A stretch of 64,000 nt of DNA, from the NCBI RefSeq assembly GCF_036206005.1, contig NZ_CP108143.1, forward strand, positions 3,672,001-3,736,000. Direction: 5' to 3'. The position numbers were made by a program, and so were the translations under genes. The notes below the pieces were generated by a model that worked only from the letters and a program-made list of their open reading frames with translations, did no database searches and had not been told where the DNA came from. This DNA is from Streptomyces sp. NBC_00178. Its GTDB lineage: Bacteria > Actinomycetota > Actinomycetes > Streptomycetales > Streptomycetaceae. Below, in pieces: positions 1 through 64,000 of this stretch; the stretch's first letter is position 1; each line of letters opens with the position of its first letter.

Positions 1-100
1 GTCCCGGCCTGACGGGGTCCCGGCCTGACCGGGGCCCCGGCCAGACAGCGGTCCCGGCCTGACGGGGTCCCGGCCTGACCGGGGTCCGGGCCTCACAGCG
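1..100. repeat. 50-bp tandem repeat, two copies, cut by window edge
   Basis: Bases 1-50 and 51-100 are near-identical copies of one 50-bp unit; both begin GTCCCGGCCTGACGGGG and end CAGCG, and a third copy starts at 101 (GTCCCGG) before degenerating. Inside each unit the shorter motif GTCCCGGCCTGAC occurs twice. The array may extend to the left of the window. No coding potential is convincing here; bases 101-224 hold nothing else that I recognise. Confidence 0.75.
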
Positions 101-224
101 GTCCCGGAGCGGCCGACCGCACCGGCAGCCACACGCACCCCATGGCCGGACCTCCGGCCTTCCCGGCAGGTCGGAGAGGCCGGAGGTGCGGGCGAAGCCC
201 CGGCTCGAACCCTCCCCCAAGATC

Positions 225-263
225 TTGCGCTGATCAACATACTGGGTATACATACTCAGTATG
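225..263 (+). promoter_or_regulatory. PadR promoter and operator, probable leaderless start
   Basis: A -35-like TTGCGC (225-230) and -10-like TATACA (247-252) with a 16-nt spacer place transcription start at about 258-261, on the ATG at 261, and there is no Shine-Dalgarno sequence. A perfect 7-bp inverted repeat CATACTG (238-244) / CAGTATG (257-263) flanks the -10 and runs into the start codon. PadR proteins bind such palindromes, so autorepression is the inference. Confidence 0.6.
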
Positions 264-872
264 TCGATCCGCCACGGGCTGCTGGCCCTCCTTGAGCAGG
301 GGCCGCGGTACGGCTCCCAGCTCCGCACCGAGTTCGAGTCGCGCACCGGCGCCACCTGGCCGCTGAACGTCGGCCAGGTCTACACGACCCTCAGCCGCCT
401 GGAACGGGACGGCATGGTCACCCAGGACGGCAAGGACGACGCGGGCCACGCCCTTCACGCGATCACGGACGCCGGCCGGACCGAGCTGCGCAGCTGGTTC
501 GAGACGCCCGTGGACCGCAGCAGCCCGCCCCGCGACGAACTGGCCATCAAACTCGCGATGGCGGTCGGCGCTCCGGGCGTCGACATCACGGCGATCATCC
601 AGTCGCAGCGCAGCCACACGCTGAAGGCCATGCAGGACTACACGCGGCTCAAGGCACAGGCACTCGCCGAGGATCCGGCCGACCGCGACGGAGTGGCCTG
701 GCTGCTCGTCGTCGAGCAGCTGATCTTCCAGGCCGAGGCGGAAGCGCGCTGGCTGGACCACTGCGAGTCCCGTCTCGTCCGGCTGGCGGCGGCCGCGGCC
801 ACCGAACCCGCCCCGGCCGGCGGCCGGGGCTCCGCCCGCACCGCCGGACCCCGGCGCCCCGTCCGGCGCTGA
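261..872 (+). CDS. PadR family transcriptional regulator
   Basis: 203-residue cytoplasmic repressor. The N-terminal winged helix (residues 1-80) has the family pattern: short start helix, LLALLEQGPRYGSQL, then GQVYTTLSRLERDGMV as recognition helix and wing. The C-terminal part (about 100-175) is helical and fits the PadR dimerisation helices. The tail after about 180 is Ala/Pro/Arg-rich and probably disordered. The next genes are an ABC ATPase and FtsX-type permease 189 nt downstream, a usual PadR arrangement for controlling an export system. The start at 261 is chosen because the promoter elements leave no room for a leader. Confidence 0.9.
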   Translation: MSIRHGLLALLEQGPRYGSQLRTEFESRTGATWPLNVGQVYTTLSRLERDGMVTQDGKDDAGHALHAITDAGRTELRSWFETPVDRSSPPRDELAIKLAMAVGAPGVDITAIIQSQRSHTLKAMQDYTRLKAQALAEDPADRDGVAWLLVVEQLIFQAEAEARWLDHCESRLVRLAAAAATEPAPAGGRGSARTAGPRRPVRR

Positions 873-880
873 GCGCCGAA

Positions 881-907
881 CGGGAGTCCCGTAACGGCGG
901 ACTCCCG
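881..907. terminator. Hairpin after padR
   Basis: CGGGAGTC (881-888) pairs with GACTCCCG (900-907), and an inner CCG/CGG closes the loop around TAA. It begins 8 nt after the PadR stop. There is no U-run, as is usual for Streptomyces terminators. It could separate PadR transcription from the ABC genes. Confidence 0.5.
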
Positions 908-1061
908 GGCCCGGCCACGCCACCGGCCCGCCCCTCCACCAGACACACAGCCCGACCCACCGGGCGCACCTCGCACCGAGCACCTCGCCCGACACAGGCG
1001 GCGCGCCGTCGCGCGCCCCGTCGTTCCTGGCCTCGCCGTTCCTAGGGGGGAACACCTCACC

Positions 1062-1826
1062 ATGCCCTCGTCCGTCACCTCGCCGTACGCCGCTCCGCCG
1101 GCGGACGCGCCCGTACTCGAACTGCGGTCGCTCACCCGCACCCACGGCTCCGGCGTCGCCGAGGTCCACGCACTGCGCGGGGTCAGCCTCTCCGTGCGAG
1201 CCGGCGAGCTCGTCGCCGTGATGGGGCCCTCCGGCTCCGGAAAGTCCACGCTCCTGACCCTGGCCGGCGGTCTCGACACCGCGACCGGCGGCCAGGTCGT
1301 GATCGAGGGCCAGGACATCTCCGCGCTCGGCCGCAAAGGCCTCGCGGCGCTGCGCCGTCGCAGCGTCGGCTACGTGTTCCAGGACTACAACCTGATCCCG
1401 GCCCTCACCGCCGCGGAGAACATCGCCCTGCCACGCGAGCTGGACGGAGTCTCCGTGCGCAAGGCCCGCAAGGAAGCCCTCGCCGCGCTGGAGGAGATGC
1501 GGCTCTCCGGGATCGCGGACCGTTTCCCGGACGAGATGTCCGGCGGCCAGCAGCAGCGTGTCGCCATAGCCCGGGCCCTGGTGGGCGACCGTCGTCTGGT
1601 CCTCGCGGACGAGCCGACCGGTGCGCTCGACTCCGAGACCGGCGAAGCCGTCCTCGCCCTGCTGCGCAGGCGATGCGACCAGGGAGCGGCGGGCATCATG
1701 GTGACCCACGAGCCCCGCTACGCGGCCTGGGCGGACCGCGTCGTCTTCCTCCGTGACGGGTCGGTCGTGGACCAGACCCTCTCCTCCGGCGCCGAGTCGC
1801 TGCTGGCCGGAGAGGGCGCCGCGTGA
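1062..1826 (+). CDS. ABC transporter ATP-binding protein (MacB/LolD type)
   Basis: 254-residue ATPase that energises the permease encoded next. Walker A GPSGSGKST lies at residues 55-63, the Q-loop glutamine at about 107, the ABC signature SGGQQQR at 160-166, Walker B LVLADEP at about 179-185, and the H-loop histidine in VTHE near 215. This is the LolD/MacB subfamily, which works with FtsX-type permeases in lipoprotein or peptide export or mechanotransmission. RBS-like AGGGGGG precedes the ATG. The stop overlaps the permease start (GTGA), so the two are translationally coupled. Substrate is not readable from the sequence. Confidence 0.93.
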   Translation: MPSSVTSPYAAPPADAPVLELRSLTRTHGSGVAEVHALRGVSLSVRAGELVAVMGPSGSGKSTLLTLAGGLDTATGGQVVIEGQDISALGRKGLAALRRRSVGYVFQDYNLIPALTAAENIALPRELDGVSVRKARKEALAALEEMRLSGIADRFPDEMSGGQQQRVAIARALVGDRRLVLADEPTGALDSETGEAVLALLRRRCDQGAAGIMVTHEPRYAAWADRVVFLRDGSVVDQTLSSGAESLLAGEGAA

Positions 1827-4681
1827 GCTTCCTGAGCGGGTGGCGTGCCGCCCTGCGGATCGCGCGCCGTGACGCCCTGCGCGCCAAGGGACGCAGCGCG
1901 CTCGTCGTCGCGATGATCGCCCTCCCCGTACTCGGTGTGACCGCTCTCGACGTCACCCACCGCAGCTCCACGCCCACGACCGCCGAGAAGCTGACGGCCG
2001 ACATGGGTTCGGCGGACGCCGTGTTCAGTTCGGCGGACGTCGGCCCCGTACCCGTCGAGCAGCTGCCCGATCCCCGGACCTACGACATCCCGCCCGGCTC
2101 GCCGAAGACGCCCGGGGGCGCGGCGGAGCCGGTCGACGTACCAGGTGCCCTGCCGGACGGCTCCCGGTACATCACGGAGCAGTTCGTCCCCGCCACGTTC
2201 ACCACGCGGCACGGCCTCATCGCAGTCGAGACCACCGAGTTGCGCACCTCCGACCCGATGGTCCGCGGCATGCTCGACCTGGTCGACGGGGACTATCCCA
2301 AGGGCAAGGGCGAGGTCGTCGCGACCGAGCACTTCCTCGAATCGACGGGCCTGCGCATCGGATCCCGCACCACACTGCGCGGCCCCGAGCAGACGTACAC
2401 GATCACGGGCACCGTCGAACTGCACAGCGTGCTGGGGGCCGACAGGCTGTACGCCGATCCCGGCGCGGTCATCGCGCCGTGGACCGAGGCGGCCGCCCGC
2501 GACAAGAAGATCGTCCCGCCCAGCCTCGGAGGGAAGAAGTGGCTGGTCCAGGGACCGGCCGGCGTCGGCATCACCTGGCCCGACGTGCTCGCGGCCAACA
2601 AGAAGGGGGTCCTGGCGTTGTCCCGGCAGGTCGCCCTCGACCCGCCGCCCGACACCGAGGTGCCCTTGGCATCCCGCGCGGGCGGCGGCATCCCCCAGAA
2701 CTCGACGGAGCTGCGCGCGGAGGCCGTGACGGTCATCGCCATGGCGATGCTGGAGATCGTGCTGCTGGCGGGCCCCGCCTTCGCGGTCGGCGCGCGCCGC
2801 TCCCGCAGGCAGCTCGGGCTGGTCGGTGCCTGCGGAGGCGACAGGCAGCACGTGCGGGCGGTGGTGCTGGGCGGAGGCGTGGTGCTCGGCGGGTCCGGCG
2901 CCGTCGTCGGAGTGGCCGCCGGGCTCGGGCTGACCGTCCTGCTCCGCCCGTGGATCGAGGACTGGGCCGGGATGCGCTTCGGCTCGCTCGACATCCGTCC
3001 GTGGGAGCTGCTCGCGATCGCCCTGCTCGGACTCGTCACCGGGGTTCTTGCGGCGCTGGCCCCGGCGATCGTGGCCGGACGCCAGTCCGTGCTGGAATCG
3101 CTCACCGGGCGCCGTGGTGCGCGCCGGAGTTCCCGTGTCCTGCCCGTACTCGGGTGTGTGGCGCTGGCGGGAGGTGCGACGATCGCCGTCGCCGGGGGCA
3201 CCACGGGCGACGCGAAACTGGTCGCAGGCGGCTCGATCGTCGCGGAGCTCGGGATGCTCGCCTGCATCCCGGTGATCGTCGGGCTCCTGGGCCGGCTCGG
3301 CTCCCGGTTGCCGCTCGCCCCCCGGATGGCGCTGCGCGACGCCGCCCGCAACCGGGGGCGCACGGCACCCGCGGTCGCCGCCGTGATGGCCGCCGTCGCC
3401 GGCACCGTGGCCATCGCCACCTATACGGCCGGGGTGACCGCCGAACACGACTACGACCACGTCCCCATGCTCACGCCCGGCACGGCCGCGCTCCTGGAAT
3501 CCGGGGAGCCGGAGCCCGGTCGGCTCTCCGTCGCCCGGAACGCCGTCGAGCACAGCGCTGCCGTCCGGGCCGGCCGTGCCGACTTCGCACGCGTATGGGC
3601 CGGATCCGACTGCTCCGTGTACTACCTGGAGGAGAACGACTGCGGCACGATCCAGTTGGTCAAACCGACCGGCGAGGGACACGACTGCCCCCTTGAGGGT
3701 CCGGGAGCCCGGAAGCTCGCCGAGCGGCTCTCCGCAGACGCGCACAAGAAGCTGATGAGCACACCCGCCTGTGTCGACGCCCGTCCCGGGGCGGGCTCGT
3801 TCGACACGGACGAGGCCGGGATCCTCGTGGGTGGCGCAGCGGTGCTGACCTCCTACGCGAAGCTCGACGACCCCGCGGCGGCCGAGGCGCTGGCGAACGG
3901 CACACCCGTCCTGCTCAACCCGGCGTACGCGGAGCACGGCAGGGTCACCCTCAAGGCCGTGCACACCTACAGCAGGCACGACAAGGAGAACCACAGGCTG
4001 CACCCCGGCGGGGCGAGGACCACCACGAACCGGCTGAAGGTGTACGTGGCGCCCGCGAAGTACGCCGCCACCCCGGGCATCCGCATGATCATGCCCCCGG
4101 GGACCGCGGAGCGGATCGGCCTGCACACCCGGGACCACGGCAGCTTCTACACGGTTGACCGCCCCCCGACGGCCGCCGAAAATCAGGCCCTCGAGGCGGC
4201 GTTCTCGCAGATCGGATACGGCGCTTTCCTCATGACGGAGCAGGGGCCGAGCTCCCAGGACGAGGACGTCGCCCTGATGATCCTCGCCCTCTTCGCGGGC
4301 GTGGTCACCCTGGGCGCGGCCGCGATCACGACCGGTCTCGCCAAGGCGGACGCCGACGCGGACCTCACGACGCTCAGCGCGGTGGGCGCACCTCCTGGTG
4401 TGCGGCGGTCCCTCTCCGGTTTCCAGTGCCTGGTGGTCGCGCTCACCGGGGTGCTGCTCGGCACGGTGGCGGGGATCGTGCCCGCGGTGGCGCTGCGTCT
4501 CGTCGACCTGCGCGAGGCGATGCAGCTGATGCGGAAGAACCCGATGGATTCCGCGTACACGCCCATCGTGCTGCCCTGGCAGACCATCGGCCTGCTGGCC
4601 CTGGTCGTGCCGGTCCTGGCGGGGCTGCTGGCCGCCGCCTTCGCGGGTTCCCGGGCGGCCGCCACCCGTCGCGCGGGATGA
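1823..4681 (+). CDS. FtsX-like ABC transporter permease
   Basis: 952-residue inner-membrane permease starting at the GTG that overlaps the ATPase stop. A transmembrane helix near residues 28-45 is followed by a large extracytoplasmic domain (about 45-295). A first FtsX block of helices (about 300-500) leads to a second extracytoplasmic domain (about 555-805), and a final block of three helices (about 810-945). This is the duplicated FtsX layout common in Actinobacteria. The second external domain has several cysteines (for example in SDCSVYY and NDCGTIQ), which may form disulfides. With the upstream ATPase and PadR it forms a regulated exporter or cell-envelope stress module. Confidence 0.9.
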   Translation: MSFLSGWRAALRIARRDALRAKGRSALVVAMIALPVLGVTALDVTHRSSTPTTAEKLTADMGSADAVFSSADVGPVPVEQLPDPRTYDIPPGSPKTPGGAAEPVDVPGALPDGSRYITEQFVPATFTTRHGLIAVETTELRTSDPMVRGMLDLVDGDYPKGKGEVVATEHFLESTGLRIGSRTTLRGPEQTYTITGTVELHSVLGADRLYADPGAVIAPWTEAAARDKKIVPPSLGGKKWLVQGPAGVGITWPDVLAANKKGVLALSRQVALDPPPDTEVPLASRAGGGIPQNSTELRAEAVTVIAMAMLEIVLLAGPAFAVGARRSRRQLGLVGACGGDRQHVRAVVLGGGVVLGGSGAVVGVAAGLGLTVLLRPWIEDWAGMRFGSLDIRPWELLAIALLGLVTGVLAALAPAIVAGRQSVLESLTGRRGARRSSRVLPVLGCVALAGGATIAVAGGTTGDAKLVAGGSIVAELGMLACIPVIVGLLGRLGSRLPLAPRMALRDAARNRGRTAPAVAAVMAAVAGTVAIATYTAGVTAEHDYDHVPMLTPGTAALLESGEPEPGRLSVARNAVEHSAAVRAGRADFARVWAGSDCSVYYLEENDCGTIQLVKPTGEGHDCPLEGPGARKLAERLSADAHKKLMSTPACVDARPGAGSFDTDEAGILVGGAAVLTSYAKLDDPAAAEALANGTPVLLNPAYAEHGRVTLKAVHTYSRHDKENHRLHPGGARTTTNRLKVYVAPAKYAATPGIRMIMPPGTAERIGLHTRDHGSFYTVDRPPTAAENQALEAAFSQIGYGAFLMTEQGPSSQDEDVALMILALFAGVVTLGAAAITTGLAKADADADLTTLSAVGAPPGVRRSLSGFQCLVVALTGVLLGTVAGIVPAVALRLVDLREAMQLMRKNPMDSAYTPIVLPWQTIGLLALVVPVLAGLLAAAFAGSRAAATRRAG

Positions 4682-4784
4682 TCCGAGGCGGCTGACCGGT
4701 GCCTCCGGTGCCCCCGGAGAGGGTGATCTTCCCTTTCCGGGGGCACCACCATGTGATGAGGCGTGTGTGCGAGACAATGGCGTC

Positions 4785-5333
4785 ATGGAGATGCCGAGGA
4801 ATGAACGGTCGCAGGAGCACCCCCAAGTCCTCGTGGTGGGGCAGGACGGAATGGCCATCGGCGGGGGCGGCGGAGGCGACGAGTCGCGCGAGGTCCCGGT
4901 GACGGAGATGGTCGAGCAGCCCGCCAAGGTCATGCGCATCGGCAGCATGATCAAACAGCTTCTGGAAGAGGTCAGGGCGGCTCCTCTCGACGAGGCGAGC
5001 CGGGTCCGGCTGAAGGAGATCCACGCGAGCTCCGTCAAGGAACTGGAGGACGGCCTGGCTCCGGAACTCGTCGAGGAGCTGGAGCGCCTTTCGCTGCCGT
5101 TCACCGAGGAGTCCGTGCCCTCCGAGGCCGAGCTGCGGATCGCGCAGGCCCAGCTGGTCGGCTGGCTGGAGGGTCTCTTCCACGGCATCCAGACGGCGCT
5201 CTTCGCCCAGCAGATGGCGGCCCGCGCGCAGCTGGAGCAGATGCGCCGCGCCCTTCCGCCGGGCGTCGGGAGCGACGACGAGGAAGCGGTCGTCGACCCC
5301 CACGGGCCCGCGCGCTCCGGCCCGTACCTGTAA
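4785..5333 (+). CDS. bpa: Bacterial proteasome activator Bpa/PafE (DUF2587)
   Basis: 182-residue ring-forming activator of the actinobacterial 20S proteasome that works without ATP. The helical core (about 45-150) carries the conserved blocks PAKVMRIGSMIKQLLEEVR, VKELEDGL and GWLEGLFHGIQTALFAQQ. The C-terminus ends SGPYL, matching the C-terminal penultimate-Tyr motif that docks into proteasome alpha-subunit pockets. The ATG at 4785 (MEMPRNERS) is preferred because it matches the family N-terminus as I remember it; an upstream GTG at 4767 is in frame. The gene is monocistronic here, flanked by the permease gene and a terminator. Confidence 0.9.
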   Translation: MEMPRNERSQEHPQVLVVGQDGMAIGGGGGGDESREVPVTEMVEQPAKVMRIGSMIKQLLEEVRAAPLDEASRVRLKEIHASSVKELEDGLAPELVEELERLSLPFTEESVPSEAELRIAQAQLVGWLEGLFHGIQTALFAQQMAARAQLEQMRRALPPGVGSDDEEAVVDPHGPARSGPYL

Positions 5334-5582
5334 CCCCCGGTCCCCCGTACGCAGCACCGGGTCCGCTGCGCCGCAGCACCAGGTCCGCTGCGCCGCAGCA
5401 CCGGGTCCGCTGCGCCGGAGCGGCAGGACCTCCGTGCCGGGGGGCTCGGACCGCCGGGCCACAGCCGCTTCGACCTCGGCCGGCCACAGGGCTGGGACGG
5501 CCGCGCCCTGGCGCTCGGACCACCGTGCCGTAGGGCTGGGGTGACTGCGCCCTGGCGCGCGTCCACCGTCACCCGCGGTACG
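5334..5582. other. Intergenic stretch with 22-bp repeats
   Basis: Non-coding stretch between bpa and its terminator. Apart from the 22-bp array at 5351-5416, several degenerate copies of CCGTGCCG-type words follow, and no gene or promoter is recognisable. Confidence 0.6.
5351..5416. repeat. 22-bp direct tandem repeat, three copies
   Basis: Three head-to-tail copies at 5351-5372, 5373-5394 and 5395-5416. The unit starts GCAGCACCGGGTCCGCTGCG, and the middle copy has one G-to-A change. The 22-bp period is not a multiple of three, and the array sits just after the bpa stop, so it is likely non-coding and may vary in copy number. Confidence 0.85.
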
Positions 5583-5623
5583 CGCCGGGGCCCGGCACAC
5601 GTGATGCGTGCCGGGCCCCGGCG
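5583..5623. terminator. Bidirectional terminator between bpa and the quinone reductase
   Basis: A 16-bp perfect stem, CGCCGGGGCCCGGCAC (5583-5598) against GTGCCGGGCCCCGGCG (5608-5623), with a 9-nt loop. It lies between convergent genes and can serve both. Confidence 0.8.
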
Positions 5624-5764
5624 TTCGTAGTACGGAGCCTCCAAGCGCTCCGGAGACTCCGTGGGCTCCGCGTGCTCCGCGTGCTCCGCAAGGGCGGGGG
5701 CGCCCCGGCTGGGGAGTTCCACGCAGGGGGCCCTCAGATGCTGATGGCCTCCGTCGTGGGGCCC

Positions 5765-6751
5765 TCAGGCATTCGGGGCGGCCAGGAGAATCTTGCCGAT
5801 GTGGCTGCTGGACTCCATCAGCCGGTGGGCCTCCGCCGCCTCCGCCATCGGCACCGTGCGGTCCACCACCGGGCGCACGACCTCAGCGGCGATCAGCGGC
5901 CACACGTGCTCGCGTACGGCGGCGATGATCGCGGCCTTCTCCGCCAGCGGACGGGCGCGCAACGAGGTCGCCGTGACGGCGGCCCGCTTGCTCAGCAGGG
6001 CGCCCAGGTTCAGTTCGCCCTTGGCGCCGCCCTGCAGGCCGATGATGGCGAGACGGCCGTTCACGGCCAGGGCCCGCACATTGCGGTCCAGGTACTTCGC
6101 TCCGACGATGTCGAGGATGACGTCGGCCCCCGCACCGTCCGTCGCCTTGCGCAGTTCGTCGACGAAGTCCTGCTCGCGGTAGTCGATGAGGATGTCGGCG
6201 CCGAGCTCCTGACAGCGCGCCAGCTTCTCGGGTCCGCCGGCCGTGACCGCGACCCGGGCGCCGATGGCCTTGGCGAGCTGGATGGCCATGGTGCCGATAC
6301 CGCTGGACCCGCCGTGGATCAGCACGGTCTCACCGGGGCGCAGGTGCGCCACCATGAAGACGTTGGACCAGACCGTCGCGGCCACCTCGGGAAGTGCGGC
6401 GGCCTCCACGAGGTCCACTCCCTCGGGAACGGGGAGAAGCTGACCGGCCGGCACGGCGACCTTCTCCGCGTATCCGCCGCCCGCCAGCAGTCCGCACACC
6501 TCGTCGCCCACGGACCATCCGGACACGCCGGGGCCGAGCGCCAGGACGCGGCCCGCGCACTCCAGGCCCGGATAGGGCGACGCACCGGGAGGCGGGTTGT
6601 AGAAACCCTGCCGCTGGAGGACATCGGCGCGGTTGACCGCGCTGGACACGACCTCGACGAGGACTTCACCATCGCCGGGCACGGGTTCGGGGACCTCGGC
6701 CCATACGAGCGCTTCGGGACCGCCTGGTTCGGGGATCGTGATCGCATACAT
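5765..6751 (-). CDS. NADPH:quinone oxidoreductase (QOR/PIG3-type medium-chain dehydrogenase)
   Basis: 328-residue zinc-free medium-chain dehydrogenase/reductase that reduces quinones or related enones with NADPH. The N-terminal GroES-like domain contains NRADVLQRQGFY, typical of the PIG3/QOR branch. The Rossmann domain shows the nucleotide motif GGSSGIGTMAIQLAKAIGA, and FVDELRKATDGAGADVILDIVG follows. The ATG at 6751 (MYAITIPEPGG) is chosen because the open frame upstream is only the low-complexity 9-bp repeat. The zinc-binding cysteines of true alcohol dehydrogenases are absent. Confidence 0.9.
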   Translation of the reverse strand: MYAITIPEPGGPEALVWAEVPEPVPGDGEVLVEVVSSAVNRADVLQRQGFYNPPPGASPYPGLECAGRVLALGPGVSGWSVGDEVCGLLAGGGYAEKVAVPAGQLLPVPEGVDLVEAAALPEVAATVWSNVFMVAHLRPGETVLIHGGSSGIGTMAIQLAKAIGARVAVTAGGPEKLARCQELGADILIDYREQDFVDELRKATDGAGADVILDIVGAKYLDRNVRALAVNGRLAIIGLQGGAKGELNLGALLSKRAAVTATSLRARPLAEKAAIIAAVREHVWPLIAAEVVRPVVDRTVPMAEAAEAHRLMESSSHIGKILLAAPNA

Positions 6752-7062
6752 GGCGGCGAGGCTACTCCGTGCGGCCGCCCCGGCGAGGGCGGAACCGTCC
6801 GCGCCGTCCGCGGGGTCCAGGGACCGGAGACGGCTCCGTCCGCGCCGTCCGCGCCGTCCGCGAGGTCCGCGCCGTCCGCGAGGTCCGCGAGGTCCGCGAG
6901 GTCCGGGGACCACAGACCGGCCCCGTCCGGTTCTTCCTCGGCCTCCGCACGGCTCGTGGCGGTACGGCGGCACAGGCCGGCCTCCGCGCGGCTCCCCTGC
7001 CGACGCCATCCACCGTCACGCCCACCCCGCCCACACTCGGGTGGCGCGGCGGGCGTGGTCCG
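6752..7062. other. Intergenic stretch before the quinone reductase
   Basis: Non-coding DNA holding the promoter side of the oxidoreductase and the 3' side of the channel gene. The only structure seen is the 9-bp array at 6841-6903; long open frames through it on both strands are products of the repeat and GC bias. Confidence 0.55.
6841..6903. repeat. 9-bp tandem repeat, seven copies
   Basis: Seven contiguous 9-mers, each CGCGCCGTC or CGCGAGGTC, in the order A A B A B B B. Looser copies extend left to about 6795. Because 9 is a multiple of three, all frames stay open and give false Arg-Gly-Pro-rich ORFs. It lies about 90 bp upstream of the oxidoreductase start. Confidence 0.85.
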
Positions 7063-8142
7063 TTACGGCCGCGACCCGGACTGCGGGGGGTGAACCGTCT
7101 GCTGGACGTGGATCGGTGAGGCGCGCACGATCGTGATCACCCGGTCCGTCAGCTGAAGCGGGCTGGCTGCCGGATCGTCGTACCCAATGAGCCTGTGTCC
7201 CCGCAGGACGCTGACCACCAGGTCCTCCGTCTCGCGGACGTTCTTCCCCACCTCGGCCTTTATGACCGGCCGCTCGACCAGATCCAGCCCGCTGCCCTGC
7301 TGGATGAGGTCCTCCATCACCGTGCCGGCGCTCGGGCTCAGCACGGACAGGCCGAGCAGTCGGCCTGCGGCGCTGGCGCTGGTGATCACGGCGTCCGCAC
7401 CGGACTGCTTGAGCAGCGGCGCGTTCTCCTCCTCACGCACTGCGGCGACAATCTTCGCTCCGCGATTGAGCTGCCGGGCGGTCAGCGCGACCAGCACAGC
7501 GGTGTCGTCGCGCTGGGTGGCGATTATGATCTGCCGGGCCTTCTGGACCTCGGCCCGCAGGAGCACATCGCTGCGCGTGGCATCGCCCAGCACTCCGACG
7601 AAACCTTCGCTGTTGGCCGCTTCGATCACCTTGCCGGCCGGATCGACGACGACGATCTGGTCCTTCTTCAGGCCGGTGGCGCACAGCGTCTGGATCGCTG
7701 AGCGGCCCTTCGTGCCGAAGCCGACGACGACGGTGTGTTCACGCAAGTTGCTTCTCCAACGCTTCAGCCGGAAGTCCTCCCGGGTCCGCTCCGTCAGGAC
7801 CTCGAGAGTGGTGCCGACCAGGATGATCAGGAAGAGCACGCGCAGCGGTGTCACCAGGATGACGTTGACCAGCCGCGCCGGATCGCTGTACGGGACGATG
7901 TCGCCGTACCCGGTCGTCGACAGCGTCACCGTCGCGTAGTAGACGGCGTCGAGGAAGTCGACCTTGCCGTCCGCGTTGTCGTGATAGCCGCCGCGATCCG
8001 CCCAGACGATGAAGACCGTCAGAGCCAGTACCGACAGAGCCATCGCCAGCCGCTTGGCCACCTGGCGCAACGGCCTGTCGTTCACCTGGCGGGGCAGAAG
8101 CACCCGCGTCGGGACGACGTGCTCGTCCGCTCGCCTGGCCAT
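7063..8142 (-). CDS. Potassium channel with RCK (TrkA-N/TrkA-C) domains
   Basis: 359-residue membrane protein for K+ conduction gated by cytoplasmic ligand. Transmembrane helix 1 is LAMALSVLALTVFIVWAD (about residues 34-51). The pore helix and filter follow with TLSTTGYGDIVP, where TTGYGD is the K+ selectivity signature. Helix 2 is VNVILVTPLRVLFLIILVG. The RCK Rossmann domain has VVVGFGTKGRSAI (GxGxxG) and the acidic strand end VVVDP, then a C-terminal TrkA-C-like part ending near ITIVRASPI. The ATG at 8142 (MARRADEH) is preferred; the longer frame would start inside moeA and cross a parS site. Confidence 0.9.
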   Translation of the reverse strand: MARRADEHVVPTRVLLPRQVNDRPLRQVAKRLAMALSVLALTVFIVWADRGGYHDNADGKVDFLDAVYYATVTLSTTGYGDIVPYSDPARLVNVILVTPLRVLFLIILVGTTLEVLTERTREDFRLKRWRSNLREHTVVVGFGTKGRSAIQTLCATGLKKDQIVVVDPAGKVIEAANSEGFVGVLGDATRSDVLLRAEVQKARQIIIATQRDDTAVLVALTARQLNRGAKIVAAVREEENAPLLKQSGADAVITSASAAGRLLGLSVLSPSAGTVMEDLIQQGSGLDLVERPVIKAEVGKNVRETEDLVVSVLRGHRLIGYDDPAASPLQLTDRVITIVRASPIHVQQTVHPPQSGSRP

Positions 8143-8159
8143 CGCGTCCTGGCCGGGAA

Positions 8160-8173
8160 GTTTCACGTGAAAC
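8160..8173. other. parS site (ParB-binding palindrome)
   Basis: Perfect 14-bp palindrome GTTTCACGTGAAAC, identical to the Streptomyces parS consensus. ParB loads here to build the origin segregation complex. The site contains the moeA TGA stop (complement of 8163-8165) and lies 17 bp upstream of the channel start codon. Confidence 0.93.
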
Positions 8174-10295
8174 ACCCTTCCGTCCACGGCGACGCCGAGG
8201 CCCACGGTAGATCGAGGATCTCCACCTCGGTGCCGGACCGTACCCCGCCGGGCGGCACCACGGCCAGCCCGTCCGCCGCGGCGATCCCACGCAGCATGGC
8301 CGGGCCGTTGTAGTGCAGGGGCAGAACACTGTCGTCACGATGGACCACGGGGATCAGCCGGGTGTCGTGCGGGTGCCCGTGAACCTCTTCATGGACCGGC
8401 GCACGGTAGGGGTCCTGGGCGGTCCGGCCGGCGATGCCCCGGAGCAGCGGCTCGGCCAGGGTGAGCAGTCCGGACACGGCGGCGAGAGGATTGCCCGGCA
8501 GGCCGACCAGACACTGCCCCTGCCCGGGAAGCCGCGCCAGAAGCATGGGGTGACCTGGGCGCACGGCCACCCCGTCGACGAGGAGTTCGGCCCCCATCCT
8601 GGCCAGGACCGGGTGGACGTGATCCACGGGCCCGGCGGCCGTACCGCCCGTGGTGAGGATCAGATCGGCGTCCGAGGACGCGAGCGCACGGTGCAGTGCC
8701 TCCGCGTCGTCCCCCAGCCTCAAGGGCTCGGCGACGTCTGCTCCCAGGGCGCGAAGCCAGGGAGCGAGCATGGGGCCGAGAGCATCGCGGATGAGTCCTT
8801 CGCGCGGAAGGCCCGCGGTGAGGAGTTCGTCACCGAGCACGAAGACGTCCACACGCGGCCTGGGTACGGCGACGAGGGCGTCGTACCCCGCAGCGGCTGC
8901 CAGTCCGAGCACAGGCGGGGTCACCACCGTTCCGACGGGCAGGAGCTCGTCACCGGAACGGCACTCCTGGCCCCTGGGCCGGATGTCCTGCCCGGGTACG
9001 ACATCCCGGGTCGCGTGCAGCAGCCCCTTGGCCTCGTCGGCGTGGGCGTGCTCACTGCGGATCACGGCCGTGGCGTCGGCGGGGATGCGGGCACCCGTGG
9101 CGATCCTGAACGCCTCACCGTCGGGCAACCGCCCGACGGCCCCACGCCCGGCGAGCAGCCCCTCACCCTCCTGTACCGCCCACGGCCCGGGCCCCGCGAC
9201 GACCCAGCCGTCCATGGCCGAGGTGTCGAACGGCGGCAGGTCGGTGAGCGCGACGACGCGCTCCGCCAGGACATGCCCGAGGGCACGGTCCAGCGGAAGC
9301 CGGTGGGCGGCGGGAGGAGTGGCCCGTCCCAGACGCTCGGCCAGGGCACGCGCTTCGGCCCAGGGGGTGGCCCGGTGCCCGTGGGCCCTGGCCGAGGCGG
9401 CAGCCCCTCGCGCGGGCGGCGACACGTGGCGGTGCGCGGCGCCGAGGGCCGGGGAGGCGGCCGGGCCGATGGGGTCCGGACCCAGAAGGTCCGCCGTGTC
9501 CGGGCCGGCCGGCCTGGCCTGCCTGGCCTGCCCGCTCGGCACGGGCGGTGCGGTCGGAGCGGGCGGAGCGGACGATGCGGGCGGTGCGGTGTGCGACGTG
9601 GCGTGCCGGCTGTGCATGCTCGGTGCGGTCTGCGACGTGGCGTGCCGGCTCTGCGTGCTCGGCCTGGCCTGCCCGCTCGACGTGACCGGCTCCGGCGAGC
9701 CCGACGCCTGAACGCCGGGTACGGGTGGGGGCGGAGTCTGCGTGCTGGGGGCCGATGCTCCGGGAACCGTTCCCCTGGAAGCCGCAGCGGCGCTCCGTGA
9801 CGAATCGCCCGGGGTGGCAACGGCGGGAGTCGAGGCGCCAGGGATTGCGGCGCCGGGGATTGCGGCGCCCGGGATCTCGGCGCCCGGGATTGCGGCGCCC
9901 GGGGGAGGGGTGGCGGGGCTCCCGGCTCGTCCGGACGAGGCAGGTACCGATAGCCGGTCGCGCGAACGGTCCGCGGGCTGCGCCTCGTCGCCCGAGCAGC
10001 CCGACACCGGGTGGGTCGCCCCGGAGCAGCCTGACACCGGCTGGGTCGCCTGCGGATGCCGGGCCACGAGAGCGAGCGCCTGCGCGACGGCACGCTCCTC
10101 CTCGGCATCCCGCGCCGCCTGGAAGGCCCGCTCCTCCTCCGCGGTCCGCCGGGTGGGTGCCGTACGGTCCCCTCCGGCCTCACGCTCCGGCCGATCCGCC
10201 CGATCCGGGCGGGAGCCGCTGCTCGGCCGGGCGTCGCCGTCCCGCTCCGGATGGAAGCCGCCGGCCGGCCGGGCATCGCCGTCCCGCGTGGTCAT
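8163..10295 (-). CDS. moeA: Molybdopterin molybdotransferase MoeA with long low-complexity N-terminus
   Basis: 710 residues; normal MoeA is about 400. The enzyme inserts molybdate into adenylylated molybdopterin. The C-terminal ~400 residues carry the family blocks PPFDTSAMDGW, the MPT-binding domain LTTGGTAAGPVDHVHPV, GDELLTAG, and GLPGNPLAAVSG. The first ~310 residues are Pro/Ala/Ser/Thr-rich with repeated GAAIPGA units and a duplicated PVSGCSG peptide, and look disordered. The ATG at 10295 overlaps the stop of the upstream gene (ATGA), giving a Moco operon with the guanylyltransferase-like gene. It is possible that a shorter form starts internally near the MoeA core. Confidence 0.88.
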   Translation of the reverse strand: MTTRDGDARPAGGFHPERDGDARPSSGSRPDRADRPEREAGGDRTAPTRRTAEEERAFQAARDAEEERAVAQALALVARHPQATQPVSGCSGATHPVSGCSGDEAQPADRSRDRLSVPASSGRAGSPATPPPGAAIPGAEIPGAAIPGAAIPGASTPAVATPGDSSRSAAAASRGTVPGASAPSTQTPPPPVPGVQASGSPEPVTSSGQARPSTQSRHATSQTAPSMHSRHATSHTAPPASSAPPAPTAPPVPSGQARQARPAGPDTADLLGPDPIGPAASPALGAAHRHVSPPARGAAASARAHGHRATPWAEARALAERLGRATPPAAHRLPLDRALGHVLAERVVALTDLPPFDTSAMDGWVVAGPGPWAVQEGEGLLAGRGAVGRLPDGEAFRIATGARIPADATAVIRSEHAHADEAKGLLHATRDVVPGQDIRPRGQECRSGDELLPVGTVVTPPVLGLAAAAGYDALVAVPRPRVDVFVLGDELLTAGLPREGLIRDALGPMLAPWLRALGADVAEPLRLGDDAEALHRALASSDADLILTTGGTAAGPVDHVHPVLARMGAELLVDGVAVRPGHPMLLARLPGQGQCLVGLPGNPLAAVSGLLTLAEPLLRGIAGRTAQDPYRAPVHEEVHGHPHDTRLIPVVHRDDSVLPLHYNGPAMLRGIAAADGLAVVPPGGVRSGTEVEILDLPWASASPWTEGCFT
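9585..9662. repeat. 39-bp tandem repeat in moeA
   Basis: Two adjacent 39-bp copies (9585-9623 and 9624-9662) differing at a few bases. They are in frame and duplicate a 13-residue peptide of the moeA N-terminal extension (HATS/HSR-containing). Confidence 0.8.
9826..9900. repeat. 15-bp tandem repeat in moeA
   Basis: Five in-frame 15-bp units: a degenerate one at 9826-9840, then four good copies of GGGATTGCGGCGCCC between 9841 and 9900. They encode the repeated pentapeptide of the type G-A-A-I-P in the moeA extension. Confidence 0.85.
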
Positions 10296-11167
10296 GGCGT
10301 TCCGGGCTCGCTGTCCGGTGCCGACTCCTCCTCCCACCGGAGCGCGAGGGCCGCCGCCTTGCGGGACGCCTCTGCCACTGCTTCCGCGGCGGCCTCGGGG
10401 CTCTTCCCGCTGCTCGCCACAGCCGCCGCGTATCCCACCAGGAACGTGGTCAGGGGCGCGGCGGGCCGGGCAACACCGTGGGCGGCGTCACGAGCGAGGT
10501 CGAGGAGGGCGCCGGTGTCGACGTCGAGGTCGATGCCCAGCTCGTTCTTGACTGCGGTGATCCATTCGTCCAGCACGGTTCCATGCTCCCTGATCCGCGC
10601 TCTGGCGGCAGCAATGTCTTCCCAGGTGTCGCAGTCGAAAGAGGCGAGCGGTCCCGCCTCCACCCGGGCCAGGTCGAGCTCTGTCGTCAGCAGGCGCAGC
10701 GGAAGTCCCGCGAGGCTGCCGTGTTCCGTGGCGAGCAGGGCCAGCTCGCGCCGCAGCGGCTCGGCTCGGTAGACGGCGACCAGCGGCTGGTCCCGGCCGT
10801 CCTGGTCGGTGCACATGGCGCCCTCCCGGGCGCCTGTCTCAGCCGCGGTCAGCAAGGAACGGACAGTCTCCTCCCCCAGAAAGGGCAGATCCGCTGAGAG
10901 CACCAGGATGTTCGTCGCCGTCGTCTCCCGGACTCCGGCACCCAGTGCCGCCAACGGGCCACCGCCCTCAGGCACTTCACGCGCCCATGTGACGGGACGC
11001 GTGGTCGGCCTCCGGCCGCCGACCACCACCGTGGAACCGGCGTCGGCGCACACGGCGAGCACCCGGTCGAGCAGGGCGCGGCCGCCCACACGAAGACCCG
11101 GCTTGTCGGCCCCCCCGAGCCGCTTCGCGGCTCCCCCGGCAAGAACGATGGCGTCATACGCGGTCAT
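10292..11167 (-). CDS. MobA-like molybdenum cofactor guanylyltransferase fused to a DUF6457-like domain
   Basis: 291-residue protein. Residues 1-190 are a nucleotidyltransferase of the MobA family: AIVLAGGAAKRLGGADKP has the LAGGxxxRxGxDK nucleotide loop, and LSADLPFL carries the metal-binding Asp. The last ~95 residues (from about TVLDEWITAVKNELGIDLDVD) form a separate all-helical domain, seen fused to or next to Moco proteins in Actinobacteria and annotated DUF6457 as I recall. Start at 11167 (MTAYDAIVLAGG) is the only position fitting the domain. It overlaps moeA by ATGA, consistent with one Moco-maturation operon. Confidence 0.85.
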   Translation of the reverse strand: MTAYDAIVLAGGAAKRLGGADKPGLRVGGRALLDRVLAVCADAGSTVVVGGRRPTTRPVTWAREVPEGGGPLAALGAGVRETTATNILVLSADLPFLGEETVRSLLTAAETGAREGAMCTDQDGRDQPLVAVYRAEPLRRELALLATEHGSLAGLPLRLLTTELDLARVEAGPLASFDCDTWEDIAAARARIREHGTVLDEWITAVKNELGIDLDVDTGALLDLARDAAHGVARPAAPLTTFLVGYAAAVASSGKSPEAAAEAVAEASRKAAALALRWEEESAPDSEPGTP

Positions 11168-11278
11168 GCACCCGAGTATGCGGGTGCGACACGGACAGTG
11201 GTCCCCCCGGGGACGGGAAACGTCACCGGAGGGAGCTTCCGCAGGCGGTCCGGACGGAGCGCCCCGCACCCACTGCCG

Positions 11279-12748
11279 CTACAGCGTCCGCAACAGCACC
11301 GCCGGCTGCTCCACGCAGTCCGCCACGTACCGCAGGAACCCTCCCGCCGTACCGCCGTCGCAGACCCGGTGGTCGAAGGTCAGCGAGAGCTGTACGACCT
11401 GACGTACTGCCAGTTGCCCCTCGTGCACCCAGGGCTTGGCCATGATCCGGCCGACGCCGAGCATCGCCGCCTCGGGGTGGTTGATGATCGGCGTGGAGCC
11501 GTCCACCCCGAACACGCCGTAGTTGTTCAGCGTGAACGTCCCACCGGTGAGCTGGGCCGGTGTCAGCTTGCCCGTCCGCGCGGACTCGGTCAGCCGGGCG
11601 ATCTCCGCTCCGATCGACTCCGCGTTCCGGGTGTGCGCGTCCCGTACGACCGGCACCATGAGGCCTCGCTCCGTCTGCGCGGCGAAGCCCAGGTGGACAG
11701 CCCGCAGTCGCACGATCTCCCGGGCCTCGGTGTCCACCATCGCGTTCAGCTCGGGGAAGCGGGCCAGCGCGGCCGTACAGATGCGGGCCAGCAGCGCGAG
11801 CACCGACACCTTCGGACCGGCGGCGGGACCCCCCGCGGCGTTCATGGCCGCCCTCGCCGCCATCAGCTCGGTGGCGTCAGCGTCCACCCAGCACGTGGCG
11901 TCGGGGATCTCGCGCCTGCTGCGGGCCAGTTTGTCGGCGACCGCGCCGCGGACCCCACGCAGGGCGACCCGCGCGCCCTGCGGCGCCTGCCGTGACGCCT
12001 CATCGGGGGCGGCCGCGGGCGCCACGTCGCCAGCGGACTCCACGCTCCTGATGGCGGACTCCACGTCACTGCGCAGGATCAGTCCGTCCCGTCCCGTGCC
12101 GGAGATCGTCCGGAGATCGAGGTCGTGCTGCCGCGCCAGCTTCCGCACCAGCGGCGAGATGACCGCCACGGGTCCCGTCGGCGCCGTGGCCTGCGCGGGA
12201 GCGGAAGCGGGAGTCTCAGCCGAAGCCGGGACGGGAGCGGAAGCCGCAGCGGCGACCGAAGGCACTGCCGAAACCGGAGCGGGGAGCGGAGACGAGCCAG
12301 GACCGGAGGCGCCGACCGAGGACGGCACCTGCGCCGGCCTGATCCTGCGGCGCCGCGCGGCCGGTGCGCCCGTGCCGTAGCCGACGAGCACGTTGCCGGA
12401 GCCCTCACCGCCCGCTGCGCCCGCTCCGTCCGCGCCGTCAGCGGCGCCTGCCCCGGACGCGACTCCGGCCGGGCCGGCCGTTCCGTCCACGGCGGGACCC
12501 GCCGAGCCGACGGCGACCGTCAGCAGCGGGGCGCCGACCGGGAGTTCAGTGCCCTCCGCACCGAAGCGCGCGGTCACCACGCCTCCGTACGGACACGGCA
12601 CCTCCACCATGGCCTTGGCCGTCTCGACCTCGACGACCGGCTGGTCGATGGCGACGACATCGCCCACCTCCACCAGCCACCGCACGATCTCGGCCTCGGT
12701 CAGCCCTTCGCCCAGGTCGGGGAGCTTGAATTCGAGTACCTGTGCCAT
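11279..12748 (-). CDS. bkdC: Branched-chain 2-oxoacid dehydrogenase E2 (dihydrolipoamide acyltransferase)
   Basis: 489-residue core of the complex that oxidises branched-chain 2-oxoacids to acyl-CoA. The N-terminal lipoyl domain (1-80) has LPDLGEG and the lipoyl Lys45 in VETAKAMVEVP. An Ala/Pro/Gly-rich linker follows. The peripheral-subunit-binding domain is VISPLVRKLARQHDLDLRTI near 195-230. The catalytic domain ends with DHRVCDGG, whose His and Asp are catalytic, 31 residues from the C-terminus. The ATG shares one base with the E1-beta stop. Substrate could be pyruvate, but the separate E1 alpha and beta genes and adjacent Lrp regulator point to Bkd. Confidence 0.92.
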   Translation of the reverse strand: MAQVLEFKLPDLGEGLTEAEIVRWLVEVGDVVAIDQPVVEVETAKAMVEVPCPYGGVVTARFGAEGTELPVGAPLLTVAVGSAGPAVDGTAGPAGVASGAGAADGADGAGAAGGEGSGNVLVGYGTGAPAARRRRIRPAQVPSSVGASGPGSSPLPAPVSAVPSVAAAASAPVPASAETPASAPAQATAPTGPVAVISPLVRKLARQHDLDLRTISGTGRDGLILRSDVESAIRSVESAGDVAPAAAPDEASRQAPQGARVALRGVRGAVADKLARSRREIPDATCWVDADATELMAARAAMNAAGGPAAGPKVSVLALLARICTAALARFPELNAMVDTEAREIVRLRAVHLGFAAQTERGLMVPVVRDAHTRNAESIGAEIARLTESARTGKLTPAQLTGGTFTLNNYGVFGVDGSTPIINHPEAAMLGVGRIMAKPWVHEGQLAVRQVVQLSLTFDHRVCDGGTAGGFLRYVADCVEQPAVLLRTL

Positions 12749-13779
12749 CAGCTGTCCGCCTCCCACTGAAGACGAGCCACAGCGTCGAGCACCCGGTCCA
12801 CGCCCGGCAGATGGTGCCGCTCCTGCATCGGCGGCGGGTAGGGGATGTCGAACCCGGCGACACGCAGGACCGGCGCCTCCAGATGATGGAAGCACCGCTC
12901 GGTCACCCGTGCCGCGATCTCCCCTCCCGGTCCTCCGAAGCCGGAGGACTCGTGGACGACCACCGCACGCCCCGTGCGCCGGACCGATGCCGCGACCGTC
13001 TCGTCGTCGAACGGCACCAGCGACCGCAGGTCGACCACCTCCAGGTCCCAGCCCTCGGCCGTGGCCGCCTCGGCGGCCTCCAGACACACCGGGAGGGAGG
13101 GACCGTACGTGATCAGGGTCGCGCTGCGCCCGGTTCGCCGGACCACGGCCCGGCCGATCGGCTCGACCTGTGCCGGCGCGTCCGGCGACCAGTCGGCCTT
13201 CGACCAGTAGAGGCGCTTGGGCTCCAGGAAGACCACCGGGTCGTCGGACGCGATCGACTCCCTCAGCAGCCCGTAGGCGTCGTCGACCGTGGCGGGCGTG
13301 ACGACGTGGAGTCCCGGCGTCGCCATGTAGTACGCCTCGGAGGAATCGCTGTGATGCTCGACCCCGCCGATCCCGCCGCCGTAGGGCACCCGCACCGTGA
13401 TGGGCAACGGCATGGCGCCGGCCGTGCGGTTCCGCATCTTGGCGACATGGCTGATGAGCTGCTCGAACGCGGGATAGGCGAAGGCGTCGAACTGCATCTC
13501 CACCACCGGGCGCAGCCCGTACATCGCCATGCCCACGGCGGCGCCCAGGATCCCCGCCTCGGCAAGAGGGGTGTCCGTGCAGCGGTCGTCGCCGAACTCC
13601 TTCGCCAGACCGTCGGTGACGCGGAAGACGCCTCCGAGCGTGCCGACGTCCTCACCCAGGACGTGCACCGACGGGTCCGCCGCCATCGCGTCCCTCAGAG
13701 CGCGTCCCAGCGCCTGCGCCATCGTGGCCGGTTTGGCCCTTCCGGTCCGTTCGCCGGCCGTCGCCGCAGCGGTGCTCAT
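12748..13779 (-). CDS. bkdB: Branched-chain 2-oxoacid dehydrogenase E1 beta
   Basis: 343-residue beta subunit of the thiamine-diphosphate E1. Family blocks visible are VLGEDVGTLGGVFRVTDGL, PLAEAGILGAAVGMA, PYGGGIGGVEHHSDSSEA, and the C-terminal transketolase domain from about residue 200 (VVDLRSLVPFDDETV). Acidic Glu in LGEDVG contacts ThDP in the family. It overlaps E1-alpha by ATGA upstream and E2 by one base downstream, so the three subunits are coupled in order alpha-beta-E2. No E3 (lipoamide dehydrogenase) gene is present nearby; a shared E3 elsewhere is expected. Confidence 0.94.
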   Translation of the reverse strand: MSTAAATAGERTGRAKPATMAQALGRALRDAMAADPSVHVLGEDVGTLGGVFRVTDGLAKEFGDDRCTDTPLAEAGILGAAVGMAMYGLRPVVEMQFDAFAYPAFEQLISHVAKMRNRTAGAMPLPITVRVPYGGGIGGVEHHSDSSEAYYMATPGLHVVTPATVDDAYGLLRESIASDDPVVFLEPKRLYWSKADWSPDAPAQVEPIGRAVVRRTGRSATLITYGPSLPVCLEAAEAATAEGWDLEVVDLRSLVPFDDETVAASVRRTGRAVVVHESSGFGGPGGEIAARVTERCFHHLEAPVLRVAGFDIPYPPPMQERHHLPGVDRVLDAVARLQWEADS

Positions 13780-14942
13780 CGCCGTCCCTCCACGCCGTTC
13801 TCCTCCAGCGGGGGGTCGTGCTCGGCTGCGAGCTCGCCCCTCAGCATCTCGGCCTGCTCACGCAGCTGCCCGGTCCGCTCCTCGTAGACATGGGCGAACA
13901 GGTCCATCGGGTCGAGCACCGGGTCGGCGTTCATCTGCTCCCGCAGGCTTTCGGCCATGCGCTCCGCCGTCTCCCGCACCGTCGCGATGCCTTCCTCGTC
14001 CAGCAGCCCGCGCCCTGTCAGCTCCCGCTCCAGAAGCCGGATGGGGTCGTGCTCGCGCCAGGCCTCGACCTCGGCGTCACCGCGGTAGCGGGTGGCGTCG
14101 TCGGCGTTCGTGTGGGCGTCCATGCGGTACGTGACCGCCTCGATCAGCGTCGGTCCCTCACCTCGCCTGGCCCGTGCCACCGCCTCGCCCAGGACCTGGT
14201 GCACGGCGGCCGCGTCGTTGCCGTCGACCAGCCGTCCCGGCATCCCGTATCCGACGGCCTTGTGGGCCAGGGAGGGCGCGGCGGTCTGCTTGGCCAGGGG
14301 CACCGAGATCGCGAAGCCGTTGTTCTGCACGAGGAAGACCACCGGGGCACGCCAGACGGCCGCGAAGTTCAGCGCCTCGTGGAAATCGCCCTCGCTCGTC
14401 CCTCCGTCGCCGACCATGGCGAGCGCCACCACGTCGTCGCCCTTGAGGCGCGCGGCGTGTGCCAGGCCGACGGCATGGGGCAGCTGGGTGGCCAGGGGGG
14501 TGCACAGCGGGGCGATGCGGTGCTCGCGCGGGTCGTACCCCGTGTGACGGTCGCCCCGCAGCAGCGTCAGCGCCTCGACGGGGTCCAGGCCCCGCGCCAC
14601 GGCGGCGAGGGTGTCGCGATAGCTCGGGAAGAGCCAGTCGCGCTCCTCCAGCACCATCGCGGCCGCGATCTCGCACGCCTCCTGGCCCGTGCTCGACGGA
14701 TACACCGCGAGCCGTCCCTGCTTCGTCAGAGCCGTGGCCTGCACGTTGTACCGGCGGCCGCGCACGAGTTCCGCGTAGAGCCGCAGCAGCAGCTCGGGGT
14801 CGGCGTCGGCAGCGGCGTCGGTGCCGAGCACGCGGTACGGCTCGGGGTCCGGGAGCAGCGGCGCGGGATCGGTGAGCGGCTTCCAGGCCGGGGGCGGCGT
14901 GGGCCTGTAGGCGGCTGCGCCGGGCAGCTCTTGGACCGTCAT
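13776..14942 (-). CDS. bkdA: Branched-chain 2-oxoacid dehydrogenase E1 alpha
   Basis: 388-residue alpha subunit. The ThDP motif is GDGGTSEGDFHEALNFA...QNN (GDG to NN, about residues 190-218). Other landmarks are YPSSTGQEACEIA, FPSYRDTLAAVARG, and TYRMDAHTNADD, which corresponds to the phosphorylation-loop region of eukaryotic E1. The ATG at 14942 has a good ribosome-binding site, AGGAGGTG, 6 nt upstream, which decides against the longer frame to 14951. First gene of the bkd operon, divergent from the Lrp/AsnC regulator across a 211-bp intergenic region with an operator-like element and DnaA boxes. Confidence 0.94.
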   Translation of the reverse strand: MTVQELPGAAAYRPTPPPAWKPLTDPAPLLPDPEPYRVLGTDAAADADPELLLRLYAELVRGRRYNVQATALTKQGRLAVYPSSTGQEACEIAAAMVLEERDWLFPSYRDTLAAVARGLDPVEALTLLRGDRHTGYDPREHRIAPLCTPLATQLPHAVGLAHAARLKGDDVVALAMVGDGGTSEGDFHEALNFAAVWRAPVVFLVQNNGFAISVPLAKQTAAPSLAHKAVGYGMPGRLVDGNDAAAVHQVLGEAVARARRGEGPTLIEAVTYRMDAHTNADDATRYRGDAEVEAWREHDPIRLLERELTGRGLLDEEGIATVRETAERMAESLREQMNADPVLDPMDLFAHVYEERTGQLREQAEMLRGELAAEHDPPLEENGVEGRR

Positions 14943-15038
14943 GACAAGCACCTCCTGGCATCGAGATATATCGAGGGGTGTCGAAATCCGCAGGAATGTC
15001 GGAGCGTGGGCGAGGCGACGATGTGGTGTGCCTCACCA

Positions 15039-15053
15039 ACCGATTGTTCGGTC
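15039..15053. promoter_or_regulatory. PaaR-like operator in the bkdA-bkdR intergenic region
   Basis: ACCGATTGTTCGGT (15039-15052) differs by one base from the 14-bp core ACCGATCGTTCGGT of the operators before paaN and paaA. It lies 97 bp from bkdA and 101 bp from the regulator start, so it could act on either. Binding by the neighbouring TetR protein is inference. Confidence 0.5.
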
Positions 15054-15086
15054 GCGGCGGCAATTTGGCTACAGCCACCTCCAGCC

Positions 15087-15135
15087 TGTGGACAAACGGT
15101 TCTCCACAGCCTGGGATAGGAGCAGGTCGTCCACA
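15087..15135. promoter_or_regulatory. DnaA-box group upstream of the Lrp-type regulator
   Basis: A perfect TTGTCCACA on the minus strand (15087-15095), TTCTCCACA on plus (15100-15108) and TCGTCCACA on plus (15127-15135). The first equals the Streptomyces consensus and the others have one mismatch each. They end 18 bp before the regulator start codon. Confidence 0.6.
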
Positions 15136-15153
15136 ACAGGGAGGCGCGGGCAG

Positions 15154-15675
15154 ATGGCAGCTGAACAAATGGCCGACCGGGAGACCGATCCCGGCCGCAC
15201 CCCGCCCGCGCGACCGCTGGACTCCACCGACCGGGCGATCCTGCGCATCCTCCAGACGGACGGCCGGGCCTCGGTACGCGCGGTCGCCGAGCGTGTCCAC
15301 GTGTCGCGGGCCAACGCGTACGCGCGGATCAACCGGCTGGTCGAGGACGGGGTCATCCGCGGTTTCAGCGCCCGCGTGAACCATGAACGGGCGGGAGAGG
15401 CGGCCTCCGCCTACATCACGCTCAAGATCGTCCAGAACTCGTGGCGCACCGTGCGCGAACAGCTCCAGGCCCTGCCGGGCGCCACGCACATCGCGCTGGT
15501 CAGCGGCGACTTCGACGTCCTGCTGCTCGTGCACACCCCGGACAACCAGGCTCTGCGGGAACTCGTCCTCACCCGGATCCAGGCCATACCGGAGGTTCTC
15601 TCCACCCGCACCCTGCTGGTCTTCGAGGAGACCGATCTGGGGCCGCGCCCCGACCGCCCCGCGGAACTCGCCTGA
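15154..15675 (+). CDS. bkdR: Lrp/AsnC family regulator (BkdR-like)
   Basis: 173-residue DNA-binding protein sensing amino acids or related effectors. The AsnC-type helix-turn-helix spans about residues 25-75 (STDRAILRILQTDGRAS, ERVHVSRANAYARINRLVEDGVI). The C-terminal RAM/alpha-beta effector domain follows (ALVSGDFDVLLLVHTPDN, LTRIQAIPEVLSTRT). The ATG at 15154 has GGGAGG upstream and gives the normal family length; the longer frame to 14941 would enter the bkdA start. Its divergent position to bkdA matches BkdR, the activator of branched-chain oxoacid dehydrogenase genes in other bacteria. Confidence 0.88.
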   Translation: MAAEQMADRETDPGRTPPARPLDSTDRAILRILQTDGRASVRAVAERVHVSRANAYARINRLVEDGVIRGFSARVNHERAGEAASAYITLKIVQNSWRTVREQLQALPGATHIALVSGDFDVLLLVHTPDNQALRELVLTRIQAIPEVLSTRTLLVFEETDLGPRPDRPAELA

Positions 15676-15723
15676 GGCCCGCCACCGGCGCTTGCAGACA
15701 GAAAAGGTCTGCCGGCCCGGAGG

Positions 15724-16314
15724 TCAGCCGGCGCGCATGCCCTCGAAAGCGAGCCGGACGACCGTGTCGGCGAGCTGGTCGGCCTCCGGCGAGCCGCCCT
15801 GCTGCGGCCGGTACCACTCGACCAGCGAGTTCACCATGCCGAAGAGCAGCCGGGTGGCGAGCCGTATGTCCACGTCGGCGCGCAGGTCACCCTCCGCCAC
15901 CGCGGCCTTGAGCAGCTCGGACACCCGCTGGTCGAACTCGCGCCGCCGCTCCAGGGCCCAGCGCTCGGTCCTGGTGTTGCCCCGCACCCGCAGCAGCAGA
16001 GTGACGTACGGCAGCTCGTCCATGAGGACCTCGACCGTGCGGCGGGTGACGTACTCGACCCGGGCTATCGCGCGGCCCCGGTTCGCCCCCGCCTCGTCGA
16101 GAATGCCGAAGAGCCCGTCGAGGGCCCGGCTGACCGCCCGCCGCAGCAACTCCTCCTTGCCCGCCACATGGTGGTAGATGGAGGATTTCGAGATGCCCGC
16201 CGCCTTGGAGAGGTGCTCCATGGACGTGCCGTCGTAGCCGCGCTCGTTGAAGACGCGGACGGCAACGGTGAGAAGCGTCTCCGGGGTGTACGTGTCCCGC
16301 TTGGGCGTGGTCAT
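15724..16314 (-). CDS. TetR family regulator, probable repressor of phenylacetate genes (PaaR-like)
   Basis: 196 residues. The N-terminal TetR helix-turn-helix is LLTVAVRVFNERGYDGTSM plus ISKSSIYHHVAGKEELLRRA (about residues 14-60). The remainder is helical ligand-binding and dimerisation domain. It is divergent from paaN across a 123-bp region holding the operator ACCGATCGTTCGGT, and the same 18-bp sequence recurs before paaA. In Actinobacteria, TetR proteins next to paa genes repress them until phenylacetyl-CoA binds. I therefore infer PaaR function; ligand and sites are not proven here. Confidence 0.82.
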   Translation of the reverse strand: MTTPKRDTYTPETLLTVAVRVFNERGYDGTSMEHLSKAAGISKSSIYHHVAGKEELLRRAVSRALDGLFGILDEAGANRGRAIARVEYVTRRTVEVLMDELPYVTLLLRVRGNTRTERWALERRREFDQRVSELLKAAVAEGDLRADVDIRLATRLLFGMVNSLVEWYRPQQGGSPEADQLADTVVRLAFEGMRAG

Positions 16315-16336
16315 GTCCGCGATCCTCCCCCATGAG

Positions 16337-16345
16337 TTGTCCACA
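16337..16345 (+). promoter_or_regulatory. DnaA box in the paaR-paaN intergenic region
   Basis: Perfect TTGTCCACA, 21 bp upstream of the paaN operator and just upstream of the paaN -35. Confidence 0.6.
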
Positions 16346-16361
16346 GGTTCTCTGGGGCCCC

Positions 16362-16389
16362 TTGTCCCGACCGATCGTTCGGTTACTCT
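16362..16389 (+). promoter_or_regulatory. paaN promoter overlapped by the TetR operator
   Basis: -35-like TTGTCC (16362-16367), 16-nt spacer, -10-like TACTCT (16384-16389). The 18-bp operator CCGACCGATCGTTCGGTT (16367-16384) fills the spacer, so bound repressor would exclude polymerase. The same 18 bp appear inverted at 21492-21509. Confidence 0.68.
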
Positions 16390-16437
16390 AACTCCGTCCG
16401 CACACACCCGCCCGGCTCGACGAGGAGTTGGTCCGTG

Positions 16438-18138
16438 ATGGCCCCCGCGCTTTCCCCCGAAAAGCTGTCCGAGATCCACCGCCCGACGCTCGACCAGGCA
16501 CTCGACGCGATCCGCACGCGCGCGTACTGGTCCCCGCATCCCGAGCACCCGAAGGCCTACGGCGAGGACGGCCTCCCGGGCAGCCTCGGCGCCGCCGAGG
16601 GCAAGGCCGCGTTCGACGCGGTGCTCAACACCCGCATCGACCTCGGGCAGCCCGGCACCGACGGCTGGACCGGTGGGGAGACCTCGCCGTACGGACCGGA
16701 GCTCGGCGTCGAGTACCCGCACGCCGACCCGGACGTCCTGCTTCCCGCGATGCACGCCGCCATGGGTTCCTGGCGTGCGGCGGGACCCGAGACGCGGGCG
16801 CTGGTCTGCCTGGAGATCCTCGCGCGGATCAGCGGGCGTACGCATGAGCTGGCGCACGCGGTGATGCACACCAGCGGGCAGGCCTTCGTGATGGCCTTCC
16901 AGGCCGGCGGTCCACACGCACAGGACCGCGGCCTCGAGGCGGTGGCGTACGCCTACGCGGAGCAGACGCGCACGCCCCGCACCGCGGACTGGTCCAAGCC
17001 GCAGGGCAAGCGCGACCCGCTCCAGCTGCACAAGTCGTTCACAGCGGCCGGACGAGGTGTCTCGCTGATGATCGGCTGCAACACCTTCCCCACGTGGAAC
17101 GGCTACCCAGGCCTCTTCGCGTCGCTCGCGACCGGCAACCCCGTGCTGGTCAAGCCGCACCCGCGGGCCGTCCTGCCGCTCGCCCTGACCGTCCAGCTGG
17201 CACGCGAGGTACTGGCCGAGGCGGGATTCGACCCCAACCTCGTCGCACTCGCCACCGAACACCCGGGCGAGGGCATCGCCAAGACCCTTGCCCTGCGGCC
17301 CGAGATCAAGATCATCGACTACACGGGCTCCACGGCCTTCGGTGACTGGCTGGAGGCCAACGCCCGGCAGGCTCAGGTCTACACGGAGAAGGCGGGCGTC
17401 AACACCGTCGTCATCCACTCCACGGACGACTACCGGGGCATGCTCTCCAACCTGGCCTTCTCGCTCTCCCTCTACAGCGGCCAGATGTGCACGACCCCGC
17501 AGAACCTGCTGATCCCCAAGGACGGGATCAGCACGGACGCCGGTGACAAGCCCTACGAGACCGTGGTGGCGGACATCGCCGACGCGGTGAGCGGTCTCCT
17601 CGGCGACGACGCCCGCGCCAACGGACTGCTCGGCGCCCTGGTGAATCCGGACGTGAAGGCCCGCCTGGAGGCTGCATCGGGTCTGGGCGACGTCGCCCTC
17701 GCCTCACGCCAGGTGGCCAACCCCGACTTCCCCGACGCCGTGGTGCGTACGCCGGTCGTGGTGAAGCTCGACGGCACCGAACCCGACGATGGGGCGGCGT
17801 ACCTGTCCGAGTGCTTCGGCCCGGTCTCCTTCGCCGTCGCGGTGGAGTCGGCCGAAGCCGCCCTGGACCTCCTGCGCCGCACGATCAGGGAGAAGGGCGC
17901 CATGACCGTCGGCGCCTACACCACCTCGTCCGAGATGGAGCGCGCGATCGAGGACGTCTGCTTCGACGAGTCGGCCCAGCTCTCGCTGAACCTCACCGGC
18001 GGGGTGTTCGTCAACCAGACCGCCGCGTTCTCCGACTTCCACGGCTCGGGCGGGAACCCGGCAGCCAACGCGGCACTGTGCGACGGCGCGTTCGTCTCCA
18101 ACCGGTTCCGGGTGGTCGAGGTCCGCCGCCAGGCCTGA
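16438..18138 (+). CDS. paaN: Phenylacetic acid degradation protein PaaN (aldehyde dehydrogenase family)
   Basis: 566-residue ALDH-fold protein of the actinobacterial PaaN group, which acts in the aerobic phenylacetyl-CoA pathway (oxidising the ring-opened semialdehyde intermediate). The catalytic Cys is in SGQMCTTPQNLL and the general-base Glu in YTEKAGVNTV. NAD-binding features are VLVKPHPRAVLPLA and DYTGSTAFGDWLE. No enoyl-CoA hydratase domain is fused, unlike E. coli PaaZ. ATG 16438 and GTG 16435 overlap; GAGGAG at 16422-16427 could serve either. The gene is separated from paaABCDE by 3.4 kb but carries the same operator. Confidence 0.88.
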   Translation: MAPALSPEKLSEIHRPTLDQALDAIRTRAYWSPHPEHPKAYGEDGLPGSLGAAEGKAAFDAVLNTRIDLGQPGTDGWTGGETSPYGPELGVEYPHADPDVLLPAMHAAMGSWRAAGPETRALVCLEILARISGRTHELAHAVMHTSGQAFVMAFQAGGPHAQDRGLEAVAYAYAEQTRTPRTADWSKPQGKRDPLQLHKSFTAAGRGVSLMIGCNTFPTWNGYPGLFASLATGNPVLVKPHPRAVLPLALTVQLAREVLAEAGFDPNLVALATEHPGEGIAKTLALRPEIKIIDYTGSTAFGDWLEANARQAQVYTEKAGVNTVVIHSTDDYRGMLSNLAFSLSLYSGQMCTTPQNLLIPKDGISTDAGDKPYETVVADIADAVSGLLGDDARANGLLGALVNPDVKARLEAASGLGDVALASRQVANPDFPDAVVRTPVVVKLDGTEPDDGAAYLSECFGPVSFAVAVESAEAALDLLRRTIREKGAMTVGAYTTSSEMERAIEDVCFDESAQLSLNLTGGVFVNQTAAFSDFHGSGGNPAANAALCDGAFVSNRFRVVEVRRQA

Positions 18139-18168
18139 GCGGTTCGCCGGCTGGTCGGCACGCGTCCT

Positions 18169-18199
18169 CACCTGCCGGGAGAGCGGCTCCCGGCAGGTG
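18169..18199. terminator. Terminator between paaN and trmH-like gene
   Basis: 13-bp stem CACCTGCCGGGAG (18169-18181) / CTCCCGGCAGGTG (18187-18199) with a 5-nt loop, between convergent genes, 30 nt after the paaN stop. Confidence 0.8.
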
Positions 18200-18298
18200 C
18201 GTGCGGCAAAGGGAAGCGGGCCCGGAACGAAGGGCCGGTGGGGCGGGCGGGATTGCGCTCCACCGGCCACGTGACCCGTACATCCCGGGTTCTCCGAA

Positions 18299-19015
18299 TC
18301 AGTGGCCCTGCGGGCCTGGGGACGGGATGTCGGCGTACCGCTGCACCCAGGCGTGCATGGCGATGGCTGCGGCGGCTCCCGCGTTGATCGACCGCGTGGA
18401 GCCGAACTGCGCGATCGAGCACACCATGGAAGCGTGCTTGCGCGCCTCTTCCGTGAGCCCCGGGCCCTCCTGTCCGAAGAGGAGCACGCACCGGCGCGGA
18501 AGCTCGGTCCGCTCCAGCGGTACGGCCCCTGGCAGGTTGTCGATCCCGATGATCGGGAGGCCCTGGGCCTGCGCCCACGCGGTCAGGTCCGCCGTGTCCG
18601 GGTGGTGCCGCACGTGCTGGTAGCGGTCGGTGACCATCGCTCCCCGGCGATTCCAGCGCCGGCGCCCCACGATGTGGATCTCCTTGGCGAGGAAGGCGTT
18701 GGCGGTGCGAACGACCGAGCCGATGTTGAAGTCATGCCCCCAGTTCTCCACCGCCACGTGGAAGTCGTGCCGCCGGAGATCGAGATCGGCGACGATCGCC
18801 TCCCGCGTCCAGTAGCGGTAGGCGTCGCCCACGTTGCGCCGGTCCCCGTTCGCGAGGAGCTCCGGGTCGTAGCGGTCCCCCTCGGGCCACGGCCGCGGAT
18901 GCGGCCCGACACCGATCTCGTCGCCGTAGCCGTCGTCGTACTGGGCCGGCTCCGCGGACGGGTCGGTCGCCGGTGTCGAGAGGGGGTCTTCTGCACTGCC
19001 GGTCTCGCTGGTCAC
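18299..19015 (-). CDS. TrmH/SpoU family RNA 2'-O-methyltransferase
   Basis: 238-residue SPOUT methyltransferase that would methylate a tRNA or rRNA ribose with S-adenosylmethionine. The three SpoU motifs are intact: NWGHDFNIGSVVRTANAF (motif 1, Asn and Arg), LLFGQEGPGL (motif 2), and FGSTRSINAGAAAAIAM (motif 3) in the trefoil knot. The first ~75 residues are acidic and low-complexity. The GTG start overlaps the HTTM gene stop (GTGA), so it is the last gene of a three-gene coupled operon. The exact RNA target is unknown. Confidence 0.88.
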   Translation of the reverse strand: MTSETGSAEDPLSTPATDPSAEPAQYDDGYGDEIGVGPHPRPWPEGDRYDPELLANGDRRNVGDAYRYWTREAIVADLDLRRHDFHVAVENWGHDFNIGSVVRTANAFLAKEIHIVGRRRWNRRGAMVTDRYQHVRHHPDTADLTAWAQAQGLPIIGIDNLPGAVPLERTELPRRCVLLFGQEGPGLTEEARKHASMVCSIAQFGSTRSINAGAAAAIAMHAWVQRYADIPSPGPQGH

Positions 19016-20292
19016 CCGACGAGCGTATGGCCCTTGCCACCGCCGCCGCGCGGTGCCTCCCCCTCGTCCATGGCGGGACCTCGCTGCGCGGGCACGGTGT
19101 GCCCGTCCTTCGAAGGCCGGGAGAACAGCCGTCCCCGGCCCAGCGTGACCATGCGCCCCAGCCAGACGAGGAAGACCGTCGGCAGGAAGACCGCGTCCGC
19201 GGCGATCATCGCCATCGAGAAGAAAGGCAGTCCCAGCAGGACGGCGATCCCCGCGTGCTCACCGATCATGAGCACCAGCAGCACGTTCTTGACGCGGCGG
19301 TTGAACAGCGTGAAGGGAAAGGCGACCTGCACGATGACCGTGGCGTACGTCATCACCATGACCATCAGGGCGCTGGAGGCCACGATGCCGGAGAGCCCCG
19401 GCCAGGGCGCGAAGTAGTCCAGCTTGAGCGGGTAGTAGATCGCGGTGCCGTCCTGCCAGCGGGATCCCTGGATCTTGTACCACCCGGCCGTGGCGTAGAT
19501 CAGGCACACCTCCGCCATGATCACGAGCAGGGCGACGTTGTGAGCCAGGTTGGCCAGGACGTCGAGGAGGGTGCGCAGCTCGTGCCCCGGCGCGTAACGG
19601 CTCAGAGCCCACCAGGCGCCGTTGCCGAGCCAGAGGACCCACAGGACCGCGGGCAGCCACCAGGTGCCGCCCAGCCCGCCCAGCCCGCCCAGCACCGTGG
19701 CGATGATCAGTACCGCGCCGAGGACGCCCCACAGAAGCGGTCCCACCACGTCTCGGGGCGGCTGGAGCCCCTCCGCGAGGCGCGCGGCACGCCGCGTCGC
19801 GCGGCGGGCGTCGACCGACCAGACCCGAGCGCAGCGCGTGAGCACGAGGTAGATCGCCATGAGGTGGATGACGTTGTCGCCGCCGTCGCCCATGAAGATG
19901 CTGCGGTTCTGGAGGGAGAGCACCCCCACCATGAACAGGACGGACGCGAGCCGCGTTCGCCAGCCGATCAAGAGCAACGCGGCGGACACCAGTGTGAGCG
20001 CGTAGACGAACTCGAACCAGATCGCGCTGTCCGACCACATCAACACCGTGAAGGCGCCGTTGCTGGAGAGGAGACCGCGCGCCATGTCCCAGCTCCACGG
20101 TCCGTCAGGGCCGTAGAGCTCGCGACGGTGGGGCAGTTCCCGCAGCAGGAACAGCAGGCAGGTCGCGGAGATCCCGATCCGGACGACGGCGCTCTGGTAG
20201 GCGCCGAGGGGCCCCTCGGTGACGCGCTGGACGGCCCGGGACACCGAGCTGCCCGCGTTCCCGGGGATGCGGGTGGCGGTGGAGGTGCTCAC
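19012..20292 (-). CDS. HTTM domain (vitamin K-dependent gamma-carboxylase-like) membrane protein
   Basis: 426-residue multi-pass membrane protein. Hydrophobic helices include VVRIGISATCLLFLL, FVYALTLVSAALLLIGW, VVGPLLWGVLGAVLIIATVL and IVASSALMVMVMTYATVIVQ. Conserved-looking HTTM features are RNRSIF-like QNRSIFMGDGGDNVIH, YATAGWYKI and the polar loop SRWQDGTAIYY. The HTTM family shares its fold with vitamin K-dependent gamma-carboxylase, but no bacterial substrate is established in general. The GTG start overlaps the DUF5819 stop and its own stop overlaps the methyltransferase start. A Gly-rich tail follows the last helix. Confidence 0.87.
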   Translation of the reverse strand: MSTSTATRIPGNAGSSVSRAVQRVTEGPLGAYQSAVVRIGISATCLLFLLRELPHRRELYGPDGPWSWDMARGLLSSNGAFTVLMWSDSAIWFEFVYALTLVSAALLLIGWRTRLASVLFMVGVLSLQNRSIFMGDGGDNVIHLMAIYLVLTRCARVWSVDARRATRRAARLAEGLQPPRDVVGPLLWGVLGAVLIIATVLGGLGGLGGTWWLPAVLWVLWLGNGAWWALSRYAPGHELRTLLDVLANLAHNVALLVIMAEVCLIYATAGWYKIQGSRWQDGTAIYYPLKLDYFAPWPGLSGIVASSALMVMVMTYATVIVQVAFPFTLFNRRVKNVLLVLMIGEHAGIAVLLGLPFFSMAMIAADAVFLPTVFLVWLGRMVTLGRGRLFSRPSKDGHTVPAQRGPAMDEGEAPRGGGGKGHTLVG

Positions 20293-21407
20293 TTCTGCGC
20301 CCTCCCGTCGCGCAGTGCCTGTTCCGTCGTGTCCGTACCAGGCAGATCGGCCGGCTTGACCGTCCACCACGGGAGCACCCGGTACTGGGGATCGGTGTTG
20401 ATCTTCTCGTCGCTCCACGACGGGGCTCCCAGGGAACGCACGGATGATCGCACCTGTATCCGCTCGACCCTGCCGGCGAGGTCGTGGTCGGCCAGGCGCA
20501 GCATGACGATGCGGCGGATGTAGCGCTCGGACAGGTCCCCGCGGAGGCCGTTGGAGCGGTTCTCGCTGTCGTGGGAACCGGTGAAGAAGTCCCAGGCGCG
20601 ACGGAGTTCGTTCTGGTCGACGTGGCTGGGCAGGACGTTGCCGTGTATCGCCTCCCCGTCCTCGCGCGAGAGGTCGATCCAGCGGGTGGTGCTGTACCCG
20701 TCGTCACCGTCCACCTCGGCCCGCACCTGGACCGCGATGTTCTGCTGGAGCGGATTGGGTGCGAACAGTTTCCAGTTCTGCTCGAACTCGGGGTAGACCC
20801 AGTCGTCGACGACCGCGCCGTGCTGTTTCGTGAGCGTGTTGGACGGCGCGACGTGCAGGAAGATCATGGCGATGTGTCCGCAGGCCAGGACGCCCATGAC
20901 GGCCAGCGCGATCGCGGCCGCGACCTGGTACGGAAGGGAGAGGCCCGCCATGCCGATTCCGCCCGGACGCCGTACCGGCTCCTCGGGCGGAGAGCTTTCG
21001 TCGGCGGACGTCTCCGCGGTGGGCGACGCCTGACGCTCGTCGCGGGCGGCACCGCTTGCTCCGGACAGCGGTCGCGGGGGTTCGTCCATGCCCGGACCGT
21101 GCTCCTGACGGGTTGCAGCCGCGGAGACGGGCTCGGACAACCGGTCCGACAACCCGTCTGTCGACGCCCGGGCCTCGGGCCTGCCGCCGGGGGCCGGTAT
21201 CCCCGCGTGCGGGTCGTGAGCCTCCGGTCCGGGGACGTCGTGGTCCAGGGCAGGGGCACCTCCCGGATCCCCGGCGCCGTCCGCGTTCGGGCCGGTACCG
21301 GACCCCGCGTCCGGCTCACGGTCGCGAGCGGGGTCAGGGTGCCTCGTCACGCCGGACCTGGAACGCTCGTCGTCGCTTCCCGCGCGCCCACCGAGCTCCG
21401 CATCCAT
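20289..21407 (-). CDS. DUF5819 family membrane protein
   Basis: 372 residues, function unknown. The N-terminal ~150 residues are acidic, Pro/Asp/Glu-rich and presumably disordered in the cytoplasm. One transmembrane helix follows (YQVAAAIALAVMGVLACGHI), then an extracytoplasmic domain with the DUF5819 blocks PSNTLTKQHG, YPEFEQNWKLFAPNPLQQN and VLPWWTVKP. The ATG at 21407 is chosen; a GTG at 21434 is in frame but has no ribosome-binding site. It is the first gene of the DUF5819-HTTM-TrmH operon and is divergent from paaA. The two membrane proteins probably work as a pair; this is inference from coupling. Confidence 0.78.
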   Translation of the reverse strand: MDAELGGRAGSDDERSRSGVTRHPDPARDREPDAGSGTGPNADGAGDPGGAPALDHDVPGPEAHDPHAGIPAPGGRPEARASTDGLSDRLSEPVSAAATRQEHGPGMDEPPRPLSGASGAARDERQASPTAETSADESSPPEEPVRRPGGIGMAGLSLPYQVAAAIALAVMGVLACGHIAMIFLHVAPSNTLTKQHGAVVDDWVYPEFEQNWKLFAPNPLQQNIAVQVRAEVDGDDGYSTTRWIDLSREDGEAIHGNVLPSHVDQNELRRAWDFFTGSHDSENRSNGLRGDLSERYIRRIVMLRLADHDLAGRVERIQVRSSVRSLGAPSWSDEKINTDPQYRVLPWWTVKPADLPGTDTTEQALRDGRAQK

Positions 21408-21438
21408 GCCGCCCCGTTCGCCGTCGATCACCACTCAG

Positions 21439-21447
21439 TTATCCACA
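21439..21447 (+). promoter_or_regulatory. DnaA box upstream of paaA
   Basis: Perfect TTATCCACA directly before the paaA -35 hexamer and 44 bp before the TetR operator. Confidence 0.6.
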
Positions 21448-21450
21448 GGG

Positions 21451-21480
21451 TTGACACCCTACGGGCCCCCGACTCACCAT
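21451..21480 (+). promoter_or_regulatory. paaA promoter
   Basis: Consensus -35 TTGACA (21451-21456), 18-nt spacer and -10-like CACCAT (21475-21480). Predicted start of transcription is about 21487. Confidence 0.55.
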
Positions 21481-21491
21481 TGAAGCCAAGG

Positions 21492-21509
21492 AACCGAACG
21501 ATCGGTCGG
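21492..21509. promoter_or_regulatory. TetR (PaaR-like) operator before paaA
   Basis: AACCGAACGATCGGTCGG is the exact reverse complement of the 18-bp operator in the paaN promoter. It sits just downstream of the predicted transcription start and 13 bp before the paaA ATG, so repression would be by blocking clearance. Confidence 0.8.
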
Positions 21510-21522
21510 TAGGGAGCCCGGG

Positions 21523-22551
21523 ATGGCGGCAGTGACTGCGGACCAGACGACGCAGAGGACAGCGGGCACGGCGGACCCGGTGGACGAGGTGCGCACCGCG
21601 GCCTTCGACGCCGCGGTTGCGGCCGACGACCGGATCGAGCCCCGGGACTGGATGCCCGACGCGTACCGGGCCACGCTGGTCCGCCAGATGGCCCAGCACG
21701 CGCACTCCGAGATCATCGGGATGCAGCCCGAGGCGAACTGGATCTCCCGGGCCCCCTCGTTGCGCCGCAAGGCGATCCTGATGGCGAAGGTCCAGGACGA
21801 GGCGGGGCACGGCCTGTACCTGTACAGCGCCGCCGAGACGCTGGGGACCAGCCGCGAGGAGCTGCTCGACAAGCTGCACGCCGGCCGGCAGCGGTATTCA
21901 TCGATCTTCAACTACCCGACGCTGACCTGGGCCGACGTCGGCGCGATCGGCTGGCTGGTGGACGGCGCGGCGATCACGAACCAGGTCCCGCTCTGCCGCT
22001 GCTCCTACGGGCCGTACGCGAGGGCGATGATCCGCATCTGCAAGGAGGAGTCCTTCCACCAGCGCCAGGGTTACGAACTGCTGCTCGCCCTCAGCCGGGG
22101 CACCCCGGCGCAGCACGAGATGGCGCAGGACGCGGTGAACCGCTGGTGGTGGCCGTCCCTGATGATGTTCGGCCCGCCCGACGACTCCTCGTCGCACTCC
22201 GCCCAGTCGATGGCCTGGAAGATCAAGCGCCACTCCAACGACGAGCTGCGCCGGCGCTTCGTCGACATCTGCGTCCCGCAGGCAGAGGCCCTGGGGCTCA
22301 GCCTTCCGGATCCCGACATCAGGTGGAACGAAGAGCTCGGACAGCACGACTACGGGGCGATCGACTGGACGGAGTTCCAGGAGGTCCTCAAGGGCAACGG
22401 GCCCTGCAACGAACAACGGCTCGCCCAGCGGCGCACCGCCCACGAGGAAGGCGCGTGGGTCCGCGACGCAGCGGCGGCATACGCAGAGAAGCACGCGGTA
22501 CGGACCGGAAACGCCGGTGCCACCGCCCAGCCCGTGGAGGCGACCGCATGA
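21523..22551 (+). CDS. paaA: 1,2-phenylacetyl-CoA epoxidase subunit PaaA
   Basis: 342-residue catalytic subunit of the PaaABCE multicomponent oxygenase, which epoxidises the ring of phenylacetyl-CoA. The ferritin-like core contains the di-iron ligands in [13 protein letters not shown] and [15 protein letters not shown] (the ExxH pairs). [14 protein letters not shown] is a strongly conserved block. RBS AGGGAG precedes the ATG. The stop overlaps paaB (ATGA). First gene of paaABCDE, driven by the promoter and operator just upstream. Confidence 0.96.
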
Positions 22552-22838
22552 GCAGCTCGACCGACTGGCCGCTGTGGGAGGTGTTCGTGCGATCCCGACG
22601 CGGGCTGTCCCACACCCACGCGGGCAGCCTGCACGCACCGGACGCCGAGATGGCCCTGCGCAACGCCCGCGATCTGTACACCCGCCGCTCGGAGGGCGTC
22701 TCCATCTGGGTGGTGCCCTCCACCGAGGTCACCGCCTCGTCGCCCGACGAGAAGGACTCCTTCTTCGAGCCCGCCGGGGACAAGCCGTACCGCCACCCCA
22801 CCTTCTACGAGATCCCGGAAGGGGTGAAGCACCTGTGA
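22548..22838 (+). CDS. paaB: 1,2-phenylacetyl-CoA epoxidase subunit PaaB
   Basis: 96-residue small subunit of the epoxidase complex. Typical PaaB blocks are [42 protein letters not shown] and [11 protein letters not shown]. It stabilises the oligomer in known complexes. Both ends overlap neighbours: ATGA with paaA and GTGA with paaC. Confidence 0.95.
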
Positions 22839-23536
22839 CCGCGGCTCTCGCCCTCGGCGACGACGCGCTGGTGCTCTCGCACCGGCTGGGGGAGTGGGCG
22901 GGACACGCCCCCGTGCTGGAGGAGGAAGTGGCGCTGGCCAACATCGCCCTCGACCTGCTCGGGCAGGCGCGGCTGCTGCTCTCGTTCGTGGGTGACGAGG
23001 ACGAGCTCGCCTTCCTCCGCGAGGAGCGGGCCTTCCGCAACGTCCAGCTGGTGGAGCAGCCCAACGGCGACTTCGCCCACACGATCGCACGACAGCTCTA
23101 CTTCTCCGTCTACCAGCACCTCCTGTACGAGCGGCTGGCCACCGGAGGCGGACAGTTCGCGGACCTCGCAGCCAAGGCGGTCAAGGAGGTCGCCTACCAC
23201 CGGGACCACGCCGAACAGTGGGTTCTCCGGCTGGGCGACGGAACGGCCGAGAGCCACGACCGCATGCAGCTAGGTCTGGACGCCCTGTGGAAGTTCACCG
23301 GCGAACTGTTCGAGCCCGTCGAGGGCGTGGACATCGAGTGGCAGACCCTGCGTGACGCCTGGCTGGCCGCTGTCACCGCGGTGGTGGAGCGGGCGACCCT
23401 TTCTCTGCCCTCGGGCCCGCAGAGCGGCGCCTGGGCCGCGGGAGCGGGCAGGCAGGGTCTGCACACCGAGCCCTTCGGCCGGATGCTCGCCGAGATGCAG
23501 CATCTCCACCGCAGTCACCCGGGGGCGTCATGGTGA
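22835..23536 (+). CDS. paaC: 1,2-phenylacetyl-CoA epoxidase subunit PaaC
   Basis: 233-residue structural partner of PaaA with the same ferritin-like fold but not the main catalytic site. Visible blocks are LGDDALVLSHRLGEWAG, EEEVALANIALDLLGQAR and VKEVAYHRDHAEQWVLRLG. Starts with the GTG that overlaps the paaB stop. Its end overlaps paaD by 7 nt, which is normal in this operon type. Confidence 0.95.
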   Translation: MTAALALGDDALVLSHRLGEWAGHAPVLEEEVALANIALDLLGQARLLLSFVGDEDELAFLREERAFRNVQLVEQPNGDFAHTIARQLYFSVYQHLLYERLATGGGQFADLAAKAVKEVAYHRDHAEQWVLRLGDGTAESHDRMQLGLDALWKFTGELFEPVEGVDIEWQTLRDAWLAAVTAVVERATLSLPSGPQSGAWAAGAGRQGLHTEPFGRMLAEMQHLHRSHPGASW

Positions 23537-24030
23537 TCGCCGAAACCCCGCTGGAGGCGGAGCTGCACCGCCTGGCGGGCTCCGTGCCGGATCCGGAGCT
23601 CCCGGTCCTCACCCTCGACGAACTCGGCGTGCTCCGCGGGGTGCGGGCCGAGAGCCCGGACCGGGCCGTCGTGCACCTGACGCCGACCTACACCGGTTGC
23701 CCGGCCATCGAGACGATGTCCGCCGACATCGAACGGGTCCTGCACGACCACGGCGTGGCCGAGGTGTCCGTCGTCACCGTCCTCGCCCCGGCCTGGTCGA
23801 CGGACGACATCAGCGACGAAGGGCGCCGCAAACTCAGCGAGTTCGGGATAGCCCCGCCCCGCCCCGGCGGCACTGCGGGTGGCCCGGTACCGCTGACGCT
23901 CTCGGTGCGCTGCCCGCACTGCGGCTCCACGGACACGGAGTTGCTGAGCAGGTTCTCGTCCACAGCGTGCAAAGCGCTGCGCCGGTGCGTGGCGTGCCTC
24001 GAACCGTTCGACCACTTCAAGGAGTTGTAG
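23530..24030 (+). CDS. paaD: Phenylacetate-CoA oxygenase subunit PaaD (Fe-S assembly-like)
   Basis: 166 residues. The N-terminal MIP18/DUF59 domain has VPDPELPVLTLDELGV and the conserved Cys in TPTYTGCPAIETM. A C-terminal zinc-ribbon-like segment holds four Cys (CPHCGSTDTELL ... CKALRRCVAC). PaaD is required for epoxidase maturation, probably of the PaaE Fe-S cluster or the di-iron site. The ATG at 23530 lies inside paaC; a GTG follows at 23533. Confidence 0.93.
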   Translation: MVIAETPLEAELHRLAGSVPDPELPVLTLDELGVLRGVRAESPDRAVVHLTPTYTGCPAIETMSADIERVLHDHGVAEVSVVTVLAPAWSTDDISDEGRRKLSEFGIAPPRPGGTAGGPVPLTLSVRCPHCGSTDTELLSRFSSTACKALRRCVACLEPFDHFKEL

Positions 24031-25092
24031 ATGTTCCATCCGCTCCGGGTCAGCGCGATCGAACGGATCACGGACGACGCGGTGGCCGTCACCCTCGCCG
24101 TACCGCCCGAGTTGCGCGAGACCTTCCGCCACAGGCCCGGCCAGCACCTGAACGTGCGCTACGGCGTCGGCGGCGAGGAGATCCGCCGGTCGTACTCGAT
24201 CTGCGCTCCGGCCACCGAGGCGCCGGCGGAACCGTCTCTGCGGGTGGGGATCCGCATGGTCGACGGGGGCGCGTTCTCCACGTACGCCCTGAAGGAACTG
24301 GCCGTCGGTGACCTCGTCGAGGCGATGGCGCCGATGGGCCGCTTCGTCCTGGAGCCTCGCCCCGGGTACTTCGCGGCGATCGTCGGCGGCAGCGGCATCA
24401 CCCCCGTGCTGTCGATCGCCGCCACATTGCTGGCACGCGAATCCACGGCTCGCTTCTGCCTGATCCGGAGCGACCGGACGGCCGCCTCGACGATGTTCCT
24501 GGACGAGGTGGCCGACCTCAAGGACCGCTACCCGGGCCGCTTCCAGCTCGTGACCGCCCTGTCTCGCGAGGAGCAGGCCGCGGGCCTCCCTTCGGGCCGG
24601 CTGGACCGCGAGCGGCTCACCGGTCTGCTGCCCTCCCTGCTGTCGGTGCCCGATGTGGACGGCTGGTTCCTGTGCGGACCCTTCGGCCTGATCCGGGAAG
24701 CGGAGGGCGCGCTTCTCACGCTCGGGGCGGACCGGTCCCGCATCCACCAGGAGATCTTCCACGTCGCGGATGAGGGGGCCGGAAGTCCACCGGCGACCCG
24801 TACGACCGCTCCGGCGGAGAGCAGGCTCACAGCGACGCTCGACGGGCGTTCGGGAAGCTGGCCTGTCCAGGACGGGGAGTCACTGCTGGACACGGTGCTG
24901 CGGAGCCGCGCGGACGCGCCGTACGCCTGCAAGGGGGGTGTCTGCGGCACCTGCCGGGCATTCCTGGTGTCGGGCGAGGTACGCATGGACCGCAACTACG
25001 CGCTCGAACCGGAGGAGACGGGAGCCGGGTTCGTTCTGGCCTGCCAGTCGCACCCGGTCACCGCGGAGGTGGAGATCGACTTCGACCGCTGA
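24031..25092 (+). CDS. paaE: 1,2-phenylacetyl-CoA epoxidase reductase PaaE
   Basis: 353-residue NADPH reductase that feeds electrons to PaaA. Order of domains: FAD-binding barrel (RPGQHLNVRY, RRSYSICA, residues 1-105), NAD(P)-binding domain (VGGSGITPVLSI, about 112-230, ending WFLCGPFG), then plant-type 2Fe-2S ferredoxin domain (about 265-353) with ligands in CKGGVCGTCRAF and the final Cys in LACQSHP. The ATG immediately follows the paaD stop. Last gene of the operon. Confidence 0.95.
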   Translation: MFHPLRVSAIERITDDAVAVTLAVPPELRETFRHRPGQHLNVRYGVGGEEIRRSYSICAPATEAPAEPSLRVGIRMVDGGAFSTYALKELAVGDLVEAMAPMGRFVLEPRPGYFAAIVGGSGITPVLSIAATLLARESTARFCLIRSDRTAASTMFLDEVADLKDRYPGRFQLVTALSREEQAAGLPSGRLDRERLTGLLPSLLSVPDVDGWFLCGPFGLIREAEGALLTLGADRSRIHQEIFHVADEGAGSPPATRTTAPAESRLTATLDGRSGSWPVQDGESLLDTVLRSRADAPYACKGGVCGTCRAFLVSGEVRMDRNYALEPEETGAGFVLACQSHPVTAEVEIDFDR

Positions 25093-25512
25093 GGTCCCGT
25101 CCGGCACCTGACCCCGCACCGCCCTGCAGGCGAGGGGCAGCCGCCGGGGCGACGCGCGAGGGCCGCGGCCCCAGGGTGCCTGTGGCCGGGCGGCCCGGCC
25201 CCAGGCGGCTGTGGCCGGGCCGCCGTACAGCCCGGGCCCCGGCCGACAGAAGCAACTCGGCACATACGACCCGTAAAACGCGCACCCGACAGACGCAGAA
25301 CGTCAGACACGAACCCGACAGACGCGAGCCCGACAGACGCGGGCCGTTGGGAGCCGGCCGCCACGGACGGACTTGAACAGGCCGGCCGCCGAGGGGCGGC
25401 GGGCAGCCACAGACGGGCCCCGCATGGACCGGCTGCCGAGCACGGGCTGCCGAAGCACGGGGACCGCCATCCCGCGCTCGCGGCGGCAGGCCAGCCGCGG
25501 AGGGAACGGCCT
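25093..25512. other. Intergenic stretch after paaE with 12-bp repeats
   Basis: 420 bp between convergent genes. GC-rich self-complementary DNA at about 25184-25200 (GGCCGGGCGGCCCGGCC) could fold as a terminator. Three copies of CCCGACAGACGC lie at 25285, 25314 and 25329. No gene is supported. Confidence 0.6.
25285..25340. repeat. 12-bp direct repeat, three copies
   Basis: CCCGACAGACGC at 25285-25296, 25314-25325 and 25329-25340. Spacing is 29 and 15 bp, so this is an interrupted array. Nothing suggests an operator for the flanking genes, which point towards each other. Confidence 0.75.
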
Positions 25513-25857
25513 TCAGAGGACGAAGGCCGAGCTCCCGCCATCCGTGACCATCGGACGGCCCGCGCCGTCCCAGGCGAGCATGCCGCCCTCAATGTTCACG
25601 GCGTCGATGCCCTGCTGCACGAGGTACTGGGTGACCTGCGCGGATCGCCCTCCCACCCGGCACATCACGTGCACACGACGCCCCCCGTCGGCTGCCTCGG
25701 TCAGCTCACCGAAGCGGCCGACGAAGTCACTCATCGGGATGTGCAGCGCCCCCTCGACGTGTCCCGCTGCCCATTCGTCGTCCTCCCGGACGTCCAGCAC
25801 CAGGCCGTCCGACGGGACCGCGACAGCATCCACCGAGGGCAGCGGAGCGAAATTCAT
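25513..25857 (-). CDS. Rhodanese-like domain protein
   Basis: 114-residue single-domain sulfurtransferase. LVLDVREDDEWAAGHVEGALHIP is the usual N-terminal half, and the active-site loop is MCRVGGRSAQV with the persulfide-forming Cys. The loop CRVGGRS is the six-residue type typical of rhodaneses acting on sulfur. Start ATG at 25857 has AGAAGG upstream. The gene precedes none of its own operon partners; 45 bp separate it from the J-domain gene upstream, so the two may be co-transcribed. Confidence 0.9.
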   Translation of the reverse strand: MNFAPLPSVDAVAVPSDGLVLDVREDDEWAAGHVEGALHIPMSDFVGRFGELTEAADGGRRVHVMCRVGGRSAQVTQYLVQQGIDAVNIEGGMLAWDGAGRPMVTDGGSSAFVL

Positions 25858-25902
25858 GGGTCTTGCCTTCTCTCGTACGTACGCGCCAAGTCAGTCGAAA
25901 CG

Positions 25903-26922
25903 CTACTGCACCAGGCCCGCGAGCTCTGCCTCACGCTGGGCCACCTCGCCCAGGAGCTTTTCGCCGATGTCGTCCAGGAGACGGTCGGGATCGTCCGGCG
26001 CCATCCTCAGCATCGAGCCGATCGCGCTCTCCTCGAGCTCCTTGGCCAGAACCGTCAGCAGCTCCTTGCGGCGGCTGAGCCAATCCAGCCGGGCGTATAG
26101 CTCCTCGCTCTCGCTGAGCCGCAGTTCCGGTGCCACCGGCCCGGCAGCCCACTCGGCAGCCAGTTCCTTGAGCAGCTCCACGTCACCGCGTCCGTAAGCC
26201 CCGTTGACCCGGGCGATGAACTCGTCGCGCCGCGCGCGCTCCTTCTCGTCCGGTGCCAGATCCGGATGGGCCTGACGCGCGAGCTCGCGGTAGAGCTTGC
26301 GTGCCTCCTCGCTCGGCCTGACGCGCTTGGGCGGCCGGACGGGCTGCCCCGTGAGCATGGCCGAGGCCTCGGGCGAAAGGCCGTCCGAGTCCATCCAGTC
26401 GTGGAAGAGCTCGTCGACCCCGGGCATCGGCATCACGATCGCCCGTGCCTCCTGCGCCCTGAGCACGTCCTCAGGGTCGCCGGTGATCGCTGCCCTCGCC
26501 TCCGCGATCTGGGCATCGAGCTCGTCCAGCCGCGCGTACATCGGGCCCAGCTTCTGGTGGTGCAGCCGGGAGAAGTTCTCCACCTCGACCCGGAAGGTCT
26601 CCACCGCGATCTCGAACTCGATCAGGGCCTGCTCGGCCACGCGTACGGCCTTCGCGAGCCGCTCCTCCGGCCTGGGCGCGGCGGACCCGCCTTCAGGAAC
26701 CTCGCCACCCGCACCGGCGCGCGCGTCTCCGGTCGGATCGGCACCCGCCCCGTCGGCCGTGGTGCTGTCCCCCTGCCCGTGGTCGCTGTCCGCCCGGAGG
26801 CCGTCCTGCGACGCTTCCTGCGCCTGCTGCGGCTCGTCCTGCCGGTGCTGCTCCTGCCGGTGCTGGTCCTGCCGGTCTTCGTCGTTCCGGGTGGTCGGCA
26901 CCCCGGCGGCTTCGTGGGTCAC
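25903..26922 (-). CDS. J-domain (DnaJ-like) protein
   Basis: 339 residues. Residues 1-75 are a charged Gln/Asp/Arg-rich tail with repeats such as QDQHRQEQHRQDE. A coiled-coil-like helical region (about 80-160: RVEVENFSRLHHQKLGPMYA) follows. A J-domain segment with the HPD tripeptide is in ELARQAHPDLAPDEKER (about 210-245), and a C-terminal helical region follows. The HPD motif stimulates Hsp70 ATPase in the family. GTG 26922 (VTHEAAGVP) is chosen; the longer frame lacks support. Position of the J-domain in the middle of the protein is unusual for DnaJ. Confidence 0.75.
   Translation of the reverse strand: MTHEAAGVPTTRNDEDRQDQHRQEQHRQDEPQQAQEASQDGLRADSDHGQGDSTTADGAGADPTGDARAGAGGEVPEGGSAAPRPEERLAKAVRVAEQALIEFEIAVETFRVEVENFSRLHHQKLGPMYARLDELDAQIAEARAAITGDPEDVLRAQEARAIVMPMPGVDELFHDWMDSDGLSPEASAMLTGQPVRPPKRVRPSEEARKLYRELARQAHPDLAPDEKERARRDEFIARVNGAYGRGDVELLKELAAEWAAGPVAPELRLSESEELYARLDWLSRRKELLTVLAKELEESAIGSMLRMAPDDPDRLLDDIGEKLLGEVAQREAELAGLVQ
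26830..26880. repeat. 15-bp coding repeat in the J-domain gene
   Basis: Three in-frame copies of a 15-bp unit of type TCCTGCCGGTGCTGG. On the coding strand they encode the Gln/His/Arg-rich pentapeptide repeat of the N-terminal tail. Confidence 0.65.
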
Positions 26923-26981
26923 CCGTCCAGCGTATGGCCACGGCCGGCGCCCCGGGCACACGAGGTCACGGCACCGGCCGG

Positions 26982-28439
26982 TCAGACACCGAGCTCGGCG
27001 GCTATGCGACCGGTTCCGACGGCCCTGACGAGCTCGGCATGATCCGCCTCGGTCCGGTCCGCGTAGGTCACGGCGAAATCGGCGACCGCCTCGTCCAGCT
27101 CGGAGTTCTTCCCGCAGTAGCCGGCGAGCAGCCTGGGGTCGGCGGTGTGCGCGTGGGCCCGGGCGAGCAGCGCCCCGGTCATCCGTCCGTAGTCGTCCAC
27201 CTGGTCCGCCGCGAGCGCGGCCGGGTCCACGCTGCCCTTGCGGTTGCGGAACTGGCGCACCTGATACGGCCTGCCGTCGACCTCGGCCCAGCCGAGCAAT
27301 ATGTCGCTGACGACCTGCATGCGCTTCTGTCCGAGCACCACCCGGCGCCCTTCGTGCTCCACGCCCGGCACGTCGAAGCCCACCTGCGGAAGGTAGGGGG
27401 AGAGGGCCGAGGGGCGGGCCTCCTTCACCTGCAGCACCAGGGGCTCACCCCGGTGATCGAGCAGCAGCACCACGTAGGACCTGGTCCCCACGCTGCCCGT
27501 GCCGACGACCCGGAACGCCACGTCGTGTATCGCGTAGCGCGCCAGCAGCGGCACCCTGTCCTCGGAGACGGTCCCGAGGTATCCCTCGAGCCCCGCCGCG
27601 ACCGCAGCGGCCTCCGCGTCCGGCACACGTCGCAGTACGGGCGGCGCATCGACGAAGCGCCGGCCGCCGTCCTCGCAGTCCTCCGTCGACCTGGCGGCGA
27701 AGCGGGCACTCGTGTTGTTGCGAGCTTTGGCCGACACCCGGTCCAGCGTGCCCAGCAGGTCCCGGGCATCCGTGTGGGAGACGAGTTCCTCGTCCGCGAT
27801 GGCGTTCCACGCGTCGAGGGCGGGCAGCCCGGCCAGCAGTCGCATCGTGCGGCGGTACGCCCCCACCGTGTCGACCGCGCCTTGCCGGCAGGTGTCCTCG
27901 TCGGCCCCGGCTTCCCGCCCGGCCAGCACCAGCGAAGTGGCCAGGCGCTTGAGGTCCCATTCCCACGGGCCGAAGACGGTCTCGTCGAAGTCGTTGAGGT
28001 CGATGACCAGGTTGCCCCGCGCGTCGCCGTACAGGCCGAAGTTCGCCGCGTGCGCGTCCCCGCAGAGCTGTGCTCCGACACCCGTGACCGGTGTGCCCGT
28101 CAGGTCGTGGGCCATCAGCCCGGCCGAACCGCGCAGGAACGCGAAGGGCGTCGCCGCCATCCGCCCCACACGTATCGGCGTCAGCCCCGGCACCCGGCCC
28201 AGGTTCGACTCCTCCACAGCCTGCACCGCGCCCGGCCGTCCAGGTGGCAGGGCCAGGGAACTGTGAGCGGAGCGGGGCACTCGGAGCCTCAGCGCCTTGC
28301 CTGCCGCCTTGCGGGACGCCGCACCCGGGCCGGACGACCGCCCGCCCGTCGCGGCACGTCGCGCGAAACCGGGCACGAACGGGATACGCGGGTCTTGCCC
28401 TGTCCGCTGTTCCGGCACCGTCGCCTCGACCTCACCCAT
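26982..28439 (-). CDS. DUF2252 family protein (kinase-like fold suspected)
   Basis: 485 residues, uncharacterised family. The central region contains QLCGDAHAANFGLYG and VIDLNDFDETVFGPWEWDLKRL. These resemble the catalytic HGDxHxxN and metal-binding IDxxD elements of aminoglycoside phosphotransferase/protein-kinase-like enzymes, so a small-molecule kinase role is plausible but unproven. The C-terminal half has VLQVKEARPS, RQFRNRKGSVD and a final helical segment. The ATG at 28439 (MGEVEATVPEQ) is chosen. Upstream DNA holds a perfect GTTGCGCAAC palindrome (28508-28517) and DnaA boxes. Confidence 0.8.
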   Translation of the reverse strand: MGEVEATVPEQRTGQDPRIPFVPGFARRAATGGRSSGPGAASRKAAGKALRLRVPRSAHSSLALPPGRPGAVQAVEESNLGRVPGLTPIRVGRMAATPFAFLRGSAGLMAHDLTGTPVTGVGAQLCGDAHAANFGLYGDARGNLVIDLNDFDETVFGPWEWDLKRLATSLVLAGREAGADEDTCRQGAVDTVGAYRRTMRLLAGLPALDAWNAIADEELVSHTDARDLLGTLDRVSAKARNNTSARFAARSTEDCEDGGRRFVDAPPVLRRVPDAEAAAVAAGLEGYLGTVSEDRVPLLARYAIHDVAFRVVGTGSVGTRSYVVLLLDHRGEPLVLQVKEARPSALSPYLPQVGFDVPGVEHEGRRVVLGQKRMQVVSDILLGWAEVDGRPYQVRQFRNRKGSVDPAALAADQVDDYGRMTGALLARAHAHTADPRLLAGYCGKNSELDEAVADFAVTYADRTEADHAELVRAVGTGRIAAELGV

Positions 28440-28530
28440 GGAGCGCCGCCTCCCCCGTCTCGTGCACCCGTCACGCCCAACATCAACTGCGGATGACGGT
28501 ACAGCTGTTGCGCAACGGCCGTCCGTCCCT

Positions 28531-28560
28531 GTGGACAACGCGCAGCGGCCTGTGGAGAAC
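28531..28560 (-). promoter_or_regulatory. DnaA-box pair upstream of the DUF2252 gene
   Basis: Perfect TTGTCCACA on the minus strand (28531-28539) and a second box with one mismatch, TTCTCCACA (28552-28560), 92-121 bp upstream of the start codon. Confidence 0.55.
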
Positions 28561-28701
28561 CACCGCTGACCGGCCCGCCCGGACGCCACAGCCAGAGCCG
28601 CTCCGGAGAGACGCGCTGCACCGGCGGACGCCCAGGACCTATGGCACCCTCGGCCCGGAAGGCCGCGGTCTCAGACGCCCATCGCCTCGGGCGCGGCGAC
28701 C

Positions 28702-29829
28702 TCAGACGGCCACCGCCTCCTCCATCTCCTCCTCGACCATCTCCTCCTCGACCGCCCCGGTAGCCACCGAGGGGACCACTGAGGCATGACGTGCGGCAGC
28801 AGCCGTCCGCTGCCGCTCGGCGGCATCGCGGCGGCGCTTGGCCTCCGCGAGACCCGCGAGCCCCACCACTGCCAGCCCCGCGGCGAACCACAGCGCCAGC
28901 ACGAGCACATGGCCACCCAGCGCGTGCCCGCCGAAGTACACGTGGCTGCGCACGCCCTCGACGAAGCCCGCACCGTTCCAGAAGGCGTGGAGGGACCCGA
29001 AGAAACCGGGCTGGAGCTCGGGCCGGAAGATGCCGCCGGAACTCGTGAAGTTGAGCATGACGAAGAGCAGCATCACGCCGAGCGTGGTCCATCGCTTGAG
29101 GAAGGTGTGGAGTCCCACTCCGATCAGCAGGATCCCCGCCGAGTAGAGCCACGCCATCGCCCATAGGCCGCCGAGCCCCTGATCGACGAGCCCGAACACC
29201 GGCCCGGCGAACGCGGCCCCGATCGCACTCACCGCGAGCGAGGTTCCGAGCGCGAGGCCGGCCCTGACCCGCAGAGCGAGCACCGCACCCGCACCGCCGA
29301 TCACCGCCACCGACGCGTAGGACCCGATACTGACGGCCACCAGCAGGAAGAAGATCCCCTGTCCGGTCGGATCGCCGTCTGCGGTGGGCGCGACGTCCGT
29401 CACGCGGAGCGGGGAGCCCTGGCCGGCTGCAACTTCGGTGAACACCTTCTGGACGACTGTGGCGCTCGTGTCCGACGAGGCACTCGCCACGAGCAGTTCG
29501 GGGCTGCTCCCCGGCAGGTAGGCGCCGAAGCTCCGCTGGGTCCTCAGGTGGTCCACAGCGGTGGCGCGGTCAGCCACCGTGTTCACACTCAGCGCGCCGT
29601 CACCCTTGCCCTGGAGGGATTGCGCGAGCACCTGGGCACTCGTTCCCGAGCCGACGACGTCCACCCTGAGGGCGTGCGGCTCCGGGGCGTGGAAGGCGCC
29701 CAGGTAGGCGAGCCCCATGCCGATGCACATCAGTAGCGGTGTGACGAGATGGCTGAGGACGTGGCGCAGGGCGGCGCGGTCGGAGCCGGCGCCCGTTCCC
29801 GCGGAGCCGGTGCTCTCACGTGCGGTCAT
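28702..29829 (-). CDS. Membrane protein, ABC-2/YhgE-like permease
   Basis: 375 residues. One helix near the N-terminus (LLMCIGMGLAYLGAF, about 32-46) is followed by an extracytoplasmic domain of about 125 residues, then five more helices (for example FFLLVAVSIGSYASVAVIGGAG, LWAMAWLYSAGILLIGVGL, TLGVMLLFVMLNFTSSGG). This is the ABC-2/YhgE-Pip topology. The C-terminal tail is Glu-rich (EEEMVEEEMEEA). No ATPase gene is adjacent. It is divergent from a MarR regulator with a perfect inverted repeat between them, so it is probably the regulated target and may export a toxic compound. Confidence 0.75.
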   Translation of the reverse strand: MTARESTGSAGTGAGSDRAALRHVLSHLVTPLLMCIGMGLAYLGAFHAPEPHALRVDVVGSGTSAQVLAQSLQGKGDGALSVNTVADRATAVDHLRTQRSFGAYLPGSSPELLVASASSDTSATVVQKVFTEVAAGQGSPLRVTDVAPTADGDPTGQGIFFLLVAVSIGSYASVAVIGGAGAVLALRVRAGLALGTSLAVSAIGAAFAGPVFGLVDQGLGGLWAMAWLYSAGILLIGVGLHTFLKRWTTLGVMLLFVMLNFTSSGGIFRPELQPGFFGSLHAFWNGAGFVEGVRSHVYFGGHALGGHVLVLALWFAAGLAVVGLAGLAEAKRRRDAAERQRTAAAARHASVVPSVATGAVEEEMVEEEMEEAVAV

Positions 29830-29856
29830 GGCGGTCTCCCCTCGAAAGGTTGGCTT

Positions 29857-29887
29857 TTACAACTCCAATCTAGTTGTAACATACAAT
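29857..29887. promoter_or_regulatory. MarR operator and marR -10 region
   Basis: Perfect 8-bp inverted repeat TTACAACT (29857-29864) / AGTTGTAA (29872-29879) with a 7-nt spacer. A -10-like TACAAT (29882-29887) lies 6 bp before the marR ATG at 29894, so the mRNA is probably leaderless. The repeat is also 28 bp from the divergent permease start, so one site could control both genes. Confidence 0.72.
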
Positions 29888-29893
29888 TAATCC

Positions 29894-30358
29894 ATGAAAG
29901 GTGTCACCGTGGCGAACGCCCCCTGGGGACGCGAGGAATCCCTGGACCTCATCCAGCGGGAGCTGACCGCTTTCGCTCGCCGCGCACGGGCGGCTGCCGC
30001 ACGCCTCCACCCGGACCTGCCGCTGGTCTCCTACACACTGCTCGCCCACATCGATCACCGGAACGGCTGCCGTGCGACGGATCTCGCGGCGCATTACATG
30101 CTGGACAAGTCGACGGTCAGCCGACAGGTCGCCGCCCTGGAGAAGATGGGTTTGGTCGAGCGTCATCCGGACCCGGACGACCAGCGCATCCAGGTACTGC
30201 GCCCCACAGCGGCAGGAAGTGCGGCGCTCGCCTCGACCCGCGCCAGCCGCCGGGACGCCTACCGGGAGCGACTCGGCTCATGGACGTCGGACGATCTCGC
30301 CCGGTTCGCCGACTACCTCCTGCGCTACAACTCCGCGGGCGAGGACCAGGCCCCGTAA
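29894..30358 (+). CDS. MarR family transcriptional regulator
   Basis: 154 residues. Winged helix-turn-helix: LVSYTLLAHIDHRNGCRATDL, DKSTVSRQVAALEKMGLVER (recognition helix) and the wing HPDPDDQRIQVLRPT with the conserved DxRxxxxxLT-like pattern, here DDQRIQVLRPT. Terminal helices give the dimer interface. Divergent from the permease gene, with the operator between. The start at 29894 follows the -10 directly. Confidence 0.92.
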   Translation: MKGVTVANAPWGREESLDLIQRELTAFARRARAAAARLHPDLPLVSYTLLAHIDHRNGCRATDLAAHYMLDKSTVSRQVAALEKMGLVERHPDPDDQRIQVLRPTAAGSAALASTRASRRDAYRERLGSWTSDDLARFADYLLRYNSAGEDQAP

Positions 30359-30386
30359 CAGGGACGCGGCGACACGGGCCGACCCG

Positions 30387-30731
30387 TCAGCAGCGCCCCG
30401 ACCCCGGCAGATAGACGTCCGCCCACTGCCCCAACTCCTTGAGCGCGGGCTCCATCGCGGCCCCTGCCTCCGTCAGGCGGTACGCGACCCGCAGCGGGGG
30501 ACCCTCGTCGACCTCACGCACCACCAGCCCGGCCGCTCCCAACTCCGCGAGCCGGTCCGAGAGCATGCGTTCACTGATGCCCGGGATGGCGCGGCGCAGA
30601 TCCGCGAAGTGCACCGTCTGGCGCATCAGCACCGAGACGATCGGCCCGGTCCAGCGCTTCCCGAACAGTTCGAAGACGCGCGAGATCCCCACATCGACCC
30701 GCCGACAGGCCTGTTCACCGTGATCCGCCAT
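30387..30731 (-). CDS. HxlR family transcriptional regulator
   Basis: 114-residue single-domain winged helix regulator. Landmarks are RRVDVGISRVFELFGKRW, HFADLRRAIPGISERMLSDRL and LVVREVDEGPPLRVAYRLTEAG. The family usually has a Cys near the N-terminus that senses electrophiles or redox; one is present in EQACRRVD. The ATG at 30731 is chosen over the longer frame. Divergent from an azoreductase gene, a typical pair for quinone or aldehyde stress. Confidence 0.9.
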   Translation of the reverse strand: MADHGEQACRRVDVGISRVFELFGKRWTGPIVSVLMRQTVHFADLRRAIPGISERMLSDRLAELGAAGLVVREVDEGPPLRVAYRLTEAGAAMEPALKELGQWADVYLPGSGRC

Positions 30732-30760
30732 GCCTCCAGAGTACTGCGCCGCCGTGATGG

Positions 30761-30798
30761 ACTTACGAAAAGTAAGTAGCTGTGTTATCAATAGCTAC
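30761..30798. promoter_or_regulatory. HxlR operator candidates before azoR
   Basis: Perfect 6-bp inverted repeat ACTTAC-GAAAA-GTAAGT (30761-30777), followed by a second, GTAGCT (30776-30781) / AGCTAC (30793-30798). They lie in the divergent hxlR-azoR promoter region, which is AT-rich for this genome. Confidence 0.6.
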
Positions 30799-30892
30799 AT
30801 ACAGAAAAACAGGCACGCTCGGCGGTGATCGTCCGCCTTCTTCGATCACGCCACGGGCACCGCACCCATCCCCGCTCCCTATGGAGAACCCC

Positions 30893-31504
30893 ATGGCCAC
30901 CTTGCTGCACCTCGACTCCGCCGTCTTCCCCCAGGGCTCCGCATCCCGCGACGTGACCGCCGCCTTCGTCGCCGCCTGGCGCGAACAGCACCCTGACGGC
31001 CAGGTCGTGTACCGCGATCTCGCCGCCGACCCCTTGCCGCACCTGGACGCCGCGGCGACCGTCGCCGGCGCGGACGACGCGCTGCGCGGAGAGCTGGCCG
31101 CGGAGCTGGCGAACGCGGATGCCGTGCTCATCGGCGCACCGATGTACAACTTCTCCATCCCGTCGACCCTGAAGGCCTGGCTGGACCAGGTCATCATCGT
31201 GGGCCACAACTCCGGCCCCGGGGGGCCCGTCACGGGCACCCCGTTCACCGTCGTGGCCAGCCGCGGAGGTTCGTACGCCCCGGGCACCCCGCGTGCGGAC
31301 TTCGAGTTCGTCCAGAACTACCTGGAGAAGGTCCTCACAGGCATGCTGGGCGCCGAAGTGGACTTCATCGTCCCGGAGTTGACCCTGGCCCACTCCAAGC
31401 CCGAGATGGCCGAGCTGATCCCTCTCGCGGAAGCGTCCCGCGCACAGGCCTTCACGGACGCCTCGGAGAAGGCGAAGGCTCTCGCAGCACGCCTCGCCGC
31501 CTGA
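30893..31504 (+). CDS. azoR: FMN-dependent NADH-azoreductase
   Basis: 203-residue flavodoxin-fold oxidoreductase that reduces quinones or azo dyes with NADH. N-terminal FMN-phosphate loop LHLDSAVFPQGSASRDV, GAPMYNFSIPSTLKAWLDQV (the AzoR MYNF motif), and TVVASRGGSY are visible. GGAG upstream fits the ATG at 30893; another ATG at 30881 is in frame. Divergent HxlR gene suggests induction by reactive quinones. Confidence 0.92.
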   Translation: MATLLHLDSAVFPQGSASRDVTAAFVAAWREQHPDGQVVYRDLAADPLPHLDAAATVAGADDALRGELAAELANADAVLIGAPMYNFSIPSTLKAWLDQVIIVGHNSGPGGPVTGTPFTVVASRGGSYAPGTPRADFEFVQNYLEKVLTGMLGAEVDFIVPELTLAHSKPEMAELIPLAEASRAQAFTDASEKAKALAARLAA

Positions 31505-31709
31505 CGCGGCTGACCCGAGTGCCGCCCCGTCCGCCATCCCGCACAGCGCGTACGCCCCCGCCGGGATGGTGGACGGCGCCATTTCCCGGGTGCGGCCCCG
31601 GCCGGCCTTCAGGCCACCCCCTGCGCGCCCGCGATCGACCCACAGAGCCCGCCGCGAGAAGACTCACAGACCAGGCCGCACGAAACGGCTCCTTCCCTAC
31701 GGAAGCGAC

Positions 31710-31723
31710 GTTTCACGTGAAAC
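31710..31723. other. parS site (ParB-binding palindrome)
   Basis: Perfect GTTTCACGTGAAAC, in intergenic DNA about 206 bp after azoR. Confidence 0.95.
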
Positions 31724-31870
31724 ACACCTCGCCTCAACCGTCGCCCCCTGACCGCGCGCTCGCTTGATCCCGGACACGCACGGACACAGCGGCAAGATGC
31801 TCGAACCTCCCGCGACTCCGCCGACGCCGCGACCCCTACGTCTCCGCGACACCCGTGACTTTCAGACGCT

Positions 31871-31930
31871 CGTGAAGCCGTGCCCCTCGAACACCCGTGA
31901 AGCCGTGCCCCTCAGGCACCCATGAAGCCC
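31871..31930. repeat. 25-bp tandem repeat, 2.4 copies
   Basis: Units at 31871-31895 and 31896-31920 start CGTGAAGCCGTGCCCCTC and differ at three bases; a partial third copy starts at 31921 (CATGAAGCCC). No coding function is apparent. Confidence 0.8.
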
Positions 31931-32169
31931 CGGACACCCGCCGGGGCCCGGACTCCCGCAGAAGCAGCCCTCGCCCCCGCGGAGACAGCTCTCGCGCCGC
32001 CCCCGGCCGGCACCAGCGACTCCCCTGCTCTCCCGCCGGAAACCTGAAGCAGGCCGGCCACCGGGCGGCCCCCGCCCCGGAGCCCGCCGTGCGCCCCGAC
32101 GGCAGGTTGAGCCGGATCGCCTGCATCCGCGCCCGGCCCCGCGCGCACAACGCCCTGCCCGCATAACGA

Positions 32170-32207
32170 AGAACCCCCGCACCGGATCTCTCCGGTGCGG
32201 GGGTTCT
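32170..32207 (-). terminator. Terminator downstream of tRNA-Leu
   Basis: 16-bp perfect stem AGAACCCCCGCACCGG (32170-32185) / CCGGTGCGGGGGTTCT (32192-32207) with a 6-nt loop; 39 nt beyond the tRNA 3' end on the minus strand. Confidence 0.88.
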
Positions 32208-32245
32208 GTCGAACCAACCTGGCAGTCGCAAGCGCCTACCCGTTG

Positions 32246-32328
32246 TGCGCGAGGGGGGATTTGAACCCCCACGTCCCTAAGGACACTGGCACCTGAAGCC
32301 AGCGCGTCTGCCGTTCCGCCACTCGCGC
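32246..32328 (-). tRNA. tRNA-Leu (CAG)
   Basis: 83-nt class II tRNA. Acceptor GCGCGAG pairs with CTCGCGC at the 3' end, followed by discriminator A; CCA is not encoded. Anticodon arm CTGGC-TTCAGGT-GCCAG puts CAG at 34-36. A long variable arm (GTCCTTAGGGAC) and T-arm GGGGGTTCAAATCCCCC are present, as expected for leucine. It reads the CUG codon, the main Leu codon in this genome. Confidence 0.95.
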
Positions 32329-32643
32329 ATGAGTGGTGTTTCCAGACTCTCTCACTGTTCGGTGCGAGCGCCTGGCGACAAACGGAAGATTAGCACGCTG
32401 GACTGGGTGGATTCACATCCGTTGTTTCGGCCGACCCACGGAGGGAACCGGGAACGCGGGAAGCCCGCCCCCACTCCTCCTGAGTGCACCCGGAGTGCGG
32501 GACACTGTCAGGAGGCCACCTCTACGATCCGTGTGAGGGGTGACACTCATCCACTGTGCAGACAAGGGGAACCAGCCGATTTCCCGACGCGTGGATACGA
32601 TCAGTAAGCAGTACAGCGATGACGACACCGGAGGAGGTGCCCC
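32329..32643. other. Intergenic region upstream of fhaA
   Basis: 315 bp between divergent tRNA-Leu and fhaA; it must hold both promoters. A -10-like TACGAT lies at 32523-32528 on the plus strand without a convincing -35. GGAGGTG just before 32644 is the fhaA ribosome-binding site. Nothing else is seen. Confidence 0.45.
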
Positions 32644-33504
32644 ATGGGAGTCATGAAGCGTTTCGAGCAGCGTCTCGAAGGTCTGGTCAACGGCACCTTC
32701 GCCAAGGTCTTCAAGTCCGAGGTGCAGCCGGTCGAGATCGCGGGAGCTCTCCAGCGCGAGTGCGACAACAACGCAACGATCTGGAACCGCGAGCGGACCG
32801 TCGTACCCAACGACTTCATCGTCGAGCTCAGCACCCCTGACTACGAGCGCCTCAGCCCGTATTCGGGACAGCTCGGCGACGAGCTGGCGGGCCTCGTGCG
32901 CGACTACGCCAAGCAGCAGCGGTACACCTTCATGGGGCCGATCAAGGTCCACCTGGAGAAGGCGGACGACCTCGACACCGGTCTCTACCGCGTCCGCAGC
33001 AGGACCCTGGCGTCGAGTTCGTCACAGCAGGGCCAGCAGTCCGGCCCCGCCCCCGACCTCCCGCCCAACCGGCCCGGCGCCCCTCAGGGCCGCGGCGGTT
33101 ACGGATACCCGCCGTCCGCAGCCCCTCCCATGCCCGCGGCCCCGCCGCCGGGCACGGGCCGGCCGGGCGGGCCCTCCAGCGACTGGCGCTCGCCGGCCGC
33201 CTCCGGCCCCGCGCCGGACGCCCAGGTCAGACGCTGGATCGAGATCAACGGCACCCGCCATCAGATCTCCCGCCCGACGTTGGTGATGGGACGAAGCACC
33301 GACGCCGATGTGCGGATCGACGACCCCGGCGTATCGCGCCGGCACTGTGAGATCCGGACCGGAACGCCCTCGACGATCCAGGATCTCGGGTCCACCAACG
33401 GCATCGTGGTGGACGGGCAGCACACCACCCGCGCTACGCTCCGCGACGGCTCGCGGATCGTCGTGGGCAGTACCACCATCGTTTACCGGCAAGCCGAAGG
33501 GTGA
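32644..33504 (+). CDS. fhaA: FhaA: DUF3662 and FHA domain protein
   Basis: 286 residues. The N-terminal DUF3662 domain (1-120) includes FEQRLEGLVNGTFAKVFKSEVQPVEIAGAL. A Pro/Gly-rich linker (about 125-200) leads to the FHA domain (about 205-283) with LVMGRSTDADVRIDDPGVSRRH and IQDLGSTNG, the phosphothreonine-binding loops. In Actinobacteria FhaA binds phosphorylated wall-synthesis proteins and acts with PknB. RBS GGAGGTG. First gene of the fhaA-fhaB-pstP-ftsW-pbpA-pknB operon. Confidence 0.95.
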   Translation: MGVMKRFEQRLEGLVNGTFAKVFKSEVQPVEIAGALQRECDNNATIWNRERTVVPNDFIVELSTPDYERLSPYSGQLGDELAGLVRDYAKQQRYTFMGPIKVHLEKADDLDTGLYRVRSRTLASSSSQQGQQSGPAPDLPPNRPGAPQGRGGYGYPPSAAPPMPAAPPPGTGRPGGPSSDWRSPAASGPAPDAQVRRWIEINGTRHQISRPTLVMGRSTDADVRIDDPGVSRRHCEIRTGTPSTIQDLGSTNGIVVDGQHTTRATLRDGSRIVVGSTTIVYRQAEG

Positions 33505-33514
33505 AGCGGGGGCA

Positions 33515-34030
33515 ATGTCAGAGCTGACCCTTACGGTCATGCGGCTAGGTTTCCTGGCTGTTCTGTGGCTATTCGTAATCGTGGCCGTCCAGGTCATTCG
33601 CAGCGACCTGTTCGGTACGCGTGTCACGCAGCGCGGCTCACGCCGCACCGCCAGTGACACCCGCCCGCAGCAGGCCCGCCAACAGCAGGCGGCGCCGCCC
33701 CAGCAGCGCCAGCAGCCCGGGCGCCAGCGCCGGGGGGCTCCCACGAAGCTGGTGGTCTCCGAGGGCACCCTCACGGGCACAACGGTCGCGCTCCAGGGGC
33801 AGACCATCACCCTGGGCCGGGCTCACGATTCGACGATCGTGCTGGACGACGACTACGCGTCCAGCAGGCATGCCAGGATCTACCCGGACCGTGACGGCCA
33901 GTGGATCGTCGAGGATCTCGGGTCCACCAACGGCACCTATCTCGACCGGACCCGGCTCACCACCCCGACACCTGTTCCGCTGGGCGCGCCGATCCGCATC
34001 GGCAAGACCGTCATCGAGCTGCGGAAGTAG
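33515..34030 (+). CDS. fhaB: FhaB: membrane-anchored FHA domain protein
   Basis: 171 residues. One transmembrane helix near the N-terminus (LGFLAVLWLFVIVAVQVI, residues 11-28) with the rest cytoplasmic. A Gln-rich linker is followed by the FHA domain (about 80-165): LGRAHDSTIVLDDDYASSRHA and IVEDLGSTNGTYLD. The FHA domain recognises phospho-Thr targets of the PknB kinase. The gene follows fhaA by 10 nt. Confidence 0.95.
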   Translation: MSELTLTVMRLGFLAVLWLFVIVAVQVIRSDLFGTRVTQRGSRRTASDTRPQQARQQQAAPPQQRQQPGRQRRGAPTKLVVSEGTLTGTTVALQGQTITLGRAHDSTIVLDDDYASSRHARIYPDRDGQWIVEDLGSTNGTYLDRTRLTTPTPVPLGAPIRIGKTVIELRK

Positions 34031-34114
34031 TACGACAATGAGCGAGCGGAGCGAGCGAGCCGCTGCGGTCCTGACGATGGACCCGGCGCGGCTCCCGACC
34101 GGAGGGTGGGCAGT

Positions 34115-35647
34115 GTGGCTCGAGACCGGCTGTACCCCGAACCGACGGGCGAGGTGCGCATGAGCTTGTCCCTGCGCTTCGCCGCCGGATCGCACAAGGG
34201 CATGATCCGGGAAGGCAACGAGGACTCCGGTTACGCGGGCCCCCGTCTTCTCGCGATCGCCGACGGCATGGGCGGCCAGGCGGCCGGTGAGGTCGCCAGC
34301 TCCGAGGTGATCTCCACGCTCGTCCAGCTCGACGACGACGTGCCCGGCTCCGACATCCTCACGTCACTCGGTACGGCGGTGCAGCGGGCCAACGACCAGC
34401 TGCGCGTCATGGTCGAGGAGGACCCCCAGCTGGAGGGCATGGGCACGACGCTCACCGCCCTGCTCTGGACCGGTCAGCGCCTGGGCCTCGTGCACGTCGG
34501 CGACTCCCGCGCATACCTCCTGCGCGACGGTGTCCTGACGCAGATCACCCAGGACCACACCTGGGTGCAGCGCCTCGTCGACGAGGGCAGGATCACCGAG
34601 GAAGAGGCCACCACCCACCCGCAGCGCTCCCTGCTGATGCGGGCCCTGGGCAGCGGCGACCACGTCGAGCCCGACCTCTCCGTCCGTGAGGTCCGCGCCG
34701 GCGACCGCTACCTGATCTGCTCGGACGGACTCTCCGGCGTCGTCTCGCACCAGACGATGGAAGAGACCCTGGCCAGCTACCAGGGCCCGCAGGAGACCAT
34801 CCAGGACCTCATCCAGCTCGCCCTGCGCGGCGGCGGACCCGACAACATCACCTGCATCGTCGCGGACGTCTTCGACGTCGACGGCAACGACACCCTGGCC
34901 GGGCAGCTCAACGACACCCCGGTCGTCGTCGGCGCCGTGGCGGAGAACCAGGCCGCGCACGCGCACGACGGCAGGGCCATGGAGACGCCGGCGGGACGCG
35001 CGGCCGGTCTCGGCCGCACCGTGCCGCCCCCCGCCGGGGGCTTCGGTCCTCCCGGCAGCGGCGACGACATGGGCTACGGCGCGGGTCCGGACGACGCCTT
35101 CGACGCGTACACCGACGACGACTTCGTGAAGCCCCGCGGTGGCCGCAGGTGGCTGAAGCGGTCGTTCTACATCGTGCTGGCGCTGGCCGTCATCGGCGGC
35201 GGCGTGTACGGCGGTTACCGCTGGACCCAGACACAGTTCTACGTGGGCGCGCAGGACGACAACGTCGCCCTGTACCGCGGCATCAGCCAGGATCTCGCCT
35301 GGGTGTCTCTTTCGAAGGTCGAGGAGAACACCCAGATCGAACTGAAGTACCTCCCGCCCTACCAGCGCAAGCAGGTCGAGGCGACGATCGCCGAGGGCAG
35401 CCTGTCCGATGCGCGCAAGAAGGTCGGCGAACTCGAAGCCCAGGCCTCCGCCTGCAAGAAGGACGCGCAGCGCCGTGCGGCCGAAGCGGACACCAATGCC
35501 GCCAAGGACCAGGACGCGGACAAGACGACCGACAGCACTTCCGCCAAGTCCCCCGCCAAGGGGACCAAGCCGACCGCTACTCCCACTCCCGGCCCCAGCC
35601 TCTCGGAGGAAGAGAAGAAGCTGGTCCCGCAGTGCGGTAAGCAGTAA
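34115..35647 (+). CDS. pstP: PP2C-family Ser/Thr phosphatase PstP
   Basis: 510 residues. Cytoplasmic PP2C domain (about 16-255) with metal ligands in REGNEDSGYAG, AIADGMGGQAAG, HVGDSRAYL, ICSDGLSGV and GGGPDNITCIV. A Gly/Pro linker leads to a transmembrane helix (FYIVLALAVIGGGVYGG) and an extracytoplasmic tail. It reverses PknB phosphorylation. The GTG at 34115 has GGAGGG 8 nt upstream; a later ATG at 34160 (MSLSLRFAAG) also has a GAGGTG site and would remove 15 residues. Confidence 0.93.
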   Translation: MARDRLYPEPTGEVRMSLSLRFAAGSHKGMIREGNEDSGYAGPRLLAIADGMGGQAAGEVASSEVISTLVQLDDDVPGSDILTSLGTAVQRANDQLRVMVEEDPQLEGMGTTLTALLWTGQRLGLVHVGDSRAYLLRDGVLTQITQDHTWVQRLVDEGRITEEEATTHPQRSLLMRALGSGDHVEPDLSVREVRAGDRYLICSDGLSGVVSHQTMEETLASYQGPQETIQDLIQLALRGGGPDNITCIVADVFDVDGNDTLAGQLNDTPVVVGAVAENQAAHAHDGRAMETPAGRAAGLGRTVPPPAGGFGPPGSGDDMGYGAGPDDAFDAYTDDDFVKPRGGRRWLKRSFYIVLALAVIGGGVYGGYRWTQTQFYVGAQDDNVALYRGISQDLAWVSLSKVEENTQIELKYLPPYQRKQVEATIAEGSLSDARKKVGELEAQASACKKDAQRRAAEADTNAAKDQDADKTTDSTSAKSPAKGTKPTATPTPGPSLSEEEKKLVPQCGKQ

Positions 35648-35670
35648 AGCCGTAGGGGGCCTTCAGCACC

Positions 35671-37071
35671 ATGAGCGTTGTCACCAACACCACCACCATC
35701 GGCGCGATCGACGCGCCGAGCCGCCGTAACACCGAGCTGGTCCTTGTCGCGTTCGCCGTCCTGATCTCGGTGTTCGCGTACGCCAACGTGGGCCTCGCCA
35801 TCAACGGCGAGCTGCCCGCCGGCATGCTCGGGTACGGGCTCGGCCTCGCCCTGCTGGGTGGCGTCGCGCACCTCGCCGTACGCAGATTCGCGCCGTACGC
35901 GGACCCGCTGCTGCTCCCGTTGGCGACCCTGCTGAACGGTCTCGGCCTGGCCATCATCTGGCGGCTGGACCAGTCGGAGCGCTTCCAGCAGACGCCGAAC
36001 TTCGTGGCGGCCGCCTCCAAGCAGCTCCTGTTCTCGGCCGCCGGTGTGGCCCTGCTGGTCATCGTCCTGCTGGTGCTGAAGGACCACCGCATCCTGCAGC
36101 GGTACACCTACATCTCGATGCTGGCCGCGCTGTTCCTGCTGATCCTTCCGATGTTCTTCCCCGCGGTGAACGGCGCCAAGATCTGGATCAAGATCCCCGG
36201 CGTCGGCACGATCCAGCCGGGAGAGTTCGCGAAGATCATCATCGCGGTCTTCTTCGCCGGCTACCTCATGGTCAAGCGCGACGCCCTGGCCCTGGCGAGC
36301 AGGCGCTTCATGGGCCTCTACCTGCCCCGCGGCCGCGACCTGGGACCGATCCTGATGGTCTGGGCCTTCTCGATCCTGATTCTCGTCTTCGAGACCGACC
36401 TCGGTTCCTCGCTCCTGTTCTTCGGCATGTTCATCGTCATGCTCTACGTCGCCACCGAGCGCACCAGCTGGATCGTGTTCGGCCTGCTGATGTCGGGGGC
36501 GGGTGCCGTGGGTGTGGCGACGTTCGAGCCGCACGTGCAGCAGCGTGTGACCGCCTGGCTCGACCCGTTCGCGGGCTGGGGCAAGCTGGCGGCGAGCGAG
36601 CAGATGGCGAAGTCGCTGATGGCCTTCGGCTCCGGCGGCACCCTCGGCACCGGCCTCGGCCAGGGCAACTCCGACCTGATCGGCTTCGCGGCCAACTCCG
36701 ACTTCATCCTCGCCACCGTCGGCGAGGAGCTGGGCCTCGCCGGGATGATGGCCGTCCTGCTCGTCTACGGCCTCGTCGTCGAGCGCGGGGTCCGCACGGC
36801 GCTCGCCGCCCGCGACCCCTTCGGAAAGCTCCTGGCCATCGGGCTGTCGGGCTCCTTCGCCATCCAGGTCTTCGTCGTCGCCGGCGGTGTCATGGGGCTC
36901 ATCCCTCTGACCGGTATGACGATGCCGTTCCTCGCCGCGGGCGGTTCGTCCGTCATCGCCAACTGGGCGCTCATCGGCATCCTGATCAGAATCAGCGACA
37001 CCGCCCGTCGCCCCGCACCTGCACCCGCACCGTCCCCGGACGCCGAAATGACCCAGGTGGTCCGACCGTGA
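35671..37071 (+). CDS. FtsW/RodA/SpoVE family peptidoglycan glycosyltransferase
   Basis: 466-residue SEDS polymerase with about ten transmembrane helices. Family blocks: PAVNGAKIWIKI, IQPGEFAKI (the E/K pair), VFETDLGSSLLFF with the catalytic Asp, GTGLGQGNSDLIGFAANSDFI, VGEELGL, and the C-terminal PFLAAGGSSVIANWALIGIL. The operon position next to pbpA matches the SEDS-PBP pair of Actinobacteria. It could be called FtsW-, RodA- or SpoVE-like; its own partner is the downstream PBP, overlapped by GTGA. A second copy may exist elsewhere. Confidence 0.93.
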   Translation: MSVVTNTTTIGAIDAPSRRNTELVLVAFAVLISVFAYANVGLAINGELPAGMLGYGLGLALLGGVAHLAVRRFAPYADPLLLPLATLLNGLGLAIIWRLDQSERFQQTPNFVAAASKQLLFSAAGVALLVIVLLVLKDHRILQRYTYISMLAALFLLILPMFFPAVNGAKIWIKIPGVGTIQPGEFAKIIIAVFFAGYLMVKRDALALASRRFMGLYLPRGRDLGPILMVWAFSILILVFETDLGSSLLFFGMFIVMLYVATERTSWIVFGLLMSGAGAVGVATFEPHVQQRVTAWLDPFAGWGKLAASEQMAKSLMAFGSGGTLGTGLGQGNSDLIGFAANSDFILATVGEELGLAGMMAVLLVYGLVVERGVRTALAARDPFGKLLAIGLSGSFAIQVFVVAGGVMGLIPLTGMTMPFLAAGGSSVIANWALIGILIRISDTARRPAPAPAPSPDAEMTQVVRP

Positions 37072-38525
37072 ACAAGCCGCTCCGCAGGATCGCGATCTTC
37101 TGCGGCGTACTCGTGCTCGCCCTGCTCGTCCGCACGAACTACATCCAGTACGTCCGCGCCGACGAGTTGAACGGGAACGAGCACAACCGCCGCGTCCAGA
37201 TCGAGCGCTACGCCCACGAGCGCGGCAACATCATCGTCGACGGCGAACCCGTCACGGGCTCGGTCGAGACCAAGGACAGCGACTTCAAGTACAAGCGGGT
37301 CTGGAAGGACGGCCCCATGTGGGCGCCCGTCACCGGCTACTCGTCGCAGGCCTTCGACTCGACGCAGCTGGAGAACCTCGAGGACGGCATCCTCACCGGC
37401 AACAGCGACCAGCTGTTCTTCGACCGCACGCTGTCGATGTTCACCGGCGAGAAGAAGACCGGCGGCAACATCGTCACCACCCTGGACGCCGCCGCCCAGA
37501 AGGCCGCCTTCAAGGGCCTCGGGGACAAGAAGGGGGCCGTCGCGGCCCTCGACCCGCAGACCGGGGCCATCCTGGCCCTCGCCAGCACACCCTCGTACGA
37601 CCCCTCGGTCTTCGCGGGCAACTCGCTGAAGGACTCGGACGCCCGGCAGAAGCTCCTGAACGACAAGGACAAGCCGATGCTGAACCGGGCCCTGCGGGAG
37701 ACCTACCCGCCCGGCTCGACGTTCAAGGTCGTCACCGCCTCCGCCGCGCTCGAGAACGGTCTCTACACCGACATCGACGCGAAGACGGACTCCCCGCTGC
37801 CCTGGCGCCTCCCGCAGTCGACCAACCTCCTGCAGAACGAGGGCAGCATCCCCTGCAAGGACGCGTCCCTCAGGGAGGCGCTGCGCTGGTCGTGCAACAC
37901 CGTGTTCGGCAAGATGAGCCACGACCTCGGCAACGAGAAGATGATGGAGCAGGCCGGCAAGTTCGGCTTCAACAAAGAGGTCTTCACACCGGTCCGCGCC
38001 GACGCCAGCATCTACCCCAAGGACAACCAGCCGCAGAACGCCATGGCGGGCATCGGCCAGGCGTCGAACCGCGCCACACCGCTGCAGATGGCCATGGTCG
38101 CGTCCGCGATCGCCAACGACGGCAAGCTCATGCAGCCGTACATGGTCGCCCAGCGGCAGGCCCCCAACCTGGACGTCATCTACACGCACGAGAAGGAGCA
38201 GCTCAGCCAGCCCCTCTCCGCGGAGAACGCCCAGAAGGTCCAGCAGATGATGGAGACCGTGGTCAAGACCGGCACGGGAACCAACGCCCAGATCGACGGC
38301 GTCACCGTGGGTGGCAAGACCGGTACGGCCCAGCACGGCCTCAACAACAGCGAGAAGCCGTACGCGTGGTTCATCTCGTACGCCAAGACCGACAGCGGCT
38401 CCCCGGTCGCCGTGGCCGTGGTGGTCGAGGACGGCAACGCCAACCGGGACGACATCTCCGGTGGCGGTCTGGCCGCGCCCATCGCCAAGAGCGTGATGCA
38501 GGCGGTACTCGACGGAAAGAAGTGA
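37068..38525 (+). CDS. pbpA: Class B penicillin-binding protein PbpA
   Basis: 485-residue membrane-anchored D,D-transpeptidase. A single N-terminal helix (IAIFCGVLVLALLV, about 8-21) is followed by the PBP dimer domain and the transpeptidase. Catalytic motifs: STFK at residues 217-220, SCN near 280 (RWSCNTVFG), and KTG near 420 (VGGKTGTAQH). It crosslinks peptidoglycan made by the coupled SEDS protein, whose stop its GTG overlaps. Extracytoplasmic C-terminus. Confidence 0.95.
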   Translation: MNKPLRRIAIFCGVLVLALLVRTNYIQYVRADELNGNEHNRRVQIERYAHERGNIIVDGEPVTGSVETKDSDFKYKRVWKDGPMWAPVTGYSSQAFDSTQLENLEDGILTGNSDQLFFDRTLSMFTGEKKTGGNIVTTLDAAAQKAAFKGLGDKKGAVAALDPQTGAILALASTPSYDPSVFAGNSLKDSDARQKLLNDKDKPMLNRALRETYPPGSTFKVVTASAALENGLYTDIDAKTDSPLPWRLPQSTNLLQNEGSIPCKDASLREALRWSCNTVFGKMSHDLGNEKMMEQAGKFGFNKEVFTPVRADASIYPKDNQPQNAMAGIGQASNRATPLQMAMVASAIANDGKLMQPYMVAQRQAPNLDVIYTHEKEQLSQPLSAENAQKVQQMMETVVKTGTGTNAQIDGVTVGGKTGTAQHGLNNSEKPYAWFISYAKTDSGSPVAVAVVVEDGNANRDDISGGGLAAPIAKSVMQAVLDGKK

Positions 38526-38540
38526 CACTCGTCACAACTT

Positions 38541-38549
38541 CTGTCCACA
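38541..38549 (+). promoter_or_regulatory. DnaA-box-like site between pbpA and pknB
   Basis: CTGTCCACA, one mismatch from TTGTCCACA, in the 168-bp gap between pbpA and pknB. Confidence 0.35.
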
Positions 38550-38693
38550 CCCGCGCATTGGCATACCGGTCGGATATCAGCTGAAGGGTGCGGGCCGATC
38601 GCACCGGCCGTGCCCGGTAGCGTATGCGCGAACAGCGCACCGCCGGACCACACACGGGTGCGGTCGGGACTGACGGAGAGGGCTGGATCAGTT

Positions 38694-40679
38694 ATGGAAG
38701 AGCCGCGTCGCCTCGGCGGCCGGTACGAGCTGGGCTCGGTGCTCGGCCGTGGTGGCATGGCCGAGGTGTACCTCGCCCACGACACCCGGCTCGGCCGCAC
38801 CGTCGCTGTGAAGACGCTGCGGGCCGATCTCGCCCGCGACCCGTCCTTCCAGGCACGGTTCCGCCGTGAAGCCCAGTCGGCCGCATCGCTCAACCACCCC
38901 GCGATCGTCGCCGTCTACGACACGGGCGAGGACTACGTCGACGGGGTCTCCATCCCCTACATCGTGATGGAGTACGTCGACGGGTCGACGCTCAGGGAAC
39001 TCCTGCACTCCGGCCGCAAGCTGCTGCCCGAGCGGACCCTCGAGATGACGGTCGGCATCCTCCAGGCCCTGGAGTACTCGCACCGCGCCCAGATCGTGCA
39101 CCGTGACATCAAGCCGGCGAACGTCATGCTGACGCGCACCGGCCAGGTCAAGGTCATGGACTTCGGCATCGCCCGCGCCATGGGTGACTCCGGCATGACC
39201 ATGACCCAGACCGCCGCGGTCATCGGCACCGCCCAGTACCTATCCCCGGAGCAGGCCAAGGGCGAGCAGGTGGATGCCCGATCCGACCTGTACTCCACCG
39301 GGTGCCTGCTCTACGAGCTGCTCGCGGTCCGGCCTCCGTTCGTCGGTGACTCGCCTGTCGCGGTCGCCTACCAGCACGTGCGTGAGGAGCCGCAGCCCCC
39401 CAGCAACTTCGATCCCGAGATCACGCCCGAGATGGACGCGATCGTCCTGAAGGCGCTGACCAAGGACCCCGACTACCGGTACCAGTCGGCCGACGAGATG
39501 CGCGCCGACATCGAGGCCTGCCTCGACGGCCAGCCGGTCGCGGCCACCGCCGCCATGGGGGCCGCGGGCTACGGCGGCTACAACTCCTACAACAGCGACC
39601 AGCCCACCACCGCGCTCCGTTCGGCGGACGCGAGCGGCGCCCAGACGTCCATGCTGCCCCCGGTCAACCCGGACGACGGCGGTTACGGCTACGACGACCG
39701 CCCGGACCGGCGCCGGCAGAAGAAGAGCAACACCTCGACGATCCTCCTGGTGGTCGCCGGCGTCCTGGTGCTCATCGGCGCCATCCTGATCGGCCGTGCG
39801 GTCTTCACCGACAACAACAGCGGTGACGGCGGCAAGATCGACGTCCCGAACATGGTCGGGTCGACGGTCGAGGCCGCGCAGGGACTCGCGGACAACTCCG
39901 GGGTCGTGCTCAGCATCGGCGCGAAGGAACCCTGCGCGGCCCAGGAGAAGGGCCAGATCTGCAGCCAGACGCCAGCGGCGAGCGGGGAGATGAACAAGGG
40001 CGAGACGGTCACGGTGGTCGTCTCCACCGGCGCGCCCAAGGTCGAGGTCCCGGACGTCGTGGACGACAACGAGGAGGACGCCCGCAAGGCTCTGGAGGAC
40101 AAGGGCTTCACGGTGAACGTCAAGACGGCCGAGTCCGACAAGACCCCGGACACGGTCATCTCGCAGAACCCCGAGGGCGGCTCGAAGGCCGAGAAGGACT
40201 CCGAGGTCACGATCACGGTGGCCAAGAAGTCGACGCAGAACGTGCCCGGAGTGGTCGGCAGGTCGTTCGAGGAAGCCGAAGCCCAGCTGAAGGGTGTCGG
40301 GTTCCCGAACGTGTCGCGGACCGATGTCGACTCGGATCAGCCCGCCGGAACCGTCATCGAGCAGAACCCGCCCGCGAACAGCAAGCAGGCCAAGGACGTG
40401 CAGATCGTCCTCAAGGTCTCCAAGGGCCCCGCTCAGCCGGAACAGGTGACCATCCCGGGTGACCTCCAGGGCAAGCGGTACCAGGACGCGAAGGCCGCGC
40501 TCGAAGGCCTCGGCCTGGTGGTCGCGCTGGCCCCCAACTCGTCCGACAAGCCCAACGCCATCGTGATGCAGTCCGATCCCGCCCCCAACACCCCGTTGGC
40601 GAAGGGAAGCACCGTCACCCTCACCACCATCGGGGGCGGCGGCGACGGAAACATCTTCGGTGGCCCCTCCGGACGCTAG
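38694..40679 (+). CDS. pknB: Transmembrane Ser/Thr kinase PknB with four PASTA domains
   Basis: 661 residues. Kinase domain (about 10-270): Gly-rich LGRGGMAEVY, Lys40, Glu59, catalytic HRDIKPANVM (Asp138), DFG at 156-158, and activation-loop threonines in TMTQTAAVIGT. A cytoplasmic linker precedes the transmembrane helix (ILLVVAGVLVLIGAILIG, about 355-372). Four PASTA repeats follow, each with VP start and NP/PA-rich end, which sense peptidoglycan fragments. The ATG at 38694 fits the family N-terminus. Final gene of the operon, followed by a strong terminator. Confidence 0.96.
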   Translation: MEEPRRLGGRYELGSVLGRGGMAEVYLAHDTRLGRTVAVKTLRADLARDPSFQARFRREAQSAASLNHPAIVAVYDTGEDYVDGVSIPYIVMEYVDGSTLRELLHSGRKLLPERTLEMTVGILQALEYSHRAQIVHRDIKPANVMLTRTGQVKVMDFGIARAMGDSGMTMTQTAAVIGTAQYLSPEQAKGEQVDARSDLYSTGCLLYELLAVRPPFVGDSPVAVAYQHVREEPQPPSNFDPEITPEMDAIVLKALTKDPDYRYQSADEMRADIEACLDGQPVAATAAMGAAGYGGYNSYNSDQPTTALRSADASGAQTSMLPPVNPDDGGYGYDDRPDRRRQKKSNTSTILLVVAGVLVLIGAILIGRAVFTDNNSGDGGKIDVPNMVGSTVEAAQGLADNSGVVLSIGAKEPCAAQEKGQICSQTPAASGEMNKGETVTVVVSTGAPKVEVPDVVDDNEEDARKALEDKGFTVNVKTAESDKTPDTVISQNPEGGSKAEKDSEVTITVAKKSTQNVPGVVGRSFEEAEAQLKGVGFPNVSRTDVDSDQPAGTVIEQNPPANSKQAKDVQIVLKVSKGPAQPEQVTIPGDLQGKRYQDAKAALEGLGLVVALAPNSSDKPNAIVMQSDPAPNTPLAKGSTVTLTTIGGGGDGNIFGGPSGR

Positions 40680-40700
40680 GGACACCGCCTCACGCCGCAC

Positions 40701-40741
40701 GGCAGGGCCCCGGTCACCTCGAAGGTGACCGGGGCCCTGCC
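40701..40741. terminator. Bidirectional terminator between pknB and sortase
   Basis: 19-bp perfect stem GGCAGGGCCCCGGTCACCT (40701-40719) / AGGTGACCGGGGCCCTGCC (40723-40741), 3-nt loop. It is 22 bp after pknB and 27 bp before the end of the convergent sortase gene. Confidence 0.92.
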
Positions 40742-40767
40742 GTCGTTCTCGGCACCGTCCAGGCGGG

Positions 40768-41496
40768 CTAGCGCAGCTCCGCCGGCTTCGTACGGTCCCT
40801 GTCGACCTTCTCGGTGCGCACCAGCTCGCCCCACACGATGTAGCGGTAGTTCGACGTGTAGACGGGCGTGCACGTCGTCAGCGTGATGTAGCGGCCGGGC
40901 TTCTTCACGCCCGACTCCTCGGGGACGGCGGCGATCGCGTCGACGTTGAACTTCGAGGTCTGGGGCAGCGTCGCGTAGACCTTGTAGACGTACCAGGTGT
41001 CCCTGGTCTCGAAGACGACGGCGTCGCCCTTCTTCACCTTGTCGATGTTGTGGAACTTGGCGCCGTGTCCGTCGCGGTGCGCCGCGAGGGCGAAGTTGCC
41101 CGTCGGGTCGGAGGGGAGGGCCGACTTCACGGGATCGGTGTAGTAGCCGGCCACTCCGCTGTTCAGCCTCGTCGTGCCGGTGCCCTTCCCGACCAGCACC
41201 TCGCCGTTCTTCATGGCGGGTACGTGGAGGAATCCGATGCCGTCCCTCGTGTCCAGGGCGCCCGGTCCGCCCGCCCAGCGGTCCCGCACGGTGTTGCCCT
41301 GCTTGTCGGCCTCACGGTCGGCGAGGACGTTGGTCCACCAGAGCGAGTAGACGACGAACAGCCCGAGCACCAGGCCGGCGGTGATCAGCAGTTCGCCGAA
41401 GAGGCTCACCGCCGCGGCGACGGGATGGCGGCCGCCGCGTGGCGCGGGCGGGGGTGGCACGTCGACACGCTCGTCCTGCTCGGTCCCAGCTGCCAC
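40768..41496 (-). CDS. srtE2: Class E sortase (SrtE2-like)
   Basis: 242-residue transpeptidase that anchors LAxTG surface proteins to peptidoglycan (chaplins in S. coelicolor). One N-terminal helix (AAVSLFGELLITAGLVLGLFVVY, about 25-50) then the sortase barrel with catalytic His in LAAHRDGHG, catalytic Cys in LTTCTPVY and the Arg in YIVW-preceding SNYRY. Starts at a GTG. It lies 36 bp after the first sortase gene on the same strand. Symbol by memory of the S. coelicolor order; function beyond class E is inference. Confidence 0.88.
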   Translation of the reverse strand: MAAGTEQDERVDVPPPPAPRGGRHPVAAAVSLFGELLITAGLVLGLFVVYSLWWTNVLADREADKQGNTVRDRWAGGPGALDTRDGIGFLHVPAMKNGEVLVGKGTGTTRLNSGVAGYYTDPVKSALPSDPTGNFALAAHRDGHGAKFHNIDKVKKGDAVVFETRDTWYVYKVYATLPQTSKFNVDAIAAVPEESGVKKPGRYITLTTCTPVYTSNYRYIVWGELVRTEKVDRDRTKPAELR

Positions 41497-41532
41497 CGCA
41501 CCCGCCCCTGTCGTGATGTCGTCCAGCCCGCT

Positions 41533-42942
41533 TCAGCCGACGAGCGCGTCGGGCTTCCCCTTGCTCCGCGGGCGTTCGTCGACCATCTTGCCCCACACGA
41601 TCATTCGGTACGTACTCGTGAATTCCGGCGTACAGGTCGTCAGTGTGATGTACCTGCCGGGGCCGGTGAACCCGGAACCCGGGGGGACTTCGTCGATCAC
41701 CGCCACGTTCGAGGGCGACGTCTGCGGAAGGATGCTGGTCATCTCGTACGTGTAGTAGGCCTCCTGGGTCTCGACCACGATCGGGTCACCGGGCTTCAGC
41801 TTGTTGATGTAGCGGAACGGTTCGCCATGGGTGTTGCGGTGACCCGCCACCGCGAAGTTGCCCTGCTTCGCCGACGGCATCGCGGTCTTCAGCTTGCCCT
41901 CGCCGTAGTGACCGACCATGCCCCGGTCGAGGACCTTCTCCTTGCTGATGCCCTCGGCGATCGGCGCGACGACGTCCAGCTTGGGGATGTGCATGATGGC
42001 GAACCCCTGGCCCGGTTCGAAGGCCCCCGGACTGCGCTCGCCACTCGCCCAGTCGTCCTGGATCTTGTGCGTCTCCCGGCCGGCGATCTGGTCGGCCCGG
42101 ACGTTGGTCCACCACAGCTGGTAGGTGACGAACAGGAGCATCAGCACGCCGAAGGTGATGAAGACTTCTCCGACGACGCGGCTCGCCACCACGGCGGGGC
42201 TCTCCTTGGCCGCACGGGCCGCGCGACGAGCCTCCACGCGTGACATCGGGGCCCCGGACGCCGCCGTCCCGGATGCCGCGGGCGGCCCGGGTTCCGGCCG
42301 GCGTCTTCCGCGCCCCTTGGCGGCCCGCCGGCGCTCGGCCCGGCCACCGGTGGCCGTCGTCCCGTCCGAGACGGCCGTTGCCGCGGCCGTCGCCGAGTCG
42401 GTGGCCGCCGCGGAGTCCGTCGCTTCCGGGCCCTGTGCCCGCCGGATGTCGGCGGTCCGCAGGGCTATGGTCTCGTCGCCGCCGGCCGGCCGCGCCTGGG
42501 GCGGGACCCCGGCCCGGCCGGGCGCGGGGCGCCGTGGCGACGACGGCGCGGCCGGCTTCTCCGCGGTGTCCCGCGAGGGTTCCGCCACCGCGGTCGCGAG
42601 ACCGGGCAGTACGGCGGTCCCTTCGGCGGGGCCCGCCGTGGGTCCCGTGCCCGGCCGCTGCTGCCCGTACCAGTCCCGCTGGTAGCCCTCGGGGTCGTAC
42701 CACTCTCCGGGGGTCTCCACGGGCGTCCGGGGCGCCGTCCTGGGCGTCTCGGACGCCCCGGGCGGCTCCTCGTCGGCCCCCGCGGTCTCCGGGCGGGGCC
42801 AGTTCGAGGCGTGCTGCTCCGGCAGGGGGTCGTTCAGCGGATCAGCGAGCTGTTCCACCGCCGCCTCGAACGTGCCGTCGGGCTCGTACGCTCCCCGCGC
42901 GTACGAGCCTTCCTGCCCGGAATCGGGGCGGAACGAGGTCAC
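41533..42942 (-). CDS. srtE1: Class E sortase (SrtE1-like) with long N-terminal extension
   Basis: 469 residues. The first ~245 are acidic and Pro/Ala/Ser/Arg-rich, with no domain visible, presumably cytoplasmic and disordered. A transmembrane helix (VGEVFITFGVLMLLFVTYQLWW) is followed by the sortase domain: catalytic His in VAGHRNTHG, Cys in ITLTTCTPEF, Arg in STYRMIVWGK. GTG 42942 is chosen because it overlaps the pabA-type stop (GTGA). Class E sortases prefer LAxTG substrates. The two tandem sortases may have distinct or overlapping clients. Confidence 0.87.
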   Translation of the reverse strand: MTSFRPDSGQEGSYARGAYEPDGTFEAAVEQLADPLNDPLPEQHASNWPRPETAGADEEPPGASETPRTAPRTPVETPGEWYDPEGYQRDWYGQQRPGTGPTAGPAEGTAVLPGLATAVAEPSRDTAEKPAAPSSPRRPAPGRAGVPPQARPAGGDETIALRTADIRRAQGPEATDSAAATDSATAAATAVSDGTTATGGRAERRRAAKGRGRRRPEPGPPAASGTAASGAPMSRVEARRAARAAKESPAVVASRVVGEVFITFGVLMLLFVTYQLWWTNVRADQIAGRETHKIQDDWASGERSPGAFEPGQGFAIMHIPKLDVVAPIAEGISKEKVLDRGMVGHYGEGKLKTAMPSAKQGNFAVAGHRNTHGEPFRYINKLKPGDPIVVETQEAYYTYEMTSILPQTSPSNVAVIDEVPPGSGFTGPGRYITLTTCTPEFTSTYRMIVWGKMVDERPRSKGKPDALVG

Positions 42943-43577
42943 GCCGCTACCTTGCCCACCACTGGGGCGAGCCCCACCGATCTCGCGACGGCCCCCACGT
43001 CGCCGCACCGCTCCAGCCAGTTGGCGAGCATCAGGTGCCCGTGCTCCGTGAGCACCGACTCGGGGTGGAACTGCACGCCCTCCACAGCCTGTTCACGGTG
43101 GCGCAGCCCCATGATGATGCCGTCGACGGTGCGTGCGGTGACCTCGAGTTCGGGCGGGATCGTCGCGGGTTCGGCGGCGAGCGAGTGGTACCGCGTCGCG
43201 GTGAAGGGGGACGGCAGTCCGGCGAACACCCCCTGGCCGTCGTGCAGTACGGGGGATGTCTTGCCGTGCAGCAGCTCCGGAGCCCGGTCCACGACACCGC
43301 CGTAGGCGACGGCCATCGACTGCATGCCCAGGCAGACACCGAAGACCGGGACGCCGCTCCGCGCACAGTGGTGCACCATCTCGATGCAGACACCGGCTTC
43401 TTCGGGTGTTCCCGGGCCGGGGGAGAGCAGGACTCCGTCGAACCCGTCGTCGGCGTGTGCCGTGGTCACCTGGTCGTTGCGGACGACTTCGCACTCCGCG
43501 CCGAGCTGGTAGAGGTACTGGACGAGGTTGAAGACGAAGCTGTCGTAGTTGTCGACGACGAGAATGCGTGCGCTCAC
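42939..43577 (-). CDS. pabA: Glutamine amidotransferase, aminodeoxychorismate/anthranilate synthase component II
   Basis: 212 residues, class I amidotransferase supplying ammonia to PabB or TrpE. NYDSFVFNLVQYL, the oxyanion block SPGPGTPEEAG, nucleophile Cys in FGVCLGMQ, and catalytic His-Glu in VQFHPESV are all present. PabA and TrpG cannot be separated by sequence alone; no pabB or trpE gene is adjacent. It overlaps both the sortase (GTGA) and the small membrane protein gene upstream, an odd company for a folate/tryptophan enzyme. Confidence 0.9.
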   Translation of the reverse strand: MSARILVVDNYDSFVFNLVQYLYQLGAECEVVRNDQVTTAHADDGFDGVLLSPGPGTPEEAGVCIEMVHHCARSGVPVFGVCLGMQSMAVAYGGVVDRAPELLHGKTSPVLHDGQGVFAGLPSPFTATRYHSLAAEPATIPPELEVTARTVDGIIMGLRHREQAVEGVQFHPESVLTEHGHLMLANWLERCGDVGAVARSVGLAPVVGKVAA

Positions 43578-43762
43578 TGACCGGTCCCCGCTCCGCCCGT
43601 GCCTTGGCCGTCCACCGTCACGTCACCGAACGGCAGCAGAGGCTCCGCCCACGGGAAGACGTACTGGAAGAGCGCGTAGACAACCGCCAGGGCCAGCACG
43701 AGCGAGATGAAGCCCCGTACCCATGTGTTGCCCGGCAGATGCCGCCAGATCCAGCCGTACAT
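43574..43762 (-). CDS. Small membrane protein of unknown function
   Basis: 62 residues. One transmembrane helix (GFISLVLALAVVYALFQYVF, about 17-36) followed by a short outward or cytoplasmic tail with GDVTVDGQGTGGAG. A conserved-looking N-terminus MYGWIWRHLPGNTWVRG precedes the helix. The stop overlaps the pabA start, and downstream lie two sortases, so it is in a cell-envelope operon. I do not recognise a named family. Confidence 0.7.
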   Translation of the reverse strand: MYGWIWRHLPGNTWVRGFISLVLALAVVYALFQYVFPWAEPLLPFGDVTVDGQGTGGAGTGQ

Positions 43763-43924
43763 GCTGTTGCCTCCGTTCGGTACGGCACCAGACTAAACGG
43801 CGCGGGCTCAGGCGTGGGTCAGCTGTGGAAAGCCACCGGGACGGGTCCGTCACACGCACGTCGTACGGGTCCGCCCCGGCGCGTCGCACGGGGCGCCGGC
43901 GCCGCTGGGGCCCGGCCGGGCGGC

Positions 43925-44692
43925 CTACCGCACCGGCTGCGCGTAGTGGAGGTCGACGGTGCCCGCGTAGCCGGGGAGCGTCAGCCTGTCGCTCTCCTCG
44001 ACCTTCCATCCCAGCCCGTACGCCTTCACGTACAACTGGTAGTTCTGGATCGCCGTGGAGTCGTCCAGCGCCTGCCTGAGCCTCCCCCGGTCCCCGACGG
44101 CCGTGACCTTGTACGGAGGCGAGTAGACCCGGCCCTGCAGGATCAGGGTGTTGCCGACGCAGCGCACCGCGCTCGTGGAGATCAGGCGCTGGTCCATCAC
44201 CCGGATCCCCTTCGCGCCGCCCTGCCAGAGGGCGTTGACCACGGCCTGGAGGTCCTGCTGGTGGATGACCAGGTCGTTCGGCTGCGGGTCGGGATATCCC
44301 GGGTTGGCCGTGGCGTTGGGCGGCGCGTCGTTCAGCGTCACCGAAAGCGCCTCCCCGGTGACCGCCGTGGTGCCCGCGGCCTTCTCCAGGGCGTCCAGTT
44401 CGGCGTCCTGGGCGCGGGTGCGTCCGTCGTCCCGACGGGCGAGGGTGTCGATGTCCGCGCGGACGGATGCGGTCGATTCGTCCAGTTCCGCGTTCTTCTC
44501 ACTGCGCTGCTGGATGAGATCGGAGAGTTTCAGCAGCGAGGAGTCGGTGCGGATGTCGGTCCCCTTGGCCGCGTTGGCACTGGTGACGAAGATCAGTCCG
44601 GCCAGCGCGAAGACGGCAGCCGTGAGGCCCTGGACCGGCCGGCGCGAGATGCGCCGGGCCGGGCCTCGAGGAGAGTCGTCAGAATTGCTCAA
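43925..44692 (-). CDS. DUF881 domain membrane protein
   Basis: 255 residues. Short cytoplasmic basic N-terminus (ARRISRRPVQG), one transmembrane helix (LTAAVFALAGLIFVTSAN, about 23-40), a coiled-coil-like segment (about 50-100: LLKLSDLIQQRSEKNAELDE) and the DUF881 domain (about 110-250: SVTLNDAPP, LVIHQQDLQAVVNALWQGGAKG, STSAVRCVGNTLILQG). In Actinobacteria DUF881 proteins often lie beside crgA and division genes. The start is a TTG, with AAGGAG 11 nt upstream; there is no better ATG or GTG near it. Confidence 0.85.
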   Translation of the reverse strand: MSNSDDSPRGPARRISRRPVQGLTAAVFALAGLIFVTSANAAKGTDIRTDSSLLKLSDLIQQRSEKNAELDESTASVRADIDTLARRDDGRTRAQDAELDALEKAAGTTAVTGEALSVTLNDAPPNATANPGYPDPQPNDLVIHQQDLQAVVNALWQGGAKGIRVMDQRLISTSAVRCVGNTLILQGRVYSPPYKVTAVGDRGRLRQALDDSTAIQNYQLYVKAYGLGWKVEESDRLTLPGYAGTVDLHYAQPVR

Positions 44693-44828
44693 CGTACCCT
44701 TATCTCCTTAGGCGCCACGGAAGCACTACGCTAACGGACGCCCCGGGGAGGCAGCATTCCCCCTCGCGCCCCGGCGCCAGCCACAGATCCCTGCGCGGTC
44801 ACGCAGCGCATCGACAGGAGAGTCCCTC

Positions 44829-45083
44829 GTGCCGAAGTCACGTATCCGCAAGAAGGCAGACTTCACGCCGCCGCCGGCGAAGCAGTCGACGAGCATAAAG
44901 CTGGGCAACCGCAGTTGGGTGGCGCCGGTGATGCTGGCGCTCTTCCTGGTCGGTCTGGCCTGGATCGTGCTCTTCTACGTCACCGAGGGCGACATGCCGC
45001 TCAGCGCGCTGGGCAACTGGAACATCGTGGTGGGCTTCGGCTTCATCGCCGGTGGCTTCGGCGTCTCCACGCAGTGGAAGTAG
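44829..45083 (+). CDS. crgA: Cell division protein CrgA
   Basis: 84-residue two-helix membrane protein that co-ordinates septation by recruiting FtsI/FtsQ. Basic N-terminus [16 protein letters not shown]; helix 1 [22 protein letters not shown]; connector [14 protein letters not shown]; helix 2 [15 protein letters not shown]. This matches the CrgA pattern. Starts at GTG 44829. Divergent from the DUF881 gene. Downstream DNA holds a DnaA-box cluster. Confidence 0.93.
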
Positions 45084-45096
45084 CTCTGCCCTGAAG

Positions 45097-45299
45097 TTAC
45101 CCACAGAGTTATCCACAGGCGGGGGAAAAGGTCAGACGATCTGTGGATAACTTCCCTCGCTGTTGACGCCGGTGTGACTACACACTTACGCACTGCGAGA
45201 GGGCGCGCCCCTTGTCCTGGCTGGTAAAACCCGGTCCAGCGACAAGGGGCACACCTGTTCGCCACGTCGTGCACAAGATCAGGCACGTTCTGTGGACAA
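45097..45299. promoter_or_regulatory. DnaA-box cluster downstream of crgA
   Basis: TTACCCACA (45097-45105, one mismatch), perfect TTATCCACA (45109-45117), perfect TTATCCACA on the minus strand (45142-45150), and perfect TTGTCCACA on the minus strand (45291-45299). It lies between crgA and the convergent rhomboid gene, about 18.5 kb from oriC. No promoter for either neighbour is expected here. Confidence 0.65.
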
Positions 45300-45325
45300 C
45301 CGCACCCCCGAAGCGCCGATTCCGC

Positions 45326-46231
45326 TCAGGTCAGCGCTGCGGTCCTCGCCAGGACGACGATCACGACCACGAGCAGGACCAGCGCGCAGGCGCCGTACTG
45401 CACGAGATTCCGGCGCTCGCGCGGTGCGTGGATCATGGCGATCGCGATCAGGGCTCCGGCGACGAGTCCCCCGACGTGCGCCTGCCAGGCGATCCGGCCC
45501 CACGGGTTGAAGGTGAAGATCAGGTTCACCACGAGCAGCGCGACGACCGGACGCAGGTCGTAGTTCATCCGCCGCATGAGCACCGCCGTGGCGCCCAGGA
45601 GACCGAATACGGCGCCGGAGGCCCCGAGCGAGCCCTGTGCGGGGCCTGCGATCAGGTAGGTGAGCGCGCCGCCCGCGAGCCCGGAGAGCAGGTACAGCGC
45701 GAGGTAGCGGACCCGGCCGAGTGCCGCTTCCAGAGGGCCTCCGAGCCACCACAGCCCCAGCATGTTGAAGGCGATGTGCCACACCTCCACGTGCAGGAAC
45801 ATCGACGTCACCAGGCGGTACCACTGCCCCTCGGCCACGCCCTCGTACCCGGCGGACGGGTCGTCCGTGGTGGCGCGGCCGAACAGCAGGAGATCGTCGA
45901 GGAACTCCGGCCTCGCCCAGACCACGACGAAGACGATGAGGTTGAGGGCGATCAGAATCTTGGTGATCAGCCTCGGGTCGGCCGCGACACCGCCGCCGGC
46001 CAGGGTCCGCGGCCGCGCGGCCGCGGTGTGATGGCCGGTCCCGGAGCCCTGGCGGACACATTCCGGGCACTGGAATCCGACCGATGCCCCGATCATGCAG
46101 TCCGGGCAGATCGGGCGCTCGCACCTGGTGCAGCGGATCCCGGTCTCCCGATCCGGGTGCCGGTAGCAGGTGGGAGGGCCGCCCGCAGCCGCGGACCCGT
46201 CCTGGCCTTCCGGCGGCTGCTGCTTCTCCAT
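45326..46231 (-). CDS. Rhomboid family intramembrane serine protease
   Basis: 301 residues. The N-terminal region (about 20-65) has a zinc-binding B-box-like cluster CYRHPDRETGIRCTRCERPICPDC. Then six to seven helices follow with the rhomboid fold. The catalytic Ser is in GASGAVFGLL and the His in AHVGGLVAGAL; HIAFNMLGLWWLG holds the conserved HxxxN loop. It cleaves membrane-embedded substrates. Substrate is unknown. The gene is on the opposite strand to crgA. Confidence 0.92.
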   Translation of the reverse strand: MEKQQPPEGQDGSAAAGGPPTCYRHPDRETGIRCTRCERPICPDCMIGASVGFQCPECVRQGSGTGHHTAAARPRTLAGGGVAADPRLITKILIALNLIVFVVVWARPEFLDDLLLFGRATTDDPSAGYEGVAEGQWYRLVTSMFLHVEVWHIAFNMLGLWWLGGPLEAALGRVRYLALYLLSGLAGGALTYLIAGPAQGSLGASGAVFGLLGATAVLMRRMNYDLRPVVALLVVNLIFTFNPWGRIAWQAHVGGLVAGALIAIAMIHAPRERRNLVQYGACALVLLVVVIVVLARTAALT

Positions 46232-46422
46232 CGGTCACGGCCCCTTCGGTCCTCGTCCGGGGAGGCGGCGCACATGTGACCACCTGCTCGCCCGTTATGT
46301 AGCAGTACGGACGAGCAGCGCGGTTGGTTCCCGCACGGGTGGCCCGCCTGCCGGACGGTGCCTCCGTGCGGCCTGCCCGCCCGCTTGCCCGGGCGGTGAC
46401 TCCGGCGGGACGCGATCGTCGG

Positions 46423-46950
46423 TCAGCGGGTCTCGACGACGACCGACTCGATCACGACGTCCTGGAGCGGCCGGTCGGTACGCGGGTTGGTCGGAGCGGC
46501 CGCGATGGCGTCCACGACCTTCCTGCCCGCCTCGTCGGCGACCTCGCCGAAGATGGTGTGCTTGCCGGTCAGCCAGGCGGTGGGCGACACCGTGACGAAG
46601 AACTGCGATCCGTTGGTGCCCGGCCCCGCGTTCGCCATCGCCAGCAGGTAGGGCTGGGTGAAGGCGAGATCGGGGTGGAACTCGTCGGCGAACTCGTACC
46701 CCGGGCCCCCCGTTCCGTTGCCGAGCGGGTCGCCGCCCTGGATCATGAAGCCGCTGATGACGCGGTGGAAGACGGTCCCGTCGTACAGCTTGTCCGTGGA
46801 CTTCCGGCCGGTCCCCGGGTCGGTCCACTCACGCTCGCCCGTGGCGAGCTCGACGAAGTTCCTGACCGTCTTGGGCGCGTGGTTCGGCAGAAGCCGGATC
46901 GCGATGTCGCCGTGGTTGGTCTTCAAGGTGGCGTAAAGCTCCTCGGCCAC
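46423..46950 (-). CDS. Peptidyl-prolyl cis-trans isomerase, cyclophilin type
   Basis: 175-residue cytoplasmic cyclophilin. Catalytic and binding residues visible: FHRVISGFMIQGGDPLG (Arg, Phe, Met, Gln), ANAGPGTNGSQFFVTV and TGKHTIFGEVADEA. The N-terminus VAEELYATLKTNHGDI at GTG 46950 matches the family; the longer frame is unsupported. It resembles PpiA of Streptomyces. 349 bp of DNA upstream separates it from the DUF5324 gene. Confidence 0.94.
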   Translation of the reverse strand: MAEELYATLKTNHGDIAIRLLPNHAPKTVRNFVELATGEREWTDPGTGRKSTDKLYDGTVFHRVISGFMIQGGDPLGNGTGGPGYEFADEFHPDLAFTQPYLLAMANAGPGTNGSQFFVTVSPTAWLTGKHTIFGEVADEAGRKVVDAIAAAPTNPRTDRPLQDVVIESVVVETR

Positions 46951-47299
46951 GATCTGCCTTCCGTAAGTCCTCGCTGGTGACCCCCGATCCTCGCACGGCA
47001 CACCCCCTCACCACCCCGGTCACCGCGCTGCGCCGGGGCCGCGCTCACCGTGTCGCCCGTTTTCCCCCACGCCTCTCCGGTCGGCCGCGCACGCGGGTGC
47101 GGCCATGTGCCCGACAGCGTGGAGCGCGCCGACACGAACCGTGGCAACGTCGCCGACACGCTCCCCCTGCACCGAACTGACCGAGAATGCCGACATGACC
47201 CGGATGCCCGTCCCGCATGGCGCTCTGTGCCTCAGCGGGCATGATTTCGAATTGGGTGGATAGGCGGAGTACCTACCCGCCACCAAGGAGGAGGATCCC
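46951..47299. other. Intergenic region between ppiase and DUF5324 gene
   Basis: 349 bp with divergent promoters presumed. GATTTCGAATTGGGTGGATA near 47242 is the only AT-rich patch. No repeat, operator or extra ORF is convincing. Confidence 0.4.
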
Positions 47300-48019
47300 G
47301 TGACCCGCATCGACAGCGTGCGCGCCGCAACCTACTCGGCGAAGGACAGCGCGCAGCACGCCGCGGAAGTGGTGGCGCCGTACGCCGACACAGCCAAGGA
47401 ACAGGCCGCGCACTACGCCCAGGAGGCCCGCGCCCGCCTCGCGCCCAAGATGTCGAAGGCAGCCGCGCAGGCCCGCGTCCAGTACGACGCGTACCTCGCG
47501 CCTCGCATCGAGCAGGCACTGACCCACGTGCCCCCCAAGGTCGACGAGGCCGCGCACAAGGCGGCTGTACGGACGCGCAGTGCGGCCCGGACGGCGGCGG
47601 ACTACACCGTGCCCCGTGTCGAGTACGCCGTGGCGGCGAGCCGCCCCATGGCGGAGGAGGCCACCGCACGCAGTACGGCCGCCCTGGCGGCGCTGCGCGG
47701 GCAGGTCACGGCCAAGGAGATCCACAAGCTCGTCAGGAAGCACGAGCGGCGGGCCAAGGCCGGCCGGGCGGCCAAGGGCCTCCTCGTGCTCGGTGTGCTG
47801 GCCGGCGGAGCCCTCGCCGCCTGGAAGTGGTGGGACAAGCAGGCCAACCCGGACTGGCTCGTCGAGCCGCCCGCCCCCACCGAGGTGGCTGACGATCGCG
47901 CTCCGCTGACCTCGGTGGACGGCAGCAGCACTTCCGTCCTCGACCCCGAGGTCCGCGTCAAGCAGGACGAGGCCGAGTCCGGCTCGGACCGTGCGGACGG
48001 CCGGGACGACAACCGCTGA
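47300..48019 (+). CDS. DUF5324 family protein
   Basis: 239 residues, function unknown. The N-terminal ~130 residues are Ala-rich and helical, with repeated AxxxA and KxxE patterns ([40 protein letters not shown]), suggesting an amphipathic or phasin-like helix bundle. One hydrophobic segment (GLLVLGVLAGGALAAW, about 155-172) is followed by an acidic tail. RBS AAGGAGGAGG before the GTG is strong. The name follows the Streptomyces family as I recall it. Confidence 0.75.
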   Translation: MTRIDSVRAATYSAKDSAQHAAEVVAPYADTAKEQAAHYAQEARARLAPKMSKAAAQARVQYDAYLAPRIEQALTHVPPKVDEAAHKAAVRTRSAARTAADYTVPRVEYAVAASRPMAEEATARSTAALAALRGQVTAKEIHKLVRKHERRAKAGRAAKGLLVLGVLAGGALAAWKWWDKQANPDWLVEPPAPTEVADDRAPLTSVDGSSTSVLDPEVRVKQDEAESGSDRADGRDDNR

Positions 48020-48058
48020 CCGACGACGCCGGCCCGGATCCCCGGGAAACGGACGTCT

Positions 48059-48100
48059 GCGAGGGGCGCCGGAGACCTCAGTGTCTCCGGCGCCCCTCGC
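48059..48100 (+). terminator. Terminator downstream of the DUF5324 gene
   Basis: 18-bp stem with a 6-nt loop: GCGAGGGGCGCCGGAGAC (48059-48076) / GTCTCCGGCGCCCCTCGC (48083-48100), 39 bp beyond the DUF5324 stop and one base before a parS site. Confidence 0.9.
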
Positions 48101-48101
48101 C

Positions 48102-48115
48102 GTTTCACGTGAAAC
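48102..48115. other. parS site (ParB-binding palindrome)
   Basis: Perfect GTTTCACGTGAAAC immediately after the terminator hairpin. Third parS in the window and nearest to oriC, about 16 kb away. Confidence 0.95.
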
Positions 48116-48189
48116 GGAGACGCGTACCGGTGGGATCCGGTGTCAGGCCGTGACAGCCCGGCACACCGGCCGCTTCCGCGGACCGATGA

Positions 48190-48245
48190 GCCTGAGGGGC
48201 ACGTCTCGACGGGCGTGGGGGCACGTCTCGATGAGCCCGGGGGCA
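48190..48245. repeat. Short imperfect direct repeat
   Basis: GGGGCACGTCTCGACGGGCG is followed by GGGGGCACGTCTCGATGAGCC about 25 bp later, with a degenerate third copy (GGGGGCAACGTC). No function is apparent. Confidence 0.5.
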
Positions 48246-48275
48246 ACGTCCGCCCACGACCGTGCCGATCCACGA

Positions 48276-48320
48276 GAAGAGCCCGGGCCACCTGCTTTCC
48301 GCAGGTGGCCCGGGCTCTTC
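48276..48320 (-). terminator. Terminator of tRNA-Ala
   Basis: 20-bp perfect stem, GAAGAGCCCGGGCCACCTGC (48276-48295) / GCAGGTGGCCCGGGCTCTTC (48301-48320), 5-nt loop TTTCC, starting 5 nt beyond the tRNA 3' end. Confidence 0.92.
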
Positions 48321-48325
48321 GGATG

Positions 48326-48398
48326 TGGAGCCTAGGAGATTCGAACTCCTGACATCTGCCTTGCAAAGGCAGCGCTCTACCAACTGAGCTAAGGCCCC
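48326..48398 (-). tRNA. tRNA-Ala (TGC)
   Basis: 73 nt. Acceptor GGGGCCT pairs (one G-U) with AGGCTCC, discriminator A; CCA not encoded. D-arm AGCTCAGTTGGTAGAGC, anticodon arm CTGCC-TTTGCAA-GGCAG giving TGC, T-arm AGGAGTTCGAATCTCCT. Confidence 0.96.
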
Positions 48399-48568
48399 GA
48401 AACGAGGGCATCGCAGCGCACATCCCTGCCACGAGGTCCGTCGCAGAACAGAGTACCGGGTGACCCCCTGAAACCTGCAAAAGGATTGGGACTCCCGGTC
48501 TGGAACCGCTCTCCGTAAGATGCACGACGAGGTTCGCAGCAGCGAAGCCGCAGCGATGGGGAGACGCA

Positions 48569-49117
48569 ATGGACGCAGCGCAGCAAGAGGCCACGGCTAG
48601 AGCCAGAGAGCTCCAGCGCAGCTGGTACGGGGAGCCGCTGGGAGCGCTCTTCCGCAGGCTGATAGACGACCTGGGCCTGAATCAGGCCCGGCTCGCCGCG
48701 GTGCTCGGGCTGTCGGCCCCGATGCTCTCCCAGTTGATGAGCGGCCAGCGCGCCAAGATCGGCAACCCCGCCGTGGTCCAGCGGGTCCAGGCGCTCCAGG
48801 AGCTGGCGGGCCTGGTGGCGGACGGCAGCGTCAGCGCGGGAGAGGCGACGGACCGGATGGAAGAGATCAAGAAGTCCCAGGGCGGCTCCGTCCTCACCAG
48901 CACCGGCCAGACCGCCACCACCGGCGGAGCTCCCACCGTGCGCCGCGTGGTCCGTGAGATCCAGTCGCTGCTGCGGTCGGTCGCCGCGGCAGGAGACATC
49001 ATCGACGCGGCCGACTCCCTCGCCCCCGCACACCCCGAACTGGCAGAGTTCCTCAGGGTGTACGGGGCCGGACGCACCGCCGACGCGGTAGCGCACTACG
49101 AAGCCCACCAGAGCTAG
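48569..49117 (+). CDS. Helix-turn-helix DNA-binding protein
   Basis: 182 residues. A helix-turn-helix (about 25-62) reads FRRLIDDLGLNQARLAAVLGLSAPMLSQLMSGQRAKIG, which fits the Cro/C1 (XRE) layout. The C-terminal half is helical with a linker rich in Gly/Thr. No ligand domain is recognised. It is followed by a Ser/Thr kinase 117 bp downstream on the same strand; the kinase may phosphorylate it, which is inference. RBS GGGGAG before ATG. Confidence 0.8.
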   Translation: MDAAQQEATARARELQRSWYGEPLGALFRRLIDDLGLNQARLAAVLGLSAPMLSQLMSGQRAKIGNPAVVQRVQALQELAGLVADGSVSAGEATDRMEEIKKSQGGSVLTSTGQTATTGGAPTVRRVVREIQSLLRSVAAAGDIIDAADSLAPAHPELAEFLRVYGAGRTADAVAHYEAHQS

Positions 49118-49234
49118 GGCCCTTCACCAGGAGCAGGCCCCAGGGCCCGGAACTGCCACGGGGAAGCACAGCCCGTGGCAGTATCCCGACAGCCGGGGCA
49201 CGAACCGATACGGAACGGGAGCGGGCACAGCGCT

Positions 49235-50575
49235 ATGGGTGAGGTCTTCGCCGGGCGGTACGAGCTTGTCGATCCGATCGGACGTGGCGGGGTCGGCGCC
49301 GTCTGGCGCGCGTGGGACCACCGGCGCCGCCGGTACGTGGCGGCGAAGGTCCTGCAGCAGAGCGACGCGCACACGCTGCTGCGTTTCGTCCGCGAGCAGG
49401 CACTGCGGATCGAACATCCGCATGTGCTCGCGCCCGCCAGCTGGGCCGCCGACGACGACAAGGTCCTCTTCACGATGGATCTGGTCAGCGGTGGATCGCT
49501 GGCCCATGTCATCGGCGACTACGGCCCGTTGCCTCCCCGCTTCGTCTGCCTGCTCCTCGACCAGTTGCTGTCCGGACTGTCCACCGTGCACGCCGAGGGG
49601 GTCGTCCACCGGGACATCAAACCGGCCAACATCCTCATGGAGGCGACCGGCACGGGGCGTCCGCATCTACGGCTGTCGGACTTCGGCATCTCGATGCGCA
49701 AGGGAGAGCCACGGCTGACCGAGACCAACTACGTGGTCGGTACGCCGGGTTACTTCGCACCGGAACAGATGATGGGGGCGGAGCCGGACTTCCCGGCCGA
49801 CCTCTTCGCCGTCGGCCTGGTCGCGCTCTACCTGCTGCAGGGACAGAAGCCCGACGCCCAGGCGCTGATCGAGTACTTCGCCGCCCACGGCACCCCCGGT
49901 GCCCCGCAGGGCGTGCCCGAGCCCCTGTGGCAGGTTCTCGCCGGTCTGCTCCAGCCGGACCCGCAGGCCCGCTTCAGGACGGCCACAGGGGCGCGCAAGG
50001 CGCTGACGGCAGCGGTGGAGATGCTGGCGGAGTCCGGGGCGGACGCCGAACCGGTCGAGGTCTTCGACCAGATCGGTCCCCTGCCGGCGGGGTTCGGCCC
50101 CGACGGACCGGAAGCCCCCGCCGACGAACCGCAGGCACCGCCCACACAGCCGCGCGCGGGCCGGGCGACGCCGCCGCAGCACCCTGCGCAGGCGTACGTG
50201 CCCGCACAGGACAGCGGGCAGCAGGCACCGTCCTCCCTGCCGTCCTCGATGTCGGAGACGGGCAGTTTCCACCTCGCGCCCCCGCCGCAGCAGGTGACCG
50301 CCCCGCAGCAGCCCCCCGCCTCCCCGTACGGGCCCTACGCGCCCGGCTCGGACCTCTCGCAGGCGGCGACGGCCGCCGTGCCCTACGGCGCCGCCCCGAC
50401 CCGCTCCTACACGGCGCAGCACCCCCAGGCTCCCCAGGACTTCACACCGAGCACGGCCGCTCCGCACGCGGCTCCCGCGAGGCGGCCCGGCCCGTCCCCG
50501 AGAGTCGCTGTCCCCGTACTGCTGGTGGCCCTTATCTGCTTCGGGGTGGGCATCTGGGCGCTGACCCAGATCTGA
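49235..50575 (+). CDS. Ser/Thr protein kinase with C-terminal membrane anchor
   Basis: 446 residues. Kinase domain (about 8-270) is complete: Gly-rich IGRGGVGAVW, Lys38, Glu54, HRDIKPANIL (Asp127), DFG at 149-151, and FAPEQ in the activation segment. A Pro/Gln/Ala-rich linker of about 150 residues precedes a single transmembrane helix at the very C-terminus (VAVPVLLVALICFGVGIWAL). No extracytoplasmic sensor domain follows, so it is unlike PknB. The ATG at 49235 is chosen; a GTG at 49175 would add 20 residues. Confidence 0.9.
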   Translation: MGEVFAGRYELVDPIGRGGVGAVWRAWDHRRRRYVAAKVLQQSDAHTLLRFVREQALRIEHPHVLAPASWAADDDKVLFTMDLVSGGSLAHVIGDYGPLPPRFVCLLLDQLLSGLSTVHAEGVVHRDIKPANILMEATGTGRPHLRLSDFGISMRKGEPRLTETNYVVGTPGYFAPEQMMGAEPDFPADLFAVGLVALYLLQGQKPDAQALIEYFAAHGTPGAPQGVPEPLWQVLAGLLQPDPQARFRTATGARKALTAAVEMLAESGADAEPVEVFDQIGPLPAGFGPDGPEAPADEPQAPPTQPRAGRATPPQHPAQAYVPAQDSGQQAPSSLPSSMSETGSFHLAPPPQQVTAPQQPPASPYGPYAPGSDLSQAATAAVPYGAAPTRSYTAQHPQAPQDFTPSTAAPHAAPARRPGPSPRVAVPVLLVALICFGVGIWALTQI

Positions 50576-50660
50576 CCGGACACCAGCCGGGGACGCACCA
50601 GGCTGGAACCTTCCGGACCCGGCACAGGCCACCGGGCGTGTGCCGCCCTTTCACGGCCGG

Positions 50661-51989
50661 CTACCAGGCGGGGGGCTGTCCGCCCGTCCGGTGCCCGCCG
50701 GCGGCCGCGGTGGCGCCTGCCTCCCGCCGCCTGGCGAGGAGCGTCCACAGCCCGAGTCCGAGCACGAGCACGGTGCCCGTACCGATGCCTCCCGCGGCCA
50801 CCATCTTCATGGTGTCGCTCCTGTCGGCGTCGGAAGCGCTCTGGCCGCTCCTGGCCATGTCCCTGTCGTCGTCGCCGACCCCGAAGATCCCGGCCTCCCC
50901 TCGATAGGGCGACGGCTTGCCGTCGTTGACGACCTTGACCTTGAGCGTCAGTCCGATCGGGTCGTCGCCGTAGTGCTCCGCGACCTTCGGGGAGAGCGTC
51001 ACCGAGAGGTAGTACCAGCCTGCGAAGCGCATGGCGCTGACCCTGGCCGCCGAGGCGTGGCGGTTCTCGTAGGCCACCGGCGGCAGAGGCTGCAGGGAAA
51101 CGGAGTTGGGGGCTCCGGAGTACGACAGGGTCGCGCCGTCCACATGGCCGTGGGCCGGGTTGTCCAGGGACACCGCCAGGGCGTTACCGAGGAACTCGGT
51201 CGACCGGCTGCTGTTGCTCAGCGCCGCCGTGGCGAAGATCTGCTGCCCCCAGTCCACGGGCACCCGGTAGAAACGGGTCTGCCCGGGAGCGATGTCGTCC
51301 ACCCATTCCCCCGACTCCAGCCCGGTGGCGTCGGCGAACCCCGTTCCCCCGGAGCGCTTCTGCGTGCCCGAGGGCGGCACCGGGGACGCGGAGGGCCAGT
51401 TCTCCGGCGCCTCGGTGGGCTGCGATCCGGCGTCCTTCACCGTCGGCTCGTTCTCGAAACGCAGCTCGAGGTCCCAGCCGGAGGGCGCGGAGGTCGCCTT
51501 GCTCTCGCGCTCGATCAGGACGTTGTACGTGCCGCTCGCCGCGCAGGTGGTGACGCCCTTCTTCAGGGTCCTGTGGGCATAGGCGGCGATCGGCCGGGGG
51601 AACTCCGCCGGCCCGAAGTCCGCGTCCTGCGAATCGCACCGGTTGTCGTCGAGATCCCTGATGCTGATCGTGATGCCGTCGCCGTAGGCCACCTGCCCGG
51701 CCGTCTTCGGCACGACGACCGCGGACACGTAGGCGTCGGTCGCGTCGTCGAGTTCCACGCGGTAGTAGAGCTTCTGGTCCTTCTCGATGGAACTCCGGTA
51801 CACCGCACCGGGTTTGAGTTCCACCGCGTCGGCGTTCGTCTCCGCACCCCGGACCGGCGTCGCCGCGGGATCGAAGCTGTACGCGGCGGGGGCGTCCGCC
51901 GCGCGCGCCTGTCCCGGCAGCGCGACCACCGCGCACATCACCCCGATCGACGCCAGCGTCACCCGGCCCCTGTTGCGCTGCCTCTTCAC
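50661..51989 (-). CDS. Secreted, membrane-anchored protein of unknown function
   Basis: 442 residues. Signal peptide (KRQRNRGRVTLASIGVMC then AVVALPGQARA) is cleaved likely after Ala-Arg-Ala near residue 30. The exported part has beta-rich stretches such as YYRVELDDATDAYVSAVVV and GQTRFYRVPVDWGQQIF, resembling two carbohydrate-binding-like or pre-peptidase-like modules, and a Pro/Ser linker. A C-terminal helix (AAGGIGTGTVLVLGLGLWTLLA) followed by Arg residues anchors it to the membrane. GTG 51989 is chosen with AGGGG upstream. It is convergent with the kinase gene. I do not recognise a named family. Confidence 0.72.
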   Translation of the reverse strand: MKRQRNRGRVTLASIGVMCAVVALPGQARAADAPAAYSFDPAATPVRGAETNADAVELKPGAVYRSSIEKDQKLYYRVELDDATDAYVSAVVVPKTAGQVAYGDGITISIRDLDDNRCDSQDADFGPAEFPRPIAAYAHRTLKKGVTTCAASGTYNVLIERESKATSAPSGWDLELRFENEPTVKDAGSQPTEAPENWPSASPVPPSGTQKRSGGTGFADATGLESGEWVDDIAPGQTRFYRVPVDWGQQIFATAALSNSSRSTEFLGNALAVSLDNPAHGHVDGATLSYSGAPNSVSLQPLPPVAYENRHASAARVSAMRFAGWYYLSVTLSPKVAEHYGDDPIGLTLKVKVVNDGKPSPYRGEAGIFGVGDDDRDMARSGQSASDADRSDTMKMVAAGGIGTGTVLVLGLGLWTLLARRREAGATAAAGGHRTGGQPPAW

Positions 51990-52311
51990 GCGCTTCCCCT
52001 CGTCGTGTGCGTGCCGGCCCCGCGCCGGCGGCGTACGAAGGCGGGAGCGGCGAACGGACCGGCCGCGGCGCCCGCGCCGGGCTCGGTCGCGATGCCCGTC
52101 CATCCTGCCCCGCCGGCACCACCGCTGTCAGCGGTCACCGTCCTGTTGCCGCCGTCGCGGTACCGGCCCCCGGTCTCCCAGGCGGCCGGCGGCGGCGCGA
52201 CCCATCCCCCGTAATTGCAGATGCAACCACATGATTCGCTCAAGCGAACCGTGAACCCCTGGGCGCGGCCGCCATCACGTCCACCACGGCAGCGCCGCCC
52301 GGACAGCACAA
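51990..52311. other. Intergenic region upstream of the secreted protein gene
   Basis: About 320 bp of mostly Pro-rich-looking antisense frames that I consider non-coding. The AT-rich part (about 52210-52255) holds two close inverted repeats, listed separately. Confidence 0.45.
52216..52249. promoter_or_regulatory. Two adjacent inverted repeats, candidate operator
   Basis: TTGCA-GA-TGCAA (52216-52227) and TTCGCT-CA-AGCGAA (52236-52249) lie 9 bp apart in the AT-rich upstream DNA of the secreted protein gene. Each is a perfect dyad. The binding protein is not known. Confidence 0.45.
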
Positions 52312-52338
52312 AGCCCCGGCCGCTCGGCGGCCGGGGCT
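52312..52338 (-). terminator. Terminator of the DLW-39 gene
   Basis: 12-bp stem AGCCCCGGCCGC (52312-52323) / GCGGCCGGGGCT (52327-52338) with a 3-nt loop, 19 nt past the small gene stop. Confidence 0.8.
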
Positions 52339-52357
52339 CCTAGCAGACTGTTCCGTC

Positions 52358-52492
52358 TCACACACCCGGACCTGCGGGCACGGAGTCGGTCGCCTCCGTC
52401 CACAGATCCTGCTCGGCGCGATCCGCCTGGATCTGGCGGTACACGAGGAGCCCGCCGATGGCGGCCAGTGCGACCAGGAGAAGCTTCTTCAC
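52358..52492 (-). CDS. DLW-39 family small membrane protein
   Basis: 44-residue protein, too short for a typical ORF cut-off. A hydrophobic helix from KKLLLVALAAIGGLLVY is followed by RQIQADRAEQ and the conserved DLWTEATDSVP, then a short tail. The DLW motif is the hallmark of the family, found near gyrA in Streptomyces. Starts at GTG 52492 with GAGG 7 nt upstream, and is followed by a strong hairpin. Function unknown. Confidence 0.88.
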   Translation of the reverse strand: MKKLLLVALAAIGGLLVYRQIQADRAEQDLWTEATDSVPAGPGV

Positions 52493-52764
52493 CGCGCGAC
52501 CTCGTCTTTCCTTGGCGTATAGGGGACTTCTGCCGCCCGACTATACACACCGGCCGATACCGATCGGTGACCTGCCCGCGCCCCCGCAGGAGGCCGTCAC
52601 GGGCCCTCCCCGCACCCCGGAGACAGGTTGTCGAGGCCGGTTGAACCATAAGAGTGGTGTTCATCAGAAGATCGGCGCAGCGGGGGCGTCGCTGCCGGAA
52701 TCCGCGGTCCACATCCACATCATCGGAAAGGTAAGCAAACCGGACCACCTGAAAGCGAGGGGCC

Positions 52765-53124
52765 ATGAGCACCTTCAGGGTCAAGAGCATCTGGACCGCC
52801 TTCATCACCGCCTTCTTCGCGCTTCTCGCCTCACTGGGCCTCGCCACCGCCCAGGCCGCGGCCGCGGAGCCGACGACCACGAGCCACGAGCACACGGGGG
52901 CGGCCGCGGCAACAGCGACCACCCCGTCGGTCCGATGGACCCTTCCGCGTGACAGGGCGCTGCCACCCACGATGAAGCAGCGCATCCGCGCAGAGGCCCA
53001 CGGCTCCTCACCCGCCACCCGGCAGCTGGCGGCGGACACCTCGGAGGCCGCACACGCGACCGGCAGCACCCGCTCGGCCCGCGACGCGGCTCCTGCCGGG
53101 GACTCCACCCCGCTGCCGCCCTGA
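52765..53124 (+). CDS. DUF6344-like small secreted protein
   Basis: 119 residues. Signal-peptide-like N-terminus SIWTAFITAFFALLASLGLA with a probable cleavage after TAQAAAA. The mature part is short, Ala/Thr/Ser/Arg-rich and low-complexity, with no cysteine. GAGGGG lies before the ATG. Divergent from DLW-39. The family name is from memory and the function is unknown. Confidence 0.68.
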   Translation: MSTFRVKSIWTAFITAFFALLASLGLATAQAAAAEPTTTSHEHTGAAAATATTPSVRWTLPRDRALPPTMKQRIRAEAHGSSPATRQLAADTSEAAHATGSTRSARDAAPAGDSTPLPP

Positions 53125-53460
53125 GGGCGGCACCGACGCCACCCAGGCCCCTGTTCCGGTCCACACCGGCAGGGGCCTTCCCGTGTGCCCGGGTGGGCCC
53201 TCCCGCGCCCCGTCGGCCGCCACCCAGGGGAGAGGGCGATGCCCGGGCGGGGTGGCGAGGGCCCCGCGAGGGTTACCTTCCGGAGCCGGCCACCGGACCG
53301 TGACCGCCTCCGGACTCGGGCCGGACGCCCGCCCGCCCGACCCACCGTCACCGCTCCTACGCGCCTCGGAGCACCGGGACCGCGACCCCGGCCCGTCATC
53401 CGGAAGCCGTCGGTCGTACCGCGAGAGAAGCGCCCTCAGGCCGGAAGAGGCCACATACGC
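53125..53460. other. Intergenic region between DUF6344 gene and tRNA-Ile
   Basis: Contains the hairpin at 53145-53178 and otherwise GC-rich DNA with spurious open frames on both strands. No gene is supported. Confidence 0.55.
53145..53178 (+). terminator. Terminator after the DUF6344 gene
   Basis: Outer stem AGGCCCCTG (53145-53153) / CAGGGGCCT (53170-53178), inner CCGGT/ACCGG, with a TT bulge; 20 nt after the stop. Confidence 0.7.
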
Positions 53461-53494
53461 CGAAGGCCCCCACCGTTACCGGTGGGGGCCTTCG
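53461..53494 (-). terminator. Terminator of tRNA-Ile
   Basis: 14-bp perfect stem CGAAGGCCCCCACC (53461-53474) / GGTGGGGGCCTTCG (53481-53494), 6-nt loop, 3 nt beyond the encoded CCA. Confidence 0.9.
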
Positions 53495-53497
53495 TGC

Positions 53498-53574
53498 TGG
53501 TGGGGCTAACAGGATTTGAACCTGTGGCCTCATCCTTATCAGGGATGCGCTCTAACCAACTGAGCTATAGCCCC
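53498..53574 (-). tRNA. tRNA-Ile (GAT), CCA encoded
   Basis: 77 nt with encoded CCA. Acceptor GGGGCTA / TAGCCCC with discriminator A; D-arm AGCTCAGTTGGTTAGAGC; anticodon arm CATCC-CTGATAA-GGATG giving GAT; T-arm ACAGGTTCAAATCCTGT. Unlike the Leu and Ala tRNAs here, the 3' CCA is genomic. Confidence 0.97.
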
Positions 53575-53645
53575 GCCGCGCTGCTGCGCTGACTTCTGAA
53601 GATTAGCGCACGTCGGGGCCAGTCCCAAAATCGATACCCGGCGCC

Positions 53646-54332
53646 CTACTCGTCCTCGGCGAGAGTGAGCTCAACGCCACCCACGAAGCCGGCCGACAAG
53701 TTGTAGATGAAGGCGCCCAGCGTCGCCAGCGCGGTGGCCAGCACCACATCGATCACGGCGATGACCGACGTGAAGATGAGGACCCGCGGAAGCGACAGGA
53801 ACGACTGGAGGTCGAAGCCGTTGCTCTCGTTCGAGCCGGTCGCCTCACTGATCGTGCCGCCCACGGTGGAGAAGACGCCCATCGCGTCCATCACCATCCA
53901 CAGGACCGCGGCAGCGACCACCGTGCAGATGCCGAGCGCGATGGAGAGCAGGAAGCTCACCTTCATCACCGACCACGGATCGGCCTTCGCCACCCGCAGA
54001 CGGGCCTTGCGGATGCGCGGAGTCGTCCGCGCCCCCGTCCGAGGCTTACGCATCGCCTGTACGCCGCCCACGCCCTGCGCTCCGCCCTCTGTGCCGCCAC
54101 CCTGCGTCCCGCCCGCGGGGGACGGGTACGCCTGCGGCGGGTGATAGGGCCCCGCCTGGCCCGCTGCGGGCTCCCGCTCACCGGGCAACGGCCCGGTCGC
54201 GTACCCCTCGTACTGCGGCTGAGGTCCCCGAGTGTCCGTCACAGTGCCCCCTTGGGAGTGCGTGGCAGGGCCACGGGCGCTGCTCGCCCCTGCTCCGGAA
54301 GCGGCCGAACCAGCGCCCGTGGCTCCACTCAC
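53646..54332 (-). CDS. DUF3566 membrane protein
   Basis: 228 residues. A Gly/Pro/Ala-rich cytoplasmic N-terminus (about 1-100) is followed by basic RIRKARLRVAKADPWSVMK, then two helices (VSFLLSIALGICTVVAAAVLWMV and VLIFTSVIAVIDVVLATALATLGAF) around an external loop. DUF3566 proteins sit downstream of gyrA in many Actinobacteria. The GTG at 54332 is 3 nt from the gyrA stop, so the two are co-translated. Function is not established. Confidence 0.9.
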   Translation of the reverse strand: MSGATGAGSAASGAGASSARGPATHSQGGTVTDTRGPQPQYEGYATGPLPGEREPAAGQAGPYHPPQAYPSPAGGTQGGGTEGGAQGVGGVQAMRKPRTGARTTPRIRKARLRVAKADPWSVMKVSFLLSIALGICTVVAAAVLWMVMDAMGVFSTVGGTISEATGSNESNGFDLQSFLSLPRVLIFTSVIAVIDVVLATALATLGAFIYNLSAGFVGGVELTLAEDE

Positions 54333-54335
54333 GCT

Positions 54336-56963
<2,628 letters not shown>

Positions 56964-57009
56964 TGCTGGTCAAAGTCCTTTCGAGCTGCGGCGTGCTTGT
57001 ACGGCCGAC

Positions 57010-59478
<2,469 letters not shown>

Positions 59479-60039
59479 TCAGCCGTAGGTGTCGCCCGGA
59501 CCCCTGCTCCCCGGGGCGCGGAGGGGACCGAACCTGCGCTGCGGGCCCCCCGGCCCCTGGACCTTGATCATCCGGACCGTGCCCTGCCCGAGATCCGCGT
59601 TCAGCCGGGCGACCAGCTGCGGCGCCAGCAGCCGGAGCTGCGTCGCCCACGCCGTCGAATCGCACTGCACGGTCAGAACCCGCTCGCCGGGATCCTCGTC
59701 GTAGCGCAGCGGAACACAGTGATTGGCCAGATCGTCACCGACGATCTGCGGCCAGCGCCCCATCACCCCGCCGACCGCCGCGGGGGTCTCCCAGCCGCGC
59801 TCGGTGATCAGCCGGTTGATCGCCGAGCCGAGGGCCAGCGGATCACGGCCGTCGGACCGCGCTCCCGACCGCAGCCCGCCGCCACGCCTGGCCTGATTCC
59901 TCTGCTGCACGGCGGCACCCCGCGCCCGGGCCTGCTCCTTCGCCGCGCGCAGGGCCACCCGTGCCAGGTCGACGCCCGACACCTCGGGCTGCTTCGCGGG
60001 GCCCGGGACGGGGGCACCGGTCTCGTCCGGTCCGCTCAC
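59479..60039 (-). CDS. DUF721 protein, DciA-like helicase loader
   Basis: 186 residues. The N-terminal half is basic and low-complexity ([18 protein letters not shown]). The C-terminal DUF721 domain (about 85-170) has [41 protein letters not shown] and IKVQGPGG. In bacteria lacking DnaC/DnaI, DciA-type DUF721 proteins load the replicative helicase. GTG 60039 overlaps the recF stop (GTGA). The position between recF and gyrB is the conserved actinobacterial one. Confidence 0.88.
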
Positions 60040-61166
60040 AGCCGCTCCACCGCTCCCGCCGAGACCGCGTACCGTGCTCCCGCCAGCACACCGGGGACGT
60101 CGTCGTCCACCGCCGCCGTCACCAGCACCTGCTCGCCCTGCGCTACCAGCTCGGCCAGCCGTTCGCGGCGGCGCGCGTCCAGCTCGGCGAAGACGTCGTC
60201 GAGCACGAGGACCGGCTCGTTCCCCTCGGTGCGCAGCAGGTCGTACGAGGCCAGCCGCAGCGCAAGGGCGTACGACCACGACTCCCCGTGACTCGCGTAC
60301 CCCTTCGCCGGCATTCCGCGCAGGCCCAGCACCAGGTCGTCCCGGTGCGGCCCGACCAGCGTCACGCCACGCTCGATCTCCTGCTTCCGCGCCTGCGCCA
60401 GCGCGGCCGTCACCTGCTCGTACAGCTCCTCGCGGGTGCGCGCCGGCTCCACGTCCGCACCGATCGAACTCCGGTACTCCAGCGACACGGGACCCCCGCC
60501 CGGGGCCACGTCCGCGTACGCCTTGTCCGCCAGCGGCTGGAGGGTGGCGATCAGATCGAGCCGCTGCGCGAGGAGTTCGGCCCCCACCTGGGCCAGATGC
60601 TGGTCCCACACGTCCAGGGTGGACATGTCCATGGACCGGCCGCCGTGCCTGCGGGCCATGGCGGCGGACTTCAGCAGGGTGTTCCGCTGCTTCAGCACCC
60701 GTTCGTAGTCGGAACGGACACCGGCCATGCGCGGGGAACGCGCGGTGATCAGCTCGTCGAGGAAGCGGCGCCGCTCACCTGGATCGCCCTTCACGAGAGC
60801 GAGATCCTCCGGGGCGAACAGCACCGTCCTCACGATCCCCAGGACGTCACGCGGCCTGACCTGCGACGACCTGTTGATGCGTGCGCGGTTGGCGCGGCCC
60901 GGATTGAGCTCCAGTTCGACCAGTTGCGAGCGCTCGCCCTGGGTGACCGCCGCCCGCACGACGGCGCGCTCGGCCCCCATCCGGACCAGAGGCGCGTCCG
61001 ATGACACCCGGTGGCTGCCCAGTGTGGCGAGATATCCGACCGCCTCGACCAGGTTGGTCTTGCCCTGGCCGTTGGCCCCCACGAACACGGTGACGCCCGG
61101 ATCGAGAGGCACCTCGACCCGGGCGTACGAGCGGAAATCGGCCAGCGAGAGATGCGTGACGTGCAT
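60036..61166 (-). CDS. recF: DNA repair and replication protein RecF
   Basis: 376-residue SMC-like ATPase that loads RecA at gaps. Walker [14 protein letters not shown] (about 31-43), signature-like region with [12 protein letters not shown], and Walker [12 protein letters not shown] with D-loop near the C-terminus. ATG at 61166 ([14 protein letters not shown]). Overlaps the DUF721 gene downstream. Confidence 0.96.
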
Positions 61167-61231
61167 GGTCGCCGACCCTTCCGACTGCTCTTCCGTGTGC
61201 TGCTGTACCGCTCGCCGCCTGCTTCCGGCGG

Positions 61232-62110
61232 CTACTTCTTGTTCTCGACCGCGTGTCCGCCGAACTGGTTGCGCAGCGCGGCGATCATCTTCATCTGCGG
61301 GGAGTCGTCCTGCCGCGAGGCGAAGCGCGCGAACAGCGACGCGGTGATCGCCGGCAGCGGCACGGCGTTGTCGATGGCGGCCTCGACCGTCCACCGGCCC
61401 TCGCCGGAGTCGGCGGCGAAGCCGCGCAGCTGGTCCAGGTGCTCGTCGTCGTCCAGCGCGTTGACCGCGAGGTCGAGCAGCCAGGAACGGATGACCGTGC
61501 CCTCCTGCCAGGAGCGGAAGACCTCGCGCACGTCCGTGACGGAGTCGACCTTCTCCAGGAGCTCCCAGCCCTCGGCGTACGCCTGCATCATGGCGTACTC
61601 GATGCCGTTGTGGACCATCTTCGCGAAGTGGCCGGCGCCGACCTTGCCCGCGTGGACGGAACCGAACCGGCCCTCCGGCTTGAGCGCGTCGAAGATCGGC
61701 TGGACCTTCTCCACGTGGGCCGCGTCGCCGCCGTACATCAGGGCGTAGCCGTTCTCCAGGCCCCACACACCGCCGGAGACACCGCAGTCGACGAAGCCGA
61801 TGCCCTTGATGCCGAGCTCGACGGCGTGCTTCTCGTCGTCGGTCCAGCGGGAGTTCCCGCCGTCCACGACGATGTCACCCGGGGAGAGCAGCTCGGCCAG
61901 CTCGTCGACGGTGGACTGGGTCGCGGCACCCGCCGGGACCATGACCCACACGACGCGCGGACCCTTGAGCTTGCCCACAAGCTCTTCGAGGCTGTGGACA
62001 TCGGCGATGTCCGCGTTGCGGTCGTAACCGATGACGGTGTGGCCTGCGCGGCGGATGCGCTCGCGCATGTTGCCGCCCATCTTGCCGAGGCCGACGAGAC
62101 CGAGCTCCAT
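61232..62110 (-). CDS. gnd: 6-phosphogluconate dehydrogenase (decarboxylating), short NAD-type
   Basis: 292 residues, shorter than the 470-residue NADP enzyme and typical of the Gnd/YqeC branch. N-terminal Rossmann [23 protein letters not shown], and the substrate-site block [19 protein letters not shown]; catalytic Lys in [19 protein letters not shown]. Converts 6-phosphogluconate to ribulose 5-phosphate. Placement between dnaN and recF is the known Streptomyces order. Confidence 0.94.
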
Positions 62111-62255
62111 CAGAGATTCCTTAAGCGTTGTGCCGATTCGTACCCGGGTCCGAGCCTACGCCCGCCCCGGACGGCACGGCGGGGGGCGGCGGGGTGGGCA
62201 CGCTCGGCGCTGAGCCTGCCCACCGGAAGCCGCGGTCAGGGGAACGGTGCCCGGA

Positions 62256-63386
62256 TCAGCCGGAGAGGCGGACGGGCATGATCAGGTACTTGTAGGCCTC
62301 GTCGGCCTCGGCGTCCACGGCGGGGCGGCCGCTCAGGAGCGCGGGCTTCGTCGACGTCGTGAAGGAGAGCTGGGCCACCGGGGAGTCGATGGCGCTCAGT
62401 CCGTCCAGCAGGAAGGTCGGGTTGAAGGCGATCGAGATGTCGTCCCCCTCGAGCACCGCGTCGACCCTCTCCACAGCCTGTGCGTCGTCGCTGGAGCCCG
62501 CTTCGAGGATCAGGACGCCCTGCTCGAAGCTGAGACGCACCGGGGTGTTCCGCTCTGCGACGAGGGCCACACGCTTGACGGCCTCGACGAACGGCGCGGT
62601 CTCGATGACCGCGACCGAGTTGAACTCGGTGGGGAAGAGCGTCCGGTACTTCGGCAGGTCGCCTTCGAGCAGACGGGTGGTCGTACGCCGGCCCGCGCCC
62701 TCGAAACCGATCAGGCCCTCGCCGGCGCCCGAGCCCGACAGCGCCAGGGTGACCGTGTCCCCGCTGGTCAGTGCCTTGGCGGTGTCCAGGAGCGTCTTGG
62801 CGGGCACCAGAGCCACGGCCGAGGCGTCCGGGTTCTCGGGCTTCCAGAGGAACTCGCGGACCGCGAAGCGGTAGCGGTCGGTCGACGCGAGGGTGACGGT
62901 GTCGCCCTCGATCTCGATCCGTACGCCGGTCAGCACGGGCAGGGTGTCGTCGCGGCCCGCCGCGATCGCGACCTGGGCGGCGGCGGAGGCGAAGACCTCA
63001 CCCGGGACGGTCCCCGTGGCGGTCGGCATCTGCGGAAGGGCGGGGTACTCCTCCACAGGCAGTGTGTGGAGTGTGAATCGCGAGGAGCCGCAGACGACCG
63101 TCGCCCGCACTCCGTCGGTGGAGATCTCGACGGGGCGGTTCGGCAGGGCGCGGCAGATGTCGGCGAGCAGCCGGCCGGAGACGAGGACCGTGCCGTCGTC
63201 CTCGATCTCCGCGTCCACGGAGACCTTCGCCGAGACCTCGTAGTCGAAGCTGGAGAAGCTGAGGGCACCGTCCTCGGCCTTCAGGAGAAGGCCCGCGAGA
63301 ACGGGAGCCGGAGGCCGGGCCGGGAGGCTGCGGGCCACCCAGGCCACTGCCTCCGCGAGTACATCGCGCTCCACCCGGATCTTCAC
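62256..63386 (-). CDS. dnaN: DNA polymerase III beta sliding clamp
   Basis: 376 residues, three clamp domains of similar fold. Conserved blocks: SLPARPPAPVLAGLLL, YEVSAKVSVDAE, EEYPALPQ, GRDDTLPVLTGVRIE, ATDRYR-equivalent ASTDRYRFAVREF, and the C-terminal YKYLIMPVRL. The GTG at 63386 (VKIRVERDVL) has GGAGGCGG upstream. It sits at the left border of oriC, reading away from it. Confidence 0.97.
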   Translation of the reverse strand: MKIRVERDVLAEAVAWVARSLPARPPAPVLAGLLLKAEDGALSFSSFDYEVSAKVSVDAEIEDDGTVLVSGRLLADICRALPNRPVEISTDGVRATVVCGSSRFTLHTLPVEEYPALPQMPTATGTVPGEVFASAAAQVAIAAGRDDTLPVLTGVRIEIEGDTVTLASTDRYRFAVREFLWKPENPDASAVALVPAKTLLDTAKALTSGDTVTLALSGSGAGEGLIGFEGAGRRTTTRLLEGDLPKYRTLFPTEFNSVAVIETAPFVEAVKRVALVAERNTPVRLSFEQGVLILEAGSSDDAQAVERVDAVLEGDDISIAFNPTFLLDGLSAIDSPVAQLSFTTSTKPALLSGRPAVDAEADEAYKYLIMPVRLSG

Positions 63387-63539
63387 CGGAACCGCCTCCT
63401 GCTGTTGCTCGCTCGCCCTGCTGGCCTTCGTCGTCTGACCGGGGCTCCCCGCCGATGGGCTGGGGAGGCCGCCGGGGTCCAGTCTGACGTACGGCGCCGA
63501 CAGCCGTTGCTGCTCGGGGTCAAGTCGCACCAAGAGGTT

Positions 63540-64000
63540 CGCCGCGCTCGTCGCTCGAGTTGTGCACAGGTCCCACTTCGAAGCTGATTCCTGGCTAACT
63601 CTGAGTGGTAGTAGTAGTAGGTCCTGTGGAAACCGTGGATAACGTCATTTGCGCAGGTCAGCCTCGGTTTTTTGTCCACCGACCCTGTGGGTGGCACCGG
63701 TGGACAACCGGGCACTTCTGTGGACACACGAAAGTTCTGCACACCCGATGCACAGGGCGGGGTGACTTCTCCCCAGGGCCGTCCCCAGGTTTACCCCCGT
63801 TCCCCACAGCCGAACCTCGGGCCCTGGTGTGACGCCTTTCACTCTTGGCAGTGAAGGCGGGTGTCGGGTTGCCGAACAGTGGACAGGCGTGTGGAGAAGC
63901 TGGGGACAAGAGCGACTGGCCTGTGGGGTGTCGGTGGACAACTGAAGCGAGGCCCTGTGGACGAAAAATCTGTCCACAGGCTGTGGATCATCGTTGACCA
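63540..64000. other. oriC: oriC (left part, cut by window end)
   Basis: About ten DnaA boxes in 440 bp between dnaN and the window end, where dnaA would follow. Sites: TTGTGCACA 63561; TTATCCACG (minus) 63635-63643; TTGTCCACC 63673-63681; TTGTCCACC (minus) 63700-63708; GTGTCCACA (minus) 63720-63728; CTGTCCACT (minus) 63879-63887; TTCTCCACA (minus) 63891-63899; TTGTCCACC (minus) 63934-63942; TCGTCCACA (minus) 63957-63965; CTGTCCACA 63971-63979; TGATCCACA (minus) 63983-63991. Mostly minus-strand orientation in the right part. Confidence 0.9.

What the first reader, a model, noticed from the sequence alone, without database searches (positions are those of the whole stretch)
18299..21407. Overlapping DUF5819-HTTM-TrmH operon inserted between paaN and paaA
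Three genes are linked by GTGA overlaps: a single-helix DUF5819 protein, an HTTM (gamma-carboxylase-like) membrane protein and an RNA ribose methyltransferase. None has a known substrate here. The HTTM fold is related to vitamin K-dependent carboxylase, so the pair may carry out a membrane-bound redox or modification reaction. This is the least understood block in the window.
Basis: inference. Interest (0 to 1): 0.62.

Follow-up and report, generated by a model that had tools for sequence, protein, structure and literature searches.

The report
Vitamin K-enzyme-like membrane pair in Streptomyces
A small gene pair of unknown use, found in nearly every genome sampled from what is probably Streptomyces, makes a membrane protein shaped like part of the human vitamin K carboxylase plus a partner that travels with it across many bacterial phyla; it may use a vitamin K-like cofactor to modify something outside the cell, but what it modifies is unknown.

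Summary
The three genes and both GTGA overlaps are real. The biological unit is the DUF5819-HTTM pair, not a paa insertion: 40 of 40 fetched main-copy loci (picked by DUF5819) have HTTM beside it, while 8 of 40 lack paaABCDE nearby; the methyltransferase is of two different kinds. DUF5819 occurs in 100 of 101 genus genomes (own included); in a phylum sample, 12 of 12 DUF5819 matches lie beside an SdpB-like HTTM. A 'QxWxxFAPxP' partner gene precedes HTTM in 40 of 43 loci from at least seven phyla. DUF5819 is probably a remote SdpA relative, and the HTTM protein a relative of SdpB (B. subtilis SDP toxin maturation). The HTTM model matches human GGCX (Z 20.6). The catalytic base K218 and pocket residues W223 and F299 are kept; the glutamate-site H160 is never His in 115 rows, and pocket residues F286 and F294 are mostly changed. 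I read it as a quinol-using, probably non-carboxylating membrane enzyme (confidence 0.5). Paralogues sit beside ice-binding-like proteins or short signal-peptide-bearing peptides ending in '[FY]D'; the window's core copy has no such neighbour, and its substrate is unknown.

The parts
20289..21407 (-). DUF5819 gene (SdpA-like partner): low-complexity N-terminus, one TM helix, small alpha/beta domain (extracytoplasmic side inferred). Start uncertain (ATG 21407; the gene finder preferred ATG 21089)
   Evidence: PF19136 1.8e-63; model mean pLDDT 69; start codons read from sequence
20751..20780 (-). QNWKLFAPNP motif, the signature shared with partner proteins in other phyla
   Evidence: alignments A2, A7; motif scan of 43 loci
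19012..20292 (-). HTTM gene (SdpB-like; GGCX transmembrane-domain fold), 426 aa; the only PF05090 locus found in the genome at E 0.001
   Evidence: PF05090 36.5 bits; TIGR04033 63 bits, below cut-off 178.4; own-genome search; model pLDDT 81.4, pTM 0.79; GGCX Z 20.6
19432..19497 (-). Site segment Y266...K273...W279-G282-A284-Y287, aligned to GGCX Y211...K218...W223-G226...Y231
   Evidence: profile-to-GGCX alignment, numbered by hand; K in 114, W in 115 of 115 HTTM rows
19219..19257 (-). H346 to F358 of HTTM, aligned to GGCX H287 to F299
   Evidence: H in 115 of 115, F in 113 of 115
20289..20292 (-). GTGA overlap, DUF5819 stop / HTTM start
18299..19015 (-). SpoU/TrmH-like RNA 2'-O-methyltransferase; positional companion, not judged part of the mechanism
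   Evidence: PF00588 2.6e-24; a SpoU-family cluster follows HTTM in 39 of 40 loci, but two different clusters are involved, only weakly alike (27% over 70 residues)
19012..19015 (-). GTGA overlap, HTTM stop / SpoU start

Best explanation
DUF5819-HTTM is a two-protein membrane enzyme of the SdpA-SdpB type. The HTTM subunit has the fold of the GGCX transmembrane domain. It probably binds reduced menaquinone, deprotonates it with K273 (= GGCX K218) and lets it react with O2 to make a strong base or oxidant. Its glutamate site is rebuilt (H160 position Gly, followed by Asp; no luminal propeptide domain), so the reaction is probably not Glu carboxylation. DUF5819, anchored by one helix, would sit on the outer face and present or recognise the substrate, in place of the GGCX luminal domain. 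The window's copy is the core version in its genus and would act in trans on exported protein or peptide encoded elsewhere. Shown by computation: pairing, fold, conserved Lys/Trp/His/Phe, a probable remote SdpA link. Inferred: quinol use, chemistry, side of the membrane, complex formation, substrate.
For: Pairing: 12 of 12, two of them below the Pfam cut-off; partner gene immediately 5' of HTTM in 39 of 43 loci by profile plus L190 by its WGMFGKPP variant. Fold: profile against human GGCX E 1.6e-12; Foldseek ranks 1-16 all GGCX, 14 of them at E 0.001 or better; VIA Z 20.6, rmsd 3.6 over 274 residues, best non-GGCX row 5.4. In 115 aligned rows (113 distinct, related): K218-equivalent K in 114, W223-equivalent W in 115, F299-equivalent F in 113, H287-equivalent H in 115. 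Roles of K218, W223, F299, H160 in GGCX: PMC12589487. SdpA link: hhalign score 37.6 against a column-shuffled mean of 11.5, maximum 24.1, 0 of 200 reaching it. SdpA and SdpB are required to process SdpC: PMC6818787 passages. Secreted-type neighbours in paralogue classes B and C. DCC1 thiol-redox genes in 10 of 131 loci, 7 of them not used to build the profile, one joined to HTTM. The own genome has two DCC1-like matches and one VKOR match elsewhere.
Against: The GGCX quinone pocket is only partly kept: at the F286 position F in 14 of 115, at F294 F in 2, at N290 N in 1, and H160, which also lines the ring, in none. The core copy has no secreted neighbour: 0 of 40 loci have a co-directional upstream gene within 400 nt. 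In the multi-phylum set signal peptides are not enriched upstream: 4 of 19, against 94 of 335 other genes. TIGR04033 is far below cut-off (63 of 178.4 bits), and the genome has no SdpA or SdpC match. hhalign probability of the SdpA link is 37-75% depending on alignment and settings, and about 5% with a single SdpA. DUF5819 has no PDB fold match at E 0.001, with a low-confidence model. Nothing shows quinone binding or chemistry directly.
Confidence: 0.5

Rival explanations
1. A housekeeping enzyme acting on membrane quinone or lipid (for example a quinol oxidase or quinone modifier) rather than on exported protein; the toxin-maturing SdpAB pairs would be a specialised offshoot.
For: The pair stands without a consistent secreted neighbour in the multi-phylum set; it is core in its genus; thiol-redox DCC1 genes recur in some loci.
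Against: GGCX and SdpAB, the two relatives with known roles, both concern exported protein or peptide (PMC12589487, PMC6818787); paralogue classes B and C sit beside secreted-type proteins.
Confidence: 0.24
2. A true bacterial gamma-glutamyl carboxylase making Gla residues.
For: GGCX fold and K218-equivalent Lys; the class C HTTM of plasmid NZ_CP135078 carries an automatic peptidyl-glutamic acid carboxylation GO term.
Against: The H160 position is never His in 115 rows, and the N159 position is Gly in 90 and Asn in 1 of 115; the luminal propeptide-binding domain is absent (model aligned only within GGCX 31-331).
Confidence: 0.08
3. A non-enzymatic membrane assembly that helps export or membrane release of substrate; conserved residues are structural.
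For: NCBIfam model names call SdpB and SdpA 'export' proteins; much of the GGCX quinone pocket is not conserved.
Against: Near-invariance of Lys, His and Trp at a known catalytic site over many phyla.
Confidence: 0.12
4. A functional partner of phenylacetate catabolism or of RNA methylation, as its gene neighbours suggest.
For: 39 of 40 main-copy loci keep paaN within the fetched stretch and 39 of 40 have a SpoU-family cluster gene next to HTTM.
Against: paaABCDE missing in 8 of 40 and the SpoU gene is of two different kinds; tblastn with the window's paa and SpoU proteins found them in none of the class B or C loci searched.
Confidence: 0.04

Closest known systems
SdpA-SdpB (sdpABC, Bacillus subtilis SDP toxin maturation; TIGR04034/PF17418 and TIGR04033)
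   Same: Gene order (single-TM partner then HTTM); SdpB-family profile similarity; remote SdpA similarity around Q-x-W-x-x-F; Lys, Trp, His and Phe present in all 5 SdpB rows too.
   Different: Below the SdpB cut-off; no SdpA-family or SdpC match and no class C-type precursor in the genome; present in 100 of 101 genus genomes, against 6 of 101 with SdpA.
GGCX, vitamin K-dependent gamma-glutamyl carboxylase (human)
   Same: Transmembrane-domain fold; K218, W223, F299, Y211, H287 equivalents.
   Different: H160, F286, F294 and N290 mostly or wholly changed; no luminal propeptide-binding domain; a separate DUF5819 partner instead.
HTTM proteins of linaridin clusters (e.g. crdG of corynaridin)
   Same: An HTTM-domain protein assumed to help mature a small exported peptide (PMC9927463, one passage read).
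   Different: Not compared by sequence here; that linaridin partners and chemistry differ is recalled.

Membership tests
Pfam HTTM (PF05090) | score above the curated cut-off | tested here: met
   36.5 bits, cut-off 27.7
Pfam DUF5819 (PF19136) | score above the curated cut-off | tested here: met
   214.6 bits, cut-off 27.1
SdpAB toxin-maturation pair | SdpB-family membership (TIGR04033 cut-off) | tested here: not met
   63 bits, cut-off 178.4; a relative, not a member
SdpAB toxin-maturation pair | SdpA-family partner (TIGR04034/PF17418) | tested here: not met
   no match in the own genome; DUF5819 only remotely similar
SdpAB toxin-maturation pair | SdpC precursor in the genome | tested here: not met
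   no TIGR04032 match in the own genome at E 0.1
SdpAB toxin-maturation pair | required for processing of an exported precursor | not testable with these tools
   needs a mutant
Gamma-glutamyl carboxylase (GGCX) | transmembrane-domain fold | tested here: met
   Z 20.6, rmsd 3.6, 274 residues; best unrelated row 5.4
Gamma-glutamyl carboxylase (GGCX) | catalytic base K218 | tested here: met
   K273; Lys in 114 of 115 rows
Gamma-glutamyl carboxylase (GGCX) | quinone-ring pocket residues (W223, F286, F294, F299) | tested here: inconclusive
   W in 115 and F299 in 113 of 115, but F286 in 14 and F294 in 2 of 115
Gamma-glutamyl carboxylase (GGCX) | Glu-site H160 | tested here: not met
   Gly in 96 of 115, never His
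Gamma-glutamyl carboxylase (GGCX) | luminal propeptide-binding domain | tested here: not met
   426 aa; model aligned only within GGCX 31-331; no further Pfam domain
Gamma-glutamyl carboxylase (GGCX) | carboxylation activity | not testable with these tools
   needs an assay
TrmH (tRNA Gm18 methyltransferase) | NCBIfam equivalog cut-off (NF008295) | tested here: not met
   50 bits, cut-off 227; SpoU superfamily PF00588 is met

The most novel reading that the evidence does not exclude
A core enzyme pair of Streptomyces, with relatives in at least seven other phyla, carries out a menaquinol- and O2-dependent, non-carboxylating modification or cleavage of exported proteins: a second branch of vitamin K enzymology in which a DUF5819/SdpA-like subunit replaces the GGCX luminal domain and DCC1 thiol oxidoreductases (or VKOR) recycle the quinone. 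SDP-type toxins and the short '[FY]D'-ended peptides beside class C pairs would be specialised substrates.
Probability: 0.27. Interest if true: 0.85.

Novelty: new variant of a known kind. Interest (0 to 1): 0.58.

Why it matters
How SdpA and SdpB mature the SDP toxin is, as far as I know, unexplained. A shared two-protein architecture with the GGCX fold and catalytic lysine gives a concrete, testable chemistry (K273/K218, menaquinol, O2, thiol recycling) and a core homologue that can be deleted in laboratory Streptomyces. It also casts doubt on the automatic 'peptidyl-glutamic acid carboxylation' label seen on one such protein and points to a possibly undescribed family of short secreted peptides. 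Of the library's 5.39 million openly licensed papers none holds 'DUF5819' and two hold 'HTTM domain'; other literature was not searched.

Tried and rejected
Phenylacetate link: rejected as the main function, because paaABCDE is absent in 8 of 40 loci that have the pair. Three-gene functional unit: weakened, because two different SpoU clusters (28 and 11 of 40) follow HTTM and one locus (L126) has neither.

A general 'secreted gene next door' rule: tested with a crude signal-peptide scorer and not supported in the multi-phylum set (4 of 19 co-directional upstream genes within 400 nt, against 94 of 335 other genes). In classes B and C the scorer found 6 of 11 and 3 of 6; by eye it missed precursors with wrong start calls, so its counts are rough. 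32 of the multi-phylum pairs were scored; the rest were not called as a gene pair.

Precursor family in the own genome: none found with a profile of 9 class C peptides. Of 13 matches in 12 of 101 genomes, the 7 strong ones (E 2.1e-17 or lower, 6 genomes) are all sequences the profile was built from, so they add nothing; 6 weak ones (E 2.8e-4 to 9.2e-4) were not followed.

DUF5819 fold search: no PDB match at E 0.001. Mirror-tree correlation of the two partners (r 0.87 for 26 multi-phylum pairs, permuted maximum 0.24) is also expected from shared species history and is not used as proof. PDB sequence searches with the single window proteins found nothing useful; the family profile did. Perez Morales 2013 on SDP processing could not be read (not held). 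Literature searches pairing SdpB with vitamin K/HTTM, and on linaridin CypL, gave nothing useful; a search on bacterial vitamin K-dependent carboxylase homologues was only seen as a listing. First hhalign of DUF5819 against a single SdpA was inconclusive. Confidence was lowered from a draft 0.55 to 0.5 (and the novel case from 0.30 to 0.27) after one search showed that several GGCX pocket residues are not conserved.
Full report
What is there. The window carries three minus-strand genes, SpoU/TrmH-like (18299-19015), HTTM (19012-20292) and DUF5819 (20289-21407), joined by two GTGA overlaps, between plus-strand paaN and paaA. The window lies in a 7.38-Mb genome of two contigs. The genus is not named by the tools; I take it to be Streptomyces by inference, because the four best plasmid matches of the HTTM protein are Streptomyces. 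The genome has one DUF5819 match, and both its PF05090 matches lie in this one HTTM gene. Four-base overlaps are common here (10 of 38 same-strand neighbours), so overlap by itself says little.

The unit is the pair. In an even draw of 198 genomes of the phylum, DUF5819 gave 12 matches in 10 genomes (10 of the 12 over the family cut-off), and every one lies within 0.9 kb of a match to the SdpB-family profile TIGR04033. TIGR04033 itself matched 15 genomes, so SdpB-like HTTM also occurs without a recognised DUF5819. Within the genus 100 of 101 genomes (own included) have DUF5819; the one without is an assembly of about 1140 contigs rated 99% complete. I fetched main-copy loci of 40 of these genomes, about 20 kb each, chosen because they have DUF5819. 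All 40 have HTTM beside it; 39 have paaN; 32 have paaABCDE and 8 have none of those five genes; 39 have the rhodanese gene and 40 the J-domain gene. The gene after HTTM belongs to a SpoU-family cluster in 39 of 40: the window's kind in 11 and another in 28 (one member, L111, confirmed as PF00588; 27% identity over 70 residues to the window's); L134 has both. So the pair is the stable element, and paaABCDE and the methyltransferase kind vary. Whether paaABCDE was gained or lost around it was not tested.

The pair is widespread. A scan of named genomes with an alignment of five distant HTTM relatives returned 43 loci from Actinomycetota, Cyanobacteria, Bdellovibrio-type and other deltaproteobacteria, Myxococcales, Chloroflexi, Planctomycetes, Verrucomicrobia, Acidobacteria and one Saprospiraceae. 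In 39 of 43 a gene matching the DUF5819 or SdpA-like profiles lies directly 5' of HTTM, 19 of these with a called -4 overlap; L166 is among the sequences the profile was built from, and L152 holds only the end of the gene. A fortieth (L190) has a 221-aa gene with the variant NSWGMFGKPP. In L159 the contig begins just before HTTM; L191 and L192 have no match. DUF5819 with HTTM is also annotated on two Bacillota plasmids. The shared signature is Q-x-W-x-x-F-A-P-x-P after one TM helix.

Relation to SdpA and SdpB. The window HTTM scores 63 bits with TIGR04033, below its 178.4 cut-off: a relative, not a member. A true sdpC-sdpA-sdpB operon lies in another genome of the genus (G023), and SdpA occurs in 6 of 101 genus genomes, not in this one. 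DUF5819-type alignments against an alignment of 7 SdpA proteins give hhalign probabilities of 57-75% and 37-66% with other settings. Against 200 column-shuffled SdpA alignments none reached the observed score (37.6 against mean 11.5, maximum 24.1), and a reversed alignment gave 11.7. A comparison with one SdpA alone gave about 5%. I treat the homology as likely, not proven. SdpA and SdpB are required to process exported SdpC to the 42-residue SDP toxin (PMC6818787, passages; PMC13343845, passages).

Relation to GGCX. A profile of 28 family HTTM proteins matches human GGCX in the PDB set with E 1.6e-12. The AlphaFold model of the window protein (34 rows, pLDDT 81.4, pTM 0.79) has GGCX at Foldseek ranks 1-16 and in VIA-align at Z 20.6, rmsd 3.6 A over 274 residues, against 5.4 for the best non-GGCX row. 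Numbering the alignment by hand gives K273=K218, W279=W223, F358=F299, H346=H287, Y266=Y211, G138=H160. In GGCX, K218 is the base that deprotonates vitamin K hydroquinone; F286, F294, F299, H160, V210, M401 and W223 line the ring pocket; N159, H160 and Y395 hold the glutamate (PMC12589487, first of three parts read, passages; it does not mention H287). Over 115 aligned family proteins (113 distinct, related, 5 of them SdpB) K is kept in 114, W223 in 115, H346 in 115 and F299 in 113. The H160 position is Gly 96, Glu 11, Ala 3, Ser 3, Trp 2, followed by Asp in 108. Against a fully kept pocket: F286 is F in only 14, F294 in 2 and N290 is N in 1 of 115. Reading: the catalytic base and part of the quinone pocket are kept, the glutamate site is rebuilt, and the luminal domain is missing.

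What it might act on. Paralogues give hints. Class B: of 15 scored pairs, 14 have a co-directional gene directly upstream (gaps 48-658 nt); 13 of these belong to one cluster, of which one member is confirmed as PF11999 ice-binding-like, and the other (L081) starts similarly but was not scanned; L083 has none and L109 was not scored. A plasmid copy is annotated ice-binding/DUF5819/HTTM. Class C: in 7 of 10 loci (L085-L093 and L107) a peptide of about 100-130 aa with a signal-type N-terminus, ending in [FY]D plus zero to two residues, lies upstream; L086 and L087 have another gene there and none was found in L093. A serine-hydrolase cluster (two members confirmed as PF00144) lies nearby in six of the ten. 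A Streptomyces parvus plasmid shows peptide, DUF5819, HTTM, DUF393 and serine hydrolase, and a Virgibacillus plasmid a peptide, DUF5819 and an HTTM protein with a DCC1 domain. DCC1-like genes are in 10 of 131 scanned loci, 3 of which built the profile; distances range from fused or adjacent to about 5 kb, and chance was not modelled. The own genome has two DCC1-like matches and one VKOR match, all elsewhere. Against a general rule: the core copy has no such neighbour in 40 of 40 loci, and in the multi-phylum set signal peptides are not enriched upstream. The core copy's substrate is therefore unknown.

Conclusion. Shown by computation: a conserved DUF5819-HTTM pair, a GGCX-like transmembrane fold with conserved catalytic Lys and a few pocket residues, a non-conserved glutamate site, and a probable distant link of the partner to SdpA. 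Inferred: menaquinol-dependent, non-carboxylating modification of exported material, with DUF5819 as substrate-presenting subunit. I put 0.5 on this reading.

Noticed in passing
L202:4037-4369; L091:9218-9610; L088:9225-9587; L092:5798-6121; L107:5201-5503; L085:10445-10801; L089:8834-9199; L206:2175-2480: Short peptides with signal-type N-termini ending in [FY]D plus zero to two residues, upstream of class C DUF5819-HTTM pairs: a possible undescribed SDP-like bacteriocin family in Actinomycetota and Bacillota.
   Followed up: partly
L206:3491-4831: Virgibacillus plasmid protein joining an HTTM region to a DCC1-like thiol-disulfide oxidoreductase domain.
   Followed up: partly
L204:2900-6089; L070-L080, L082, L108: Ice-binding-like (PF11999, one member confirmed) proteins with Gly-rich tails in apparent operons with DUF5819 and HTTM paralogues.
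   Followed up: partly
L096:4777-12099 and L097: Cluster with divergent DUF5819-like and HTTM-like genes (both below Pfam cut-off) and, judged by eye, a methyltransferase, hydrolase, ABC transporter, FAD oxidoreductase and a 57-aa peptide; may be a peptide biosynthesis locus.
   Followed up: no
L100:10454-15000: A 1308-aa repeat protein, secreted-looking by eye, lies 2 bases upstream of an SdpA-like/HTTM pair; two related lipoprotein-like genes follow.
   Followed up: no
L095:9578-11371: One genome has the N-terminal half of DUF5819 in one open frame with HTTM; a deletion fusion or an assembly error.
   Followed up: no
window 16314-16438 and L111:15361-16875: 30 of the 80 fetched loci carry a roughly 500-aa gene (by eye a 3-hydroxyacyl-CoA dehydrogenase, not scanned), in the printed maps mostly between tetR and paaN; the window lacks it.
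   Followed up: no
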